This document shows positions 1 through 64,000 of a stretch of DNA of 64,000 nucleotides, in pieces. Position numbers and translations under genes: made by a program. The notes under the pieces are model-generated. The model saw nothing but the letters and a program-made list of their open reading frames with translations, was not told where the DNA came from and did no database searches. Positions within the stretch are counted from its first letter, which is position 1, and each line of letters begins with the position of its first letter. This DNA comes from Radicibacter daui (GTDB lineage Bacteria; Pseudomonadota; Alphaproteobacteria; Radicibacterales; Radicibacteraceae): contig CP131056.1 of the NCBI GenBank assembly GCA_030657355.1, positions 4,050,501-4,114,500 of the forward strand, written 5' to 3'.

Positions 1-1158
1 CGCATCCGCCAGATTGTCGGCGGATTTGATCGGCAGGCCGGATTCGGAGAGGATCTTCTTGCCCAGCTCCACATTGGTACCCTCGAGACGCACGACCAGC
101 GGCACGTGCAGGCTCACTTCCTTGGCCGCCGCGATCACGCCTTCGGCGATGACGTCGCAGCGCATGATGCCGCCGAAGATGTTGACGAGGATGCCCTCGA
201 CATTGGGATCGCTGAGAATCAGCTTGAAGGCCTGCGTCACGCGCTCTTTGGTAGCGCCGCCGCCGACATCAAGGAAGTTCGCCGGCTCGCCGCCATAGAG
301 CTTGATGATGTCCATGGTGGCCATCGCGAGACCCGCGCCGTTCACCATGCAGCCGATGTTGCCGTCGAGCTTCACATAGTTCAGCTCGTGCTTGCTGGCT
401 TCGACTTCAGCCGGATCTTCCTCGTCGAGGTCGCGCAGCTCAAGCACATCCTTGTGACGGAAGAGCGCGTTGTCGTCGAAGCCCATCTTGGCGTCGAGGG
501 CCAGCACTTCGCCAGCACCGGTGACGATCAGCGGGTTGATCTCGAGCATGGAAGCGTCGAGGTCGTTGAAGGCCTTGTAGAGGCTGGCGATCAGCTTGGA
601 CGCGCTCTTCACCGCGTCGCCGGTGAGGCCGAGGCCGAAGGCGATCTTGCGGGTGTGGAACGGCTGGATGCCGGTTGCCGGGTCAACAGCCACGGAGATG
701 ATCTTCTCCGGGGTGTGCGCGGCCACTTCCTCGATCTCCATGCCGCCTTCGGTGGAGGCGAGGATGGTGACGCGGCCGGTGCCACGATCAACCAGCAGGG
801 AGAGATAAAGCTCGCGCTGAATGTCAGCGCCGGCTTCAACATAGATGCGCTTCACTTCACGGCCGGCAGCGCCGGTCTGCTTGGTGACGAGCACATGGCC
901 AAGCATCGCTTCGGCAGCAGCCTTGACCTCGTCCAGCGACTTGACGACGCGAACGCCGCCCTTGCCGTTCGGATCATCCTTGAAGCGACCGGCACCGCGG
1001 CCACCTGCATGGATCTGCGACTTGACGACGTAAACCGGGCCGGGCAGGGCCTTGGCCGCCTCAACCGCTTCATCAGCGGTGTAGGCCGGCGCACCCTGCG
1101 GCACCGCTACGCCATATTTGCGCAGCAGCTGTTTGGCCTGGTACTCATGAATATTCAT
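1..1158 (-). CDS. sucC: Succinyl-CoA synthetase (ADP-forming) beta subunit, 3' end cut by window
   Basis: Beta subunit of the TCA-cycle enzyme that converts succinyl-CoA to succinate with ATP formation; it works with SucD, which should lie beyond the window edge. The translation starts [17 protein letters not shown] and continues with the ATP-grasp signatures [12 protein letters not shown] and [12 protein letters not shown] typical of SucC. The frame is open to base 1, giving 386 codons, so about a dozen C-terminal residues are missing. The ATG at 1158 is preceded by the purine-rich ribosome site AGGGGGA. Orthology is very secure; only the end is unseen. Confidence 0.97.
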
Positions 1159-1524
1159 CTGTTCCGTCCCCCTGGCGATTTACCCAAGTGAAATCGGGGC
1201 CAATTTGGTTGAGACGAGGCCTCCGCCGTGGCGCCTTACGCCGGACTATGGCCGGCGCACGGCAGCGGATGCCCTGTGCGGGAGTTCGCGCACTTTAGTC
1301 TCTTGAACGGCAGAGTCCACAGCGCTGGTGGGGAAAAACGCAGCAAAGTGATGCGTCGCACAACAAATATGATGCAGGTGCGAAATAGCCAGAGACAGAA
1401 ATGAAAAACGCTCGGCGGACCCTTGCTTGTGCAAAGGTCCGCCGAGCGTTTTTACTTTAGAACTTTTACCGGTGAAGCACCGATACCTGCCACAAGGGCA
1501 GCCAGCAGGCCTCAACCCGTTTTC
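1159..1524. other. Intergenic region between sucC and rpmJ
   Basis: These 366 bases hold no convincing gene. They contain the rpmJ-side terminator at 1404-1453, listed separately, and must contain the sucC promoter. I see no clear -35/-10 pair. Short open frames across the region have no ribosome site and no recognisable product. Confidence 0.6.
1404..1453. terminator. Bidirectional intrinsic terminator downstream of rpmJ
   Basis: A perfect 13-bp GC-rich stem (CGCTCGGCGGACC at 1409-1421 with its complement at 1436-1448) encloses a loop that can pair further. It is flanked by A5 on one side and T5 on the other, so it can stop transcription in both directions. It lies about 70 bases after the rpmJ stop, on the route into sucC, and so separates the two genes. 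Confidence 0.9.
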
Positions 1525-1650
1525 TCAGCCCTGGCGAGCCTTGAAACGCGGGTTCTTCTTGTTGATGACGTAGACCCGGCCACGGCGACGAATGACACGG
1601 CAGTTCTTGTCGCGGCTCTTGAGGGTCTTCAGCGAATTGGCGACCTTCAT
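1525..1650 (-). CDS. rpmJ: 50S ribosomal protein L36
   Basis: A 41-residue basic protein, [17 protein letters not shown] followed by [21 protein letters not shown]. This is the longer alphaproteobacterial form of L36, in which the usual zinc-binding Cys/His set is mostly lost (one Cys remains). It sits in the large ribosomal subunit near the peptidyl-transferase region. It is a single-gene unit ending in a strong terminator. The ATG at 1650 has a purine-rich region upstream (GGAATTC). Confidence 0.95.
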
Positions 1651-1782
1651 CGAAGAATTCCTTTACATCAGGCGCTCTGGAAGCGTCTTGAGCGCGCGCT
1701 TATACGAAGCATGCCAATATGAGTCAAGGGCAACAGCCAGCCTGTGGGCAGCAAAAAAGCTGCAATTCCGCCGCAATGCGGG

Positions 1783-2814
1783 TCAGGTGACCGGGTCGCC
1801 GGCGCGGAAGCCGAAGAAACGATAGACCTTGAGCCCGTGATCGAGCGCGTTGACGCGCCGCGCCCACAGCTCCGCCTCATAGAACATCAGCATCAGCGTC
1901 TCCCTGGACGCCTTGCGGTCGCGCAGCACATCGGTGAAGTTGGACCAGGCCCCGAGTGCCAGCTGGCGGTGCTCGTCGGTAATGTCCTCGATGATGCGCA
2001 TGTCCATTTCCAGCTCGTCGAGCTGGCGGCGATACTGGTCTACCGTCCAGGGCAGCGGCTTTATCGGCTCCACCCGGCGCCAGGCTTCCATGATGCGGGT
2101 GTCGGTCGATGCCGGGTCGAGCACATAGTCGGTAAACAGCAGCTGGCCACGCGGCTTCAGCCAGCGCACCAGGGTCTCGATCATGCGCTGCTTGCGCTCG
2201 ACGGTAAAAAACGCCTCCTTCGAGAACACGCAGTCAAAACGCTTCTTGAGCTCGAAGGTCTCCGGATCATAGGGCGCCACCGGCGCCTGCTTGCCCATGC
2301 CGTTCAGCACCGAGCGCTGGTTGCCGGCATCGGCCAGCAGCTTGTTCTCTTCAAGGCCGGTGACCCAGGCACCGAACTCTTCCACCATCAGCCGGGCAAT
2401 ACCGCCAAGGCCAGAGCCCAGCTCCAGCACAGACATGGCCGGCGTCAGGCCCAGCGTCTTGACCATGTTGCGTACATGATCGCCGGTACAGGGGTTGGTA
2501 TATCCCGGCCCCCAGATCTGCTCGACCACCTCGATGCGCGAGGCAGACCACAGCAGCGGCTTGACCGTATCTTCGCCAGCGCGTTTGGCACCGGCCTTGC
2601 CGTCTTCCGCCGCCCCGCCTTCGCCATCCAGCATGTGGCGCAGCCAGGTGTCGAAATCATAGCCTTCCCACCAGGCCACAAGGCGCAGGCGAAAGGGTAC
2701 GGGCTTGCTCGGATCGTCCGCCAATTCCTGCAAGACAGCACGATCCCGGCTGCTGAGCGCTTCCGGCTCCGCGGCACTTTTCAGCAGATCGACGACGCCG
2801 AGCAAAGCCAGCAA
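1783..2814 (-). CDS. Class I SAM-dependent methyltransferase, substrate unknown
   Basis: A 343-residue protein with a Rossmann methyltransferase core. Motif I is LELGSGLGGIAR at about residues 130-141, followed by an acidic strand end (GLEENK) and FDCVFSKEAFFTVERKQRM, the region that in the phosphoethanolamine/sarcosine methyltransferase-like group leads into the substrate loop. About 120 residues precede the core and form a separate helical N-terminal domain. The apparent start is TTG at 2814 with no good ribosome site, so the true start could be further in. It is transcribed alone and divergently from a chemoreceptor. The small-molecule substrate cannot be read from the sequence. Confidence 0.75.
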   Translation of the reverse strand: MLALLGVVDLLKSAAEPEALSSRDRAVLQELADDPSKPVPFRLRLVAWWEGYDFDTWLRHMLDGEGGAAEDGKAGAKRAGEDTVKPLLWSASRIEVVEQIWGPGYTNPCTGDHVRNMVKTLGLTPAMSVLELGSGLGGIARLMVEEFGAWVTGLEENKLLADAGNQRSVLNGMGKQAPVAPYDPETFELKKRFDCVFSKEAFFTVERKQRMIETLVRWLKPRGQLLFTDYVLDPASTDTRIMEAWRRVEPIKPLPWTVDQYRRQLDELEMDMRIIEDITDEHRQLALGAWSNFTDVLRDRKASRETLMLMFYEAELWARRVNALDHGLKVYRFFGFRAGDPVT

Positions 2815-3059
2815 ACCCCGAGTCGTAATAAATCAAGCTTATGAATAACATCGCAAGGCGTACCCTGTCGATGTCTGGCACCAAATCACTTGTTCCGCCC
2901 GTAAATAAATCTGTCTTTTTTTTAGACACTTGCCGGGTGAAACCGGTTTTGCACACAAGAACGGCATTGCGCGGCGTTTGCACCAAAGGGACTATGCAAA
3001 ACGACTGTCGCACGAAGAAGGCACAGTTCCCCCCGACAAAAGCGCATGAGACCCCCCGC

Positions 3060-5267
3060 ATGAGCCTTTCCGACGTGGCAAGCTCCAAGAAGTCCGAATC
3101 CCGCTGGACCATCCGCCGAGGCATCGTCCTGATCGGCGCTCTCCTCTCGCTCGGCATCCTTATTAACCAGCTCTGGCTATCCCGGGTGAACGAGCGCTTC
3201 TCGCTCGACACTTTCAATGGCAGCGCCGCCCAGACGCTGAGTTTCCTCGCCGAACGCAGGGTTACCAGCGAATACGACCAGCGCATTGCCCCCTTTGCCG
3301 ACACCCAGGCCCGTAACGCCGACATCGTGGCCGCAGCCAAGAACAGCGACCCGGTGAAGGCCAGCCTTACCGCCGACCTCGTCTTCAGCTCGCAGCCCGT
3401 CTACCAGGGCCAGATCGACCTGCGTGAAGTGAATGTCTTCGACAAGGACATGAAGCTTATCGCCGCCAGCAAGAAGGGCACGGGCGACAGCGTCCTCGCC
3501 CAGCAGGCAGGGCTGCTTGACGAGCTCAAGGGCCGCGACAAGGGCGCCCAGCGCCAGCCGGTCAGCTATCTGTGGCACACCAAGGACGGCGTGCCGGTGC
3601 ATAGCCAGATCGTGCCCATCGGCGGCTTTCAGGTTGCCGGCTTTCTCGAGGTGGTGACCAGCCCCGTCAAGATGCTCGAAGGCATCGAGGATGCCGTGCG
3701 CGGCGATGTCATACTGCCCGGCAAGCCCGGGGCGGAGCCGCTGTTCAAGGGCTCCTACTTCCAGGACGACGCCAAGCCCGCCGCGCCGGCGCAGGCATCG
3801 GCTCCCACTGCGACTCCCACTGCGGCCCCCGCCAGCGCGCCGGCGGCCACTGCACCCGCCGCGGCACCGGCACAGAATGCCGCCGGCACCGCTGCACCGG
3901 CCCGCCCGTCACGCCGCGGTCTGATGCTGGAGACCATCGGCACCAGTATCCCGGACAGCTTCGGCGGGGAATGGGCCAGGATCGAACTCACCCGCGATAT
4001 CGGCACCTTCATCCACAGCAGCGAGACCCTTCGGAACACCGCGCTTGCCGTTCTGGCCGGCGTTGTCATCGTCGGCTGGCTCATCGGCTTCGTCGTCCTG
4101 CGCATCACTGCCTTCGGGCGCCTGAAGGCGTTCGCCGAAGCAATGAAGCATCTGGCCGCCGGCGATACGCTGGTGACGCTGCCGCCGCGCAGCCCCGATG
4201 AATTCGGCGAAATGGCCGATGCGGTGGAAGTGTTCCGCGCCAGCATGGAAGCCAACCAGGCCATGCAGGCCGAACAGCGTGAAGCGGAGGTCCGTTCCGC
4301 GCAGGACCGCAAGCAGGCCATCGTCGATATGGCCTCCACGGTCGAGAATGCCGCCCACACTTCCGTCGACTCCGTCTCCGGCAAGACCGGGGAGATGTCG
4401 CAGGCCGCCGAGCGCATGGTGGAACTTGCCTCCTCCGCCAGCGAGCGGGCACAGGCTGTTACCAGCGCCTCGCAGACCACTCTGCAGAACACGCAGACTG
4501 TTGCCGCCGCCACCGAACAGCTCTCGGCCTCCACCGAGGAGATCATGCGGCAGGTCAAGGAAGCCCGTACCGTCGCCTCCAAGGCGGTGTCGGAAGCGGA
4601 CGAGACCAACACCACCATGCAGGGCCTCGTGGAAGCCGCGCAGGCCATCGGCAGCGTCGTGGATCTCATCCGCGACATTGCCGAGCAGACCAACCTGCTG
4701 GCCCTCAACGCCACCATTGAGGCGGCACGGGCGGGCGATGCCGGCAAGGGCTTTGCGGTGGTGGCGCAGGAGGTCAAGACCCTCGCCGGCCAGACCGCCC
4801 GCGCGACGGACGAGATCATCAACCAGATCATGAGCATCCAGATGACCACCGGCCAGGCGGCCGAGGGCATCAAGCATATCGGCAGCGTGATCCGGTCCAT
4901 CGATGAAATCTCGACGGCCATCGGCGCCTCGGTGGAGCAGCAAAGCGCGGCAACGCGCGATATTGCCCGCACCGTGGAGCAGACCACGGAAGCTTCCCGT
5001 CACCTGACGGAGGAGATCACCCGGGTCAATGACGAGCTCGCCAATGCCGGCACTCTCAGCCACGACGTGCGCGGCATCGCCGGCCTCGTCGCCCAGTCCA
5101 TGGTCGATCTGCGCAGCTCTCTCATCGAGATCATCCGCAAGTCGACCGAGGAAGCCGACCGGCGCATGCAGGCCCAGCAGAACGCCGCAGAGGAAGCCCT
5201 GGTGACCGAAGAGGCCGCCAATGACGAAACCTCCGGCGCGCTGGAGATCGAAGAACAGGCCGCCTGA
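3060..5267 (+). CDS. Methyl-accepting chemotaxis protein with periplasmic sensor domain
   Basis: Transmembrane chemoreceptor of 735 residues from the chosen ATG. TM1 is at about residues 21-40, the periplasmic sensor at 41-325, TM2 at 327-349, HAMP at about 350-402, and the methyl-accepting signalling domain runs to the end. The conserved hairpin tip [22 protein letters not shown] is present. The sensor contains [13 protein letters not shown], the look of a Cache/PAS-like fold. Residues 239-284 are almost pure Ala/Pro/Thr/Ser, an odd low-complexity tether just before TM2. An in-frame ATG at 2994 with AAAGGGA in front is an alternative start adding 22 residues. No che genes are nearby. Confidence 0.9.
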
Positions 5268-5290
5268 GCCCGTTCTTCGCTGCGCCTGAA

Positions 5291-5328
5291 AGAAAAGGCC
5301 CCCTGACTTGCGTCAGGGGGCCTTTTTC
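5291..5328. terminator. Bidirectional intrinsic terminator between chemoreceptor and pheT
   Basis: A 12-bp perfect stem (AGGCCCCCTGAC at 5296-5307 with its complement at 5312-5323) closes a 4-base loop. It is followed by T5 on the plus strand and preceded by A-rich sequence, so it serves the convergent chemoreceptor and pheT transcripts. Confidence 0.93.
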
Positions 5329-5350
5329 ATGAGATGAAAGCCGGCGAAGC

Positions 5351-7753
5351 TCAGCCGCGCAGGGCGGCACCGGTCTGCTTCACCACCTGCTCGATCACCT
5401 TGTCCGTCACCTGCTGGATCTGCTCATCGCTGAGCGAGGCGGCTTCCGGCTGCAGGGTGATGCTGAGCGCCACCGACTTCTTGCCCTCTTCCACACCCTT
5501 GCCGGTGTAGACATCGAAGATCTCGGCATCGGTGATCAGCTTCTTGTCCGCGCCCCTGGCGGCACGCACCAGCTTCTCGGCGCTGACGCTGCCATCCACG
5601 AGGAAGGCGAAGTCACGCTTCAGCGGCTGGAAGGGGGAAATCTTCACCAGCGGGCGGGTCAGCACGCGGTTCTTGGGCTCCGGCACCATGTCCGGGAACA
5701 CTTCGAACGCGACCACCGGGCCCTTGACGTCGAGACCCTTGAGCACACTCGGGTGGATCTCGCCGAAATACGCCAGCACCTTGGGGCCGATGCGCAGCGC
5801 AGCGCTACGGCCCGGATGGTAATAGGCCGGGGCGTCCGTGGTGACCTGTGCGGAGGCCGGGGCTCCCATCGCAGCCAGCACTTCCTGCGCATCGGCCTTG
5901 GCATCATAGGCATCGACCGGGCGCGCCGGGCCGGTCCAGCCGCGCGGAACGGCAAGGCCGGCACGAATGCCCGCCACCACCTTGCGCTGGCCTTCCGGCT
6001 TCGGCGAGGCGAAGTGCGGCCCCACCTCGAACAGCGCCACATCGGCATAACCGCGATCGGCATTGCGGCCGGCGGCGAGGATGAGGTTGCCGAGCGCCGT
6101 CGGGCGCATCACGTCGAGATCGGCCGAGATCGGGTTCTTGAGGCGCAGGGCGTCCGGCACCGGCGCAAACAGCGCTGCATGCTCGCCCTTCATGAAGGAC
6201 CAGGTGACAGCTTCCAGCATGCCGCGTCCGGCCAGCACCCGGCGGGCGGCAATGGCTCGGCGCTGTACCGGCGTGATGGCCGGGCCGGAGAGAGCCCCCT
6301 CGGCCTTGAGCGCCACCGGCAGCACCTTGTCGAAACCTTCGACACGCAGCACTTCCTCAACGAGGTCGGCTTCACCCTGCACATCGCCGGCACGCCAGCT
6401 TGGCACGGCAGCCACGAGGGCTTCACCCGAGGCACTGACCTCGAAGCCGAGTCGTTCAAGAATTTCCTTCTGACGCGCAGCCGGCACGGCAAGGCCACCC
6501 AGCGTTTCCGAACGGGACGGGCGCAAGGTGATGGAACGCTTCCATTCCGGCTCCTTGCCGGCAACGACGAGGTCGGATGTCTCGCCGCCGCACAGGTCAA
6601 GGATCATGCGGGTGGCCAGTTCGGCGCCCTGCAGGAGGAAGGCGGGGTCCACACCGCGCTCGAAGCGGTAACGCGCATCGGAGATGATGCCGGTCGTCCG
6701 GCCGGTATTTGCGGTACGGATCGGATCGAAATAGGCAATTTCGAGGAAAACCTCGGTGGTGCCGTCCTCGACGCCGGTCGTCTCACCGCCCATCACGCCG
6801 CCAAGACCGACGGCGCCGCTGTCATCGGCGATCACCGTCATTTCCGGCGTCAGGCTGTATTCCTTGCCATCGAGCGCCAGCAGGGTTTCGCCCTCGCGCG
6901 CCATACGGGCGTGGATGTTGCCCTTGAGCTTGGCGGCATCGAAAACGTGCAGCGGACGGCACAGGCCGAGCGAGAAGAAGTTGGTGATATCGACCAGCAC
7001 CGAAATCGGGCGCAGGCCCACGGCGGTCAACTGGTCCTGCAGCCATTTCGGGCTCGGGCCGTTCTTCACGCCCTTGAAATAGCGGCCGACGAATTGCGGG
7101 CAGGCCTCGCCCTTGCCTTCCGGCAGGTCGAGCGACACGGAGATCGGGCTCTTGCCGAGCGTGCCGGCCACCTTTTCCGTCGGCAGCGCGATCAGCGTGC
7201 CAAGGCCACGGGCAGCCAGATCGCGCGCAATGCCATAGACGCCGGCGCAATCGGCGCGGTCCGGAGTGAGGCCGATCTCGATGACCGGATCATCCGCGCC
7301 CAGCGCCTTGGCCGCCGGCTCGCCGACCACGGCGCTTTCCGGCAACTCGATGATACCGTCATGGTCATCACCCAGCTTCAGCTCGCGGGCAGAGCACATC
7401 ATGCCCTGGCTCTCGACATCGCGGATGACGCCCTTCTTGAGCGCTTCCCCGGTCACGGGAATGACGGCGCCCGGCTGGGCCAGTACCACCTTGATACCGG
7501 CGCGCGCATTGGGGGCGCCGCAGACGACCTGCAGTGTTTCCTTGCCGGTCTCGACCGTGCAGACACGCAGCTTGTCGGCATTCGGGTGCTTCTCGGCCGC
7601 CTTCACATAACCGACGATGAAGGGGGCCAGATCCTTGCTGCGGTCATGCACATCATCGACCTCGAGCCCGAGATCGGTCAGCGCCACGCAGATTTCGTCC
7701 AGCGAGGCGGTGGTATCGAGATGGCTCTTGAGCCAGGAGAGGGTGAATTTCAT
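5351..7753 (-). CDS. pheT: Phenylalanine--tRNA ligase beta subunit
   Basis: The 800-residue beta chain of the alpha2-beta2 synthetase that charges tRNA-Phe. It has the expected order of domains: an EMAP-like tRNA-binding OB fold near residues 40-150 (VGYVKAAEKHPNADKLRVC), the B3/B4 editing domain that hydrolyses mischarged Tyr-tRNA at about 210-390, B5, the catalytic-like core, and the C-terminal anticodon-binding FDX-ACB domain (SPFQPLKRDFAFLVD onward). Length is normal. It follows pheS by 32 bases on the same transcript and ends at a shared terminator. Confidence 0.98.
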   Translation of the reverse strand: MKFTLSWLKSHLDTTASLDEICVALTDLGLEVDDVHDRSKDLAPFIVGYVKAAEKHPNADKLRVCTVETGKETLQVVCGAPNARAGIKVVLAQPGAVIPVTGEALKKGVIRDVESQGMMCSARELKLGDDHDGIIELPESAVVGEPAAKALGADDPVIEIGLTPDRADCAGVYGIARDLAARGLGTLIALPTEKVAGTLGKSPISVSLDLPEGKGEACPQFVGRYFKGVKNGPSPKWLQDQLTAVGLRPISVLVDITNFFSLGLCRPLHVFDAAKLKGNIHARMAREGETLLALDGKEYSLTPEMTVIADDSGAVGLGGVMGGETTGVEDGTTEVFLEIAYFDPIRTANTGRTTGIISDARYRFERGVDPAFLLQGAELATRMILDLCGGETSDLVVAGKEPEWKRSITLRPSRSETLGGLAVPAARQKEILERLGFEVSASGEALVAAVPSWRAGDVQGEADLVEEVLRVEGFDKVLPVALKAEGALSGPAITPVQRRAIAARRVLAGRGMLEAVTWSFMKGEHAALFAPVPDALRLKNPISADLDVMRPTALGNLILAAGRNADRGYADVALFEVGPHFASPKPEGQRKVVAGIRAGLAVPRGWTGPARPVDAYDAKADAQEVLAAMGAPASAQVTTDAPAYYHPGRSAALRIGPKVLAYFGEIHPSVLKGLDVKGPVVAFEVFPDMVPEPKNRVLTRPLVKISPFQPLKRDFAFLVDGSVSAEKLVRAARGADKKLITDAEIFDVYTGKGVEEGKKSVALSITLQPEAASLSDEQIQQVTDKVIEQVVKQTGAALRG

Positions 7754-7785
7754 TTGAGGTCGTATCCCGCTCTTGCCGCGCTGGC

Positions 7786-8892
7786 TTACTTGGTCAGGCC
7801 ATAGGCCATGGAGGGCGTGTCGCTCGGCTCGAACCCGTAATGCTCAAGCCAGCGCACATCCGCCTCGAAGAAGGTACGGAGGTCGGGAATGCCGTATTTC
7901 AGCATCGCGATGCGCTCGATCCCCATGCCGAAGGCAAAGCCCTGATAGATATCGGGGTCGATGCCGCCATTACGCAGCACCTGCGGGTGCACCATGCCGG
8001 AGCCCAGAATCTCCAGCCAATCGTCGCCCGCGCCGATCACCAGCTCGCCGCCCTTGCGCGAGCAGCCGATATCGACCTCCATCGACGGTTCGGTGAAGGG
8101 GAAGAAGCTGGGGCGGAAGCGCACCGGCAGGTCATCCACCTCGAAGAAGCGCTTGCAGAACTCGATGAGGCAGCCCTTGAGGTGGCCCATGGTGATGTCG
8201 CGCCCGATGACGAGACCTTCCACCTGATGGAACATCGGCGTGTGGGTCATGTCGTAGTCGGAGCGGTAGGTACGGCCCGGCACGATGATGCGGATCGGCG
8301 GCTCTTCTTCCAGCATGGTGCGGATCTGCACCGGGCTGGTGTGGGTGCGCAGCACCGTCTCGGCATGGTCGGCATCCTTCGCCCCGTCCTGGTCGGGCAG
8401 GTAGAAGGTATCGTGCATCTGGCGCGCCGGATGATGCGGCGGAATGTTGAGGGCGGAGAAGTTGTGCCAGCCGGTCTCGATCTCCGGCCCTTCGGCCACG
8501 GAGAAACCCATCTCGCAGAAGATCGCCGTCAGCTCGTCCACCACCTGGCTGATCGGGTGGATGCGGCCGCGCGCCTGCGGGCGGGCGGGCAGCGTCATGT
8601 CCAGCCCTTCGCGCGCCAGGCGCGATTCCAGCTCCACGGCTTCCAGCGCGCCCTTGCGGGCGTCCAGTGCGGCGGCGATCTCGTCCTTCAGGGCATTCAG
8701 TTTCTGCCCCGCCTCGCGCCGTTCGTCCGGCGTCAGGCCGCCAAGCCCCTTCATCAGGTCGGTGATGGCGCCCTTCTTGCCCAGCGCCGCCACCCGGACG
8801 GCGTCGAGCGCCGCCAGATCGGCTGCCGCCGCGACCTGATCCAGAAGCTGGCTGCGAAGCGCGCCCTGCTGGGCGTCAAGCGTATCGGACAT
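7786..8892 (-). CDS. pheS: Phenylalanine--tRNA ligase alpha subunit
   Basis: The 368-residue catalytic alpha chain. It starts with a helical coiled-coil arm (about residues 1-90) that grips tRNA, followed by the class II core. Motif 2 is [22 protein letters not shown] and motif 3 is [15 protein letters not shown] near the C terminus. It is co-transcribed with pheT. The upstream gap to rplT (8893-9148) contains a terminator at 9050-9090 and a small hairpin (ACCGCC/GGCGGT, 8939-8956), so pheST probably has its own promoter or depends on read-through. No phenylalanine-rich leader peptide was seen. Confidence 0.98.
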
Positions 8893-9049
8893 CGGCTCTA
8901 GGTTTCCTGAAACGGACGATAGTGAAAGCCGGGATCACACCGCCTTTGAAGGCGGTAGCCCCGATCAGAAAAGCTGGCGCGCAAGGTAAGGGAAGAAACC
9001 CTGCAACGCAAAGCGGCTGTTACGGTGCTTGGGGGGCATGGAGACACAG

Positions 9050-9090
9050 CCGGAAAACAAAAGGGGCCGGCCCTTGCGAGGCCAGCCCCT
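9050..9090 (-). terminator. Intrinsic terminator after rplT
   Basis: Read on the minus strand, a 10-bp stem (GGGGCTGGCC pairing with GGCCGGCCCC, one G-U pair) is followed by TTTTGTTTTC. It lies 59 bases after the rplT stop and so separates the ribosomal genes from pheST, either fully or as an attenuator. Confidence 0.85.
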
Positions 9091-9148
9091 GTTTGCTTGC
9101 TTGCCGTCAGGCAGCGCCCCCTTGGAGGCAGCTGCCTTTACCGGACAA

Positions 9149-9511
9149 TCAGGCGGCGTTCAGAGCGGCCTGGGCCTGTTCGGCCAGGGCCTTGAACGTA
9201 TCGGCTTCACGCACGGCGAGATCGGCCAGAACCTTGCGGTCCACCTCGATGCCAGCGCGCTTCAGGCCGTGCATGAACTGGCTGTAGGTCAGGCCATGTT
9301 CACGGGAAGCAGCGTTGATACGCTGGATCCAGAGGCTGCGGAAATCGCGCTTCTTGGCACGACGGTCGCGATAAGCGAACTGAAGGCCCTTTTCGACCTT
9401 CTCAACCGCAATGCGGAAGACGTTGTTATTGCGAACCTGGTAGCCCTTGGCGAGCTTGATGATCTTCTTGTGACGGGCGTGAGCGGTTACACCGCGCTTG
9501 ACGCGTGCCAT
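9149..9511 (-). CDS. rplT: 50S ribosomal protein L20
   Basis: A 120-residue, very basic protein starting [24 protein letters not shown], with the conserved core [28 protein letters not shown]. It is an early-binding 23S rRNA assembly protein, and in enterobacteria it represses its own operon by binding the rpmI leader. It follows rpmI by 47 bases. Length is normal. Confidence 0.98.
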
Positions 9512-9558
9512 GATTCAAATCCTTTCAGAAAAACGTCGGTAGTCGGCTTCGCGCCAGC

Positions 9559-9759
9559 TCAGGCGTACGGCAGCCAGTACTTGCGCACGGTCTCGCCATC
9601 CGTCTTGAAGAGGATGTCGGTGCTGCGCGACTGACGCTTCATCTTCTGGGACTTGTTGCTCATCATGTGGCGACGCTTGGACTTGTTGAAGCTAACAAGG
9701 CCGTTGGCCGTCACGCGGAAGCGCTTCTTCGCACCGCTCTTGGTCTTGATCTTGGGCAT
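9559..9759 (-). CDS. rpmI: 50S ribosomal protein L35
   Basis: A 66-residue basic protein, MPKIKTKSGAKKRFRVTANG onward, a typical L35 of the large subunit. It is the first gene of the rpmI-rplT unit. infC, which precedes rpmI in many bacteria, is not here; the next gene upstream is an antiporter. The 274-base upstream gap (9760-10033) must carry the promoter and any L20-responsive leader, but I could not recognise a defined leader structure. Confidence 0.97.
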   Translation of the reverse strand: MPKIKTKSGAKKRFRVTANGLVSFNKSKRRHMMSNKSQKMKRQSRSTDILFKTDGETVRKYWLPYA

Positions 9760-10033
9760 TTTCGACTCCAGTAAAACAAATGGCCGATGCCGGTGGTCAG
9801 CTCTCCCGAAGGAGTGCCGCTACCGGCAGTGGGATGGTTGGGCATGCCCGGAGCTTGCGCCCCGCCTCGCCATCCCTTGCGGAAAACCGCTGGAAGCTTT
9901 TCCGGCAAACGGCCCATAAGAAACCGTCGCCGGATGTCGCCATCCGTCGGAAGTGGCGGCTTATAACGCCTGAGCCAAGGCGAGCGCAAGAAGAGTCTTT
10001 GGCGGGCTGCCACCCGCTACCGCCCCCACTGCC

Positions 10034-11749
10034 TCAGTGGGGCTGAAGCTCCAGCGCGTCGCGCTGCTCGTCAAGGCGCTGGCGTACCGTGTCCGGCGGC
10101 ACGCCGATATCCTCCAGCACCATACCGGCAAGCTGCAGGCTGACCTCCCGCGTCTCCGGCACGGCATGGGTCGCCCCCTGCGCGATCAGCCAGCGCGCCC
10201 CCACCTCGTCATGCGCACGGGCCAGCACCGGCAGTTCCGGCCATTCGGCACGGGCGGCGTGGATCAGGGCAGCGTCACTGGCATTGTTCATGGTCAGCAC
10301 CAGTGCGCGCGCCTCTTCCAGATTGGCCCGTCGCAGAAGATCGAGCCGGGAAGCATCACCATAAAAGACCGGCAGGCCGGAGCGCCGCGCCGCCGCCACC
10401 GCCCTGGCATCGAAATCGAGCGCCACATACGGGATCTTCTCCGCCTCCAGCACCGCGCTGACCATCTGCCCGACACGGCCATAGCCGGCAATCACCACAT
10501 GCCCGGAAAGATGCATGGCACTTGGCGCCAGCGCCATCTGGCGCGCTGTATCCAGCTTGCGGGCGAGCCGCTCGGCAAGCGGCCGCACCAGCGCGGCCAC
10601 GCCCGGTGTCAGGATCATGCTGAGCGTCACCGCAATTAGCGCCAGTTGGCCCTGCCCGGCTTCCACCACCCCGGCCCCGAGTGCAAGACGAATGGCCACG
10701 AAGGCAAACTCGCTCGCCTGCCCCAGCAGCAATCCGGTCTCCAGCGCCACCGGCCGCGGCAGGCGGAAGACCAGCGCCAGTACGACAATCAGCAGCGCCT
10801 TGATCAGATAGAGCCCGACAACGGCAAGGGCCACGCGCGCCGGATCGGCCAGCGCGACACTAAAATCCATGTCCATGCCAACGGTGAGGAAAAAGAGGCC
10901 CAGCAGCAGCCCCTTGAACGGGCTGACGATGGTCTCGACCTGATGGCGAAACTCCGTCTCCGCCAGCAGGAGGCCGGCGATGAAAGCGCCCAGCGACATG
11001 GAAAGCCCGGCCGCGCCGGTCATCAGTGCCGTGCCCAACACCACCAGCATACAGGTGGCCATGAACATGTCGTGGTTGCGCGTCTGCCCCACCATGCGGA
11101 AGAGCGGGCGCAGCAGCAGCCGGCCGATGGCATAGATACCGCCGATGACGGCAACGGCCCGCAGCATCGCCATCAACAGCGCAAAACCGGCATTCCCCGC
11201 GTCAGGCGCCGCCAGCTGCCCAACGAGAAACAGAATGGGCACCACGGCAAGGTCCTGCAAAAGCAGGATGGAAAACGCGCTCTGGCCAAGCGGCGTTGCC
11301 AGCCGGCGCTGCTCGATCAGCAGTTGGGTGACGATGGCGGTGGAAGATAGCGACAGCGACAGGCCCAGCACCACGGCCGCATCCGTCGGTACGCCGGCCA
11401 GCCGTGCCGCCCCGGTCAGAGCCAGCGCCGTCAGCACCAGTTGGCTGCCGCCGAGCCCCCACACCAGCCGACGCATGGCGCGCAGGCGGTCGAAGGAAAG
11501 CTCAAGCCCGATCATGAACAGAAGGAAGATGACGCCCAGTTCGCCGAAGGTCGCCAGCTCATGCGTCTCGGGGATGGTGACATAGGCAAGCCACGGCATC
11601 TCCGGCACCAGCCGGGCAAGGCCGAAGGGGCCGATCAGGCAGCCGAGGGCGAGATAACCCATGACCGGGCTGATACCGGCGCGACTGATCGCGGGAACCA
11701 GCAGCCCGGCCACGATCAGAAAAAGCACCAGTTCCTGAAAAATCCCCAC
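10034..11749 (-). CDS. CPA2-family cation/proton antiporter with C-terminal NAD-binding (RCK-N) domain
   Basis: A 571-residue inner-membrane protein of the KefB/KefC/YbaL type, exchanging K+ (or Na+) for H+. The first about 390 residues form the hydrophobic antiporter domain, with the signatures ISPVMGYLALGCLIGP, GVIFLLFMIGLELS and SLSLSSTAIVTQLL. The tail from about residue 415 is a TrkA-N/RCK regulatory domain with the nucleotide-binding motif GYGRVGQ at about 422-428 and DFD at the end of the second strand. No separate ancillary KefF/KefG gene is adjacent. Whether it is glutathione-adduct gated like KefC cannot be told. Confidence 0.9.
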   Translation of the reverse strand: MGIFQELVLFLIVAGLLVPAISRAGISPVMGYLALGCLIGPFGLARLVPEMPWLAYVTIPETHELATFGELGVIFLLFMIGLELSFDRLRAMRRLVWGLGGSQLVLTALALTGAARLAGVPTDAAVVLGLSLSLSSTAIVTQLLIEQRRLATPLGQSAFSILLLQDLAVVPILFLVGQLAAPDAGNAGFALLMAMLRAVAVIGGIYAIGRLLLRPLFRMVGQTRNHDMFMATCMLVVLGTALMTGAAGLSMSLGAFIAGLLLAETEFRHQVETIVSPFKGLLLGLFFLTVGMDMDFSVALADPARVALAVVGLYLIKALLIVVLALVFRLPRPVALETGLLLGQASEFAFVAIRLALGAGVVEAGQGQLALIAVTLSMILTPGVAALVRPLAERLARKLDTARQMALAPSAMHLSGHVVIAGYGRVGQMVSAVLEAEKIPYVALDFDARAVAAARRSGLPVFYGDASRLDLLRRANLEEARALVLTMNNASDAALIHAARAEWPELPVLARAHDEVGARWLIAQGATHAVPETREVSLQLAGMVLEDIGVPPDTVRQRLDEQRDALELQPH

Positions 11750-11856
11750 CCCTGCCCCCCTGCCGACCGTCGCTTTGCCGCCCTCTAGCCTTAAACCATG
11801 CGGGCGCTTCGGGCGGCTACGGTAAAGAGGTTACGGCCGCAGGCGTTTGATTTGCC

Positions 11857-14067
11857 TCACGCCGTTCGGATTTGGGTGAGGAAGCCCTCCACCTCCTGAT
11901 GCAGGGTGGCGACAAGGTCCGTCACCCGCGTGGCCCCGCCCAGAACTTCCCGTGCAGAGGTGCCGGTGGCATCGGCCGCCGAACGCACGGAGCGGATGGC
12001 GCCGGTTGCCTCCGTGGTGCCGGCCGCAGCGGACTGGGCGCTGGCGGCAATTTCCGCCGTAGCGGAGCGCTGCTCCTGCACGGCATCGGCAATCTCTCCG
12101 GCAATGATATCCATGCGGTGAATGAACTCGCTGATGCCGGCAATGGCGCCGACCACATCCTGCGTGGCGGCCTGCATCGCCTTGACCTGCTCGTCGATAT
12201 CGCCGGTTGCCTTCCCGGTCTGGCCGGCGAGGTTCTTGACCTCCTGCGCCACCACGGCAAAACCCTTGCCAGCTTCGCCCGCCCGCGCCGCCTCGATGGT
12301 GGCATTAAGCGCCAGCAGGTTGGTCTGCTCGGCAATGGTGGAGATGAGACTCACCACATCGCCGATGCGCGCCGCCGCCTCGCTGAGGGTGCGGACATTA
12401 TCATTGGTGCGCTGGGCATTGCTGACCGCCTCGCGGGCGATGCGGGAGGATTCGCCGACCTGCCGGCCGATCTCCGCCACCGAGGCGGACAGCTCCTCGG
12501 CCGCGGCGGCCACGGTGTTGACGCTGTCCGTCGCCCGGCCCGCCGCATCGGAGGCCGTGCCGGATTCGCCAGAGGTCTGGGTAGCGGTACCGGCCATGCC
12601 CTCTGCCGTTACCTTCATGCCGCGGGCGGCGGCATCCACCTCCCCCACCACACGGGCAACGCTGGCCTCGAAGGCCTCTGCCATGGAAAGGCGGGCCTGC
12701 TGGCGCTCCAGCGACGCTTTTTCACGCTCGCCCTCAGCCCGGGCATTGGCGGCTTCCACCTGCCGGGCCGTGTCGCGGAAGACGCCGAGAGCAGACGCCA
12801 TGGCGCTGATCTCGTCCTTGCCCGCCTCGTTGATCTCGACATCGAGATTGCCGGAGGCGAGGTGCCGCATCGCTTCGGCAAGGCGCGTCAGGCGCCCCAC
12901 GATGGAGCGGCCGACATAGAAGATGGCGATGATCAGCGCGGCGACGATGGCGGCCACGGCCAGCACCGCCATCAGCGTCTGCCCGGTGCTGACGGCCTTG
13001 TCGGCGTCGGCGCTTGCCTTGTCGATGATGCCGTGCGCATCGGCCACAAGGCGGGCAACGACGGCGGAGAGCGTCTCGACCTGGGCGCGGTTGTCACCCA
13101 GCAGTGCATCGATTTCGGCAAGGGTTTGCAGTTCGCCCCGGCGCAGCGCCGGCACGCTCCTGTCGCCTTCGCTCACCGACATCATTTGCTCGACGAGCGC
13201 GGCAATCTCCTTGCGCCTGGCTTCGTCGGGTACGGAATTCACATTGGCGCGCAGCTTGCCGGACAGGATGGTGATGCGGCTGGCAATGCCGGAGAGCGCA
13301 TCGATATCCACCTCGTTTTCCGCCTGCCGCAGCGAGGCGGCGATGTCGGTGGCACTGTCGCGCAGCTGGATAAGCTCGCGCTGGGCGACGACATGCTCGT
13401 CAAACAGCGTATCCATGATCGGCTGGGCACGATCGGCGATGCCGGGGTCCTTGTTCAGCACCGCGTCATAGAGATTGCCGCCATCATTATCGATGTTGTC
13501 ATTGATGGCATTGACCTGGTCTGCCAGCGCCGGAAACAGCTTGTCGGTAGCCTGTGCGGCGGTAGCGAGCGCGGCACGCACCGCGTCATGCAGGGCAATG
13601 CGCTTCTTCACCAGTTCGTCGAGCGAGACGAGATTGCCGGAGATCGCCTCGACGGCCTTTTGCAGCGCGTCGAGATCGGCCGCCTTGAAGTCGCGCTTCT
13701 TGATGCTTTCGATCAGGTCGTGAATGCGCTGGCTGCGCTGACCCAGAAGGGCCGCCTGACTGGCACGCTGCTGATCGCTGCCCGCGGCCGCCAGCACCGG
13801 CGCCGCCGCGGCGATGCCGCCGCTGACCTGCGCCAGCTCCTGCGCCTCGCTCATCGCCGGAATGGCAGAGGCGGTCACGATTTCCTGCGCGCCGCGCACC
13901 TGGGCATAACCGAACCAGCCCACCAGCGCCGCCAGTACGGACAGCAGCACGACAAGGCCGAAGGCGATAAACAGCTTCACACCGATGCTCATGCCGGCGC
14001 GGGCCGGGGCATCTGGGGAAACTTCGGGAAGGGCGGAGTCGGACACGGGGGGCAGCTGGTCTGACAC
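11857..14067 (-). CDS. Methyl-accepting chemotaxis protein with long helical periplasmic domain
   Basis: A 736-residue chemoreceptor. TM1 ([21 protein letters not shown]) is near residues 30-50. It is followed by about 320 periplasmic residues predicted to be almost all helical, the size of a bimodular helical (HBM-like) ligand domain, then TM2 ([22 protein letters not shown]), HAMP and the signalling domain with [22 protein letters not shown]. The start is probably GTG at 14067; an ATG at 13992 (MSIGVKL) would also leave TM1 intact. The last residues lack an obvious CheR-docking pentapeptide. Its ligand is unknown. Confidence 0.9.
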
Positions 14068-14270
14068 GGGGGGCTCACACCTTCATGCGAAAGAGACGGC
14101 CGGTTTTGCCGGCCGGCAGGTCACAGCATGGCGCTTCCTTGCCCCGCAAAGCCGGCGCTTCAGTGCTGCTGAATAGCAGCAACCGGGCGGCTTTATTATT
14201 ACACTCATCTATCTAATCGGCGGTTTCGGGCAAAGACAACGAGTAAAGCGTTAGGACCCGAACCTTCCGG

Positions 14271-14651
14271 TCAGGCCAGTGCCGCTACCAGTTCCACTTC
14301 CACCAGCATGTCCGGATCGAGAAACGGCTTTACATGCACCAGCGACATGGCCGGCGGTGCCGCCGCGAACACCTCGGCATGAGCCTGGCCAATTGCCTCC
14401 CACTGGCTGACATCCACCGTATAGATGCGCGTTTGCGCCACGGTAGCGAGGCTGGCGCCTGCTTCTTCCAGCACCGGGGCAAGCCTCGCAAAGATGGCCC
14501 GGGTCTGGGCATAGGCATCCCCCTTGCCGATCACCGCACCGCTCGCATCGGTGGCAGCCGTTGCCGAGACAAAAACCAGCCCGCCGGCCACCGTGGCCCG
14601 TGAATAACCCAGTTTCTTTTCCCAGACCGACCCTGACGAAATACGCTGCAT
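14271..14651 (-). CDS. RidA-like (YjgF/UK114) family protein without the catalytic arginine
   Basis: A 126-residue Rid-family protein with the family pattern GYSRATVAGGLVFVSATAATD, ARLAPVLEEAGASLATVAQTRIYTVD and PAMSLVHVKPF. True RidA hydrolyses 2-aminoacrylate with an arginine in a PARSCVEV-type motif; here that position reads PAMSLVHV, so the arginine is replaced by methionine. That places it with the Rid subgroups whose enzymatic role is different or unknown. GGAG precedes the ATG at 14651. It is divergent from a TrmB-like regulator gene across a 14-bp palindrome, so it is probably that regulator's target. Confidence 0.88.
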   Translation of the reverse strand: MQRISSGSVWEKKLGYSRATVAGGLVFVSATAATDASGAVIGKGDAYAQTRAIFARLAPVLEEAGASLATVAQTRIYTVDVSQWEAIGQAHAEVFAAAPPAMSLVHVKPFLDPDMLVEVELVAALA

Positions 14652-14671
14652 GATCTCGCTCCAAATATTTA

Positions 14672-14685
14672 ACTACCATGGTAGT
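14672..14685. promoter_or_regulatory. Perfect 14-bp palindrome, probable operator
   Basis: ACTACCATGGTAGT is a perfect inverted repeat in the 71-base gap between the divergent RidA-like and TrmB-like genes, 21 bases upstream of the RidA-like start codon. Its position is right for a dimeric winged-helix regulator controlling both genes. A match to the neighbouring regulator is inferred. Confidence 0.6.
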
Positions 14686-14722
14686 GTATTGCGATGACGG
14701 CAGATATGCTAGGGTCCGGTTC

Positions 14723-15538
14723 ATGACCTTGACCTCCCCCATGGATGAGCTGCTGGGCGCCCTTGGCCAGCTCGGTTTCAGCCAGTACGAAGCCCGCGCC
14801 TATTGCGCGCTCGCCGCCGGCCCGGCGATGAACGGGCACGAGGTCGCCAGGGCCTCCGGCATCCCGCCCTCCAAGATTTACGAGACGCTGGCGCGCCTTG
14901 CCGAAAAGGGGGCTGTTATTGTGCAGCACGCCGACCCGGTGATCTATGCCGCCAGCCCGCGCGATGCAGTCCTCCACGCGGCCAAAGCCAAATTCGAGCG
15001 GGCGCTGAGCACAGCAGAAGCAGGGCTGAAAGAGCTGCCGGCGCGCAGTGAAAGCAGCCAGATCTGGTCCTTGAAGGAACGGGACGCCGTGCTGGCCGCG
15101 ACGACCGGCATCGTTGGCGCCGCCCGCCGGTCAGTCTTTGCGGCCGTATGGCAGCAGGAGCTGGACGCCGCAGGACCAGCGCTGGAGGCCGCCAGCCGGC
15201 GCGGCTGCACGGTCCATGTCGCGATCTATGGCACCGCTACGCTAGACGGCCCGCGCAGCTACGACCTCAGCCTGTGCGGCCAGAGCGCGGTAGAGCGGCT
15301 CGCCGGACGGCGGCTGACGGCTTTTGTTGCCGATGAGGCTGAAACGCTGGTGGCCGAATTTCGCGCCGACGGCAGCGTCGAGGCGGTGCGCACCGCCAAT
15401 CCTGTCATCGGCCTGCTGACGATTGAGTACATCAAGGCCGACATTCTCGGCCGGCTGCTCATCAACGATCTGGGCAATGACCGCTTTGAAGAGTTGCGAC
15501 GGGGCGAAAGCCTGATGGATGCCCTGCTGCGCTCCTGA
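14723..15538 (+). CDS. TrmB-family winged-helix transcriptional regulator
   Basis: A 271-residue regulator from the chosen ATG (MTLTSPMDELLGAL). The N-terminal winged helix (about residues 8-75: LGFSQYEARAYCAL, HEVARASGIPPSKIYETLARLAEKG) is the TrmB type. The remaining about 190 residues match the TrmB effector-binding half in layout, including a stretch ETLVAEFRADG typical of these proteins. An in-frame ATG at 14678 lies inside the palindromic operator and is less likely. TrmB proteins sense small molecules such as sugars; the divergent RidA-like gene is the likely target and gives little hint of the ligand. Confidence 0.85.
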   Translation: MTLTSPMDELLGALGQLGFSQYEARAYCALAAGPAMNGHEVARASGIPPSKIYETLARLAEKGAVIVQHADPVIYAASPRDAVLHAAKAKFERALSTAEAGLKELPARSESSQIWSLKERDAVLAATTGIVGAARRSVFAAVWQQELDAAGPALEAASRRGCTVHVAIYGTATLDGPRSYDLSLCGQSAVERLAGRRLTAFVADEAETLVAEFRADGSVEAVRTANPVIGLLTIEYIKADILGRLLINDLGNDRFEELRRGESLMDALLRS

Positions 15539-15543
15539 GTCGG

Positions 15544-16308
15544 TCAGCCACGCCGGCCGGAGACCAGCCATAGCCGCATCGGCACCTCGTCACGCTCCTT
15601 GCCGTCCTGCACCCCGGCAACAGCGGAGGCGGCACTTTCAAGCCCCACCCCCATCCAGGAAGACAGCAGAGCCGGCAGCAGTTTGCGGGCAACTGGCATC
15701 ATGAAGTCCACGGCCTCTCCGCGCACCGCGACAAAACCGGCGGCGTGCAAACTGTCGAGCCATTCCGGCGTGATGCCGGTGGGGGCACCGGGCCAGCCGG
15801 GCCGGCGCCGCGATTCCAGCAGGGAAGCACGCTCGGCAAAACTGCCCGGCAGGGCAAGCGGGGTCACCGCGACGGCTGCCAGGCAGCCCGTCTCCACAAG
15901 GGAGCGGCGCGCCAGCTGGGCGCTGAGGGCGCCTTCCGGTGTCAGCCCGTCCCAGCGCGCGCCGGTGCAAACGAGATCGTAGGCTCCTTCATCTTGCGCT
16001 TCCGGGCCGCTGCCGACCCGGTAATCGACATAGACATCGAGCTCCCGGTCCCGCCGGCCGGCAAGATCAAGCTGGGCTTCATCCGGGCCGATGGCCGTTA
16101 CATAGCAGCCGCGAGCAGCGAAGCCGCGCGCAAGCCGGCCGGAATGGGTGGCAAGCTGCAGCACACGCTGGCCAGCCCTGGCAAGATCACGGTCCCGCGC
16201 CAACCGGTCGAACAGGAAGGCCGGCAGATCGGGCAGAGCCCGCTCCTGCGATGCCGGTAACGGCACCTCAACCTCGGTAAACTCCACGTCAGTGGCCTGG
16301 TCGCTCAT
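15544..16308 (-). CDS. Methyltransferase-like protein with degenerate SAM motif
   Basis: A 254-residue protein with a class I methyltransferase outline: VLQLATHSGRLARGFAARGCYVTAIGPDEAQL at about residues 48-80 replaces the usual glycine-rich motif I (xDxGxGxG) with LATHSGR. Later come YDLVCTGARWDGL (post-II) and a strand/helix pattern. Loss of two of the three loop glycines makes SAM binding uncertain, so it may be a non-catalytic relative. It is convergent with the TrmB-like gene (5-base gap) and its start lies 81 bases from the divergent molybdoenzyme gene. Function unknown. Confidence 0.6.
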   Translation of the reverse strand: MSDQATDVEFTEVEVPLPASQERALPDLPAFLFDRLARDRDLARAGQRVLQLATHSGRLARGFAARGCYVTAIGPDEAQLDLAGRRDRELDVYVDYRVGSGPEAQDEGAYDLVCTGARWDGLTPEGALSAQLARRSLVETGCLAAVAVTPLALPGSFAERASLLESRRRPGWPGAPTGITPEWLDSLHAAGFVAVRGEAVDFMMPVARKLLPALLSSWMGVGLESAASAVAGVQDGKERDEVPMRLWLVSGRRG

Positions 16309-16389
16309 GATTGCCTACACTATCTCGCGTGATGCGCCGCTTGCGGGCAGCCTCTGCCCCTCGCCCCACCACCCTCTAGGAGAGCAAGC

Positions 16390-17040
16390 GTGCTCGGCAA
16401 GATCAAATCCAAGCTGATTGAAAGCAAAGAGGCCTGGTCGCGCGAAGGCCGGCTGCTGACCGGGGAGGATGGCCGCTCGGATAGTCGCCTGCCGCCGGGC
16501 CAGCGGCTCGTCAAACAATGGCCGGTGCTGGACCTTGGCGTCCATCCCGAAGTGCCGCAGGCACGCTGGCGCCTTGAGGTGGACGGGCTGGTGGCAAACC
16601 CGCTGGTGCTCGACTGGCAGGGCCTCCAGCAATTGCCGCAGAGCCAGCAGCGCTGCGATATCCACTGCGTCACCTCCTGGTCCATGTTCGACACCGACTG
16701 GCGCGGCGTAAGCGCCCGTGACCTGCTGGCCGCCGTGCAGCCCTTGCCCTCGGCGCGGCATGTGGTTCTGCACGCCTTCGATGGTTACACCACCAATGTG
16801 TCGCTCGAGGTTTTCAGCGCACCGGATGCCATGATCGCCACCCATTTCGGCGGCGAACCGCTGACGAAGGAACACGGCGGGCCGGTACGCATGCTGGTGC
16901 CACAATATTATCTCTGGAAGTCAGCAAAATGGCTGAGCCGTATCGAATTCGTGGCCGAGGATAGACCCGGCTTCTGGGAGGTGCGGGGTTATCACAATGA
17001 GGCCGACCCTTGGCTGGAGCAGCGTTATGACTGGCAATAA
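16390..17040 (+). CDS. Cytosolic sulfite oxidase-like (YedY-type) molybdopterin oxidoreductase
   Basis: A 216-residue molybdenum-cofactor protein of the sulfite oxidase superfamily. The motif CDIHCVTSWSMFDTDWRG contains the cysteine (C93) expected to coordinate molybdenum. Later motifs are VVLHAFDGYTTNVSLEV and GGPVRMLVPQYYLWKSAKWL, also typical. It has neither a twin-arginine signal peptide nor a heme domain, and it is about 100 residues shorter than MsrP/YedY, so it belongs to the short cytosolic subgroup of unknown substrate. Its stop overlaps the start of the following TPR gene by 14 bases, implying coupled translation. Confidence 0.85.
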   Translation: MLGKIKSKLIESKEAWSREGRLLTGEDGRSDSRLPPGQRLVKQWPVLDLGVHPEVPQARWRLEVDGLVANPLVLDWQGLQQLPQSQQRCDIHCVTSWSMFDTDWRGVSARDLLAAVQPLPSARHVVLHAFDGYTTNVSLEVFSAPDAMIATHFGGEPLTKEHGGPVRMLVPQYYLWKSAKWLSRIEFVAEDRPGFWEVRGYHNEADPWLEQRYDWQ

Positions 17041-17530
17041 GCCGTTTTTTCTCGTCCTCGGTGCTGCGGCGCTGGTGCTTGGGCTGGCGGTGACCAGCCC
17101 GGCCCATGCCATGCTGAGCGGCACCATGGCACCCGCAAACAGCGACGGCTCCATGCCGACCCCGCCCTCGACCGGCATGCCGGACCTCGACGAGGTGCAG
17201 AAGCTGGTGATGGATGGCAAGTTCGAGGTGGCGCTGCCCAAGCTGGCCGTGCTGGACCAGCAACATCCCGACAACGCCGATATCAAGAACATGATCGGCT
17301 TCAGCTATCGCAAGCTCGGCCAGTACGACAAGGCGCTGGGCTATTATCTGCAGGCCCTGCAGATAAACCCCAACCATGCCGGCGCGCTGGAATATCTGGG
17401 TGAGCTTTATGTCGAAACCGGCGATGCCGACCGGGCGGCCCAGATGCTGACCCGGCTTGACGAGCTCTGCCAGCAGACCACCTGCCCGCAGCGGGACATG
17501 CTGGAAGAGGCCATCAAGAACAAGAAGTGA
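17027..17530 (+). CDS. Secreted TPR-repeat protein
   Basis: A 167-residue protein starting MTGNKPFFLVLG, with a hydrophobic signal peptide ending near SPAHA (about residue 28). Two to three tetratricopeptide repeats follow (GKFEVALPKLAVLDQQHPDNADIKNMIGFSYRKLGQYDKALGYYLQAL and a next repeat to LGELYVETGDADRAAQML), then a Cys pair near the C terminus (LCQQTTC). Such proteins act as periplasmic scaffolds. It overlaps the molybdoenzyme gene, so the two are likely one operon, and it ends at a terminator. Partner unknown. Confidence 0.85.
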   Translation: MTGNKPFFLVLGAAALVLGLAVTSPAHAMLSGTMAPANSDGSMPTPPSTGMPDLDEVQKLVMDGKFEVALPKLAVLDQQHPDNADIKNMIGFSYRKLGQYDKALGYYLQALQINPNHAGALEYLGELYVETGDADRAAQMLTRLDELCQQTTCPQRDMLEEAIKNKK

Positions 17531-17579
17531 TGCCGCAGGGCACCCGCTGCCCGCCTCGTTTCAGATCTGTAGTTTTTGC

Positions 17580-17618
17580 GAAAGCGCGCCGGAGCCCTTG
17601 CCCGGCGCGCTTTCCTTT
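17580..17618 (+). terminator. Intrinsic terminator after the TPR gene
   Basis: A 13-bp stem (GAAAGCGCGCCGG at 17580-17592 with its complement at 17602-17614) with a 9-base loop, followed by CTTTT. It closes the molybdoenzyme-TPR operon and insulates the TRAP operon downstream. Confidence 0.9.
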
Positions 17619-17687
17619 TAGGCCGCCACGAAGATCCTCCGAAAAACTGGCACGGCGCTTGCGGAGAAGCAGCCTGATCGTCACTAA

Positions 17688-17717
17688 TGCACAAAAATAT
17701 AATAATTGTGCACAATT
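17688..17717. promoter_or_regulatory. Inverted-repeat operator upstream of TRAP operon
   Basis: AATTGTGCACAATT (17704-17717) is a perfect 14-bp palindrome. A further half site TGCACAA lies at 17688-17694, facing TTGTGCA in the palindrome across an AT-rich spacer that could hold the -10 region. It lies 50-80 bases before the dctP start. The operon encodes its own GntR/FCD regulator, a family that binds short palindromes with this kind of layout, so autoregulated control by that protein is the natural reading. Confidence 0.65.
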
Positions 17718-17766
17718 TGGCGGCGGTCAGAGATCAAAGCGGATGCATTCACTCTGGGAGAGCACA

Positions 17767-18771
17767 ATGACGATGCCATCGTTCCGATCCCTGGCGGCAG
17801 GCGCCCGGGCTGCAATTCTGGGTCTGGCGCTTGTTTCTCCGGTCGCCGCGGCCCATGCCACGGAGCTGCAGATGGCCTCCGGTTATCCGGATGCCAATTT
17901 TCTGACCAAGACTGTCCGCGGCTTCATCGACGATGTCGATGCCCGCACCAAGGGCGAGCTCAAGATCACCCTCCACAACAACCAGACGCTGGTAAAGCTG
18001 CCGGATATGATCCGCGCGGTGCAAACCAACCAGGTTGCGCTCGCCGATGTGCGCCTCGGCAATTACGGCAATGTCGATCCCGTCTACGTCGTGGATGCCA
18101 TCCCCTTCCTCGCCGGTGACTATGCCTCGGCGCTGAAGCTCTGGGGGGCTTCCAAACCCTACCTCACCAAATCCTTCGCCGACCGTGGCCTGACGGTGCT
18201 GTTTGCGATGTGGAACCCGCCGCAGGGCTTCTTCAGCCAGAAGCCGCTGACCTCGGCTGAGGATTTCACCAGCTTCAAGATGCGCATCTACAGTTCCGAG
18301 ACCCGCCGGATGGGCCAGCTGCTCGGTGCCGAGCCCAAGGAAGTGCCGTTTGCCGAAGTGCCGCAGGCCTTCTCTACCGGCCTCATCAACGCGATGTTCA
18401 CCTCGCCGCAGACCGGCATCGACACCCAGGCCTGGGACTTCACCAGGAACCTGACGATGGTGGGGGCGCTCTTCACCAAGCAGCTCGTTTCCATCAACAC
18501 CGATGTCTTCAACGCCCTGCCCAGGGATCAGCAGGACGCCGTGATGGCGGCTGCCGCTGCTGCGGAGAAAAACGGCTTTGAGCTGATGAAGTCACTGGCC
18601 GAGGAGCAGCTGACGCTCATCAAGAGCAAGGGCATGGATGTCAGCGCCGCCAACCCGGCCGTCATCGAGGCCCTCAAGAATGTCGGCACGCAGATGACTG
18701 CCGACTGGAAGGAAAAGGCAACGCCCGAGCAGGTCAAGGTGCTGGACGACTACGCCGCCCTCACCAACTGA
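17767..18771 (+). CDS. dctP: TRAP transporter substrate-binding protein (DctP family)
   Basis: A 334-residue periplasmic binding protein. The signal peptide ends near VAAAHA; the mature part begins TELQMASGYPDANFLTKTVRGFIDDVDARTKGELKI, with LPDMIRAVQTNQVALADVRLG and the family hallmark PFAEVPQAFSTGLINAMFTS. It delivers substrate to the DctQM permease encoded next. GGGAG precedes the ATG at 17767; an in-frame ATG at 17743 is a weaker alternative. The downstream allantoinase- and racemase-like genes suggest a ureide or hydantoin-like substrate rather than a C4-dicarboxylate. This is inferred from context. Confidence 0.92.
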   Translation: MTMPSFRSLAAGARAAILGLALVSPVAAAHATELQMASGYPDANFLTKTVRGFIDDVDARTKGELKITLHNNQTLVKLPDMIRAVQTNQVALADVRLGNYGNVDPVYVVDAIPFLAGDYASALKLWGASKPYLTKSFADRGLTVLFAMWNPPQGFFSQKPLTSAEDFTSFKMRIYSSETRRMGQLLGAEPKEVPFAEVPQAFSTGLINAMFTSPQTGIDTQAWDFTRNLTMVGALFTKQLVSINTDVFNALPRDQQDAVMAAAAAAEKNGFELMKSLAEEQLTLIKSKGMDVSAANPAVIEALKNVGTQMTADWKEKATPEQVKVLDDYAALTN

Positions 18772-18820
18772 CCCTGCATTCCGGTTCTGACCGAAGATGA
18801 GGAGCGGCGCGCCAGCGTCG

Positions 18821-19366
18821 ATGACGGACATGAAACTGATATCCACCATCGCTGGCGTGATCGCCGCCCTGTGCATGGCGGCGATGGCGCTCCTCCTTCT
18901 GGCCGAGATCGTCCTGCGGCCCTTCGGGGTTCTGGTGCCCTCGGCCGACGATTTCACCACCTTCCTCATGATCGGGGTCGGCTTCTTCGGCTTCGTGCAT
19001 GCCTTCCATGAAGGAGCGCACGTGCGGGTGGATCTGCTCTTCCGCCACCTGCCTGCCCGCCTGCAGCACGGGTTGCAGGTCGCCAGCCTGTTTCTGGCTG
19101 CATTGCTGCTGGCCGGCCTCGCCATCGGCAGCGCCGAGATGACCTGGGCAGCCCATCGTTTTCATGACGTGACCGACACCCTGATCCCGGTGCCGATGGC
19201 CCTGCTTTTGGGCAGCGCCACGCTCGGCCTCGGTCTCTTTACCCTGCTCTGCCTGTGGTCGGTCCTCAGGAGCCTTGCCGGCGGGGCCATAACCTTCGCG
19301 GTGGGCGAAAAGGAAGAAGCCATGGCCCTTGCCCGCGCCAGCGACACCGAAGGAGAGCTGGCATGA
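18821..19366 (+). CDS. dctQ: TRAP transporter small permease (DctQ family)
   Basis: About 181 residues with four predicted membrane helices (ISTIAGVIAALCMAAMALLLLAEIVLRPF, FTTFLMIGVGFFGFVHAF, LQVASLFLAALLLAGLAIG and PMALLLGSATLGLGLFTLLCLWSVL). Between helices 2 and 3 is the charged segment HEGAHVRVDLLFRHLP, the typical DctQ loop. The start is uncertain: ATGs at 18797, 18821 and 18830 are in frame and none has an ideal ribosome site. Its stop overlaps the dctM start (ATGA), so the two membrane subunits are translated together. Confidence 0.88.
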   Translation: MTDMKLISTIAGVIAALCMAAMALLLLAEIVLRPFGVLVPSADDFTTFLMIGVGFFGFVHAFHEGAHVRVDLLFRHLPARLQHGLQVASLFLAALLLAGLAIGSAEMTWAAHRFHDVTDTLIPVPMALLLGSATLGLGLFTLLCLWSVLRSLAGGAITFAVGEKEEAMALARASDTEGELA

Positions 19367-20658
19367 GCTTCATCGCCTTCCTGGCCCTCATCCTTCTGCT
19401 GGGCATCCTGCTGGCCGCCGGCTTCTGGATCGGACTTGCCATGCTGCTCAGCGGTATTGCCGGCCTCCTTATGTTCGGTGCCCCCAACGTCACCGGCCTT
19501 GCCTCCAGCACCGTCTTCGCCGCCATCAATTCCTGGCCGCTCACAGCGCTGCCGCTCTTTCTGCTGATGGGGGAGATCCTCTCCCGCTCGCGCCTGTCGG
19601 AAGATCTCTTTCGGGGGCTATCCCCGCTGGTGCGCTGGCTGCCGGGCGGGCTGCTGCACGTCAACATTCTGGGCTGCGGGCTGCTGGCCGCCATCGTCGG
19701 CTCTTCCGGCGTGTGCTCGGCCACTGTCGGACGCATGTCGCTGCCGGAGCTGAAGCGCCGGGGTTATGACGAATCGCTTTCCATCGGCACCCTTACCGGC
19801 TCCGGCACGCTCGGGCTGCTCATCCCGCCCTCGATCATGATGATCGTCTACGGCACCGTCGGGCAGGTTTCGATCTCAAGGCTGTTTCTGGCCGGCGTGC
19901 TCCCCGGCCTCATCATGATGCTGCTTTTCATGGCCTATGTGGCGGGGCGCTCACTCCTCGCCGGACGGGGCCAGGCACCGAAGGTAAAAGACGAGCCGAC
20001 CAGCTGGCGCGATCTGCGCCGGGTGGTGCCTCCCATCGCGCTGATCCTGCTTGTCATAGGTTCGATCTATGCAGGCTTCGCGACACCAACGGAATCGGCG
20101 GCCATCGGGGTTGCCGGTGCTGTCGCCCTCGCTGCCACCGGCCGTACGCTCACCGCGCGCATGCTGACCGGCAGCCTGATGGCGGCCGTGCGCAGCACGG
20201 CGCTGATCATGTTGATCATTGCCGGCGCCGCCGTGCTGTCTGCCGCGCTCGACTATGCGCAGATCCCGCGCGCCGCCGCCGAACTTGTGGCCGAGATGCA
20301 GCTGGGCCCGGCCGCCCTCTTGCTGGCGCTCACCATCCTTTACCTCATCCTCGGCTGCTTTCTCGAAGGCGCCTCGATGATTGTACTGACGGCTGCGGTG
20401 GTGCTGCCGATGGTAAAGGCCGTGGGCATCGACACCGTGTGGTTCGGCATCTTCGTGGTGATCATGGTGGAGCTTGCTCAGATCACCCCGCCTGTCGGCT
20501 TCAACCTCTTCATCCTGCAGGCCATGACGGGCCGCGACATTGGCGTCGTCACCCGGGCCTCGATGCCGTTTTTCTTCGTGATGCTGCTGAGCGTGGCGCT
20601 GTTTGCCGCTTTCCCGCAGCTCGTCCTCTTCCTGCCCGAGCAGATGATCGGCAGATAA
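19363..20658 (+). CDS. dctM: TRAP transporter large permease (DctM family)
   Basis: A 431-residue polytopic membrane protein with about 12 helices; it forms the Na+-driven transport channel. Family signatures are present: LPLFLLMGEILSRSRLSEDLFRG, GVCSATVGRMSLPELKRRGYDESLSIGTLTGSGTLGLLIPPSIMMIVYG and VIMVELAQITPPVGFNLFILQ. The ATG overlaps the dctQ stop by 4 bases. It is followed after 25 bases by the allantoinase-like gene in the same operon. Confidence 0.93.
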   Translation: MSFIAFLALILLLGILLAAGFWIGLAMLLSGIAGLLMFGAPNVTGLASSTVFAAINSWPLTALPLFLLMGEILSRSRLSEDLFRGLSPLVRWLPGGLLHVNILGCGLLAAIVGSSGVCSATVGRMSLPELKRRGYDESLSIGTLTGSGTLGLLIPPSIMMIVYGTVGQVSISRLFLAGVLPGLIMMLLFMAYVAGRSLLAGRGQAPKVKDEPTSWRDLRRVVPPIALILLVIGSIYAGFATPTESAAIGVAGAVALAATGRTLTARMLTGSLMAAVRSTALIMLIIAGAAVLSAALDYAQIPRAAAELVAEMQLGPAALLLALTILYLILGCFLEGASMIVLTAAVVLPMVKAVGIDTVWFGIFVVIMVELAQITPPVGFNLFILQAMTGRDIGVVTRASMPFFFVMLLSVALFAAFPQLVLFLPEQMIGR

Positions 20659-20683
20659 TCCGGCGGATAACAGGTTATAAAAA

Positions 20684-21562
20684 ATGAGAGACTTTCTGGG
20701 TTACGCCAACAAGCTGCCGGATATTCGCTGGCCGGAAGGCAAGCGCATCGCCGTGTCCTTCGTGCTCAATTTCGAGGAAGGATCGGAATTCGCCATTGGC
20801 GACGGCGATGATCGCAATGAGGCGGTCTACGAGGTGATCGACCGCATCCCGACCGCCGACCCCTGCATCGAATCCCATTTCGAGTACGGCACCCGTGTCG
20901 GCTACTGGCGCATTGCCGAACTTTTCGATGCTTTCCACGGCCATATGACGGTCAGCGCCTGTGGACGGGCTGTCGAGCGCTCGCCCTGGCTGGTCCAGGA
21001 TGCCCACCGCCGCGGGCATGAAATCTCCGCCCATGGCTATCGCTGGGAAAGCCACGCCAACCTGACGGTGGAAGAGGAAAAGCGCCGCATTGAACGTACC
21101 CGCAAGGCCATTGAGGATGCCGTGGGCGAGCCGCCGGTCGGCTGGCATACCCGCTCTGCCAGCAGCCCCAACACCCGGCGCCTGCTGGTCGATGCCGGCT
21201 TTCTCTATGACAGCGACGCCTATAACGACGACACACCCTATTTCGTCGAGGTCGGCGAAAAACGGCACCTCGTGCTGCCTTATGCCTTCGACACCAACGA
21301 CATGCAGTTCCAGAACACACAGCGGCTGGCGACGGGACACGACTTCGCCGACTATGTGTGCGATGCCTTCGACTGGTTGTGGCGCGAGGGGGAGAGCATG
21401 CCGCGGATGATGTCCATCGGCCTGCACCTGCGCATGATCGGCCGGCCGGGACGCATCGGCGCGCTTGAGGCGATCCTGCAGCACATGGCCGGCAAGGGCG
21501 GTGCCTGGATCACCACACGCAGCGCCATCGCACACCATTGGCTGGCGGCAAGCCAGGGCTGA
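20684..21562 (+). CDS. PuuE-type allantoinase / polysaccharide-deacetylase-fold amidohydrolase
   Basis: A 292-residue NodB-fold hydrolase. The N terminus MRDFLGYANKLPDIRWPEGKRIAVSFVLNFEEGSE closely follows the cofactor-independent allantoinase PuuE/HpxB pattern (RDFxGYG..PxxxWP..ARIAVxFVLNYEEG). HGYRWESHANLT and TRSASSPNTRRLLVDAGFLYDSDAYNDDTPYF are also characteristic. PuuE opens the hydantoin ring of allantoin to allantoate. The neighbouring racemase and TRAP genes support a ureide role, though a close relative acting on another cyclic amide is possible. Cytosolic; length normal. Confidence 0.82.
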   Translation: MRDFLGYANKLPDIRWPEGKRIAVSFVLNFEEGSEFAIGDGDDRNEAVYEVIDRIPTADPCIESHFEYGTRVGYWRIAELFDAFHGHMTVSACGRAVERSPWLVQDAHRRGHEISAHGYRWESHANLTVEEEKRRIERTRKAIEDAVGEPPVGWHTRSASSPNTRRLLVDAGFLYDSDAYNDDTPYFVEVGEKRHLVLPYAFDTNDMQFQNTQRLATGHDFADYVCDAFDWLWREGESMPRMMSIGLHLRMIGRPGRIGALEAILQHMAGKGGAWITTRSAIAHHWLAASQG

Positions 21563-21568
21563 AACGAG

Positions 21569-22279
21569 ATGTCGAAGACCATCAGCGAAGAAGAGATCTA
21601 CACTCTCCTGTCACGCCTGCTGCTGGCCGGACAATTGCCGCCCGGCACCAAGCTGGTGGAGCAGAAGATCGCCGGGCTCTTCGGCGTTTCGCGGGAGCGG
21701 GTGCGCAAGGTTATCCACCGGCTGGGCTATGAACGCCTGCTGGATCTCGTGCCCAATCGCGGCGCCTTCGTTGTCGACCCCAGCCTTGAGGAAGCACGCC
21801 GGCTCTACGAAGCCCGGCGCATTCTGGAAGGTGGCATCGTTCTGCGCCTTGCCGACAGCTGGTCGAGCCAGCAGGACCGGATGCTGGCCGATTATATGAA
21901 GCAGGAAGAAGCAGCCGCCGCTGCCGATGATCGCCCGCTTTCCATCAAGCTTTCCGGCGGCTTTCACATGCTGCTCGCTTCCATGACCGGCAGCGATCTT
22001 ATCGAGCGCCAGATGCAGGAACTGGTGAGCCGCACGGCCATGCTGGTCGCCTTTTATGAGCCGGGCTCTGCTTCCACCTGCGGGTGCGAGGAACATCAGT
22101 CCATCGCCACCGCCCTTGGCCGGCGCGATGGCGGCGCTGCGGCGCGCTGCATGTGCACGCACCTTTCCCTCATCGAGACGCGTCTGCGCCCGGTACGCAC
22201 GGACAAGGCCGGCAGCGATCTTGAAAGCATACTCGGCCGCGAAATCGAGCTGCTGATAGCTCCGGCCAGTCCCGGCTGA
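21569..22279 (+). CDS. GntR-family (FCD-type) transcriptional regulator
   Basis: A 236-residue regulator. The winged helix at about residues 5-75 includes LPPGTKLVEQKIAGLFGVSRERVRKVIHRLGYERLLDLVPNRGAFV. The all-helical FCD ligand domain follows, with ARRLYEARRILEGGIVLRLA, FHMLLASMTG and EEHQSIATALGRRDGGAAARCMCTHLSLIE, carrying the histidines that usually hold a metal. STCGCEEH puts two extra cysteines right beside a metal-ligand histidine, which is uncommon. It sits 6 bases after the allantoinase gene. The palindrome at 17704-17717 is the likely binding site. Confidence 0.9.
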   Translation: MSKTISEEEIYTLLSRLLLAGQLPPGTKLVEQKIAGLFGVSRERVRKVIHRLGYERLLDLVPNRGAFVVDPSLEEARRLYEARRILEGGIVLRLADSWSSQQDRMLADYMKQEEAAAAADDRPLSIKLSGGFHMLLASMTGSDLIERQMQELVSRTAMLVAFYEPGSASTCGCEEHQSIATALGRRDGGAAARCMCTHLSLIETRLRPVRTDKAGSDLESILGREIELLIAPASPG

Positions 22280-22292
22280 CGAAAGCCTCCCG

Positions 22293-23012
22293 ATGCGGCT
22301 CCTGCTGATCAACCCCAACTGCTCTGCCGACATGACGGCCCGCATCGCCGACGGTGCACGCGCACGCCTTGCCCCGGATGTTGAGGTTGAAGCGATGACG
22401 GCGAGCTTTGGCGGCGACGTCATCGCCTCGCGCGCCTCCTATGCCATTGCCGGCCATGCAGCACTCGACTGCCTTGCCCGTGCCGGTGCCGGATTCGACG
22501 GCATTCTGCTGACCTGCTTCGGCGACCCGGGGCTGGAGGCACTCCGCGAGGTCAGCGGCGCTCCCGTCGCCGGCCTGCTGGAGGCCTCGCTGGAAGTCGC
22601 CTGCCGGACCGGCAAAGCCTTTGGCATCGTGACCGCCGGCGCCCTGTGGCGTGACATGCTGGAGGAGCGGATCGGCCCCACCGCCAGGCCACTCTATCGG
22701 GGCACCGAGATCCTCAATCTCAGTGGCCTTGCCATCAGCCGCGATCCGGAACTCGCCGCCCCCGCCATCGGCGCCGCTTGCCGCCAGCTGCAAGGGGCCG
22801 GCGCCGAAGTGATCATTCTGGGCGGGGCGGCGATGATCGATCTCGCGAAGAACCTGCCGCCCGACCTGCTTCTGATCGATTGCCTGTCGGCCGGGCTGAC
22901 GGCGTTGCAGGAGAGAACCAGCGCCGACACCACTACCGCACGAGCCCCGCAGAGCTTCATTAGCAGTCAGGGACTTTCCCCCGCGCTCGCCACTCTCCTT
23001 GCCGGAAACTAG
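22293..23012 (+). CDS. Asp/Glu/hydantoin racemase, probable allantoin or hydantoin racemase
   Basis: A 239-residue two-cysteine racemase. The start MRLLLINPNCSADMTARIADGAR is the hydantoin racemase N terminus. The two catalytic cysteines lie in ILLTCFGDPGLEALRE (about residue 70) and LLIDCLSAGLTAL (about 197). HpxA, the allantoin racemase of Klebsiella, and hydantoin racemase HyuE belong to this family. Beside a PuuE-type allantoinase it most likely lets both allantoin enantiomers be used. Last gene of the TRAP operon; it converges with the cyclase gene with a 5-base gap. Confidence 0.85.
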   Translation: MRLLLINPNCSADMTARIADGARARLAPDVEVEAMTASFGGDVIASRASYAIAGHAALDCLARAGAGFDGILLTCFGDPGLEALREVSGAPVAGLLEASLEVACRTGKAFGIVTAGALWRDMLEERIGPTARPLYRGTEILNLSGLAISRDPELAAPAIGAACRQLQGAGAEVIILGGAAMIDLAKNLPPDLLLIDCLSAGLTALQERTSADTTTARAPQSFISSQGLSPALATLLAGN

Positions 23013-23017
23013 ACGGC

Positions 23018-24688
23018 TCAGGCGGCGATTTCAGGCAGCAGGCTCGCTTTGGTGACAGAACGTACGGCAAGCGTTTCCGTACGCCCCCGTACGGCAACAT
23101 CATGCGCCGGATAATGCATCAGGCTGACATCGGCCCGGCTTGCCACCACCTCGCTGACGATCAGCTCCACCCCCAGTTCCTTGGTCTGGGATTCGAGCCG
23201 GCTGGCGGTATTCACCACATCGCCGATGGCGGTCAGCGTGACGGCGGTGGAATGGCCCATCTGGCCGACGATCACATGGCCCATATGAATGCCGATGCCG
23301 AAGGCCAGCGGCTCGGAAAGATCGTCGGCAAGTGACTGGTTGAGTTCTGCCAGCGCCACCGACATCGCCCGCGCCGCCTTCAGCGCGTCGCGCGCGCCCT
23401 GCTCCGGTCCCGATTGCAGGCCGAAGAGCGCCATGATCCCGTCGCCGATGAATTTGTCGATATGGCCGCCGGCATCGGTAATCGCCTCGCCCATGGTGGC
23501 GAAATAACGGTTGAGCAGGAACACGACGTCATAAGGCAGCTTCTTTTCCGACAGCTTGGTAAAACCGCGGAGATCCGCAAAGAGAATGGCAATTTCCATC
23601 TCCTGCCCGTCGCTTTTCATGCTGGCTTCACGCATCGCGCTGCGCAAATCGCCGCCCGGCTGCAGCAGCGGCATCACTTCCAGATCGCGCGTCGGCCGCA
23701 CCTGGCAGGCAAGGCGCACCCAGGGCGGCGCCGAGATGCGGCGCAGCACCTGCGCTTCCAGTGCGCTTGCCGCCGGCAGCAGGTCGCCGCCCCGCCCCAC
23801 CCGCACCCGGCAGGTAGAGCAGCGCGCCTTGCCACCGCACACCGAAGCATGCGGCACCCCGGCGGCAAGGCTCGCCTCCAGAATGGTGCCGCCGCGTGGC
23901 AGCGAGATGATGCGGCCGTCCGGATAGGTCAGGCGAATGCTTTTGCCGTGGCGCAGGATGAGCATGTGGAGGGTGCGGGCCACCAGCAGCGCGGCAAGAA
24001 TGGCAACGACCGTCAGGCGCATCTCCAGCGTTGCCTGCCGGACAAAAGCCTCCAGCGGTGCACCAGCATAGTGGATGCCGGCTGCCAGCGCCGAAATCCA
24101 GCCCGGGACTTTGGCAAGGGCAATCACATCACGGGCGCTTGCCAGATATCCGCCGGCAGCGGCAACCGGCAGCGCGACGGCAAAAGCCAGCAGCCACGGA
24201 GCCACGCCGGGCCACCAGCTTTTGGTACGCAGCCAATAACCAAGCCCGATACAGGCATGCCCCCACGCCACGAACAGCAGCGCCAGATGCAGGATCGCCT
24301 TCCACAGCGGCCCCGCCACCCAGTAGGAGGTGAGCACATAGGCATAAGTCGGCTGAAGCCCGTAACCCAGACGCCCACCGGCCGTGCTCATCAGATGTTC
24401 GGCCAGCAGCAGCGGAATGGCGATGCCGAGGCTCAGCTGCATCCATTGCCACACCGGCATGGAAAGGCGCCGCCGACGCAGGGTAATGACGAGGGCAAGC
24501 GTGAAATGGGTAAGCGCGGCAATGCCGAGCGTCGCCGTTCCGACCCAGGTCAGCCAGAACGCCATGAAGTAGGGGCGCGCGGCTTCCATTAGATCGAGCG
24601 AAATAACGCCAAGAGAATGATTTATCAGATGCCCCAGCACATAAGCAAAGAGCACTAGACCCGCTATCGAATGCACGCGCCGGAGCAT
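23018..24688 (-). CDS. Membrane cytochrome-like / 2Fe-2S ferredoxin / class III adenylate cyclase fusion
   Basis: A 556-residue three-part signalling protein. Residues 1-245 hold about six membrane helices with several histidines (H6, H20, H24, H61, H98, H134, H144), resembling succinate dehydrogenase-type b cytochromes (HSIAGLVLFAYVLGHLINHSLG). Residues 250-345 form a 2Fe-2S ferredoxin with cysteines 284, 290, 293 and 328 (CX5CX2C...C, adrenodoxin-like spacing). Residues 362-545 form a class III nucleotidyl cyclase with both metal aspartates (ILFADLRGFT, D372; IGDGIMALFG, D416), the adenine-type K412, and AIGDVVNTASRLE. It should make cAMP in response to redox or quinone state. Transcribed alone. 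Confidence 0.88.
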   Translation of the reverse strand: MLRRVHSIAGLVLFAYVLGHLINHSLGVISLDLMEAARPYFMAFWLTWVGTATLGIAALTHFTLALVITLRRRRLSMPVWQWMQLSLGIAIPLLLAEHLMSTAGGRLGYGLQPTYAYVLTSYWVAGPLWKAILHLALLFVAWGHACIGLGYWLRTKSWWPGVAPWLLAFAVALPVAAAGGYLASARDVIALAKVPGWISALAAGIHYAGAPLEAFVRQATLEMRLTVVAILAALLVARTLHMLILRHGKSIRLTYPDGRIISLPRGGTILEASLAAGVPHASVCGGKARCSTCRVRVGRGGDLLPAASALEAQVLRRISAPPWVRLACQVRPTRDLEVMPLLQPGGDLRSAMREASMKSDGQEMEIAILFADLRGFTKLSEKKLPYDVVFLLNRYFATMGEAITDAGGHIDKFIGDGIMALFGLQSGPEQGARDALKAARAMSVALAELNQSLADDLSEPLAFGIGIHMGHVIVGQMGHSTAVTLTAIGDVVNTASRLESQTKELGVELIVSEVVASRADVSLMHYPAHDVAVRGRTETLAVRSVTKASLLPEIAA

Positions 24689-24897
24689 CTATTTATCGCC
24701 ACCCGTCAATTCGCCGCAGGACCTTCAAGGGGTCTCGCCATGATTCTGCCTTGTTCTCCGATTGAAAGACTAGCAGTTTTCACCGCTCGCCCTGTCTTGG
24801 GGAAGACAGGGCAGGCGGCTGGAACCGCAACCGGAAGGCAGGATCCGGGTCCATCGAGTTTCGGCTCAACCAAGGCAAAACAAATGGGTCTCGCCCG

Positions 24898-25842
24898 ATG
24901 ATTGAGATAGACGGACTCACCAAGAAATTTGGCCAATTTCTGGCGGTCGACAATATCAGCCTGACCGTACCGAAAGGCGAAGTTCTCGGTTTCCTCGGCC
25001 CCAACGGTGCCGGCAAGTCAACGACGATGAAGATGGTCATGGGTTTCCTGCCGCCGACCAGCGGCACCGCGCGCCTGTGTGGCCACGACATCCTGACCGA
25101 CGGGCTCGCCGCCCGCGCCATGGCCGGATACCTGCCGGAAGGCGCACCGGCCTATTCCGACATGACGCCGATCGGCTTTCTCAAATTCGCTGCCGAGCTG
25201 CGCGGCCTTTCCGGCGCCGCCCGCGACAAGGCCATAGAGCGCGCCATGGAGCAGACACAGATCGGCGAGGTTCGCCTCCAGCCGATCGAAACGCTCTCCA
25301 AGGGCTTCAAGCGCCGCGTCGGCCTCGCGCAGGCGCTGCTGCATGACCCGGCCGTACTCATCCTCGACGAGCCGACCGACGGCCTCGACCCCAACCAGAA
25401 GCACGAGGTGCGCCGCCTGATTGAAGGCATGGCCGCCGACAAGGCGATCATCATCTCCACCCACATTCTGGAAGAGGTGGATGCCCTGTGCACCCGCGCG
25501 GTCATCATCGCGCAGGGCCGCCTGCTGGCCGATGCCCGGCCGGAAGAGCTGCATGCCATGGCGCCCGGCCACAACAATGTGAGCCTGCTGCTGCCTGAGG
25601 CGCAGGCCACCACGGCCGAAACTGCGCTGGCCGCGCTGGCCGGCGTGGAGCGGGTAGAGAAGACGTCCGCCGACGGCGCTGCGCGCCTTGTCGTCGTGCC
25701 GCAGGGCCGCGCCAGCATCGTGGCGGCCGTCACCGAGGCGGTGCGCAGCGGCGGCTGGTCGGCTGCCGACATCACGGTCGACCAGGGCCGCCTTGAGGAT
25801 GTGTTCCGCCACATCACCCTCGACACTCACCGCGCCGCCTGA
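24898..25842 (+). CDS. ABC transporter ATP-binding protein (GldA-like)
   Basis: A 314-residue ATPase. Walker A GPNGAGKST is at about 38-46, the signature is LSKGFKRRVGLAQAL, and Walker B is AVLILDEPTDGLDP, followed by the switch histidine in IIISTHILEEVDALC. About 80 residues after the ATPase fold form the accessory tail common in type-2 exporters. It is the first gene of a four-gene operon with a permease, an auxiliary GldG-like protein and a DUF4340 protein, the bacterial version of the gliding-motility ABC set. Substrate unknown; in non-gliding bacteria the set is linked to envelope export. A 209-base gap separates it from the divergent cyclase gene. Confidence 0.93.
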   Translation: MIEIDGLTKKFGQFLAVDNISLTVPKGEVLGFLGPNGAGKSTTMKMVMGFLPPTSGTARLCGHDILTDGLAARAMAGYLPEGAPAYSDMTPIGFLKFAAELRGLSGAARDKAIERAMEQTQIGEVRLQPIETLSKGFKRRVGLAQALLHDPAVLILDEPTDGLDPNQKHEVRRLIEGMAADKAIIISTHILEEVDALCTRAVIIAQGRLLADARPEELHAMAPGHNNVSLLLPEAQATTAETALAALAGVERVEKTSADGAARLVVVPQGRASIVAAVTEAVRSGGWSAADITVDQGRLEDVFRHITLDTHRAA

Positions 25843-25875
25843 CGCGAAGCCCCATTCACGGGAAAGCCGCCTTAC

Positions 25876-26610
25876 ATGAACAAGACGCTAGCCGTATTCA
25901 AACGCGAGCTGGCCGGCTACTTCGCAACGCCGGTCGCCTACGTCTTCATCACCATCTTCCTTGTCCTCTCAGGTGCCCTCACCTTCATGATGGGCAACCT
26001 CTTGGGGCGTGGACAGGCTGATCTCCAGCCCTTCTTCAACTTCCACCCCTGGCTCTATCTGGTGCTCATCCCCGCGATTTCGATGCGGCTGTGGGCGGAA
26101 GAGCGCAAGAGCGGCACCATCGAGATGCTGCTGACCCTGCCGCTTACCCAGTGCCAGGCCGTGGTCGGCAAGTTCCTTGCCGCCTGGGCCTTCACTGGCA
26201 TTGCCCTCGCCCTCACCTTCCCGGTGTGGATCACCGTCAATGTGCTGGGCGGGCCGGATAACGGCGTCATCTTCGCCGGTTATATCGGCAGCCTGCTGAT
26301 GGCAGGCGGTTACCTCGCCATCGGCTCGGCGCTCTCGGCCATCACCCGCAACCAGGTCATCGCCTTCGTGCTGACCGCAGCCGTCGCCTTCGTCTTCACC
26401 GTGGCGGGCACGCCGATGGTGCTGGACTTCTTCTCGGGCTGGGCTCCGGCCGCGCTGGTCTCGACCGTCGCCTCGCTGTCGATCATGACGCATTTCCAGG
26501 CCATCCAGACCGGCGTGCTCGATCTGCGCGACCTCATCTACTTCGTCACGCTGATCGCCCTCTTCCTCTATGCCAACGCCCTCATTCTCGATCTGCGGAA
26601 GGCCGACTGA
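25876..26610 (+). CDS. ABC-2 type permease (GldF-like)
   Basis: A 244-residue membrane protein with six helices. The pattern KRELAGYFATPVAYVFITIFLVLSG at the start and PAISMRLWAEERKSGTIEMLLTLPLTQCQAVVGKFLAAW is diagnostic of the ABC-2 GldF/NosY-like group. Its stop overlaps the next start (TGATG), so it is translationally coupled to the GldG-like gene. It forms the membrane channel for the ATPase encoded upstream. Confidence 0.92.
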   Translation: MNKTLAVFKRELAGYFATPVAYVFITIFLVLSGALTFMMGNLLGRGQADLQPFFNFHPWLYLVLIPAISMRLWAEERKSGTIEMLLTLPLTQCQAVVGKFLAAWAFTGIALALTFPVWITVNVLGGPDNGVIFAGYIGSLLMAGGYLAIGSALSAITRNQVIAFVLTAAVAFVFTVAGTPMVLDFFSGWAPAALVSTVASLSIMTHFQAIQTGVLDLRDLIYFVTLIALFLYANALILDLRKAD

Positions 26611-28574
26611 TGCTAAGCACACCCGCTTCGCGCGCTCTCGCCGCCGCCAGTCTGGCCGGCGTGCTGTTCGTCTCCACCCAGCTGGTCTCCGACGGGCTCT
26701 TCAAGGGCGCCCGGCTGGATCTGACCCAGCGCCATCTCTATTCGCTGGCTCCGGCTACCAAAGAGGTTCTTGGCAAGCTCAAGGACCCGATCACGCTGCG
26801 CTTCTTCTATTCCAAGAGCCTTGGCGAGGCCGCGCCGAACTATGGCGTTTACGCCAACCGTGTAAAGGAACTGCTGGAAGAACTCGCCGGCGCTTCGGAC
26901 GGCAAGATCAAGCTCGAGATCTATGATCCCGAGCCCTTTTCCGCCGAGGAAGACCGGGCCAATGCCTATGGCTTGCAGCCCGTCCCCGTCGACCAGACCG
27001 GTACGAACGCCTATTTCGGGCTCGTCGGCACCAACATGACGGATGACGAGCAGGCCATCCCCTTCTTCCAGCCGCAGGAAGAAGGGTTCCTGCATTACGA
27101 CCTCACCAAACTGGTCTACCAGCTCGCCAATCCGGAAAAGCCGCAGATCGCCGTCATCAGCGGCCTGCCGATTGCCGGCGGTCCGCCCAACATGCAGGGC
27201 CAGGCAACGCCGCCCTGGCAGATCGACAAGGAATTGCAGGCCGTCTTCGACGTGCATGAGCTGGGCGGGGATGTAGACAGCATCGACCCCAAGACCACCA
27301 AGGCGCTTCTGCTCATCCACCCGCAAGGCCTTTCCGAGCAGACCCAGTACGCCATCGACCAGTATGTGCTGAAGGGCGGCAAGGCGATGGTGATGCTCGA
27401 CCCGCTGAGCGAGGCCGAGCAGCGCATGCAGCAGCAGCCGGGCGGCGATCTCTCCTCGCATCTCGACAAGCTGCTCAAGGCCTGGGGCGTGGAGATGGAG
27501 CCGGGCAAGCTGGCCGCAGACGCCGACAACGCCCAGCGCGTGCAAGTGATGCAGGGCGGACGCCCGGCGGTGACCGACTATGTGCTGTGGATGGGGCTCA
27601 AGGCGCAGAATTTCGCCAGCGACGACCCGGCAACGGCGGATATCGACACCGTCAATCTGGCCACCGCCGGCGTACTCAACCCGGTCAAGGGCGCGACCAC
27701 GACCTTCAAGCCCATCGGCTACACCTCGCCCGACAGCGAGGAGGTCGATGCGGCCGAGGCGATGTTCCAGCCTGATCCGGCCAAGCTGCTGAACGAGTTC
27801 AAGCCGGGCGGCAAGCCGCTTACCATCGCGGCCCGCGTGACCGGGGAAGCCACAAGCGCCTTCCCCGACGGCCCGCCGCCGCCGAAGAAAAAAGAGGCCG
27901 ATGCCGCAGGCAAGGCACCGGATGCCGCCGCCGATGCGGCGACCGCAGCCAACGAAGCCAAGGCCAAGGCTGACTTCGTCAAGGACGGCAAGATCGAGGT
28001 TCTGGTTTTTGCCGATACCGACATGCTGCGGGACGAGTTCTGGATACAGACCCAGAACTTCTTCGGCTCGCAGGATGTGACGCCGATTGCCAGCAACGGC
28101 AATCTCGTGGTCAGCGCCATGGAGCATCTCTCCGGTGCGCCCGACCTCTCCAGCCTGCGCGGTCAGGGCCTGTCGGCCCGGCCCTTCACGGTGATCGACA
28201 GCCTTACCCGCAAGGCCGAGGCGCGGTATCGCCAGACCGAGAACAAGCTGGAGCAGGACCTCAAGGACACCCAGTCCAAGCTCACCGCCTTGCAGAAGGG
28301 CACCTCGGGTGACGATGCCAAGAAGGGTGTGCTGACGGGCGACCAGCAGAAGGAACTGGATAGCTTCCGGGGCAAGGTGCTGGAAATCCGCACCCAGCTG
28401 CGCGACGTCCAGCGCAAGCTGCGAGAGGATATCGAGCGGCTGGGAAGCTGGGTGAAGTTCGTCAACATCGCCCTCGTTCCCATCCTCGTCGCCGTGACCG
28501 CCATCGGGCTCGGCCTGCTGCGCTCCAACCGCCGCCGCCGTGTGCGGGGCGACCGCGCCGCCAAGGGCCAGTGA
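26610..28574 (+). CDS. GldG-like ABC auxiliary protein
   Basis: A 654-residue protein anchored by one N-terminal and one C-terminal helix (WVKFVNIALVPILVAVTAIGLGLL). The large extracytoplasmic part starts with the GldG domain (LTQRHLYSLAPATKEVLGKLKDPITLRFFYSKSLGEAAPNYGVYANRVKELLEEL) and continues with an ABC_transp_aux domain (KPQIAVISGLPIAGG). An Ala/Lys-rich linker lies at about 425-455, and a predicted coiled coil (ENKLEQDLKDTQSKLTALQKG to LRDVQRKLREDIERL) precedes the last helix. It is coupled to the permease gene by a 1-base overlap. Confidence 0.9.
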   Translation: MLSTPASRALAAASLAGVLFVSTQLVSDGLFKGARLDLTQRHLYSLAPATKEVLGKLKDPITLRFFYSKSLGEAAPNYGVYANRVKELLEELAGASDGKIKLEIYDPEPFSAEEDRANAYGLQPVPVDQTGTNAYFGLVGTNMTDDEQAIPFFQPQEEGFLHYDLTKLVYQLANPEKPQIAVISGLPIAGGPPNMQGQATPPWQIDKELQAVFDVHELGGDVDSIDPKTTKALLLIHPQGLSEQTQYAIDQYVLKGGKAMVMLDPLSEAEQRMQQQPGGDLSSHLDKLLKAWGVEMEPGKLAADADNAQRVQVMQGGRPAVTDYVLWMGLKAQNFASDDPATADIDTVNLATAGVLNPVKGATTTFKPIGYTSPDSEEVDAAEAMFQPDPAKLLNEFKPGGKPLTIAARVTGEATSAFPDGPPPPKKKEADAAGKAPDAAADAATAANEAKAKADFVKDGKIEVLVFADTDMLRDEFWIQTQNFFGSQDVTPIASNGNLVVSAMEHLSGAPDLSSLRGQGLSARPFTVIDSLTRKAEARYRQTENKLEQDLKDTQSKLTALQKGTSGDDAKKGVLTGDQQKELDSFRGKVLEIRTQLRDVQRKLREDIERLGSWVKFVNIALVPILVAVTAIGLGLLRSNRRRRVRGDRAAKGQ

Positions 28575-28586
28575 GGACAAGAAACC

Positions 28587-29630
28587 ATGCCGAGCAACAA
28601 GCAACTTGCCCTTCTCGCCGCTGCCGCCCTGGTCATGACCGGCGGCGCCGTGGCGGTCCATTACACCTCTCTCTCCGTCTCCCGCATTACGCCGGGCGAC
28701 AAGTTGCTGCCGGACCTGGCCGGAGCTTTGGACAGCGTGGATAAGATCACCGTCAGCCATGACGGCGAAACCGCCACGCTGATCCGCGCCGACAAGGGAT
28801 GGGTGGAAGCCGAACGCGACAATTACCCGGCCAAGACCGAATTGGTGCACCAGATGCTGGTGGGCATGAGCCAGCTCAGCATCTCCGAAGCGCGCACCTC
28901 CAGCCCGGACCTTTATGGCCGCCTCGACGTCGAGGAGCCCGCCAAGGGCAACGAGGCTGCCGGGGTGAAGCTGGAGGCTGGCAGCAAGGTCGTTGCCGAT
29001 CTCATCGTCGGCAAGGAGCGCCCGGGCGGCCTTGGCGGCACCGGTCAGGCACTTTACGTGCGCCGTGAGGGCGAGCCGCAAAGCTGGCTCGTTACCGGCA
29101 CCTTCGACATGCAGAAGACGACCAACGGCTGGCTGGACCGCTCCGTGGCCGACATCGACCGCAAGCGGGTGAAAAGCGTGACGCTTTCCGGCACCGACCG
29201 GCAGCCACTGACGGTCCAGAAGACGGACAGCGGTGACAGCTTTGTCCTCAAGGACATGCCGGCCGGCCGCAAGGTGGACCAGGACTGGAAGATCGGCAAC
29301 GTGGCCGGCGCCTTCGAGATCATGGATTTTGACGACGTGCACAAGGCTCCGGCCGATACCGGCGCCAAGCCTTACCAGCAGGCGGTCCTGACGACGACTG
29401 ACGGCCTGACGCTGACCGCCAGCCTCCTGAAGCAGGAAGACAAGGTCTGGCTTGCCGTGAAGGCCGTCGCGGCGGACAGCGCCGACGACAAGGTCAAGAA
29501 GGAAGCAGATGCGATCAACGCCCGCACGGCCGGCTGGGTCTATAAGGTGCCGGGCTACAAGCTGGAGCGTCTGCAAGCGACCGTGGACACGCTGACAGTG
29601 CCGGACAAGCCCGCCGCTTCCGGCGGCTGA
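28587..29630 (+). CDS. DUF4340 domain membrane-anchored protein
   Basis: A 347-residue protein with an N-terminal signal anchor (LALLAAAALVMTGGAVAVHYT) and an extracytoplasmic body of repeated beta modules. Examples are SVDKITVSHDGETATLIRADKGWVEAERDNYPAKTELVHQMLVGM and VKSVTLSGTDRQPLTVQKTDSGDSFVLKD. This is the DUF4340 pattern regularly found as the fourth partner of GldA/F/G-type ABC operons. It ends in a strong terminator and probably handles or senses exported substrate; role not established. Confidence 0.88.
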   Translation: MPSNKQLALLAAAALVMTGGAVAVHYTSLSVSRITPGDKLLPDLAGALDSVDKITVSHDGETATLIRADKGWVEAERDNYPAKTELVHQMLVGMSQLSISEARTSSPDLYGRLDVEEPAKGNEAAGVKLEAGSKVVADLIVGKERPGGLGGTGQALYVRREGEPQSWLVTGTFDMQKTTNGWLDRSVADIDRKRVKSVTLSGTDRQPLTVQKTDSGDSFVLKDMPAGRKVDQDWKIGNVAGAFEIMDFDDVHKAPADTGAKPYQQAVLTTTDGLTLTASLLKQEDKVWLAVKAVAADSADDKVKKEADAINARTAGWVYKVPGYKLERLQATVDTLTVPDKPAASGG

Positions 29631-29652
29631 GGCAAGACTTCAGGCAAAAGAA

Positions 29653-29684
29653 AAGGCGGCTGGAGCGATCCGGCCGCCTTTTTG
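29653..29684. terminator. Bidirectional terminator between ABC operon and purU
   Basis: A 12-bp stem (AAGGCGGCTGGA at 29653-29664 with TCCGGCCGCCTT at 29669-29680, one G-U pair) closed by the tetraloop GCGA. T runs follow on the plus strand and A runs precede it. It serves two convergent transcripts. Confidence 0.93.
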
Positions 29685-29703
29685 TCTCTGCCATCCGCCC
29701 GCG

Positions 29704-30576
29704 TCAGCGGAAGACGATGGTGCGCACGCCATTGACGATGATGCGATGCTCGATATGAGCCTCGACCGCCCGCAGCAGCACCTTGCGCTCGATATCGCGG
29801 CCAATGGCGGCCAGTGTCTCCGGCCCCTTGGTGTGGTCCACCGCCTCGACATCCTGGTCGATGATCGGCCCTTCATCGAGATCGGCGGTTACATAATGCG
29901 CCGTCGCGCCGATCACCTTAACGCCGCGCTCATAGGCCTGCCGGTAAGGGCCGGCACCCTTGAAGCTGGGCAGGAAGGAATGATGGATGTTGATGCAGCG
30001 CCCCTTTAGGCGGTCGCACATCTCGCCAGAGAGCACTTGCATGTAGCGGGCAAGCACGACCAGATCGATACGCTCGCTCTGCACGATCTCCCACAGCTTT
30101 GCTTCCTGCTCTGCCTTGGTGGCGGCCGTCACCGGCAGATAGTGGAAGGGGATACCGTAAAACCGGGCCTCTTCCTCATAGGTGCGGTGGTTGGAAACAA
30201 TGGCAGGAATGTCGATGGGCAGGATGCCCGCCCGGTAGCGGAAGAGAATGTCCGACAGGCAGTGACCGAGGCGCGAGACCATCAGCAGCAGACGCTGGCG
30301 CCGGCCGCTGTCATGCAGTTCCCAATGCATGTCGAACCGGCGGCCGATATGGGTAAATTCATCCGACAGAGCCCCGCGGTCCGGGCTTCCCTCCGCCGCC
30401 GTAAAGGCAAGGCGCATGAAGAGCTGGCGCGAGAGCGGATCGGAGAATTGCTGTACATCCACGATGTTGCAGCGCCGGGCCGCCAGAAACTCCGACACCG
30501 CCGCCACGATACCGGTGCGATCCGGGCAAATGATGGTCAGGATATAGGTGGGCAGGTCGCGGGCGGGCTTGTCCAT
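29704..30576 (-). CDS. purU: Formyltetrahydrofolate deformylase
   Basis: A 290-residue cytosolic enzyme that hydrolyses 10-formyl-THF to formate and THF, balancing one-carbon pools. The N-terminal ACT domain (TYILTIICPDRTGIVAAVSEFLAARRCNIVDVQQF) is the regulatory part. The formyltransferase-fold domain contains the catalytic Asn, His and Asp in VSNHRTYEEEARFYGIPFHYLP, INIHHSFLPSFKGAGPY and AHYVTADLDEGPIIDQD. Length is typical. It may be co-transcribed with the upstream dehydrogenase gene (57-base gap). Confidence 0.97.
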   Translation of the reverse strand: MDKPARDLPTYILTIICPDRTGIVAAVSEFLAARRCNIVDVQQFSDPLSRQLFMRLAFTAAEGSPDRGALSDEFTHIGRRFDMHWELHDSGRRQRLLLMVSRLGHCLSDILFRYRAGILPIDIPAIVSNHRTYEEEARFYGIPFHYLPVTAATKAEQEAKLWEIVQSERIDLVVLARYMQVLSGEMCDRLKGRCINIHHSFLPSFKGAGPYRQAYERGVKVIGATAHYVTADLDEGPIIDQDVEAVDHTKGPETLAAIGRDIERKVLLRAVEAHIEHRIIVNGVRTIVFR

Positions 30577-30633
30577 GGTCTCTCGGGCTCCGGCACTGGG
30601 CCGGCTTCGGTTTTAGTATTCGGGAAAACGGGT

Positions 30634-31644
30634 CTAGCGGCTCATCGCCGGGCGATCAAGCCAGCCCTTGTTGGCAACCATCGCCGGATCGACCGGCTTG
30701 CCGCCGGCAAAACCGGTTATGCACTCCGCCGCGCGCACCAGAATGCGCTCCACCGTTTGCGGCGTCTCGCCAGCAATGTGCGGTGTGAGGATGACGTTCT
30801 TGAACCCCAGAAGCGGATTATCCGGCTTTACCGGCTCGGCAGAGAGGGTATCGGCAGCAAACCCGCCTGCCTGTCCGTTGCGGATAGCCTCAGCCAGCGC
30901 GGCTTCGTCCACCAGCGGGCCCCGCGAGGTGTTGATGACGAGCACGCCAGGCTTCATGAGTTTGAGGCTTTCCGCACCGACAAAATGGCGTGTCTCCGGC
31001 GTCAGCGGGCAATGCAGGGAGATGACATCGCTCTGTGCCAGCAGCTCCGCACGGCTCACCGGCTCGACGGCCGCCAGATCAGGCGGCAGGATCAGCGACG
31101 GACGTGCCAGCACGATCACCCGCATCCCGAAGGCCAGAGCCATCCGCGCCACGCGCTTGCCGGTATTGCCGAAACCGACGATGCCGAGCGTGCTGCCGCC
31201 GAGCTCACGGCCCAGGTAACGCCCGCGATCCCACTGGCCGGCATGCACCCGCTCGCTGAGCCAGACGACATCGCGCCGGAGGGACAGCATCAGTGCCATG
31301 GTGTGCTCTGCCACCGCGTCGGCATTGGCATCGCCGCTGGTGGTCACCAGCACGCCATGGTCGGTGGCCGCCTGCAAGTCTACGGCATCGACGCCGACAC
31401 CCGCCTTGGCGAGGATTTTGAGATGCGGCGAACTCTCGATGACACGGCGGCTGAAGGGCGGGTTGGCACGCATCAGCACGGCCGCCGTGGGAGCCGCAGC
31501 CAGTTCGGCAATCAACCGGTCCTCGGTAATGGCGCCCGGCATCACCTCGACGCGCGCCCCGAAACGCTCCAGCTCACCAAGTGCCGCCGGCACCAGCCCC
31601 TCGCCGGTTACCAGTACACGCAACGCCCCGTCCGCAACCGTCAT
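30634..31644 (-). CDS. D-2-hydroxyacid dehydrogenase (NAD-dependent, PGDH-like)
   Basis: A 336-residue dehydrogenase of the D-isomer-specific family. The NAD-binding motif GIVGFGNTGKRVARMAL is near residue 155. The catalytic Arg lies in INTSRGPLVDEAAL, the Glu region in AADTLSAEPVKPDNPLL and the His in ILTPHIAGET. There is no ACT/ASB tail, so it is not a full-length biosynthetic SerA; hydroxypyruvate/glyoxylate reductase or related activities are possible. It lies between purU and a membrane pseudo-cyclase gene on the same strand. Confidence 0.9.
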   Translation of the reverse strand: MTVADGALRVLVTGEGLVPAALGELERFGARVEVMPGAITEDRLIAELAAAPTAAVLMRANPPFSRRVIESSPHLKILAKAGVGVDAVDLQAATDHGVLVTTSGDANADAVAEHTMALMLSLRRDVVWLSERVHAGQWDRGRYLGRELGGSTLGIVGFGNTGKRVARMALAFGMRVIVLARPSLILPPDLAAVEPVSRAELLAQSDVISLHCPLTPETRHFVGAESLKLMKPGVLVINTSRGPLVDEAALAEAIRNGQAGGFAADTLSAEPVKPDNPLLGFKNVILTPHIAGETPQTVERILVRAAECITGFAGGKPVDPAMVANKGWLDRPAMSR

Positions 31645-31675
31645 CGTTCATCCCTCAGTCAGTCAAATGAAGGGA

Positions 31676-33406
31676 TTAGTCGATGGCTGCGCGGTCGTCC
31701 ACTGCCCTCTCCGCGTCATCGGAAGGCTCGATATCGGCCATTGCCTGCCAGCCGACATAACTCATCTCCACCGGCTGCGGCAGGCCGTCCATCTTGAGCT
31801 GGCCAGCATCGTAGAATTTGAGCGTGCGGGACTGGCGGCCGCGCGCAATGGTCGCGGTGGTCGCGATCTGCCCGGCGCCGGCAAATTTGGCAACTGCCGC
31901 CAATAGCCGGTTGGTCACGCCGCTGCCGGGCGGTCCCTTGCCTGCCCCTTCGCTGGCATTGATGATGCCAGCCCCAATCTGGAAAGCCACTTCCGGCTGG
32001 TCCTTGGTGTTGGCATCCACCTGCATGGCGATGGAGATTGCCGCTGCGAGAGCCGCGTCCGCTGTCTCGAAGCTCGCCTGCATGCCCAGCGGCACCCGCC
32101 GCACCTCAATACCCTGATGCACCTCCAGCGCTGCCCGCAGGATGGCGTCATGAATCTCGACCACGGCAGGACGCACCTGATTGCGGCCGGGTGCGGCAAG
32201 ATCATGAATACGGGTCATCAGAAGTGTGGGGGCGGCCGTCCCTTCCAGCTTCTTGGGATCGTTCGCCGTCTTGAAAGCGCCGATTGCCTGGGCAAGAAGG
32301 CCGGCTGCCCCTTCCTTGGCTGCCAGCATGGCCGAAGCCGCCCGGGCCCCGGCGCTATAGACGCCGATCGCCGGCCCGGCGATGAGATACTCCTGAAAAA
32401 GCCGTACGAAGCTGCGCCGTTCTGCCGCTTCGGGGGCAATCACCGACAGCACCTTCTGCAGGAAGGCACGGCTTTGATTGTCCGTCCAGCCGCCGGCATC
32501 GGCAAAACGCTCCGCCGCGCCGGCCATGAACAGCATGGCTCCCTGCCGGTCGAGCGCCAGCGTCAGGCGTTTACCGCCCGCGACCGTCTGCTGCGCCTCC
32601 CACAGCGATTGGGCAAGGAAGGTGGCAAAGTCCCGGTGGTTCGGCAGTTTTTCGATCACCACCGCATCGACGGCATCCGGTTCATCGAAACGCGGCACTT
32701 CCGGCACGGCTTCCTCAGCCGGGGCCTGCTGTTTCTGCTCTTCCGGGTTCTGGGCGGCCAGTTCAGCAAGCGCTTCGGCGGAAGGCTCCGCCGGGGCATC
32801 CGCTGCGGCCTCCCCCTCTGGCTTTTCTTCCTCGCGGATAAACAGCTCGCGCACATTCTCGTTGAAGAGCAGCGTCGCCGCCGCCAGCCCGCCGACGAGG
32901 AAAAAGCCGGCAATCAGCACCGATACGTCGATAAAGCCGCCGCCCAGCTGAATGTTGAGCCGCGTGAGGCCGGAATAAATCCCGAGAGCCGCCGCCGCTC
33001 CGACAAAGACCGCCAGAATCAGTTTGGAGAGCACACGGGAGGCGGATGGTTCGCGCAGTTCCCGGGCGGGTTTGAGGCCCGGGTGCAGTGCACGCTCCCG
33101 GCGTGCCTTCACCTGCTCCTCGACATAATCCTCGGACGCCTCGATGGAAATCTTGCCGCCCACCGGGCGGCTGATGGCCATGTTGGGTTTGGGATTGGGG
33201 GAGATTGCCTTGTAGACGGTCTGTGCCCGCACCTCGCCGTCGGCGAGGGTTACCTCACGGCTGACCCGTACCTGCCGGTATTCGCCATCGGCCGCCAGCC
33301 CGTCGGCCAGCTCAAGCGCGTTCTCGCGCTGGTGCTCCTTGAAACGCGCCTCAAGGTGCCAGCGATTGCCGTCATGTCCATAAACTTCGTAGATGACCAG
33401 AGGCAT
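31676..33406 (-). CDS. Membrane protein with inactive class III cyclase-like domain
   Basis: A 576-residue protein from the chosen ATG. Residues 1-70 form a small alpha/beta domain (YEVYGHDGNRWHLEARFKEHQR). Two membrane helices lie at about 127-145 and 160-181, an acidic Ala/Glu linker at 190-240 and a helical region at 255-385. Residues 390-556 follow the class III nucleotidyl cyclase template (LLMTRIHDL, EVHQGIEVRRVPLGMQASFETADAALAAAISI, EVAFQIGAGIINASE, VTNRLLAAVAKFAGAGQI). The metal aspartates are replaced (T398-region and LGM for GDG), so catalysis is unlikely; a sensory or scaffold role is inferred. An upstream in-frame start at 33436 is less likely. Confidence 0.7.
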   Translation of the reverse strand: MPLVIYEVYGHDGNRWHLEARFKEHQRENALELADGLAADGEYRQVRVSREVTLADGEVRAQTVYKAISPNPKPNMAISRPVGGKISIEASEDYVEEQVKARRERALHPGLKPARELREPSASRVLSKLILAVFVGAAAALGIYSGLTRLNIQLGGGFIDVSVLIAGFFLVGGLAAATLLFNENVRELFIREEEKPEGEAAADAPAEPSAEALAELAAQNPEEQKQQAPAEEAVPEVPRFDEPDAVDAVVIEKLPNHRDFATFLAQSLWEAQQTVAGGKRLTLALDRQGAMLFMAGAAERFADAGGWTDNQSRAFLQKVLSVIAPEAAERRSFVRLFQEYLIAGPAIGVYSAGARAASAMLAAKEGAAGLLAQAIGAFKTANDPKKLEGTAAPTLLMTRIHDLAAPGRNQVRPAVVEIHDAILRAALEVHQGIEVRRVPLGMQASFETADAALAAAISIAMQVDANTKDQPEVAFQIGAGIINASEGAGKGPPGSGVTNRLLAAVAKFAGAGQIATTATIARGRQSRTLKFYDAGQLKMDGLPQPVEMSYVGWQAMADIEPSDDAERAVDDRAAID

Positions 33407-33512
33407 CAGCCGCGCCCCCCCGGCAACGACGCACAACGCGACCTTTTCACACTATGTGCTTGGCGGCGCGGCCACAATCGCATTTCGGAAACCCGCCCTC
33501 TTCCTGTTGCGC

Positions 33513-34517
33513 TCAGCGATTGGGCAGAATGATGTGTTTTTCCGAATAATAACGCCGGGCACCATCATGCAGCGGTGCAGTCAGCCCCTCTGACGCTGCA
33601 TCCTGCAATGTTATACGCCCGAAAGCGGGATGCAGGGCCGCAAGGTCCTGCAAGTGCTCTCCGATAACCGTCAAAAAGCCGTAGATGAGATCCGGCGACA
33701 CGCCGGCCCGCGAGACCAGGGTGGTGCGCACGCCAAAAGTCTGCACGCTCTCGCTTTGCTCCGCGTAGGTGCCCGCCGGAATAGTGTCATAGGCATAGTA
33801 AGGAAACTGGCTGACCAGCCCCTCCACCGCCACGCCGGTAAGCGGCACCATTGAAATCGGGCAGTCATGCATCAACGCCGAGACGTCGCGTGATGGATGC
33901 ACCGTCGCTACCACGCCGGCCGCAAGAGCGCCGCTGCACAGCGCCTCCTTCTGGGCGGCATCGTCTACTTCCAGCGCATTTTCGAAGTCGGCGATCCCCC
34001 AGCCGAGCGATGCCAGCAACAGCCGCATGAGCAACCGTGCATTGGACTTTGCGGAGCCCAGATTGACGTGCTTTCCACGCAGATCCTCGACCACATGGAT
34101 CTTGGCATCATCGCGGGCGAAGATGGTGAGGTCGATGGCATAAAGCGACATGACCGAGCGCAGGTTGTTCATCGGCCCGATGCCTTCGAACTCCTTGACC
34201 CCGGTATAGGCCTGATACTGCCAGTCAGATTGCGCGAAGCCGATATCGACCTTGCCGGCACGTAACAGTTCGATATTCCCGCCAGAGCCCGTCGAGGGCA
34301 CCACCACACAGCGCAGGGCCTGCCCGGCGTTGTTGACGATCTCGCACAGCTTGCCGGCAGTGGCGTAATAGGTTGAGCCCACATCGCCGCCAGCAAGAGT
34401 GATCGTCTGTTCCGCCTGCGGCGGCGCTGGCTGCTGGGCCTGGGCTGCGGCCGAAAACCCTGCCGCGAGGATCGCCACAGTAACGGACAGGCTGCGCTTT
34501 ACCCCGGCTAAAGCCAT
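33513..34517 (-). CDS. TAXI-family TRAP transporter solute receptor
   Basis: A 334-residue periplasmic binding protein. AAAGGAT precedes the ATG, the signal peptide ends near AAAQAQ, and the mature sequence carries TITLAGGDVGSTYYATAGKLCEIVNNAG, RCVVVPSTGSGGNIELLRAGKVDIGFAQSDWQY and RGKHVNLGSAKSNARLLMRLLL, all typical TAXI (TRAP-associated extracytoplasmic immunogenic) signatures. TAXI receptors normally pair with a fused DctQM membrane protein; none is adjacent, so this one is an orphan here and may feed a permease elsewhere or act as a sensor partner of the divergent histidine kinase. Confidence 0.9.
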   Translation of the reverse strand: MALAGVKRSLSVTVAILAAGFSAAAQAQQPAPPQAEQTITLAGGDVGSTYYATAGKLCEIVNNAGQALRCVVVPSTGSGGNIELLRAGKVDIGFAQSDWQYQAYTGVKEFEGIGPMNNLRSVMSLYAIDLTIFARDDAKIHVVEDLRGKHVNLGSAKSNARLLMRLLLASLGWGIADFENALEVDDAAQKEALCSGALAAGVVATVHPSRDVSALMHDCPISMVPLTGVAVEGLVSQFPYYAYDTIPAGTYAEQSESVQTFGVRTTLVSRAGVSPDLIYGFLTVIGEHLQDLAALHPAFGRITLQDAASEGLTAPLHDGARRYYSEKHIILPNR

Positions 34518-34825
34518 GAAATCCTTTTCCCCAACCGCCTGCCCGACCACCGCCACCCCGACGGCCCCCGACAATCGTGATCTCCAGAATGGGCTGCCCC
34601 GCCCCCCGGCGTCAATCGCAGTAGACCGCGCCACACGACATGGGCCTTCCCGCCATCCCAGTGAAACATCAACCCGCCACAACCAATAATGTGGCCACTG
34701 ACCTTTAGGTCACGATGCAGATGCGTCAAACTTCTGGTAAATTGAATGTTTAGGGACAAGGCCGTCCTTTGCCCCGGGCATCCGGGCAGAACCTCAAAAA
34801 GAGTAAACAGCGAGCAGGGGCTGAC
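34518..34825. other. Divergent intergenic region between TAXI receptor and hybrid kinase
   Basis: About 300 bases without a gene. It contains the inverted repeat TGACCTTTAGGTCA (34699-34712, 5-4-5 arms) and an AT-richer stretch after it (about 34725-34752) likely to hold the kinase promoter. A full-length reading frame on the minus strand runs back from the TAXI gene, but it lacks a signal peptide if started earlier, so I treat this as non-coding. Confidence 0.5.
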
Positions 34826-36385
34826 TTGCCGGGTATCGAGCATAGTGCACACAGCATGCAGGCGCGCCGGCTGTCATCGGCTGAATTGCAGTCACAGGAA
34901 GAGCCGGCATCGGCAACGCTCCTCAATGCCATCGCCTGCGGAGCGGCACTTGTTGCACCCGACGGTATGCTGCGACACGCCAATCCCGCCCTGCTCGATA
35001 TCCTGCACGAACATCTTGCCGACTTGCTGGACCGCGACGCCGCCAGCCTTTTTGTGCTGGATGAAAGCGGCACGCCGCTGACTGCGGCGGCCCTCTCCGC
35101 CCGTTGCGGCCATGCCAGTGGCGAAGTACTGGCAAAGCGCAAGGACGACACGCTGGTGCCGCTGCTGCTCGGCGTGCGTCCGGCGCCCGGAACGGACGGC
35201 CTGCTGTTGACCTTGCAGGACATGACCCAGCAACGCGCTCTCAGCGATCAGCTGCAGCAGGCGCTGCGCATGGATGCCATCGGCCAGCTTACCGGCGGCA
35301 TCGCCCACGACTTCAACAATCTGCTGACAGTCATCATCGGTCACCTTGAGCTTCTTGCCGACGAGGTGCCTGAGAGTGATGACCGTCGCGAGCTGCTGGA
35401 CCCGGCCCGCCATGCCGCCCGGCGCGGGGCTGACCTGACGGGCCGCCTGCTTGCCTTCGCCCGCCGACAGGTTCTCTCCCCCAATGCGACCACTCTCAAT
35501 GCAGTCATCGAATCGGTGCAGCCGCTGCTGGAGAGAACACTGGGGGAAACCATCCAGATCATCCCGCTGCTGTCTGCGGCGCCCTGGCTGTGCAAGGTCG
35601 ATGTCGCCCAGCTGGAAAACGCGCTGCTCAACCTCATCATCAATTCGCGTGATGCCATGCCGCAGGGCGGCACCATCCTGATCCAGAGCGACAATGTGCA
35701 GTTGGGTCCCACCGATCTGGAGCCGACCGGCCCGCTGACGCCCGGCGACTATGTGCAACTCCTCGTGACCGATACGGGCACCGGCATGTCGGGGCAAACA
35801 CAACGGCGCGTTTTCGACCCGTTCTTCTCGACCAAACACAAGGGCAAAGGCACCGGGCTCGGCCTCAGCATGGTCTATGGCTTCATCCGCCAGTCCGGCG
35901 GCACCATCAGCGCCTACAGTGCGCCCGGCACCGGCACCACCATGCGCATACTGCTGCCCCGCTGCGACAATTGCGCCCCGATCGCTGGCGAAGAAACCGG
36001 CCTTCCCGCTCTCGATGCGGCAAGGCTCGGCCGGGTCCTGGTGGTGGAGGATGGCGAAGAGGTCCGCAATCTCGCTTGCCGCCTGCTCGGCGATCTCGGC
36101 CTTGAAACACGCGCCGCCGCCAACGCCTGCGAAGCGCTGCAATTGCTGGATCGCGACGAACGGATCGGCGTCATCTTCGCCGACATTCTGTTGCCCGGGG
36201 GGATGCTGGGTCCCGATCTGGCCGCCCGTGCAAAGCGCCACCACCCCGGTCTCAAGGTACTTTTCACCTCCGGCCAGGGGCGGGAACATTCAGAGGAAGA
36301 AGCCGCTGCGGACAGCGGGCTCAACCTGCTTGCCAAACCCTACACGAAACAGAGCCTCGCCAAGGCGCTGTTCGAGTTGCAATAA
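34826..36385 (+). CDS. Soluble hybrid histidine kinase with PAS and receiver domains
   Basis: About 519 residues, without membrane helices. An N-terminal PAS-like domain (LLNAIACGAALVAPDGMLRHANPALLDIL to LLLTLQDMTQQRAL) leads to the phospho-acceptor box QLTGGIAHDFNNLLTVIIGHLELL. The HATPase domain has the N box NALLNLIINSRDAM, the G1 box DTGTGMS and the G2 region GKGTGLGLSMVYGF. A C-terminal receiver carries the expected acidic pair, phospho-Asp in VIFADILLPGGMLG and a conserved Lys in LLAKPYTKQ. The start is uncertain: TTG at 34826 with AGGGG in front is favoured; ATG at 34856 and TTG at 34769 are possible. Confidence 0.9.
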   Translation: MPGIEHSAHSMQARRLSSAELQSQEEPASATLLNAIACGAALVAPDGMLRHANPALLDILHEHLADLLDRDAASLFVLDESGTPLTAAALSARCGHASGEVLAKRKDDTLVPLLLGVRPAPGTDGLLLTLQDMTQQRALSDQLQQALRMDAIGQLTGGIAHDFNNLLTVIIGHLELLADEVPESDDRRELLDPARHAARRGADLTGRLLAFARRQVLSPNATTLNAVIESVQPLLERTLGETIQIIPLLSAAPWLCKVDVAQLENALLNLIINSRDAMPQGGTILIQSDNVQLGPTDLEPTGPLTPGDYVQLLVTDTGTGMSGQTQRRVFDPFFSTKHKGKGTGLGLSMVYGFIRQSGGTISAYSAPGTGTTMRILLPRCDNCAPIAGEETGLPALDAARLGRVLVVEDGEEVRNLACRLLGDLGLETRAAANACEALQLLDRDERIGVIFADILLPGGMLGPDLAARAKRHHPGLKVLFTSGQGREHSEEEAAADSGLNLLAKPYTKQSLAKALFELQ

Positions 36386-36401
36386 CCGGACGGATGCTGG
36401 C

Positions 36402-37730
36402 TTATCCCTTGTTACTGAAAGGAAACTCAAGCTGGGCAGAAGTGCCGGCGGACGAGCCCCGCCTCAGTTCGAAACGGCCATGATGCAGCCCGGCAATACG
36501 GCGCACGATCTGGAGGCCGATCCCGGCACCTTCCGTTTCCGGAGAAACCCGGCGCTCAGGCTGCGGCGGAGCATCGTCGCTCACGCTGATAATCCCGGTA
36601 CCGGTCACCCGCACGGTGATGCGCGTTCCCCGAGGGGTGTGGCGCACCGCATTTTCGATCAGGTTACGGACGGCATCGCGCAGCAGTCCGGCAATCCCCG
36701 GCAACCGGAAGCTGCCATCACTTTCAAACTCCAGCTCGCAGCCCTGCTCATAAACCCAGGGAGCCATCGCTTCGACAGTCTCCAGCGCCAGTGTCTCGGC
36801 ATCAAGCTCTACGAAATTGCTGCTGTCCGAGGCTTCGAGACGGGCAAGCGCAGTCAATTGCGCCACGAAGCGCGTTAACTCGTCCAGATCGGCTTCAGCC
36901 TTGCGGGCCCGTGGATGGTCGACATGGCCAAGCTCCAGCTTGAGGATCGCCAGTGGCGTGCGAATTTCATGCGCAATGGCTGAGGTGAAAAGCTTCTGCG
37001 AACGGATAAGTTCGCCGACGCGGATAAAAGCGCGATTGACCGCGCTTGAAAGCTGCTCGATCTCGCGCGGCATCCCCTCGGTTTCAAGATGGGAGGCGGC
37101 GTTCATCGGATCGAGCGCCTCGGCCGCCAACGCGGCCCGGCGTACCGGAGCAAGCGCGGCACGGATGGAAAGCAGCGTTCCACCCAGCACGAACACCAGG
37201 CTGAGGGTCATCGGCACGATCATATGGTCGATGACTTCGCGTCCCAGCACGTTCCATATCTTGCCATTGCGGTCGCCAATTACGGCGACCTCTACCAGCA
37301 CCTTTCGTCCCGCGACCTGCACAGTGCGACCGCCGACCACGCTCAACGGCTTGCCGGGGCGCAGCTGGCGCGACCAGAAATCGGGCGGATTGACGTTAAG
37401 CGGCAGGAAATGCTCCTCGCAGTCGAGGTCACACCCGGAAAACAGCACGGCACCATCTTCGGTGCGCACCCGGGCGAAGTAACCCGATCCGCGCCGGACA
37501 TAACGGTGCAGATCATCATGCGGCAGATGATAGATGAGCTGGCCATCCTGGAGGCTGGTTCCCCGCGCCAGAAGCCCTGTCTCCTGCTCGATCAGCAGCC
37601 GGGCGAGTTCCCCATCATCACGGTAGTAGTCAAAAAAGATCACACCCAGCTGCGCCAGCATGGCGAGCAGGGTAAAGAGGATGATGCGCCGGCCAATCAG
37701 CCGGGCAAGCGGCACCGCCCGCGCTGCCAT
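36402..37730 (-). CDS. Two-component sensor histidine kinase (QseC/PhoQ-like layout)
   Basis: A 442-residue membrane kinase. TM1 is IILFTLLAMLAQLGVIFFDYY (about 16-35), a periplasmic sensor of about 130 residues contains CDLDCEEHF, TM2 is MIVPMTLSLVFVLGGTLLSI, then HAMP-like, HisKA with FTSAIAHEIRTPLAILKLELG, and HATPase with N box LRDAVRNLIENAVRHTP. The G1 box reads SVSDDAPPQP where DxGxG is expected, so ATP binding may be weakened. Its start overlaps the stop of the response regulator gene (TGATG). It belongs to an operon with a regulator, a b561 cytochrome and a PepSY protein. Confidence 0.9.
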   Translation of the reverse strand: MAARAVPLARLIGRRIILFTLLAMLAQLGVIFFDYYRDDGELARLLIEQETGLLARGTSLQDGQLIYHLPHDDLHRYVRRGSGYFARVRTEDGAVLFSGCDLDCEEHFLPLNVNPPDFWSRQLRPGKPLSVVGGRTVQVAGRKVLVEVAVIGDRNGKIWNVLGREVIDHMIVPMTLSLVFVLGGTLLSIRAALAPVRRAALAAEALDPMNAASHLETEGMPREIEQLSSAVNRAFIRVGELIRSQKLFTSAIAHEIRTPLAILKLELGHVDHPRARKAEADLDELTRFVAQLTALARLEASDSSNFVELDAETLALETVEAMAPWVYEQGCELEFESDGSFRLPGIAGLLRDAVRNLIENAVRHTPRGTRITVRVTGTGIISVSDDAPPQPERRVSPETEGAGIGLQIVRRIAGLHHGRFELRRGSSAGTSAQLEFPFSNKG

Positions 37731-38407
37731 CAGCTGCCAGTCTCGCGCAGCAAATACCCGACACCCCGCACGGTCACCAGATCACAGCCGGTATCAAGGC
37801 TTTCCAGCTTGCGCCGCAGGCGCGAGACGGCCAGTTCTATGGCGTTGGCCCCCTTTTCTTCACCGAATTCGGAGAAGGCTTCTTCCAGCTTGCGCTTGGC
37901 GAGCGCGCGGCCGGCGTTGCGCAGCAAAAGCTCGAGCACCGCCCGCTCCCTTGGGGAAAGAGGGATTTCCTCCTGCCCGCAGCTGGCGCGTGCCGTTGCC
38001 GGATCGAAACACAGCCTACCATACTCCAGAATCGGCATGGCACTGCTCGGTGCCCGACGCAGCAATGCCCGGGCCCGTGCCAGAAGTTCCCCATTATTGA
38101 AGGGCTTGACCAGATAGTCATCCGCCCCGGCATCGAGCCCGGCGATACGCTCGTCCACGGCCCCCCTGGCGGTAAGCACGAGTACGGGAATCGCCATGCC
38201 GCCCGCGCGCAACTCCCGCAGCAGGTCAAGGCCGTCTTCATCCGGCAGGCCGAGATCGAGCAGCAGCAGGTCGTAATCGACTACCGCCAGTGCAGCCCGA
38301 CCTTCTTCCGCCGTCTCCACCGCATCGACACGCCAGCCCGCCTCGCGAACCGCCTCACCCAGCAGTTCGCGCAGACGGGCACGGTCTTCAATCAGCAATA
38401 CCCTCAT
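37730..38407 (-). CDS. OmpR/PhoB-family response regulator
   Basis: A 225-residue regulator. The receiver domain has the acidic pair in VLLIEDRARL, the phospho-Asp in DLLLLDLGLPDEDGLDLL and the Lys in DDYLVKPFNNGELL. The C-terminal winged helix has LSPRERAVLELLLRNAGRALAKRKLEEA and VSRLRRKLESLDTGCDLVTVRGVGYLL. It is coupled on both sides: it starts within the cytochrome gene's end (ATGA) and its stop overlaps the kinase start. It probably controls its own operon and is the partner of the kinase encoded next. Confidence 0.96.
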   Translation of the reverse strand: MRVLLIEDRARLRELLGEAVREAGWRVDAVETAEEGRAALAVVDYDLLLLDLGLPDEDGLDLLRELRAGGMAIPVLVLTARGAVDERIAGLDAGADDYLVKPFNNGELLARARALLRRAPSSAMPILEYGRLCFDPATARASCGQEEIPLSPRERAVLELLLRNAGRALAKRKLEEAFSEFGEEKGANAIELAVSRLRRKLESLDTGCDLVTVRGVGYLLRETGS

Positions 38408-38967
38408 GCACGTTTGCGTCCGGTCACCATCGACCAGATGAGGTTCTCACGATGCAGCCAGCTTTCAAAGAGGCCGGCGGCAGCATGCAGGAAGGCCAGC
38501 ACCATGATGCCATTGGCAAAGAAGCCGTGCAGGTGGCGGATCAGGCGCACGCCCCAGAACATGTCGAGCGTCTGCATCCATCCCGTCAGCGCGGTGGCCC
38601 CGAGCAGGCACATCAGCGTCAGCATCATCAATGAGGCGAGGGGGTTGTGACCGAGCATGCGCGGCTGCTCACCCCGCAGCATGGCCCCGAGATAGGCGGA
38701 GAGGCGTGCGGGCGTAGGGAAGAAGTCGGCAAATCGGGCATAGCGGCTGCCGATGAAGCCCCAGACCACGCGCACGGCTAGCGCCCCGGCGACCACATAG
38801 CCGGTTACCTGATGGGCCAGATGCCCTTCTTCCAGGATGAAGAGGTTGAGGATGCAGCCGGTCACAACCAGCCAGTGAAACAGCCGAACGACAGGGTCCC
38901 ATACCTTGACTTCAGCTGCGGCAGCGGGGGCGCCCTGCACCCCCGCCTCGATGACGTCGTCGCTCAT
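38404..38967 (-). CDS. Cytochrome b561 family membrane protein
   Basis: A 187-residue membrane protein with four or five helices and histidines placed as in diheme/monoheme b561 and hydrogenase-type b cytochromes: VWDPVVRLFHWLVVTGCI, EEGHLAHQVTGYVVAG, RVVWGFIGSRYARFADF, IRHLHGFFANGIMVLAFLHAAAGLFESW. It carries electrons between the quinone pool and a periplasmic partner. The preceding gene encodes a small secreted PepSY protein, and the following two a two-component system, an arrangement common in proteobacteria for redox or metal stress. Confidence 0.92.
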   Translation of the reverse strand: MSDDVIEAGVQGAPAAAAEVKVWDPVVRLFHWLVVTGCILNLFILEEGHLAHQVTGYVVAGALAVRVVWGFIGSRYARFADFFPTPARLSAYLGAMLRGEQPRMLGHNPLASLMMLTLMCLLGATALTGWMQTLDMFWGVRLIRHLHGFFANGIMVLAFLHAAAGLFESWLHRENLIWSMVTGRKRA

Positions 38968-38974
38968 CGACAGA

Positions 38975-39247
38975 TCAGTCGTCGATCTCGGACTTCACGA
39001 TATCGCCGGTGACCGGGTTGAAATAAACCTCGGCCTTCTTGCCTTCGGCGTTCTTGCCGTAGATTTCATAGCAGGACCCGGTGACTTCGAGCTCCTTGAA
39101 GGTAAAGCCGAGCGCCTTGATCTTGGAGGTCATGGCCTCCTGGCTCATCCACTTGTCCTTGGGCTCGGCGGTGCATTTCGGGCTTGCATGAGCGGCCAAC
39201 GGCAGCACGGTGACGGCAGCGAGAACGACGGCAGTTGCGATACGCAT
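38975..39247 (-). CDS. Small secreted PepSY-domain protein
   Basis: A 90-residue protein. The signal peptide MRIATAVVLAAVTVLPLAAHA is followed by a single PepSY module (MTSKIKALGFTFKELEVTGSCYEIYGKNAEGKKAEVYFNPVTGDIV). Two cysteines (in SPKCTAEP and GSCYEI) could form a disulfide in the periplasm. It is the first gene of the PepSY-b561-regulator-kinase operon, with 7 bases to the cytochrome gene. Probably a periplasmic sensor or partner of the cytochrome. Confidence 0.9.
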   Translation of the reverse strand: MRIATAVVLAAVTVLPLAAHASPKCTAEPKDKWMSQEAMTSKIKALGFTFKELEVTGSCYEIYGKNAEGKKAEVYFNPVTGDIVKSEIDD

Positions 39248-39351
39248 GGGCTTTCCTTTGCGGAAACGAGGCTGCTTGAGGGATGACCGGGAGCACTCCG
39301 GTCCCCGCCTCTATCGCCTGCCCAGCCTGTCAGTTTGCTGTCCGCCAAAGC

Positions 39352-39394
39352 AAAAAGCGGATCACGACCCCGGCCTTCAAGGAGCGGGGTGATC
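39352..39394 (-). terminator. Probable terminator after GNAT gene
   Basis: On the minus strand a hairpin with arms GATCACCCCG and CGGGG(TCG)TGATC (three-base bulge) is followed by CGCTTTTTG. It lies about 40 bases downstream of the acetyltransferase stop. Confidence 0.5.
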
Positions 39395-39432
39395 GCACGG
39401 GGCAGCAAGATGATCAGGAAAGAGAAAAGGCC

Positions 39433-40056
39433 TCAGCCGGCAGAATGCGGCGGCAATGAGTGGAAACGCTCGACATCCATGCCGAACAGCACATGGTCAC
39501 GCCACTGGCCATTGATGCGCAGATAGCGCTCGGCAAAGCCTTCCTCGCGAAAGCCGGCCTTTTCCAGCACGCGGCGGCTGGCAAGATTGTCTGGAATGCA
39601 GGCGGCTTCCACCCGGTGCAGCCTGAGTTCACCGAAAGAGTGGCGGCACACCATACCTACTGCTTCCGTCATGTAACCGCGACCGGCAAAGCTGGCGCCG
39701 GTCCAGTAGCCGATGGTGCCCATCTGGGCGACGCCGCGGCGCACATTCGAGAGGTTGAGCCCGCCGACCATGGCGCCGAAGCCCTGATTGACCCCGCGCA
39801 AAAAGATGAGGAAGCCGTACCCCACATCGGTCTGCCAGTCGGCGCTGTAGCGGCGCACCCGGCGGGCAAAGGCCGCCCGCGTCAGCGCATCGGCAGGCCA
39901 GACCGGCTCCCACGGCTCCAGATAGTCGCGGGAGGCGGCCCGCAAGCGGGCCCATTCCTGCCAATCGGTCATCACCGGCGCGCGCATGACAAGGCGCGGG
40001 CCTTCAATCACGGTAGAGCCGATCTGGCCAAAAGCACTGGGCAGCAAGCGCATCAT
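39433..40056 (-). CDS. GNAT-family N-acetyltransferase (RimJ/RimL-like)
   Basis: A 207-residue acetyl-CoA-dependent transferase: GPRLVMRAPVMTDWQEWARLRAASRDYLEPWEP, MGTIGYWTGASFAGRGYMTEAVGMVCRHSFGELRLHRVEAACIPDNLASRRVLEKAGF. The last stretch is motif A/B, with the acetyl-CoA loop at AGRGYM. RimJ/RimL relatives acetylate ribosomal protein N termini. The gene keeps a conserved alphaproteobacterial neighbourhood with the M16 peptidase and thrC. No good ribosome site precedes the ATGATG start. Confidence 0.92.
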   Translation of the reverse strand: MMRLLPSAFGQIGSTVIEGPRLVMRAPVMTDWQEWARLRAASRDYLEPWEPVWPADALTRAAFARRVRRYSADWQTDVGYGFLIFLRGVNQGFGAMVGGLNLSNVRRGVAQMGTIGYWTGASFAGRGYMTEAVGMVCRHSFGELRLHRVEAACIPDNLASRRVLEKAGFREEGFAERYLRINGQWRDHVLFGMDVERFHSLPPHSAG

Positions 40057-40108
40057 TCAGGGAGGAACAGCCCGGGAGGTGCTGTCCGCCCTCGACGGGA
40101 AGAACCCG

Positions 40109-41374
40109 TCAGGCGGCCAGCCGATCCCTTATGTTATCATAGCTTTCCAGCCCCGCCAGAGGCCCAACGGCGGAGAGGGTGGGGCGTTTTGCCAGGAGGC
40201 GCTGTGCCACCCGCTGCAGCATCGGCCGGTCAACCGCCTCGATATGCGCCACCAGCTCGTCCACCGGCACCACGCGGCCATAGCTCAGCAGCTGGTGGGC
40301 GCTCTGCTCGCAGCGCGCCATGGTGGATTCCATACCCATCAGCAGGCCTGCCCGCATCTGGGCGCGTGCACGCTCCATCTCTTCGTCGGTGATGCCGCCG
40401 GCTGCCTTCAGCATCTCGTCACACACCACGGGGATGAGTTCGCCCACATCCTCGGGGTTGGTGCCGGCATAGATACCGAACAGCCCGCCATCCTGATAGG
40501 AGGCGCTGAAGCTATAGATGGAATAGACTAGGCCGCGCTTTTCCCGCACCTCCTGGAAGAGGCGAGAGGACATGCCACCGCCAAGGGCGGTGGAGAGCAG
40601 CGACAGGCCGTAGAAATCCGGGTCGTGATAGCTGAGCCCGTCAAAGCCCAGCACGATGTGGGTCTGCTCGAGATCGCGCTCGTCGCGCAGCTCGCTGCCC
40701 TCATAGCGGGCGGTCTCGACCATCGGCTCGGCCTCGGCCTTGCTGCCGGAAAAGGCATTGCGCGCAAGGTCAACCAAGCGGTCATGCTCGATATTGCCGG
40801 CAGCCGACAGCACCATGTTGCCGCCGGCATAGTGGCGGTGCAGATAGCCCGCCACTTCGTCGCGGCCAAGCGCGCCGATGCTCTCGTTGGTGCCAAGAAC
40901 CGGGCGGCCGATGGCCTGATCCGGATAGGCCGCCAGCTGAAAATGGTCGAAGACGATGTCATCGGGCGTGTCCTGCGCCTGGCCGATCTCGGCCAGCACC
41001 ACGGTACGCTCACGCTCATATTCTTCCGGATCGAACACGGAGTTCTGCAGGATATCCGAGATGACATCCACGCCAAGGCCGACATCCTGCTTCAGCACCT
41101 TCACATAGAAGGCGGTGTTCTCGCGGCCGGTATAGGCATTCATCTGCCCGCCGACAGCTTCCACCTCTTCGGCGATCTGCCGGGCGCTACGACGCTCGGT
41201 GCCCTTGAAGACCATATGCTCAAGCATGTGGGCCACACCATTGACGGCGGGCACTTCGTTGCGGGCGCCTACGCCAACCCACACGCCGACGGAAACGGTT
41301 TCGACATGGGGCATCTCGTCGGTAACGACCTTGAGGCCATTATCGAGGGTCGTGACACGCACGGAAGAACTCAT
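40109..41374 (-). CDS. M16-family zinc peptidase (mitochondrial processing peptidase-like)
   Basis: A 421-residue single-chain M16B peptidase. The inverted zinc motif HxxEH is seen in VAHMLEHMVFKGTERRS (about residue 48), and the distal glutamate region follows in LGVDVISDILQNSVFDPEEYERERTVVLAEI. The C-terminal half has the inactive-like M16 domain (LYHD..FYGLSLLSTALGGGMSSRLFQEVREKRGLVYSIYSF). It resembles the mitochondrial processing peptidase beta subunit. Its start overlaps the thrC stop (ATGA). Confidence 0.95.
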   Translation of the reverse strand: MSSSVRVTTLDNGLKVVTDEMPHVETVSVGVWVGVGARNEVPAVNGVAHMLEHMVFKGTERRSARQIAEEVEAVGGQMNAYTGRENTAFYVKVLKQDVGLGVDVISDILQNSVFDPEEYERERTVVLAEIGQAQDTPDDIVFDHFQLAAYPDQAIGRPVLGTNESIGALGRDEVAGYLHRHYAGGNMVLSAAGNIEHDRLVDLARNAFSGSKAEAEPMVETARYEGSELRDERDLEQTHIVLGFDGLSYHDPDFYGLSLLSTALGGGMSSRLFQEVREKRGLVYSIYSFSASYQDGGLFGIYAGTNPEDVGELIPVVCDEMLKAAGGITDEEMERARAQMRAGLLMGMESTMARCEQSAHQLLSYGRVVPVDELVAHIEAVDRPMLQRVAQRLLAKRPTLSAVGPLAGLESYDNIRDRLAA

Positions 41375-42780
41375 GCAGCAGCTCCAGGCGCGACGACGCT
41401 GGAGCGGATGAACTCCTGCACGACGGCCAGATTATTGGGAAGGGTCGTATAGACTTCCTCGCGCTCATAAAGATCGGCGAGGCGCGGCGGCAGGCCCGGA
41501 CGAACGCCGGTCGCCTTTTCCACCGCATCGGGGAACTTGGCCGGATGCGCGCAGCCAAAGGCCACAGTGACCGTGCTCGGGTCGAGCGTAACGGCGCGGG
41601 CGGCGGCAACGCCGACAGCGGTGTGCGGATCGATCAGCCAGCCGGAGCGGCGATAGACCTCGCGCATGGTGGCTAGCGTGGCCGCATCATCACTGCGATG
41701 GCTGGCGAAGATCGCCTGCGCCCGGTCCAGCGCGCCGGCCGGCACTTCCATATGCCCGGTCGAGCGGAAGCGGGTCATCGCGTCGGTCAGCTTCTCGCCG
41801 TCGCGCTCCAGCAGCGAGAACAGCAGGCGCTCGTGGTTGGAAGAGATCTGGATGTCCATGGAGGGCGACAGCGTCGGCACCACGGTCTCAACATCCATCG
41901 CGCCGGTGGAGAAGAAGCGGTGCAGGATGTCGTTGGAATTGCTGCCGCACACCAGCTTCTCGATCGGCACGCCCATCCGGCGGGCCACATAGCCTGCATA
42001 GATGTTGCCGAAATTGCCGGTAGGCACCGCGAAATTCAGCGGGCGGTCGGGCGCGCCAAGCGCGAGGCCGGCGTGGAAGTAGTAAACCACCTGGGCCATG
42101 ATACGGGCCCAGTTGATGGAATTGACGGCGGAAAGATTGATGCTGTCGCGGAAATTGGTATCCGCGAACATGGCCTTAACCATGTCCTGGCAATCGTCGA
42201 AGGTGCCTTCAAGCGCAATGTTGTGAACATTGTCGGCCTTGATGGTCGTCATCTGCCGGCGCTGCACCTCGGAGGTACGGCCCTTGGGATGCAGGATGAC
42301 GATATCCACGCATTCGCGGTTCTTGAAGGCTTCGAGCGCAGCGGAACCGGTGTCGCCGGAGGTGGCGCCAACAATGGTCACGCGCTGGCCGCGCTTCTTC
42401 AGCACATAGTCATAGAGGCGGCCAAGCAGCTGCATGGCCACATCCTTGAAAGCAAGGGTGGGGCCGTGGAACAGCTCCATCACGAACAGCTTCTCATCCA
42501 GCTGGATGAGCGGCGTGACGGCGGCGTGGTCAAATCCGGAGTAGGTATCCTTGACGATATCGGCGAAGTCGGCTTCGTCGATGCGCCCGCCCATGAAGGG
42601 CAGCATGACGCGGGTTGCGAGTTCCCAGTAGGGCATGCCTCGCCAGGAGCGCATTTCTTCGCCGCTGATGCGCGGCCAGCTCTTGGAGATATAAAGGCCG
42701 CCGTCCCGTGCCAGACCGGCCAGCATCACATCGTCGAACTCGAGCTCCGGGGCCTTCCCGCGGGTGCTGATATACTTCAC
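41371..42780 (-). CDS. thrC: Threonine synthase
   Basis: A 469-residue PLP enzyme converting O-phosphohomoserine to threonine. The start MKYISTRGKAPELEFDDVMLAGLARDGGLYISKSWP is typical, the PLP lysine is in HGPTLAFKDVAMQLLGRLYDYVL, and GATSGDTGSAALEAFKNRE and NFAVPTGNFGNIYAGYVARRMG bind the cofactor phosphate. This is the long class-2 form found in Gram-negative bacteria. It is coupled to the M16 peptidase gene by a 4-base overlap. Confidence 0.98.
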   Translation of the reverse strand: MKYISTRGKAPELEFDDVMLAGLARDGGLYISKSWPRISGEEMRSWRGMPYWELATRVMLPFMGGRIDEADFADIVKDTYSGFDHAAVTPLIQLDEKLFVMELFHGPTLAFKDVAMQLLGRLYDYVLKKRGQRVTIVGATSGDTGSAALEAFKNRECVDIVILHPKGRTSEVQRRQMTTIKADNVHNIALEGTFDDCQDMVKAMFADTNFRDSINLSAVNSINWARIMAQVVYYFHAGLALGAPDRPLNFAVPTGNFGNIYAGYVARRMGVPIEKLVCGSNSNDILHRFFSTGAMDVETVVPTLSPSMDIQISSNHERLLFSLLERDGEKLTDAMTRFRSTGHMEVPAGALDRAQAIFASHRSDDAATLATMREVYRRSGWLIDPHTAVGVAAARAVTLDPSTVTVAFGCAHPAKFPDAVEKATGVRPGLPPRLADLYEREEVYTTLPNNLAVVQEFIRSSVVAPGAAA

Positions 42781-42907
42781 GGCGTTTCGCTCCGTCCCTT
42801 TATGTGGCGAGCACCATAAGACTGTGACAGCTTTGCTTCAATTGCTCGCTCGGCATGGCTGATGCCGGCTGGGCGCAGTTTTGCGCAGGGCAGCTGCGCT
42901 TTTCAGG

Positions 42908-42945
42908 CAAAGGCCGGCCCGTTCAACGCCGGGCCGGCTGCCCTT
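42908..42945 (-). terminator. Probable terminator after the M32 carboxypeptidase gene
   Basis: An 8-bp perfect GC stem (GCCGGCCC at 42913-42920 and GGGCCGGC at 42931-42938) lies directly after the carboxypeptidase stop, followed on the minus strand by a short CTTT. Confidence 0.5.
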
Positions 42946-42946
42946 T

Positions 42947-44437
42947 TCAACCGAGATAGCGCTGCGTCAGGTGGCGCTTGAAGATGCCGGCATCAAGCGG
43001 CTTGCCCGTTGCCTCGGTCAGCAGCGCGGTGCTGTCCAGAAGGCAGGCCTTTTCATGAATGTTGCTGCGCAGCCAGCGCATCAGCGGACCAAAATCGCCA
43101 CGGGCGAGGCCGGGCTTGAGGTCGCTGTCGGCTTTGGAGGCGGCATCGAACAGCTGCGCCGCGGTCATCGCGCCCAGCGTGTAGGTCGGGAAGTAGCCAA
43201 ACGCGCCGTCGTACCAGTGGATGTCCTGCAGCACGCCCAGCGTATCGCCCGGCGGCACCACACCCAGAAGCTCCTTCATGCCGTCATTCCAGGCCCCCGG
43301 CAGATCATCCAGCGTCAGATCGCCGGCAATGAGCGCCTTTTCGAGGCGGAAGCGCAGGATGACGTGGGCAGGATAGGTCACTTCATCCGCTTCCACGCGA
43401 ATGAAGCCGCGCGAGACGCGGGTATAGAGCCGGCGGATATTCTGTGCTTCCCAGGCCGGCCCGTTGCCGCCAAAGGCCTCGCGGAAGAGCGGAGCGGCAT
43501 AGGATAGAAACTCGGCGCTGCGGCCGGCCTGCATCTCGACGATCAGGCTCTGGCTTTCATGGATGGCCATGGAGCGCGCCTCACCCACCGGCAAGCCGCG
43601 CCAGTCCCTGGGCAGGCCCAGTTCGTACATGGCGTGCCCGGTCTCATGCATCACCCCCATGATGGCGGAGGCAAAATCATCCTCGCGGTAGCGCGTGGTG
43701 ATGCGCACATCGTCGGGCGTGCCACCACAGAAGGGGTGAGCGCTGACATCAAGCCGGCCATGGTTGAAATCGAAACCGATGGCCTGCATCAGCCGGCGGC
43801 CGAGAGCCTCCTGCCTTGCAATCGGGAAATTTCCCTCCAGCGGCAGGATCGGCCCGGCGGAAGCCTGCTTATCCAGCACCTCGCCAATAAAACCGGGCAG
43901 GAAGGTCGCCAGATCGTCAAACAGCGCGTCGATGGTCGCGCTTTTCATGCCCGGCTCGTACTGGTCAAGCAGGCCATCATAGAGGCTGGTGCCCAGTGCC
44001 TCCGCCTTGGCAACCGCCGTCTCCCGCACCAGTTCCAGCAAGGTTGCCAGATGCGGCTTCACCACCGCGAAATCACCGGCCGGCCGCGCCTGACGCCAGG
44101 CCATTTCACAGGCGGAGGTGGCGTGGGCCAGCTTCTCGACCAGTGAGCCCGGCACCGCATTGGCATGCACCCAGACGCGGCGCATCTCGCGCAGGTTGGA
44201 GGCGCGCCAGCGGTCGTTCACCGGCTCGGCCTCGGCCGTGGAGAGCAGTCCATCCATATCCGGCGCCGTCACCATCTCATGCGCGATGACGGACAGAGCC
44301 GCCACCTGGCCCGCCCGTGCCTCGGCGCCGCCAGCCGGCATCACCGCCGAGCGGTCCCAGCCCAGTACGGCCAGCGCCCCGTTGATGTTGCTGATGCGCT
44401 TGAAGCGCCCTTCCAGTTCAGCCAGCGCTGCAGCCAT
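42947..44437 (-). CDS. M32-family (Taq-type) metallocarboxypeptidase
   Basis: A 496-residue carboxypeptidase of the thermostable Taq family. The zinc motif HExxH is in IMGVMHETGHAMYELGLPRDWRGLPVGEARSMAIHESQSL, which also carries the family ESQSL glutamate; other M32 motifs are DVRITTRYREDDF and HVILRFRLEKALIAGDL. It removes C-terminal residues from peptides in the cytosol. It sits between surf1 and thrC, which are direct neighbours in many relatives, so it is probably an insertion into that block. Confidence 0.96.
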   Translation of the reverse strand: MAAALAELEGRFKRISNINGALAVLGWDRSAVMPAGGAEARAGQVAALSVIAHEMVTAPDMDGLLSTAEAEPVNDRWRASNLREMRRVWVHANAVPGSLVEKLAHATSACEMAWRQARPAGDFAVVKPHLATLLELVRETAVAKAEALGTSLYDGLLDQYEPGMKSATIDALFDDLATFLPGFIGEVLDKQASAGPILPLEGNFPIARQEALGRRLMQAIGFDFNHGRLDVSAHPFCGGTPDDVRITTRYREDDFASAIMGVMHETGHAMYELGLPRDWRGLPVGEARSMAIHESQSLIVEMQAGRSAEFLSYAAPLFREAFGGNGPAWEAQNIRRLYTRVSRGFIRVEADEVTYPAHVILRFRLEKALIAGDLTLDDLPGAWNDGMKELLGVVPPGDTLGVLQDIHWYDGAFGYFPTYTLGAMTAAQLFDAASKADSDLKPGLARGDFGPLMRWLRSNIHEKACLLDSTALLTEATGKPLDAGIFKRHLTQRYLG

Positions 44438-44517
44438 GTCCTGCCTGTCTCCTGCCTGCCCGGTTCTTGCCCCGGGACCGATAAATTGCCGTGCCTCCAG
44501 GGTGCTGGCCGGGGCGC

Positions 44518-45270
44518 CTACTCCTGCGCCTTGTCGGCCGGCTCCTCTTCGGGCCGCCAGTGATAGAGGAAATAAATCACGGCCAGCGTCAGCGCAAAAG
44601 CGAACCAGGTCATTGCATATTGCAGGTGCGGGTTGTTGATGTTGGTCGCCGTCGAGATCGGCCGTGGATAGGGCCCTGCCGGCTCAGCCGGATCCGGGCG
44701 TTGCTCCAGCAACAACGGCACGAAACGCGTTGCCCCCACCGCACCCGCCATTTCGGCAAGATCGGCGTGAAACCACACATTCTTGGCCACGTCATTCTCC
44801 GGCTGCATCCAGCCCTTGGCACCCGGAACGCGGGCCACGGCAACCAACTGTGTCTCGCCGTCAACAAGCCCGTCCTTGCGCGTGGCAGGGTCGCGCATTT
44901 CATAGGGTACCCAGCCCCGATTCACAAAGGCTGTGCGCCCGTCGTCGAGCGTCAGCGGCGTGATCACATTGTAGCCCGACGCCCCCTGATAGGAGCGGCC
45001 GGTCAGATAAAGCTCATGCGCGTTGTCGAAACGCCCGCTGACCGCGACGGGCTGAAAATCCCACGGCTCGACCGGCGGCACAATCTCCGTCGGCAGCGCC
45101 ATCGGCTGCGAGTGCATGCGTGCGTCGATGGTCGCCAGCAGCCCCAGCTTCCATTGCAGCCGATAACATTGCCAGAGGCCGAGGGCGATCAGCAGACACA
45201 GCACGGGAACCGTGAAGAAAGTAGCCCAGAAGGTCGGGCGGAAACGTTTGATTGCTTTGGACATCCTCAA
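44518..45270 (-). CDS. SURF1-family cytochrome c oxidase assembly protein
   Basis: A 250-residue inner-membrane protein with one helix at each end (TFWATFFTVPVLCLLIALGLWQCYRLQWK and MTWFAFALTLAVIYFLYHW) and a periplasmic domain with PWDFQPVAVSGRFDNAHELYLTGRSYQG and AFVNRGWVPYEMRDP, the SURF1 signatures. It helps insert heme a into oxidase subunit I. It is separated from the oxidase operon by two genes on the other strand, unlike the usual contiguous arrangement. Confidence 0.95.
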   Translation of the reverse strand: MRMSKAIKRFRPTFWATFFTVPVLCLLIALGLWQCYRLQWKLGLLATIDARMHSQPMALPTEIVPPVEPWDFQPVAVSGRFDNAHELYLTGRSYQGASGYNVITPLTLDDGRTAFVNRGWVPYEMRDPATRKDGLVDGETQLVAVARVPGAKGWMQPENDVAKNVWFHADLAEMAGAVGATRFVPLLLEQRPDPAEPAGPYPRPISTATNINNPHLQYAMTWFAFALTLAVIYFLYHWRPEEEPADKAQE

Positions 45271-45436
45271 CTCCCCACGGGGCGCCCTCTCGCGGGACGT
45301 TGCAACTGGATAACCTTATCGGTCGCTCCGCGTCCACCATGACAGGTGTTGCAATATTTAATTGCTTATATTGATAAAATATCAATTTAAGGTTAGAAAA
45401 TTTTCAGGGGGGACACATGCAAGCGAGAGCTTTCTC

Positions 45437-45901
45437 ATGCGTCCATTCATCTCCCGCCGGCGGGCAATCGCCCTCCTCGCTGCGGTCAGCGCCTTCGCAC
45501 TGCCGTCACTGGCTTCCGCCCTTGAGCTTTACCGCGACGTCGGGCGCATCCAGCCGCCTCCGGCCGGGCAACACGCAACCTACGCCAATCTGGCTCCCGA
45601 GCAGTTCAACTACAATAACGAGCTGTCCCTGATGACGGCGGGCAACAATCCCCCACACCCCAAATTCTGCAAATTCCGCCTGACCGTAACGCTGGCCAAT
45701 CCGGGCGACGACCACGGCCCGGTTACCGGACTGGGGAATGGCAACAACTACATTGCCACACGCGATCCCCACAATCCCGCCCACTGGCTGGTTGCCCGCC
45801 CCGCCGGTGTCACGACCGCCGCTGCAGGTCAGGCCACCTCCCAGTACGCACTCGCCAATCGGGGCCGCGTGGCCAACGGCACCGCCAACAACTGCAACTG
45901 A
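45437..45901 (+). CDS. Secreted hypothetical protein
   Basis: A 154-residue protein that I do not recognise. The start MRPFISRRRAIALLAAVSAFALPSLASA is a clear signal peptide, leaving a mature protein of about 125 residues rich in Asn, Pro and Gly, with two cysteines (FCKFRL and the last residues NNCN). GCGAGAG lies 7 bases upstream of the ATG. A much stronger ribosome site (AGGGGGGA) lies 20 bases upstream, before an out-of-frame ATG at 45417. The region upstream (45340-45410) is strikingly AT-rich. Orphan gene inserted between surf1 and the oxidase genes. Confidence 0.65.
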   Translation: MRPFISRRRAIALLAAVSAFALPSLASALELYRDVGRIQPPPAGQHATYANLAPEQFNYNNELSLMTAGNNPPHPKFCKFRLTVTLANPGDDHGPVTGLGNGNNYIATRDPHNPAHWLVARPAGVTTAAAGQATSQYALANRGRVANGTANNCN

Positions 45902-45981
45902 CGGATCGGGCCGGCGGCCGATCAACTGCCGCCGGCTCTCTGCGCCCGTGAGGCGAGGCACCAAACAAAGGCTCCAGCCTT

Positions 45982-46503
45982 ATGACCCTGCGCTTTCACA
46001 TAGCCGCAACATCCCCGGAGGCTGTCGGCAATCAGCTCAGATTGCCGAGAACCGACATATTCCTGCGGCAATCCATTTCCCCGCTCGCTGCTGCCTTTCT
46101 GCGCGCGGCCCGCCTGCCCACAGAACCTTCGCTGCTGGCCGGTATGCAGATGGACCGGGGCCAGGCCATTGCCGCCACGATCTGCCTCAGCGCCTGGGAA
46201 ACCGAAGCTGCGCTCAGCTTTCCCTACCCGGCCAATCTCTGGGCACTGGCGCAGGAAACCGGGGCCGGAGGCCGTCCCTTGCTGCTGGGTGACCGGCTGG
46301 AAACACTGGCCAGATGGGAAGCAACCTTGACGGAGGATGAACTCCCGGCCGATCTGGGATGGCTCTCTCCCGGCCTGCAGCGCCGCCTCTCGCGCGATCT
46401 GGCCGCCTCGCATCTGCCGGCGGACTATTGGAGCGCAGTCGCCCTGTGGCTCGGCGCCACCGCCGGCCGGCGCCTCTATCTGCTTACGGCCTTCGAGTAC
46501 TGA
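45982..46503 (+). CDS. Hypothetical protein
   Basis: A 173-residue cytosolic protein of unknown family. It has alternating hydrophobic helices and charged turns (LLAGMQMDRGQAIAATICLSAWETEAAL, DRLETLARWEATLTEDELPADLGWL) and no motif I can name. No signal peptide or membrane helix. The plus-strand reading is preferred over a 277-codon minus-strand frame because the latter has an Arg/Gly/Gln-heavy composition. It follows the secreted orphan gene by 80 bases on the same strand and ends 8 bases before the convergent DUF983 gene. Confidence 0.6.
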   Translation: MTLRFHIAATSPEAVGNQLRLPRTDIFLRQSISPLAAAFLRAARLPTEPSLLAGMQMDRGQAIAATICLSAWETEAALSFPYPANLWALAQETGAGGRPLLLGDRLETLARWEATLTEDELPADLGWLSPGLQRRLSRDLAASHLPADYWSAVALWLGATAGRRLYLLTAFEY

Positions 46504-46511
46504 CCGGCGCC

Positions 46512-46895
46512 TCAGCCGAAATCGGCCGGGCGGTTGCGGTACTGGATAGCGATGACGAGGGATTTGGACGGGCGCAGCAACAGCGCGATAAGCCCGCCGA
46601 CAAGCAGCGGCCAGACGACGACATGCACCCAGATCGGCGGCGACCAGGTAAATTCCACGATCAGCGCCGCCGGGACGACGAGAAAACCGAGAATGAAGAT
46701 CAGGAAAACAGCCGGCCCGTCGCCGCTGTCGTTGCGGGCAATCTCCAGCCCGCAATGAGAACAGGCAGCAACCGGCTTCAGATATCCTTCAAACAGCGCC
46801 CCGATGCCGCAACGCGGGCAGCGGCAGGCAAGGGATCTGACGATCCAGTGCCGGGAAAGGGCCGCCAGCCCGGCGTCGGGGCGCTTTTCGTCCAG
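46512..46895 (-). CDS. DUF983 membrane protein of the oxidase operon
   Basis: About 127 residues. A cysteine cluster SLACRCPRCGIGALFEGYLKPVAACSHCGLE at the N-terminal side (zinc-ribbon-like CPRC...CSHC) precedes two membrane helices (VFLIFILGFLVVPAALIVEF and VVVWPLLVGGLIALLL). DUF983 genes habitually follow ctaE. No ATG, GTG or TTG is in frame between the ctaE stop and the domain: the choices are CTG at 46895, 2 bases after the ctaE stop with GGAA in front, or an ATG at 47000 that would overlap ctaE by 104 bases. I favour the CTG. Confidence 0.8.
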   Translation of the reverse strand: MDEKRPDAGLAALSRHWIVRSLACRCPRCGIGALFEGYLKPVAACSHCGLEIARNDSGDGPAVFLIFILGFLVVPAALIVEFTWSPPIWVHVVVWPLLVGGLIALLLRPSKSLVIAIQYRNRPADFG

Positions 46896-46896
46896 C

Positions 46897-47730
46897 TTAT
46901 TCCGCGGAAACGCCCGCGCCCCACAGATAGACGGCGAAGAAGAGGAACAGCCACACCACGTCCACGAAGTGCCAGTACCAGGCTGCCGCCTCGAGGCCAA
47001 AATGGCTCTTGGGGGTGAAATGCCCGGCGCGGGTGCGGAAGTAGCAGACGGCCAGGAAGATGGTGCCGATGATCACATGGGCGCCGTGGAAGCCGGTAGC
47101 GATGTAGAAGGTCGACGGATAGATGCCGTCATGCAGGCTGAAATGCGGGTGCGCATACTCAAACACCTGCACGCAGGTGAAGCTGATGCCCAGCAGCACC
47201 GTGATGGCCAGCGCCTTCACAGCATCGGCCTGCTTGTTCTCGAGAATGGCGTGGTGCGCCCAAGTGACGGTTGTGCCGGAGAGCAGCAGGATAAGCGTCA
47301 TCAAAAGCGGCAGGTCCCACGGATCGACCGTATGGATGCCCTTGGGCGGCCACTGGAAACCGGTGGCGGCGGCGGGATAGAGACCGCTGGAAAAATAGGC
47401 CCAGAAGAACGCGACGAAGAACATCACCTCGGAGGCGATGAAGAGCGACATACCGTAGCGCAGGCCAATCTTGACCACCGGCGTATGCGCCTTCTCGATT
47501 ACGGCTTCCTTGATGACATCGCGCCACCACACATACATGCAGGCAAGCACGCACAGGCCGCCGATCGGGCTGATCCACCAGCCGCCACCATGCATGCCGA
47601 TGACGGTGCCAATCGCCAGCAGGCCGGCGGAAAAGGCGGACAGTAGCGGCCAGGGGCTCGGATTTACCAGGTGGTACGGATGGCCATGGGCGGAATGTCC
47701 GGCAGGTGCCGTGGCGTCGTGATCGCTCAT
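46897..47730 (-). CDS. ctaE: Cytochrome c oxidase subunit III
   Basis: A 277-residue membrane protein with seven helices. Signatures are HPYHLVNPSPWPLLSAFSAGLLAIG, FIASEVMFFVAFFWAYFSSGLYP (containing the conserved Glu near the proton path), and FYIATGFHGAHVIIGTIFLAVCYFR and EAAAWYWHFVDVVWLFLFFAVYLWG near the end. It is part of the aa3-type terminal oxidase in the inner membrane. It lies downstream of ctaG after a 120-base gap. Confidence 0.98.
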   Translation of the reverse strand: MSDHDATAPAGHSAHGHPYHLVNPSPWPLLSAFSAGLLAIGTVIGMHGGGWWISPIGGLCVLACMYVWWRDVIKEAVIEKAHTPVVKIGLRYGMSLFIASEVMFFVAFFWAYFSSGLYPAAATGFQWPPKGIHTVDPWDLPLLMTLILLLSGTTVTWAHHAILENKQADAVKALAITVLLGISFTCVQVFEYAHPHFSLHDGIYPSTFYIATGFHGAHVIIGTIFLAVCYFRTRAGHFTPKSHFGLEAAAWYWHFVDVVWLFLFFAVYLWGAGVSAE

Positions 47731-47850
47731 GTTCCTCGTTTCCCTTTCCCCTGCTCACGTGGCGGACGTCACTTCAGCGTCCCCATCGTCATTCAGTCGC
47801 GATTGTTATTTTTGGACTTTATTTGATCGCGCAATCTTATGACAAGCAAC

Positions 47851-48525
47851 TCATCCGCCTTTTCCGCCCTCTTTGGCGGCCTCGGCCGGATCATGCGTCT
47901 TGTCATAAGCCGCCTGCTTCTCAAGCTCTTGATAATACTTTGCGATAGCCCCGTCCAGACGGTCGGATTTGGCCTGATAGAAAGTATAGGAGAGCGTGAC
48001 CGTCTTGATGTCCTTGAGATACGGATCGTCATTCATGGCCGGGTCTATGTAGAAATAGACCGGCATGTCGACCTTCTGGCCCGGGGCCAGCAACTGCTCG
48101 TCAAAGCAGAAGCACTGTACCTTGTGGAAATAGCGCCCGATCTGAAGCGGCGTGACGTTATAGACCGCCATGCCAACCGTCGGCCGGCCCGACATGTTCT
48201 TGGCGGTGAAGGACGTAAGCGCCCCCTGCCCAATCTTGACCGTCAGCTGAGGCTGGTCGGGGTGAAAGACCCAGGGCAGATCGCTGTTCACATCGGCGTT
48301 GAACTGCACCTTCATCTCGCGGTCGAGCACCGTCTTGGGCAGCTCCCCGCCGCGCTTTGTGGTGCCGCCATAACCGGTGACGGAGCAGAAAAGACCGTAA
48401 AGCGGTACGGAAGCGAAGGTCAGCCCCACCATGCCCAGCACCAGCACAGCCAGCCCGATGGCCATACGGCCATTGCTGCGGCCTTTGCCGCCGGTGGCTT
48501 TGCGGGCGGGCGGGCGGGCTGCCAT
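47851..48525 (-). CDS. ctaG: Cytochrome c oxidase assembly protein CtaG/Cox11
   Basis: A 224-residue protein with a single N-terminal membrane anchor (MAIGLAVLVLGMVGLTFASVPLYGLFC) and a periplasmic immunoglobulin-like copper domain ending in HKVQCFCFDEQLLAPGQKVDMPVYFYIDP. The CFCF motif binds Cu(I). It delivers copper to the CuB site of subunit I. The gene follows a 44-codon membrane-protein gene by 2 bases. Confidence 0.97.
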   Translation of the reverse strand: MAARPPARKATGGKGRSNGRMAIGLAVLVLGMVGLTFASVPLYGLFCSVTGYGGTTKRGGELPKTVLDREMKVQFNADVNSDLPWVFHPDQPQLTVKIGQGALTSFTAKNMSGRPTVGMAVYNVTPLQIGRYFHKVQCFCFDEQLLAPGQKVDMPVYFYIDPAMNDDPYLKDIKTVTLSYTFYQAKSDRLDGAIAKYYQELEKQAAYDKTHDPAEAAKEGGKGG

Positions 48526-48527
48526 CG

Positions 48528-48662
48528 TCAGTGGCCTCCGCCCATACGCACAATGGAGATGGCGTAGACCAGCGCGGCAAACCCGATCAAAAGCAGCAGC
48601 ACGGTGCGGTTACGTCCGCGCCTTTCCTTGTGCATCTGGGTGTCGGAGGGGCGTTTGCTCAT
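48528..48662 (-). CDS. Small membrane protein of the oxidase operon (CoxF-like)
   Basis: A 44-residue protein, MSKRPSDTQMHKERRGRN followed by a single helix RTVLLLLIGFAALVYAISIVRM and GGGH. Its position between ctaB and ctaG and its layout (basic N terminus, one helix) match the short CoxF-type proteins annotated at this position in alphaproteobacteria. It is 6 bases from ctaB and 2 bases from ctaG, so it is translated as part of the operon. Probably an oxidase assembly factor. Confidence 0.85.
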   Translation of the reverse strand: MSKRPSDTQMHKERRGRNRTVLLLLIGFAALVYAISIVRMGGGH

Positions 48663-48668
48663 GTCCGC

Positions 48669-49616
48669 TCATAACCCTCGTGCGGTTGCGTCAACGATCA
48701 GCGCAGCGAAGATCGCGAACAGATAAAGGATGGAATAACCAAACATCTGGCGCGCGGCCTTGTGGTTCGTCGATGCCCCGTCCTCACGCATCACGCGAAC
48801 GGCGGAGAGGATGAAGAGCGCGCCCAGCACAGCGGCAAACGCCAGATAGACCACGCCCGCGGTGCCCAGCCAGGTCGGCAGCAGCGCCACCGGCGCCAGC
48901 ACCAGCGTATAGGCCAGCATCTGCCACTTGGTATGGCGCTCACCGGCAACCACCGGCAGCATCGGCACGCCGGCGCGGCGGTAATCTTCGTTACTGAAGA
49001 GCGCCAGCGCCCAGAAATGCGGTGGCGTCCAAAGGAAGATGATGAGGAAGAGCGTCAGCGAGGCCCAGCTCACATCGCCCGTCACCGCGGCCCAGCCGAT
49101 CATGGGCGGAAAGGCGCCGGCCGCGCCGCCGATCACAATGTTCTGCGGCGTGTAGCGCTTGAGCCCGACGGTGTAGATGATGACGTAGAAGAAGGAGGCA
49201 AAAGCAAGGATGCCGGCCGCCACCCAGTTGATGGCGAGGCCCATCAGGCCGACGGAGCAGGCCGTGAGGAAAAGCCCCATCGCCAGCGCATCGTCGGGCG
49301 CCACGCGGCCAGCCGGCAGCGGGCGATCCTTCGTGCGCTTCATCAGCGAGTCGAGATCGCGCTCGTACCACATGTTGATGGCGCCGGCGGCACCGGAAGC
49401 CAGCGCGATACACAGGATGGCGGTGAAGCCCAGAAGCGGGTGAATATGGCCCGGAGCCGCCATCAACCCGGCAAAGCCGGAGAACACCACAAGGCTCATC
49501 ACGCGCGGTTTCAGAAGCTCGAAATAGTCGCGCGTGGTGCCCTCTCCCCCGCGCGCGGCGGGTGAGGAAGCAGTCGCTTCAGGGCTGGTGGTGGCGTTGA
49601 TCATCGTCTTGGTCAT
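48669..49616 (-). CDS. ctaB: Protoheme IX farnesyltransferase (heme O synthase)
   Basis: A 315-residue UbiA-superfamily prenyltransferase with about nine helices. It attaches a farnesyl group to heme b, making heme o for the oxidase. The first aspartate-rich motif is in [46 protein letters not shown]-type sequence ([16 protein letters not shown]) and [21 protein letters not shown] are also diagnostic. The N-terminal about 30 residues are polar and variable. Between ctaD and the small CoxF-like gene. Confidence 0.97.
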
Positions 49617-49763
49617 CTAGGGGCCCTAGGGTTCTCACGAGGCAAACTGCCCTGCACTTGCCTGCAAGCAGCGCTCAGTGCAAGGCCGCAAACTGCCCCT
49701 GGCTTCACAATCGCCAGAGGCAGCCGCGCGTGAGACGAAGAGCGGCCGGAGCCTTGCGGCGCC

Positions 49764-52303
<2,540 letters not shown>

Positions 52304-52765
52304 CTCGTCCTCCCCAATCGCAACATCAGCATGCGCTGCAGGCCTTGTATCGGCCCTCTTTTTTTCTCTATTTGCCCATAATTACACGACAATGCCCGGC
52401 CGCGACAACAAGTGCCCGCGCTCATTTTCATGTATCGGCTCCAAGGGGTGCCACTTCCGGTGGTCGGCGGCGGTTCAACCCCTCGGCTGGACTAAGTTTC
52501 CGGCCCCGGACTTATCGGCTCGAGGCCGGTCGTTAAGGACCTCATGAATCGCATATTTACCATATCCATCACCGGCTTCCACCTTTCTGACATCGATTGC
52601 CCTCTCGGATTCGGTTCGGGTGGCGCCGGGGAGCGACAAAGGGCAATCTTCACCAGATCGGTTGATCCTGCGACAAGCGGACGCCATCTTTAGCCTCATG
52701 CGAGCGCTTTGCAGGGTTGCCATGGCCACCCTGCCCGGCGGAATTCAACAAAAGCGATCCAGACC
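52304..52765. other. Divergent intergenic region between ctaC and tldD
   Basis: 462 bases that must carry the ctaC promoter (minus) and the tldD promoter (plus). A T-rich tract (52358-52372) precedes AT-richer sequence to 52390. One short frame with a good ribosome site is listed separately (52544-52693). I see no terminator or known riboswitch. Confidence 0.5.
52544..52693 (+). CDS. Possible small ORF upstream of tldD
   Basis: A 49-codon frame, MNRIFTISITGFHLSDIDCP onward. TTAAGGA lies 5 bases before the ATG, a better ribosome site than that of tldD itself. There is no recognisable domain and no helix or signal. It ends 72 bases before tldD. It may be a leader peptide or chance. Confidence 0.2.
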   Translation: MNRIFTISITGFHLSDIDCPLGFGSGGAGERQRAIFTRSVDPATSGRHL

Positions 52766-54199
52766 ATGTCCGCGCTGCAAACCACCGACGAGCTGTTTTT
52801 CACCCGCACCGGCCTTGATGCCCGGCGGGCAGGCGACATCGTGGGCGAGGCGCTCGGCAGCGCCGATGATGGCGAACTTTATCTGGAATATGCCCAGTCC
52901 GAATCCCTGAGCTGGGACGATGGCTGCCTGAAGGCCGCCAATTTCGACACCATGCAGGGCTTCGGCCTGCGCGCCGTCAGTGGCGAGACCACCGGTTATG
53001 CCCATTCCGGCGAAATCAGCGAGGCCGCGCTTGGCCGCGCCGCCGGAACGGTGCGCTCGATCCAGACCGGCAAGGGTGGCAGCTGGGCCGCGGCCCCGGT
53101 CGGCACCAACCGCCAGCTTTACGCCCCGGACAATCCCCTGGGCGGGCCGAGCTTCGAGGACAAGGTCAAGCTGCTGGCCGAGATTGACGCCTATGCCCGC
53201 GCCCGCGACAGCCGGGTGAAACAGGTAAGCGCCTCTATCGCCGGCAGCTGGCAGGCGGTGCGGATCATCCGCCCGGACGGCCATCAGGCTGCCGATTTGC
53301 GCCCCATGGTGCGCCTCAACATCCAGATCGTGGCCGGCGATGGCACGCGGATGGAGATCGGCAATCATGGTGCCGGCGGCCGCCGCGGCTTCGAGGAGCT
53401 GATTCTCGAGGCCAACTGGAAGGCGCAGGTGGATGAGGCGCTGCGCCAGGCCTTGGTCAATCTCGAGTCTGTTGCCGCCCCGGCGGGCGAGATGCCCATC
53501 GTGCTCGGTGCCGGCTGGCCCGGCGTCATGCTGCATGAGGCGGTCGGCCACGGCCTTGAAGGCGACTTCAATCGCAAGAAGACCTCGGCTTTCGCCGGCC
53601 TGATGGGCCAGCGCGTTGCCGCCAGGGGCGTGACCATCGTTGACGACGGCACCCTCGCCGACCGGCGTGGCAGCCTCAGCATCGATGACGAAGGCACGCC
53701 CAGCCGCTGCACCACGCTGATCGAGGACGGCATCCTCGTCGGCTACATGCAGGACCGGCTGAATGCCCGCCTCATGGGCATGGCCGCTACCGGCAATGGC
53801 CGCCGCCAGTCTTATGCCCACTCCCCCATGCCGCGCATGACCAACACCTACATGCTGGCGGGCGACAAGGACCCGGCCGAGATTATCGCGTCGGTCAAGA
53901 AGGGCCTCTATGCCGTCAATTTCGGTGGCGGACAGGTCGACATCACCAACGGCAAGTTCGTTTTTGCCGCGACCGAGGCCTACCTGATCGAGGACGGCAA
54001 GGTGACCGCTCCGGTCAAGGGCGCCACCATCATCGGCAACGGCCCGGACGCCCTCACCCGCGTCAGCATGATCGGCAACGATCTGGCGCTCGATCCGGGC
54101 ATCGGCGTGTGCGGCAAGAGCGGCCAGGGTGTGCCGGTGGGCGTCGGCCAGCCGACGCTACGGCTTGATGGACTGACAGTAGGCGGTACGGCCGGCTGA
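52766..54199 (+). CDS. tldD: Metalloprotease TldD
   Basis: A 477-residue TldD/PmbA-family protease. The zinc motif HExxxH is in GVMLHEAVGHGLEGDFNRKKTSAFAGLMGQ (about residue 258), and GIGVCGKSGQGVPVGVGQPTLRLDGLTVGG forms the C terminus. TldD works with TldE (PmbA), which is not in the window, in a barrel-shaped dimer that trims unfolded peptides; in enterobacteria it is needed for microcin B17 and CcdA processing. The start MSALQTTDEL was chosen because earlier in-frame codons add a non-family extension. Confidence 0.97.
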   Translation: MSALQTTDELFFTRTGLDARRAGDIVGEALGSADDGELYLEYAQSESLSWDDGCLKAANFDTMQGFGLRAVSGETTGYAHSGEISEAALGRAAGTVRSIQTGKGGSWAAAPVGTNRQLYAPDNPLGGPSFEDKVKLLAEIDAYARARDSRVKQVSASIAGSWQAVRIIRPDGHQAADLRPMVRLNIQIVAGDGTRMEIGNHGAGGRRGFEELILEANWKAQVDEALRQALVNLESVAAPAGEMPIVLGAGWPGVMLHEAVGHGLEGDFNRKKTSAFAGLMGQRVAARGVTIVDDGTLADRRGSLSIDDEGTPSRCTTLIEDGILVGYMQDRLNARLMGMAATGNGRRQSYAHSPMPRMTNTYMLAGDKDPAEIIASVKKGLYAVNFGGGQVDITNGKFVFAATEAYLIEDGKVTAPVKGATIIGNGPDALTRVSMIGNDLALDPGIGVCGKSGQGVPVGVGQPTLRLDGLTVGGTAG

Positions 54200-54214
54200 G
54201 CCGCCGCAGCCACG

Positions 54215-54676
54215 ATGCTGCGCCTGCATGCCAGCTGCGTTGCCCTTGAGAGCCAGGCGATTCTGCTCCTCGGCCCCTCCGGCAGCGGCAAATCGGACCT
54301 TGCCCTGCGGCTGATTGCGGCAGGTGCCGGATTGGTGGCGGATGATGTGACGGTGGTGGAAGCGGTCGGCGACGGTACGCTCGCCGCCTTTGCCCCGCCG
54401 CAGACCGCCGGGCTTATCGAGGCACGCGGCCTCGGGATCCTGCGGCTGCCGGAGTGCGGGCGGGCGACAGTCAGGCTCATCTTGCGGCTGGCCGCTCCCG
54501 GCGAGCAGATCGAAAGATTGCCGCACCGCCGCGAGGAAACACTTGAAGGAGTAGCCCTGCCCGTGGTCACACTGGCGCCTTTCGAGGGGTCGGCGGTCGC
54601 CAAGGCGCAGTTTGCGCTGCAAGCGGCGCTCGATCCGGGCCTTTGTCACACAGGCGCTCTGGAGAAACCCGAGTGA
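54215..54676 (+). CDS. hprK: HPr kinase/phosphorylase, short alphaproteobacterial form
   Basis: A 153-residue kinase domain: Walker A in ILLLGPSGSGKSDLALRLI (about residues 17-35), the acidic residues in LVADDVTVVEA and the later RGLGILRLPE (HprK family loop). The N-terminal domain of Gram-positive HprK is absent, as in other alphaproteobacteria, where the short form phosphorylates HPr and acts in regulation. It overlaps rapZ by 4 bases, followed by EIIA, HPr and EI genes. Confidence 0.93.
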   Translation: MLRLHASCVALESQAILLLGPSGSGKSDLALRLIAAGAGLVADDVTVVEAVGDGTLAAFAPPQTAGLIEARGLGILRLPECGRATVRLILRLAAPGEQIERLPHRREETLEGVALPVVTLAPFEGSAVAKAQFALQAALDPGLCHTGALEKPE

Positions 54677-55599
54677 GCCAGCCGAGCGATAGCGATACCG
54701 CAACCGTGGACCGCGCCGCCTCGCCCTCTTCCCGGAAGCCGCAGAACGCGGCACGCCAGATCGTCCTGGTCACCGGCCTTGCCGGGGCCGGCATGACGAC
54801 GGCGCTGAAGACGCTTGAAGACCAGGGTTACGAGGTTATCGACAATCTGCCGCTCGGCCTTATCCCGGCTGCAGCCCAGCGCAGCGAGCTGTTCAGCCGC
54901 CGTCTTGCCCTTGGTGTCGACACCCGCACCCATGATTTCGGCATCGACCGGCTGGGCCAGGTGGCGGACGAGTTGCGCGGCCTGCCGGATGTCAGCCTGA
55001 GCGTGCTGCTGATGGTGGCCGATGCCGAGGTGCTGCAGCGCCGTTTTACCGAAACCCGTCGCCGGCACCCGATGGCGCAGGACCGCCCGCTGATGGACGG
55101 CATCCGCGCCGAAATGGCGCTGCTGGAGCCTTTGCGGCGTATCGCCGATCTGGTGATCGACAGCTCGCAGATGACGATTCACCAGTGCCGCGCCCTGATT
55201 GCCGGCCATTTCGCCGAAGACAACGCGGCGACACTGCGCGTGTGCACCACCTCCTTCAGCTTCAAGCACGGCATCCCGCGCGATGCCGACCTGCTTTTCG
55301 ATGTGCGTTTCCTGCGCAATCCGCACTGGGAACCGGCCCTGCGCCAGCACACCGGGCGGGATAGCGATGTGGCCGCCTATATCGAGGATGACCCCGACCT
55401 TCCCGATTTTCTTGCCCATCTCAAGGCACTGCTGGAGCCGCTGCTTCCGCGTTACCGCCAGGAGGGCAAGGCCTATCTCACTATCGCCTTCGGCTGCACC
55501 GGCGGGCAGCACCGCTCGGTCTATCTGGCGGAAACGATGGGGCGCTGGGTGCGTGAAAAGGGTTATGACTGCACGATCCGGCATCGCGAACTGGACTGA
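54673..55599 (+). CDS. rapZ: RapZ-family nucleotide-binding protein with altered Walker A
   Basis: A 308-residue protein starting at GTG, overlapping the hprK stop (GTGA) with GGAG 8 bases upstream. The N-terminal P-loop domain reads IVLVTGLAGAGMTTALKTLEDQGYEVIDNLP: the Walker A lysine is methionine. The rest is standard: TRTHDFGIDRLG, TRRRHPMAQDRPLMDGI and the C-terminal RNA-binding domain with FSFKHGIPRDADLLFDVRFLRNPHW and IAFGCTGGQHRSVYLAE. In E. coli RapZ guides GlmZ cleavage for glucosamine-6-phosphate control. Here it belongs to the regulatory PTS operon. Confidence 0.95.
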   Translation: MSQPSDSDTATVDRAASPSSRKPQNAARQIVLVTGLAGAGMTTALKTLEDQGYEVIDNLPLGLIPAAAQRSELFSRRLALGVDTRTHDFGIDRLGQVADELRGLPDVSLSVLLMVADAEVLQRRFTETRRRHPMAQDRPLMDGIRAEMALLEPLRRIADLVIDSSQMTIHQCRALIAGHFAEDNAATLRVCTTSFSFKHGIPRDADLLFDVRFLRNPHWEPALRQHTGRDSDVAAYIEDDPDLPDFLAHLKALLEPLLPRYRQEGKAYLTIAFGCTGGQHRSVYLAETMGRWVREKGYDCTIRHRELD

Positions 55600-55736
55600 C
55601 AGGCGATGAACCGGCAAATGCAACGGGACAAAAACGACAAGAACCGATGGGCACCTGCCGCAAGGCGGGACGAAAAGACAAGAAACAGCCCGGCCGGCAG
55701 TGCCGGGCGAAAAGATCATGAGGGGTTGAAGGGCAG

Positions 55737-56138
55737 ATGATCGGTATCGTCCTTGTGACGCACGGCAGGCTGGCCGACGAATTCGTCGCCGCCCTGGAGC
55801 ACGTGGTGGGACCGCAAAAACAGGTGCACACCGTCTGCATCGGGCCGGAAGACGACATGGAGCAGCGCCGTCAGGACATCCTGGCCGCCGTGTCGGAAGT
55901 CGACACCGGCGATGGTGTCGCCGTGCTGACCGACATGTTTGGCGGCACGCCGTCCAACCTTGCCATTTCCATCATGGAAAAGGCGCATGTCGAGGTCGTG
56001 GCCGGCATCAACCTGCCCATGCTCATCAAGCTTGCCAGCGTGCGCAACGCCGAGTCCCTCAAGGGGGCGGTGGTGGCCTGCGCCGATGCCGGCCGGCATT
56101 ACATCAACGTCGCCTCTGCGCTGCTTTCGGATAGCTGA
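55737..56138 (+). CDS. PTS EIIA component, mannose type (PtsM-like)
   Basis: A 133-residue EIIA-Man domain. The phosphorylated histidine is in MIGIVLVTHGRLADEFVAAL (H9), and VAVLTDMFGGTPSNLAISIM is the conserved dimer and active-site loop. There is no linked EIIB, EIIC or EIID gene, so it is regulatory rather than a sugar importer. It is 5 bases before the HPr gene. The 137-base gap after rapZ may carry an internal promoter. Confidence 0.93.
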   Translation: MIGIVLVTHGRLADEFVAALEHVVGPQKQVHTVCIGPEDDMEQRRQDILAAVSEVDTGDGVAVLTDMFGGTPSNLAISIMEKAHVEVVAGINLPMLIKLASVRNAESLKGAVVACADAGRHYINVASALLSDS

Positions 56139-56143
56139 AGCTC

Positions 56144-56440
56144 ATGTCGCAATCGCAAGGGCTGGGTGAGAACATGCAGGAACGGGCGGTCACCATCCGC
56201 AACCGGCGCGGCCTGCATGCCCGCGCCTCCGCCAAATTCGTGAAGCTGGTCGAAGGCTTCGATGCCGAGATCATCGTCGCGCGTGGCGATACCGAAGTAT
56301 CCGGGCTCTCGATCATGGGGCTGATGATGCTGGCCGCCGGTCCGGGCACCGATCTGATGCTGCGCGCCAGCGGCAACGAAGCCGTGGCCGCGCTCGATGC
56401 GCTTGCCGAACTGATTGACCGGCGCTTCGACGAGGATTGA
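56144..56440 (+). CDS. HPr family phosphocarrier protein
   Basis: A 98-residue phosphocarrier. RNRRGLHARASAKFVKLVEGF contains His25, phosphorylated by EI. SGLSIMGLMMLAAGPG includes the serine that HprK would modify. An internal ATG at 56174 would give the usual 88-residue length (MQERAVTIRN), and GGTGAG precedes it, so the first 10 residues may not be translated. It transfers phosphate from EI (next gene) to the EIIA encoded just upstream. Confidence 0.95.
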   Translation: MSQSQGLGENMQERAVTIRNRRGLHARASAKFVKLVEGFDAEIIVARGDTEVSGLSIMGLMMLAAGPGTDLMLRASGNEAVAALDALAELIDRRFDED

Positions 56441-56445
56441 GGTTC

Positions 56446-58218
56446 ATGGTTCGCAGCGACAGCACGCGCGAAATATCGCTGCACGGGCTTGGCATTGCCC
56501 CGGGCATCGCCATCGGACCGGCCTATCTGGTCAAGCCCGGCGTCGAGAGTGTCCCCTATTATAACCTGATGCCGGACGCCGTTGCCGATGAACTGGCGCG
56601 CCTTGAGGGCGCTGTTGCCAAGTCGCGCAAGCAGATCGACCGGCTCAGGGAAAAATCCTCGGCCCTGCCGCAGGCGGCGGCGGAGGAAATCGGCTTCCTA
56701 CTCGAGGCGCATGCCAGCATGCTCGGCGGCTCCCGCCTGATGCGCGGCATCACCCGCCGCATTTCAGAGGAGAGAATCAACGCCGAAGCGGCGGTGGTGG
56801 CCGAAATCCAGGTGATCGCCGACAGTTTTGCCGGCCTTGAGGACAGTTATATCGCCTCGCGCGCCAAGGATGTGCGCGAGGTTGGCATGCGCGTGGTGCG
56901 CAACCTCATCGACTATACCTACAAGGCGTTTTCGGGCGTTCCGCTCGGCAGCGTCATCCTGGCCGAGGAACTGACGCCGGCCGATACCGCCCTGCTGGAC
57001 CCGGCCCGCATTGCCGGCCTTGCCACCGTGCTGGGCGGCGCCGAAGGCCACACCGCCATCATGGCCCGTGCCCTTGGCCTGCCGACGGTGCTGGGCATCG
57101 CCGGCATCGTGGAAAGCGCGCACACCGGCGATACCATCATCGTCGATGGCGGGCGCGGCATCGTGGTGCTCAACCCTTCGCCGGAAAAGCTGGCCGCCTA
57201 TCGCGAGGAAGCCGTTGCTCTCGACAAGGAGCGCCGCACTCTCAAGCGCCTGCGCAAGCTGCCCGCCATCAGCCGCGACGGGGTGACGGTTACGCTGCGC
57301 GCCAATATCGAACTGCCGAGCGAAGCCGCCAATGTGATCGACAGCGGCGCGGAGGGCGTAGGGCTGCTGCGCACCGAGTTTCTGTTCATGAACCGGCGCG
57401 ACCTGCCGGGCGAGGACGAGCAGTACCAGGCCTATCGCGCCATCGTGGAAAAGATGGCCGGCATGCCGGTCACCCTGCGCACGCTCGATGTCGGCGGAGA
57501 CAAGCTGGCGCCGGCCTTCGGGCATGAAAGCTTCAGCAGCGACAATCCGGCGCTTGGCCTGCGCGCCATCCGCCTGTCGCTCAAGGAACCCAAGCTGATG
57601 GAGGCGCAGTTCGCCGCCATGCTGCGTTCGGGGGCGCATGGGCCCATCCGCATCATGCTGCCGATGATCAGCCGGCTGGAAGAGTTGCGCCTTGCCCGCG
57701 CCTCGCTGATGCGGGTTGCCCGGCGCCTCAAGCGCAAGGGCGTGCCGATTGCCGATCCGCTGCCGCCGCTCGGCATTATGATCGAGGTTCCGGCGGCTGC
57801 ACTTTCGGCCGAGGGTCTGGCCACTCAGGCCGATTTCTTCTCCATCGGCACCAACGATCTCATCCAGTACACCCTCGCCATCGACCGGTCGGACGAGCAG
57901 GTGGCGCATCTTTACGATCCGCTGCACCCGGCGGTGCTGCGCCTGATCCAGATGACGACGCAGGCGGCGCTTACCGCGCGCATTCCCATTGCCGTATGCG
58001 GCGAGATGGCGGGCGATCCCCGATTCATCCCGCTGCTGGTCGGCCTTGGCGTGCGCGAGCTTTCCGCCTCTCCGCCCAAGATTCCGTTCATGAAGCGGCG
58101 TATCCGCAATCTGGCCGTCTCCGGCGCGGTTGCCCGTGCCCGCGCCATTCTCGAGCAGCCGGACAGTGCAAGCATCGCCCAGCTGCTGGATGAGTTTAAT
58201 GCCGGCGAGGCGGATTAG
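56446..58218 (+). CDS. ptsI: Phosphoenolpyruvate-protein phosphotransferase (EI of the PTS)
   Basis: About 590 residues. The N-terminal HPr-binding/phospho-His domain contains the active histidine in LGGAEGHTAIMARALGLPTVLG. The C-terminal PEP-binding barrel contains GVGLLRTEFLFMNRRDLPGEDEQYQAY and IPIAVCGEMAGDPRFIPLLVGLGVRELSASPPKIPFMK. There is no N-terminal GAF domain, so it is not the PtsP form. ATG 56446 has GAGG in front; a TTG at 56437 overlaps the HPr stop. Last gene of the PTS operon. Confidence 0.95.
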   Translation: MVRSDSTREISLHGLGIAPGIAIGPAYLVKPGVESVPYYNLMPDAVADELARLEGAVAKSRKQIDRLREKSSALPQAAAEEIGFLLEAHASMLGGSRLMRGITRRISEERINAEAAVVAEIQVIADSFAGLEDSYIASRAKDVREVGMRVVRNLIDYTYKAFSGVPLGSVILAEELTPADTALLDPARIAGLATVLGGAEGHTAIMARALGLPTVLGIAGIVESAHTGDTIIVDGGRGIVVLNPSPEKLAAYREEAVALDKERRTLKRLRKLPAISRDGVTVTLRANIELPSEAANVIDSGAEGVGLLRTEFLFMNRRDLPGEDEQYQAYRAIVEKMAGMPVTLRTLDVGGDKLAPAFGHESFSSDNPALGLRAIRLSLKEPKLMEAQFAAMLRSGAHGPIRIMLPMISRLEELRLARASLMRVARRLKRKGVPIADPLPPLGIMIEVPAAALSAEGLATQADFFSIGTNDLIQYTLAIDRSDEQVAHLYDPLHPAVLRLIQMTTQAALTARIPIAVCGEMAGDPRFIPLLVGLGVRELSASPPKIPFMKRRIRNLAVSGAVARARAILEQPDSASIAQLLDEFNAGEAD

Positions 58219-58434
58219 CCCTTGAGGAAACAGCAGCTTTTGTGAAGACGGGGAGAGTTGCGTGTGACGCAGGCCGGGAAAGCTTCATGTCGGTCTTGAT
58301 CGCCCGGCTTTTCAGGTTTATCGAACCTCTCTTCCGTTTTGTTATTTAATAACCCGACTGACAGTCAAAGAGGCTCCACGGCAGCGCCGAAAGGCGGCGC
58401 CCGCCGGCAAGGAAGCCCCTGGATGAGGACGAGG
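58219..58434. other. Gap between ptsI and leuC with a possible terminator
   Basis: 216 bases. GCCGGG...CCCGGC arms about 58273-58314 are followed by TTTT, a long-loop candidate terminator for the PTS operon. After it, AT-rich sequence (58320-58360) probably holds the leuC promoter. No leader peptide rich in leucine was seen. Confidence 0.4.
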
Positions 58435-59844
58435 ATGACCAAGCCGCGTACGCTTTTTGACAAGATCTGGGACAGCCATCTGGTGACGCAGCAGGATGAT
58501 GGCACCACCATCCTCTATATTGATCGCCACATGGTGCACGAAGTCACCAGCCCCCAGGCTTTCGAAGGGCTTCGTATGAGCGGCCGCAAGGTCCGCCGTC
58601 CGGAACTCACGCTGGCGGTTGCCGACCATAACGTGCCGACCTCCGACCGTGCCCAGGGCATCGCCGACGAGGAAAGCCGCATCCAGGTCGAGACGCTGGA
58701 GAAGAACTGTGCCGATTTCGGCGTCACCTACTTCCGCATGAACGACAAGCGCCAGGGCATCGTGCACATCGTCGGCCCCGAGCAGGGCTTCACCCTGCCC
58801 GGCACCACCGTGGTGTGCGGCGACAGCCACACGGCAACGCACGGCGCTTTCGGTGCGCTGGCCTTCGGCATCGGCACCTCCGAGGTCGAGCATGTGCTGG
58901 CGACGCAGACGCTGCAGCAGTCGCGCCCCAAGAACATGCGGGTGACGGTGGAAGGCAAGCTGCCTGCCGGCATCACCGCCAAGGACATGATCCTCGCCAT
59001 CATCGGCAAGATCGGCACCGCCGGCGGCACCGGCTACGTGATCGAATATGCCGGTGAAGCCGTGCAGGCGCTCTCCATGGCCGGCCGCATGACCATGTGC
59101 AACATGTCGATCGAAGGTGGCGCCCGCGCCGGCCTGATCGCCCCGGACGAGACCACTTTCGAGTACCTCAAGGGCCGCCCGATGGCCCCGCAGGGTGCCG
59201 AGTGGGATGCCGCCGTTTCCTACTGGAAGACCCTGCCGTCCGACGCCGGCGCCGCCTACGACAAGGAAGTGGTGCTGAAGGCGAGCGAGATCGTGCCGCA
59301 GGTCACCTGGGGCACGAGCCCGCAGGACGTCGCTCCCATCGACGGCACTGTGCCGCACCCGGATGATTACAGCGACGAAGGCCGCCGCAAGGCGATTGCC
59401 CGCTCGCTCGACTATATGGGTCTCAAGGGCGGAGAGAAGCTGGAAGAGGTGAAGGTCGACAAGGTCTTCATCGGCTCCTGCACCAATGGCCGCATCGAGG
59501 ACCTGCGCGAGGTCGCCGGCATCGCCAAGGGTCGCAAGGTCGCCTCCAGCGTCTATGCCATGATCGTGCCGGGTTCGGGCCTTGTTAAGGAACAGGCGGA
59601 AGCCGAAGGCCTCGACAAGATCTTCATCGAGGCCGGCTTTGACTGGCGTGAGCCTGGCTGCTCCATGTGCCTTGCCATGAACGCCGACAAGCTGGAGCCG
59701 GGCGAGCGTTGCGCCTCCACCTCCAACCGCAACTTCGAAGGCCGTCAGGGCCGCGGTGGCCGCACCCACCTGCTGAGCCCGGCCATGGCGGCGGCCGCTG
59801 CCATCACCGGCCATCTGTCGGATGTGCGCAAGCTGGCGATCTGA
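58435..59844 (+). CDS. leuC: 3-isopropylmalate dehydratase large subunit
   Basis: A 469-residue 4Fe-4S aconitase-family enzyme isomerising 2- to 3-isopropylmalate in leucine synthesis. The start [17 protein letters not shown] is typical, with [32 protein letters not shown], and the cluster cysteines are in [13 protein letters not shown] and [12 protein letters not shown]. An ATG 12 bases upstream (58423, AAGGAAG in front) is also possible. The small subunit leuD is not adjacent. Confidence 0.98.
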
Positions 59845-59851
59845 TCACGGC

Positions 59852-59873
59852 GGCGCTCCGTAAAAGGAGCGCC
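59852..59873 (+). terminator. Small hairpin after leuC
   Basis: GGCGCTCC (59852-59859) pairs perfectly with GGAGCGCC (59866-59873) around a 6-base loop, 7 bases after the leuC stop. It has no T run, so it is more likely a stabilising 3' hairpin than a terminator; the real terminator follows. Confidence 0.5.
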
Positions 59874-59884
59874 ATGATTAAAGA

Positions 59885-59925
59885 AGGCCCGGCCGCCTCC
59901 CCTGGTGGCCGGGCCTTTTGTTTTG
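59885..59925 (+). terminator. Intrinsic terminator after leuC
   Basis: An 11-bp stem (AAGGCCCGGCC at 59885-59895 and GGCCGGGCCTT at 59908-59918) is followed by TTTGTTTTG. It ends the leuC transcript. Confidence 0.92.
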
Positions 59926-59958
59926 CATGGCCCACGGCAAACAGGCGGGGAGCAACCG

Positions 59959-60318
59959 TTGTACCTCTCCATCACCGGCCTTCGCCTGCGCTCGCCCTGG
60001 TACGCACCCCGCTTCTACTGGCACGCCATCCGCAGCACGCTCCAGGCACAGCGCGCTGAGGGAAACCTTTATGTGTCGGTCAAAACCATCGACGGCGTGC
60101 GCCATACGGTGACGGCCTGGCGCGATCGGGAGGCCATGCGCGCCTTCCTGATCCGGGGCGCCCATCTCGGCGCGATGCGTGCCTTCGGCGCCATTGCCAC
60201 CGGCAGCACGCTGGGCTTCGAGGTCGACCGGATTCCGGACTGGGCAGAAGCCCGTAAAATCTGGGAAGAAAAGGCGCGAGACTATGCGCCCGGAAGCCAT
60301 CGGCCGACCGGTTCATAA
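59959..60318 (+). CDS. Conserved-looking small protein, possible dimeric alpha-beta barrel fold
   Basis: About 119 residues from a TTG codon at 59959 preceded by GGGGAG at the right distance. Sequence outline: YLSITGLRLRSPWYAPRFYWHAIRSTLQAQRAEGNLYVSVKTIDGVRHTVTAWRDREAMRAFLIRGAHLGAMRAF. The strand, helix, strand pattern with W and H residues resembles antibiotic-biosynthesis-monooxygenase-like (ABM) proteins and related DUFs, but no catalytic role can be assigned. An upstream in-frame ATG at 59905 lies inside the terminator and is rejected. Confidence 0.7.
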   Translation: MYLSITGLRLRSPWYAPRFYWHAIRSTLQAQRAEGNLYVSVKTIDGVRHTVTAWRDREAMRAFLIRGAHLGAMRAFGAIATGSTLGFEVDRIPDWAEARKIWEEKARDYAPGSHRPTGS

Positions 60319-60338
60319 CGCGTGATTTTCAGGAAAAC

Positions 60339-60413
60339 TGGAGCGGGCGATGGGAATCGAACCCACGACATTCAGCTTGGGAAGCTGACGTTCTACCTCT
60401 GAACTACGCCCGC
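60339..60413 (-). tRNA. tRNA-Gly (anticodon CCC)
   Basis: Read on the minus strand, the cloverleaf is complete: acceptor GCGGGCG/CGCCCGC, D arm GTTC..GAAC, anticodon arm TCAGC-TTCCCAA-GCTGA giving CCC, T arm with TTCGATT, discriminator T and encoded CCA (60339-60341). It reads GGG codons. Accessory DNA begins on its 5' side. Confidence 0.95.
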
Positions 60414-60498
60414 AACGTTGGTTTGATTACCTTTTCGGCGTGGCGGCTTCAAGCGCAAACCTTCTTAATGCCACTAAGCAGAAGCACTATTAGTCGGT

Positions 60499-60897
60499 AT
60501 GACCGAGCACGGCTCGCGTCACCACTGATCTTTAATTGTGTTGAGGGCAAGTCGGACGAACACCAAGCCTCAGATTAAACTGCAGCGCGCTTTACATGCG
60601 ATGGATTATCGTCATCGGGCGCACCGCCGCAACCTGATTGGATCGCTTGATCTCAATCTTTGCTGCACGGCGAAAGGCCATCCTTGTTTATGGCGGCTTC
60701 TGGCATGGACACGATTGCAAATGAGGCAAGGACTCTAAAATCCCGCGCCTAGTACTGGCTGCCGAAGATAGAGGCAAATAAGGAGCGTGACAGGCGAGCG
60801 TTAACCAAAGAGAGAGCCGTCGATGGTTATCTGGCCGTGCAAGCTGCGCGACCCGTCGTCCAGAGTCGTGTGCGTTGTCGCCTTCCTCAATATCTAG
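60499..60897 (+). pseudogene. vsr: Decayed very-short-patch-repair endonuclease gene (vsr)
   Basis: Joining frames recovers most of a Vsr protein. It starts MTEHGSRHH, then a TGA at 60526, then in the same frame RASRTNTKPQIKLQRALHA and YRHRAHRRNLIGSLDLN. Shifting frame at about 60658 gives FAARRKAILVYGGFWHGHDCK (the FWHGHDC metal motif), with a TGA at 60722. Another shift near 60750 gives YWLPKIEANKERDRRALTK. A last shift near 60820 gives MVIWPCKLRDPSSRV to a stop at 60895 (Vsr proteins have VVWECELR here). Vsr nicks T:G mismatches created by 5-methylcytosine deamination. It lies directly upstream of the methyltransferase gene, the usual position for vsr. Confidence 0.85.
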
Positions 60898-60960
60898 GTT
60901 TCGGTGGGCAAATCGCGATGCCCACGATAGGTTGCCAAGACGCATCAACGGAGGGGCAGA

Positions 60961-62265
60961 ATGACGCGGCCTATCGGAATCGACCTATTCGCAGGCGCAG
61001 GCGGAATGAGCCTCGGCTTCGAGCAAGCCGGCTTCGACGTAGTTGCTGCAGTCGAGATCGACCCTGTTCATGCTGCAATCCACAAGTTCAACTTCCCCGA
61101 CTGCGAGGTCATCGCCCGTTCCATCACCAGCCTGACAGGCGACGAAATTCGCTCGCTCGCAGGCATCGACGACCGTGACATTGACGTGGTGTTCGGTGGC
61201 GCCCCTTGCCAAGGGTTCTCGATGATCGGGCAGCGCGCCCTTGACGATCCTCGCAATTCGCTTGTGCTCGATTTCGTGCGGATCGTCGATCAGTTAAAGG
61301 CAAAGACCTTTGTCTTTGAGAATGTCAAAGGTTTGACGGTTGGCAAGCATCGCAAGTTCCTCGTTGAGTTGATCGAAGCTTTCGAGGCCCGAGGCTACCG
61401 CGTGCGCCGAGAGTGGAAGGTATTAAACGCAGCCGACCACGGGGTGCCACAGGATCGAAAGCGTTTCATTCTACTTGGCGCGCGTGAAGGCACACCGCTT
61501 CCCGACTACCCTCTACAGGCAACGCACGCGGCTGGAACGACGAACTGCGGGAGCCCGAACGGCCCAACCTGCCAAGACGCACTTGGCGACTTACCTGATG
61601 CTGAGAGATTCGACGCTTTGCTCACTTCTGACGAAGTCTCAGTAGACTCGTTCGGAGAACCGAGCGCCTACGCGAAAGAACTCCGCTGCATCAGCAACAA
61701 CGCTTGGCACTTCGGTCATCCTAGGATCTGGGACCCTACGCTACTGACTTCCAGCTTACGCACCGACCACACCGAGATTTCCCGACGCCGTTTTGCTGCA
61801 ACCGAACCCGGCAAGATCGAACCGATCTCGCGCTTCTTCAAGCTCAAGCCCAACGGTGTGTCCAACACCTTGCGGGCTGGTACAGACGCGTCACGCGGTG
61901 CGTTCACCAGCCCGCGCCCCATCCATTATGCATTTGCTCGATGCGTTACAGTGCGCGAAATGGCTCGCCTTCATGGCTTCCCCGACTGGTTCCGCTTGCA
62001 CGAGACCAAATGGCATGGAGCGCGGCAGATAGGGAACTCGGTCCCGCCACCACTTGCCCGCGCTATCGCAGGTAAGGTGATCGAGGCTTTGGGCGTTAAT
62101 CCGACGCGCCCAAGTGTTTCTGTGGCTTTGGGCAACGATGCCTTGCTGCGCATGGACACGTCGCAAGCCGCCGCCTTCTGGTCCATCGAAAATCCCATCG
62201 GGCGGCGGAATCGTAAGAGCGGCGCGACGAAGCGGAAGCAACACGAGATCGAGGCGTCACTTTAG
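60961..62265 (+). CDS. DNA (cytosine-5) methyltransferase, type II
   Basis: A 434-residue C5 methyltransferase with all main motifs in the normal order: I IDLFAGAGGMSLGFEQAGF (about 7-25), IV GGAPCQGFS (catalytic C83), VI FENVKGL, VIII QDRKRFILLG, IX ARLHGFPDWF and X QIGNSVPPPLARAIAGKVI. The region between VIII and IX is the target recognition domain; its specificity cannot be read by eye. GGAGGGG precedes the ATG. The last about 60 residues are a basic tail. It overlaps the convergent endonuclease gene by 4 bases. Lower GC and different codon use than the core genes suggest transfer. Confidence 0.95.
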   Translation: MTRPIGIDLFAGAGGMSLGFEQAGFDVVAAVEIDPVHAAIHKFNFPDCEVIARSITSLTGDEIRSLAGIDDRDIDVVFGGAPCQGFSMIGQRALDDPRNSLVLDFVRIVDQLKAKTFVFENVKGLTVGKHRKFLVELIEAFEARGYRVRREWKVLNAADHGVPQDRKRFILLGAREGTPLPDYPLQATHAAGTTNCGSPNGPTCQDALGDLPDAERFDALLTSDEVSVDSFGEPSAYAKELRCISNNAWHFGHPRIWDPTLLTSSLRTDHTEISRRRFAATEPGKIEPISRFFKLKPNGVSNTLRAGTDASRGAFTSPRPIHYAFARCVTVREMARLHGFPDWFRLHETKWHGARQIGNSVPPPLARAIAGKVIEALGVNPTRPSVSVALGNDALLRMDTSQAAAFWSIENPIGRRNRKSGATKRKQHEIEASL

Positions 62266-63065
62266 CGGAAGGTGAAGCGCCGAACTTTAACGATCTCGAT
62301 CTCGTCAATGTCGACGTGCGGGCTGAACTCCACGATCCAGACAGTATTGAGTTCATCGCGCCATAGGCCGAGACTGCGGACAGCAAGACCAGGAATCGGC
62401 GCTTTCTGAACCCCATAGGTGTTGAGGTTCAACGCCTGTGACCACGACAAATGATCCTGTCCGCCCTTGCCCGAGATCGGGACAATGGTTTCCCGTGAGC
62501 CGGCAATACCTGCTTGCACCTCATCGATCTCAATCTGGCCGTAGCTCACCGTCGTGCGATGGTGGCCCTGAATAGCCATCGCTTGAAAGCCGAGGAAGGT
62601 CGAGATCAGGTGGGCGTTGCGAACCCGCGTGAACACCGCCTGCTCATCTTGCCCGAGCAGCGCCGAGATAAACTTTGGGGTTTGATCGACCACGGGTTCA
62701 AGGGCGGGCTCCAAACCGAGGGTGCCCAAGTCGATCACGTTCTTTCGACGCGTGCGCCGCAAGACATACTTACCCTTGCCGTTCTGCAACCACGTCACCG
62801 GCCCGGCCTGCTCCATCTCGATCGGCAGGTTTCGGCGCGCGTCGTAGGTGTACTTGATGTCGGGTACGTTCGCGACTTCGCGGTCAATAACCCCATCGGC
62901 CACTGCCTGTCGCATAGCTTGGCGCACGGTCTCCTGGTCGAAGCCCACTTCCCTAGGCATGGTCTCCGCACTGTACCCATTCGTGAGATGCCGAAACAGA
63001 TACACTGCAATGCGGTCGTATTTCGGAATGGTGAGCAGTTCTTCGTTAGTCATTCGGGTCAGCAT
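62262..63065 (-). CDS. Probable type II restriction endonuclease partner
   Basis: A 267-residue protein convergent with the methyltransferase gene. The N terminus (about residues 14-65) looks like a winged helix (YDRIAVYLFRHLTNGYSAETMPREVGFDQETVRQAMRQAV). The C-terminal half has a PD-(D/E)xK-like arrangement: SYGQIEIDEVQAGI (E179, D181) and then ETIVPISGKGGQDHLSWSQALNL, with K200 in the (D/S)xK strand and the following D/Q that many such endonucleases share. AGAGGAG precedes the ATG at 63065. Type II endonucleases diverge quickly, so the assignment rests on context plus these residues; a regulator is the alternative. Confidence 0.65.
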   Translation of the reverse strand: MLTRMTNEELLTIPKYDRIAVYLFRHLTNGYSAETMPREVGFDQETVRQAMRQAVADGVIDREVANVPDIKYTYDARRNLPIEMEQAGPVTWLQNGKGKYVLRRTRRKNVIDLGTLGLEPALEPVVDQTPKFISALLGQDEQAVFTRVRNAHLISTFLGFQAMAIQGHHRTTVSYGQIEIDEVQAGIAGSRETIVPISGKGGQDHLSWSQALNLNTYGVQKAPIPGLAVRSLGLWRDELNTVWIVEFSPHVDIDEIEIVKVRRFTFR

Positions 63066-63793
63066 GGGGCACTCCTCTTTCTGTTTTTAGCAGATAGGAA
63101 CCCCCAACCCACGATTCAAGTCACGATAGAGATCACGATGTGAATTTCCGATTGTCTCGATCACTCGAAAGGTCTAAACGCCAGGTCGGCAGGCGTCTAC
63201 AAGCCCCTATCGGCGAAGCAATAGGCACGCCCCCGTTGAGTGCTGAACGGACGATGACCATTGCAACAGCCCGTCAGCGACCGTGTTGACTACGCCCGCG
63301 CCATCCCAATTTGGCAGCGGCGCTCACCGATAGCCGTGCATGTAATTTCGCCGATGTGTGCGTCGACGCTGCGTTAATTCGACAGCCAGTAGGCTGTGGC
63401 TGATGCCGTAGCGATGCCCGCGTGCCCTGCGCCCGTTTCGCTCTCGATGCGAATGCTGCCTAACCAGTCTACGGTCACCGAGTTCGCGTTGGAGCTCGCG
63501 CCTCATCGAAAAGTTGCCGATCTTCGGGCGCGTCACTTGCTGTGAACACTCCTTTGAAAGCAGAAGCCCGTCTTCTCCCCCGTGAACCGTGCGAAAGCCT
63601 CCCCCTCGACGGCCCACAGCTCCCCGCACGCTGGCGAATTCTTTCCGGCGACCAAACTTATATTAAACTCCTTGCATTTTTACCCGTTTCGTCACCACCT
63701 GAAAGGAGTCGGTAAATCATCGATTGGCGCGCGGCAAAAATTCGTGATGATGTTGCGGCGATTAGTGCCGTAAAACCAACCGTCTTCATTTTT
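63066..63793. other. Gene-poor accessory region
   Basis: About 730 bases without a recognisable gene. Short open stretches exist on both strands, including a 57-codon frame listed separately, a 42-codon minus-strand frame around 63370-63500, and a long Arg/His-rich minus frame (63324-63629) with poor composition. None has a known motif. Looks like eroded mobile or prophage DNA. Confidence 0.4.
63542..63715 (+). CDS. Possible small protein or gene remnant
   Basis: A 57-codon frame from GTG (VNTPLKAEARLLPREPCESL... RWRILSGDQTYIKLLAFLPV) with protein-like composition but no ribosome site or known family. After its TAA the same frame continues for 36 codons (IIDWRAAKIRDDVAAISAVK... to 63824) with AAAGGAG just before it but no standard start codon. 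The two pieces may be one gene broken by a stop. Confidence 0.25.
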   Translation: MNTPLKAEARLLPREPCESLPLDGPQLPARWRILSGDQTYIKLLAFLPVSSPPERSR

Positions 63794-64000
63794 TTAAAAG
63801 CGTCTCAGGTAGAAGCATCTGTTTAGGAATCTAATTCCCCATCTGAACTACCCGCGCGCAAGACTTGTTGTATGGGTTGGCGGGCGGCGATCAACGGGCT
63901 TCGGCGCTACCACAAAATCGCCATGCTTGATCACGATAGTAGGGTTACAGGCGCTGGTCCCGTTGGGGTCCCCCTCCCTTAGTACGGGGGCCGGTTGCCG
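63794..64000 (-). CDS. Possible partial CDS running off the window end
   Basis: The minus-strand frame is open from base 64000 to a TAA at 63794-63796, 68 codons without a start inside the window. It includes the protein-like stretch NPTIVIKHGDFVVAPSPLIA. No family recognised, and chance openness of GC-rich DNA cannot be excluded. It overlaps the tRNA-like fragment at about 63840-63862. Confidence 0.25.

Follow-up and report, generated by a model that had tools for sequence, protein, structure and literature searches.

Wissig and colleagues are said to have described in 2019 (Mol Microbiol 112:16-28) that the adenylate cyclase CyaC of S. meliloti contains two hemes B and responds to ubiquinone. 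Beltz 2016 (PMC4821796) grouped enzymes of similar design, 30 class IIIb cyclases of alpha- and betaproteobacteria, into one cluster. In these a ferredoxin domain follows a six-transmembrane (6TM) anchor that resembles the cytochrome b of fumarate reductase/succinate dehydrogenase; four histidines are spaced out within the membrane part, and two hemes were predicted. According to the passages of Klein (PMC10463352) that concern CyaC and cite Wissig 2019, the 6TM domain of the S. meliloti enzyme binds two hemes B, and ubiquinone oxidizes or reduces these hemes, which affects cyclase activity. In a figure legend of the same paper two hemes B (distal and proximal) and a [2Fe-2S] cluster are named, with activation following oxidation by quinones, and a brief statement in PMC9552081 agrees on the diheme and the quinone response of S. 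meliloti CyaC.

We analyzed a stretch of 64,000 nucleotides of the Radicibacter daui genome (the window), the minus strand of which carries an intact open reading frame of 556 residues, its ATG lying right behind an in-frame TAG (Table 1). The original prediction, made from the letters and translated reading frames, had described the product, with no strand given, as a single chain joining a membrane part, a ferredoxin and a cyclase, and the reading frame, the Pfam domains and the structural model all agree with this order. The Fer2 and Guanylate_cyc (PF00211) matches are both above the curated Pfam cut-off, and residues 1-250 matched no Pfam family. The cysteines of the ferredoxin domain (residues 284, 290, 293 and 328) are spaced CX5CX2CX34C, just as the CX5CX2C...C pattern noted at the outset requires. 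The gene is a further member of the known CyaC kind, for which neither the binding of heme nor gating by redox state is a novelty. The earlier statement that these two properties are not established has to be withdrawn, since both are already published for the S. meliloti homologue, as the CyaC passages cited above relate. We assign a probability of about 0.85 to the reading that the product is a redox-responsive adenylate cyclase of the CyaC type, which reads the quinone redox state via a pair of hemes b together with a 2Fe-2S cluster and delivers cAMP as output.

Table 1. Coordinates of the cyclase gene and its parts within the window
Feature	Position	Strand	Basis
CyaC-type adenylate cyclase, entire gene, 556 residues	23018..24688	-	full-length relatives 37-52% identical, likewise built of three such parts
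Membrane anchor of six helices (residues 1-248), fold like that of fumarate-reductase cytochrome b	23945..24688	-	AlphaFold2 pLDDT 96; top PDB match 2bs4_C; weak TIGR02046 match
H20, helix I, predicted distal heme b ligand	24629..24631	-	invariant 51/51; pairing predicted from topology
H61, helix II, predicted proximal heme b ligand	24506..24508	-	invariant 51/51; pairing predicted from topology
H98, helix III, predicted distal heme b ligand	24395..24397	-	invariant 51/51; pairing predicted from topology
H144, helix IV, predicted proximal heme b ligand	24257..24259	-	invariant 51/51; pairing predicted from topology
Fer2 (2Fe-2S ferredoxin), residues 258-333, Cys 284, 290, 293, 328	23690..23917	-	Pfam PF00111 E 3.3e-8; four Cys invariant
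Ferredoxin-cyclase linker/helix, residues 345-358, probable coupling element	23615..23656	-	sole segment with pLDDT <50 in the full-length model; role putative
Class III (IIIb) cyclase domain, residues 364-538; D372, K412, D416, T486, N493, R497	23075..23599	-	Pfam PF00211 E 4.2e-21; 1wc1 TM 0.85; S. meliloti CyaC residues at +2

To delimit the residues conserved in the family, the window protein was aligned with 50 full-length relatives (37-52% identity), the set covering 12 contigs as well as genomes of the same class. Across these 51 sequences nine columns of the anchor are invariant, namely, H20, H61, G88, H98, W142, H144, G148, P174 and G180. Four of the nine are histidines, compared with 10 histidines among 250 residues, an enrichment that exceeds chance (hypergeometric P ~1.5e-4). 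The ten anchor histidines occupy positions 6, 20, 24, 61, 98, 134, 144, 206, 241 and 247; the seven counted originally have to be corrected accordingly, while the about six helices in which they were placed do appear in the AlphaFold2 model. H24 is nearly invariant (48/51). Positions 6, 134, 206, 241 and 247 are unconserved; in the relatives Arg (6 and 241) or Gln (134) mostly replaces the histidine, and residues 206 and 247 are variable. Non-conserved histidines in homologues had been named beforehand as an observation that would speak against a heme sensor; H20, H61, H98 and H144 turned out to be invariant in the 51 sequences, and the rest are not. This selectivity bears on a quite different role of the anchor, that of a heme-free receptor for lipids or other ligands, as in other 6TM cyclases. 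Among the latter, Rv1625c is reported to be under the control of lipids, which act via its membrane domain (PMC12505454). For the window protein such a role is very improbable, considering that exactly four histidines are invariant, unlike the other histidines of the anchor, and that a diheme homologue has been published (CyaC passages of PMC10463352 and PMC9552081).

In the ferredoxin domain, H280 is invariant in the 51 sequences along with C284, C290, C293 and C328. The invariant residues of the cyclase are D372, D416 and R497, and nearly invariant are K412 (48/51), T486 (50/51), D490 (50/51) and N493 (49/51). A wider alignment of 90 rows, which includes some duplicates and truncated genes, retains the four histidines and the four cysteines, the sole absence of H20 being due to a contig end. 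In 18 of these 90 rows the column of the adenine-binding lysine K412 holds Gln, and therefore substrate choice or activity may vary within part of the family.

The AlphaFold2 model of residues 1-250 (pLDDT 96) consists of six long transmembrane helices. When it was compared with the PDB, the three best matches were chain C of fumarate reductase, the top one being 2bs4_C of Wolinella, and cytochrome b561 came next with low probability. The match to 2bs4_C is modest (probability 1.00, TM-score 0.52, Foldseek E 0.12). At the level of sequence profiles the likeness of the anchor to fumarate/succinate cytochrome b is weak (E 0.005), and against PDB chains the anchor profile retrieved nothing up to E 10; because of the latter, the link with FrdC is drawn from the fold and from weak profile matches. 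TIGR02046, the family of succinate dehydrogenase/fumarate reductase b558 cytochromes, likewise gave only 15.8-16.4 bits, its cut-off being 96. With a score below the cut-off and with Fer2 and a cyclase fused to it, the anchor is not a free-standing SdhC/FrdC subunit of the TIGR02046 kind; it resembles diheme SdhC/FrdC in fold without belonging to that family. Wolinella succinogenes FrdC (2bs4/1e7p) shares with it the fold and the presence of one heme-ligand-type histidine per helix in four helices. In contrast to FrdC, which has five helices, the anchor has six, is 18% identical, is fused to Fer2 and cyclase domains and lacks a flavoprotein partner.

The invariant histidines sit one per helix in helices I-IV. 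Positive charge in two loops (II-III and IV-V) and behind helix VI would place both termini in the cytoplasm. With this orientation H20 and H98 of the model appear to lie toward the periplasmic side of the membrane, and H61 and H144 toward the cytoplasmic one, which suggests a distal/proximal layout of bis-His hemes b. Most likely, the six-helix anchor holds two hemes b, the distal (periplasmic) one bound by H20/H98 and the proximal (cytoplasmic) one by H61/H144. Heme-based gas sensors are common, and hemes of this anchor might bind oxygen or nitric oxide instead of serving in quinone sensing. However, the four conserved histidines, one per helix, suit two six-coordinate bis-His hemes, and hemes of this type normally do not bind gases. 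The homologous CyaC of S. meliloti, moreover, responds to quinones, according to the CyaC passages of PMC10463352, and we regard a gas sensor as highly unlikely.

The intactness of the active site can be judged against S. meliloti CyaC, in which mutations at K410, T484, N491 and R495 remove catalysis. These sites correspond to K412, T486, N493 and R497 of the window protein. When all offsets from -60 to +60 were tried, +2 matched 4/4 of the CyaC catalytic residues and no other offset matched more than one. The initial impression of an active-looking cyclase is confirmed by the metal-binding residues D372 and D416 and the adenine pair K412 and T486, joined by N493 and R497. S. meliloti CyaC (SMc01818), which was compared via published residue positions, has the same order of 6TM, 2Fe-2S and class III cyclase domains, with the catalytic residues uniformly shifted by 2; the diheme-B and the quinone response are features reported for CyaC itself, in the CyaC passages of the sources cited. 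Unlike it, the window protein has additional, unconserved histidines at 6, 134, 206 and 241. Members of cluster 1 of Beltz 2016 (e.g. R. palustris Q132R4) also have the 6TM anchor, the four spaced histidines and the ferredoxin before the class IIIb domain; no difference from them was found, and the family is larger than the 30 sequences of that cluster. The soluble CyaC of Spirulina platensis (1wc1) has the class IIIb fold in common with the window cyclase domain (identity ~32%; TM-score 0.85, normalized by the length of the target), but possesses other regulatory domains and shares with rhizobial CyaC only the name.

Relatives on rhizobial plasmids are annotated as cyaCa or as adenylate/guanylate cyclase, and the four histidines are in place in those of R. 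phaseoli, R. leguminosarum and R. daejeonense. In plasmid pA of R. etli CIAT 652 (L197:2806-3000) the start of the annotated cyaCa, in helix I, is out of frame. The cyaCa genes of R. phaseoli and R. leguminosarum are intact, unlike this record, in which the frame shift is an indel or a sequencing error.

How the redox signal might reach the active site can be outlined from the predicted arrangement of the domains. The diheme of the anchor would exchange electrons with ubiquinone, and the [2Fe-2S] domain, which would occupy the place taken in fumarate reductase by the docked iron-sulfur subunit, would be the next stop for the electron. The redox state of the hemes and the cluster may then act through the short segment preceding the cyclase and change how the catalytic homodimer packs; judged from homology, oxidized quinones would activate the enzyme. 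Residues 345-358, just N-terminal to the cyclase, are the only stretch of the full-length model with pLDDT <50. The original prediction had likewise proposed a heme-b sensor connected through a ferredoxin to cAMP synthesis. This core idea matches what is reported for S. meliloti CyaC, but the Fe-S cluster as the transmitter does not stand as it was worded; judged from the position of the cluster, transmission through it is plausible. In a more specific version, electrons would pass from quinol over both hemes to the [2Fe-2S] cluster, the charge of which, and not that of the hemes, would switch the cyclase. We put this forward tentatively, at less than even odds; if true, the protein would be a miniature version of the fumarate-reductase wire, with the terminal catalytic subunit swapped for a second-messenger enzyme.

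Alternatively, the hemes might sense on their own, with no electrons passing from heme to cluster, and the ferredoxin would be a structural or dimerization module or the reader of a separate cytoplasmic redox signal. The CyaC passages of PMC10463352 do credit the hemes with making the S. meliloti homologue redox-sensitive, and the full-length model is good inside the domains but uncertain in their mutual placement (pTM 0.62). Nevertheless, we consider sensing by the hemes alone rather unlikely, as each of the cluster's four cysteines is invariant throughout the 90-row alignment and the ferredoxin domain always comes after the final helix, at the side where the proximal heme pair would lie.

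In a survey of the class, 109 of the 385 sampled genomes (~28%) had a match with E 1e-60 or better; the CyaC-type architecture is therefore common and known. When 398 genomes of the phylum were searched with the anchor profile, 49 gave matches, among which a few are weak ones to other small membrane proteins. Full-length relatives are also present in two MAGs, labelled Spirochaetes and Leptospiraceae (L016:5980-7608 and L018:1619-3256), outside the range named in 2016, and a binning error is possible. Three membrane proteins of ~200 aa (L177:1992-2585, L178:1998-2609 and L179:1971-2609) match helices I-III of the anchor profile with E 1e-11 to 1e-12 and no curated family over its cut-off; possibly, they represent a free-standing cytochrome b-like family.

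Among relatives that appear to lack the cyclase, only one is a clean case. This protein of 374 aa (L180:3644-4765, minus strand) consists of a four-His anchor and a ferredoxin followed by a stop, and the end of its gene overlaps the start of a gene for an MscS-type mechanosensitive channel (L180:1440-3644, minus strand). Candidates L127, L128, L129 and L130 were rejected as cyclase-less architectures, because they resemble frame breaks or contig ends; in L127 (3796-5649), a complete genome, the anchor-ferredoxin and cyclase parts are in different frames, reflecting a broken gene or a sequencing error. The natural existence of an anchor-ferredoxin protein, together with the respiratory-type fold of the anchor, would suit an enzyme engaged chiefly in electron transfer from quinol to the ferredoxin or a soluble partner, to which a cyclase has been appended. 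This is improbable for the window protein, the active site of which is intact; besides, the 12 other relatives in the family of the cyclase-less protein, found across 121 genomes, have open frames of 560-590 aa, leaving room for a cyclase.

The surroundings of the gene differ from those in S. meliloti. In the CyaC-CycR-Clr system of the latter the TetR gene cycR directly precedes cyaC, whereas no TetR gene adjoins the gene in the window, and ten genes lying upstream in relatives likewise gave no match to TetR. Convergent with the window gene, positions 17527-23012 encode TRAP transporter components (DctP, DctQ and a large permease), a PuuE-like polysaccharide deacetylase/allantoinase, a GntR/FCD regulator and an Asp/Glu/hydantoin racemase, likely a catabolic cluster. 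Upstream and divergent lies an ABC cluster with a GldA-type ABC ATPase. A search for a conserved operon in ~30 relatives revealed no widely recurrent neighbor family, and their upstream genes are unrelated, e.g. methionine sulfoxide reductase, PfkB kinase, P450 and a malonate transporter subunit. Radicibacter daui is the only genome sampled from its order. It encodes seven class III cyclases and eight cyclic-nucleotide-binding domains over the cut-off, and candidate receivers of cAMP are therefore present.

On the CyaC-type reading, the gene adds another clear example of how a module of respiratory electron transfer has been turned into a sensor that serves cAMP signaling, and more than a quarter of the genomes sampled in the class carry a member of this family. 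The main value of the analysis is comparative, in that 51 diverse sequences pinpoint the four histidines and the four cysteines that matter. With these residues defined, whether heme or cluster is the switch becomes directly addressable by mutation.
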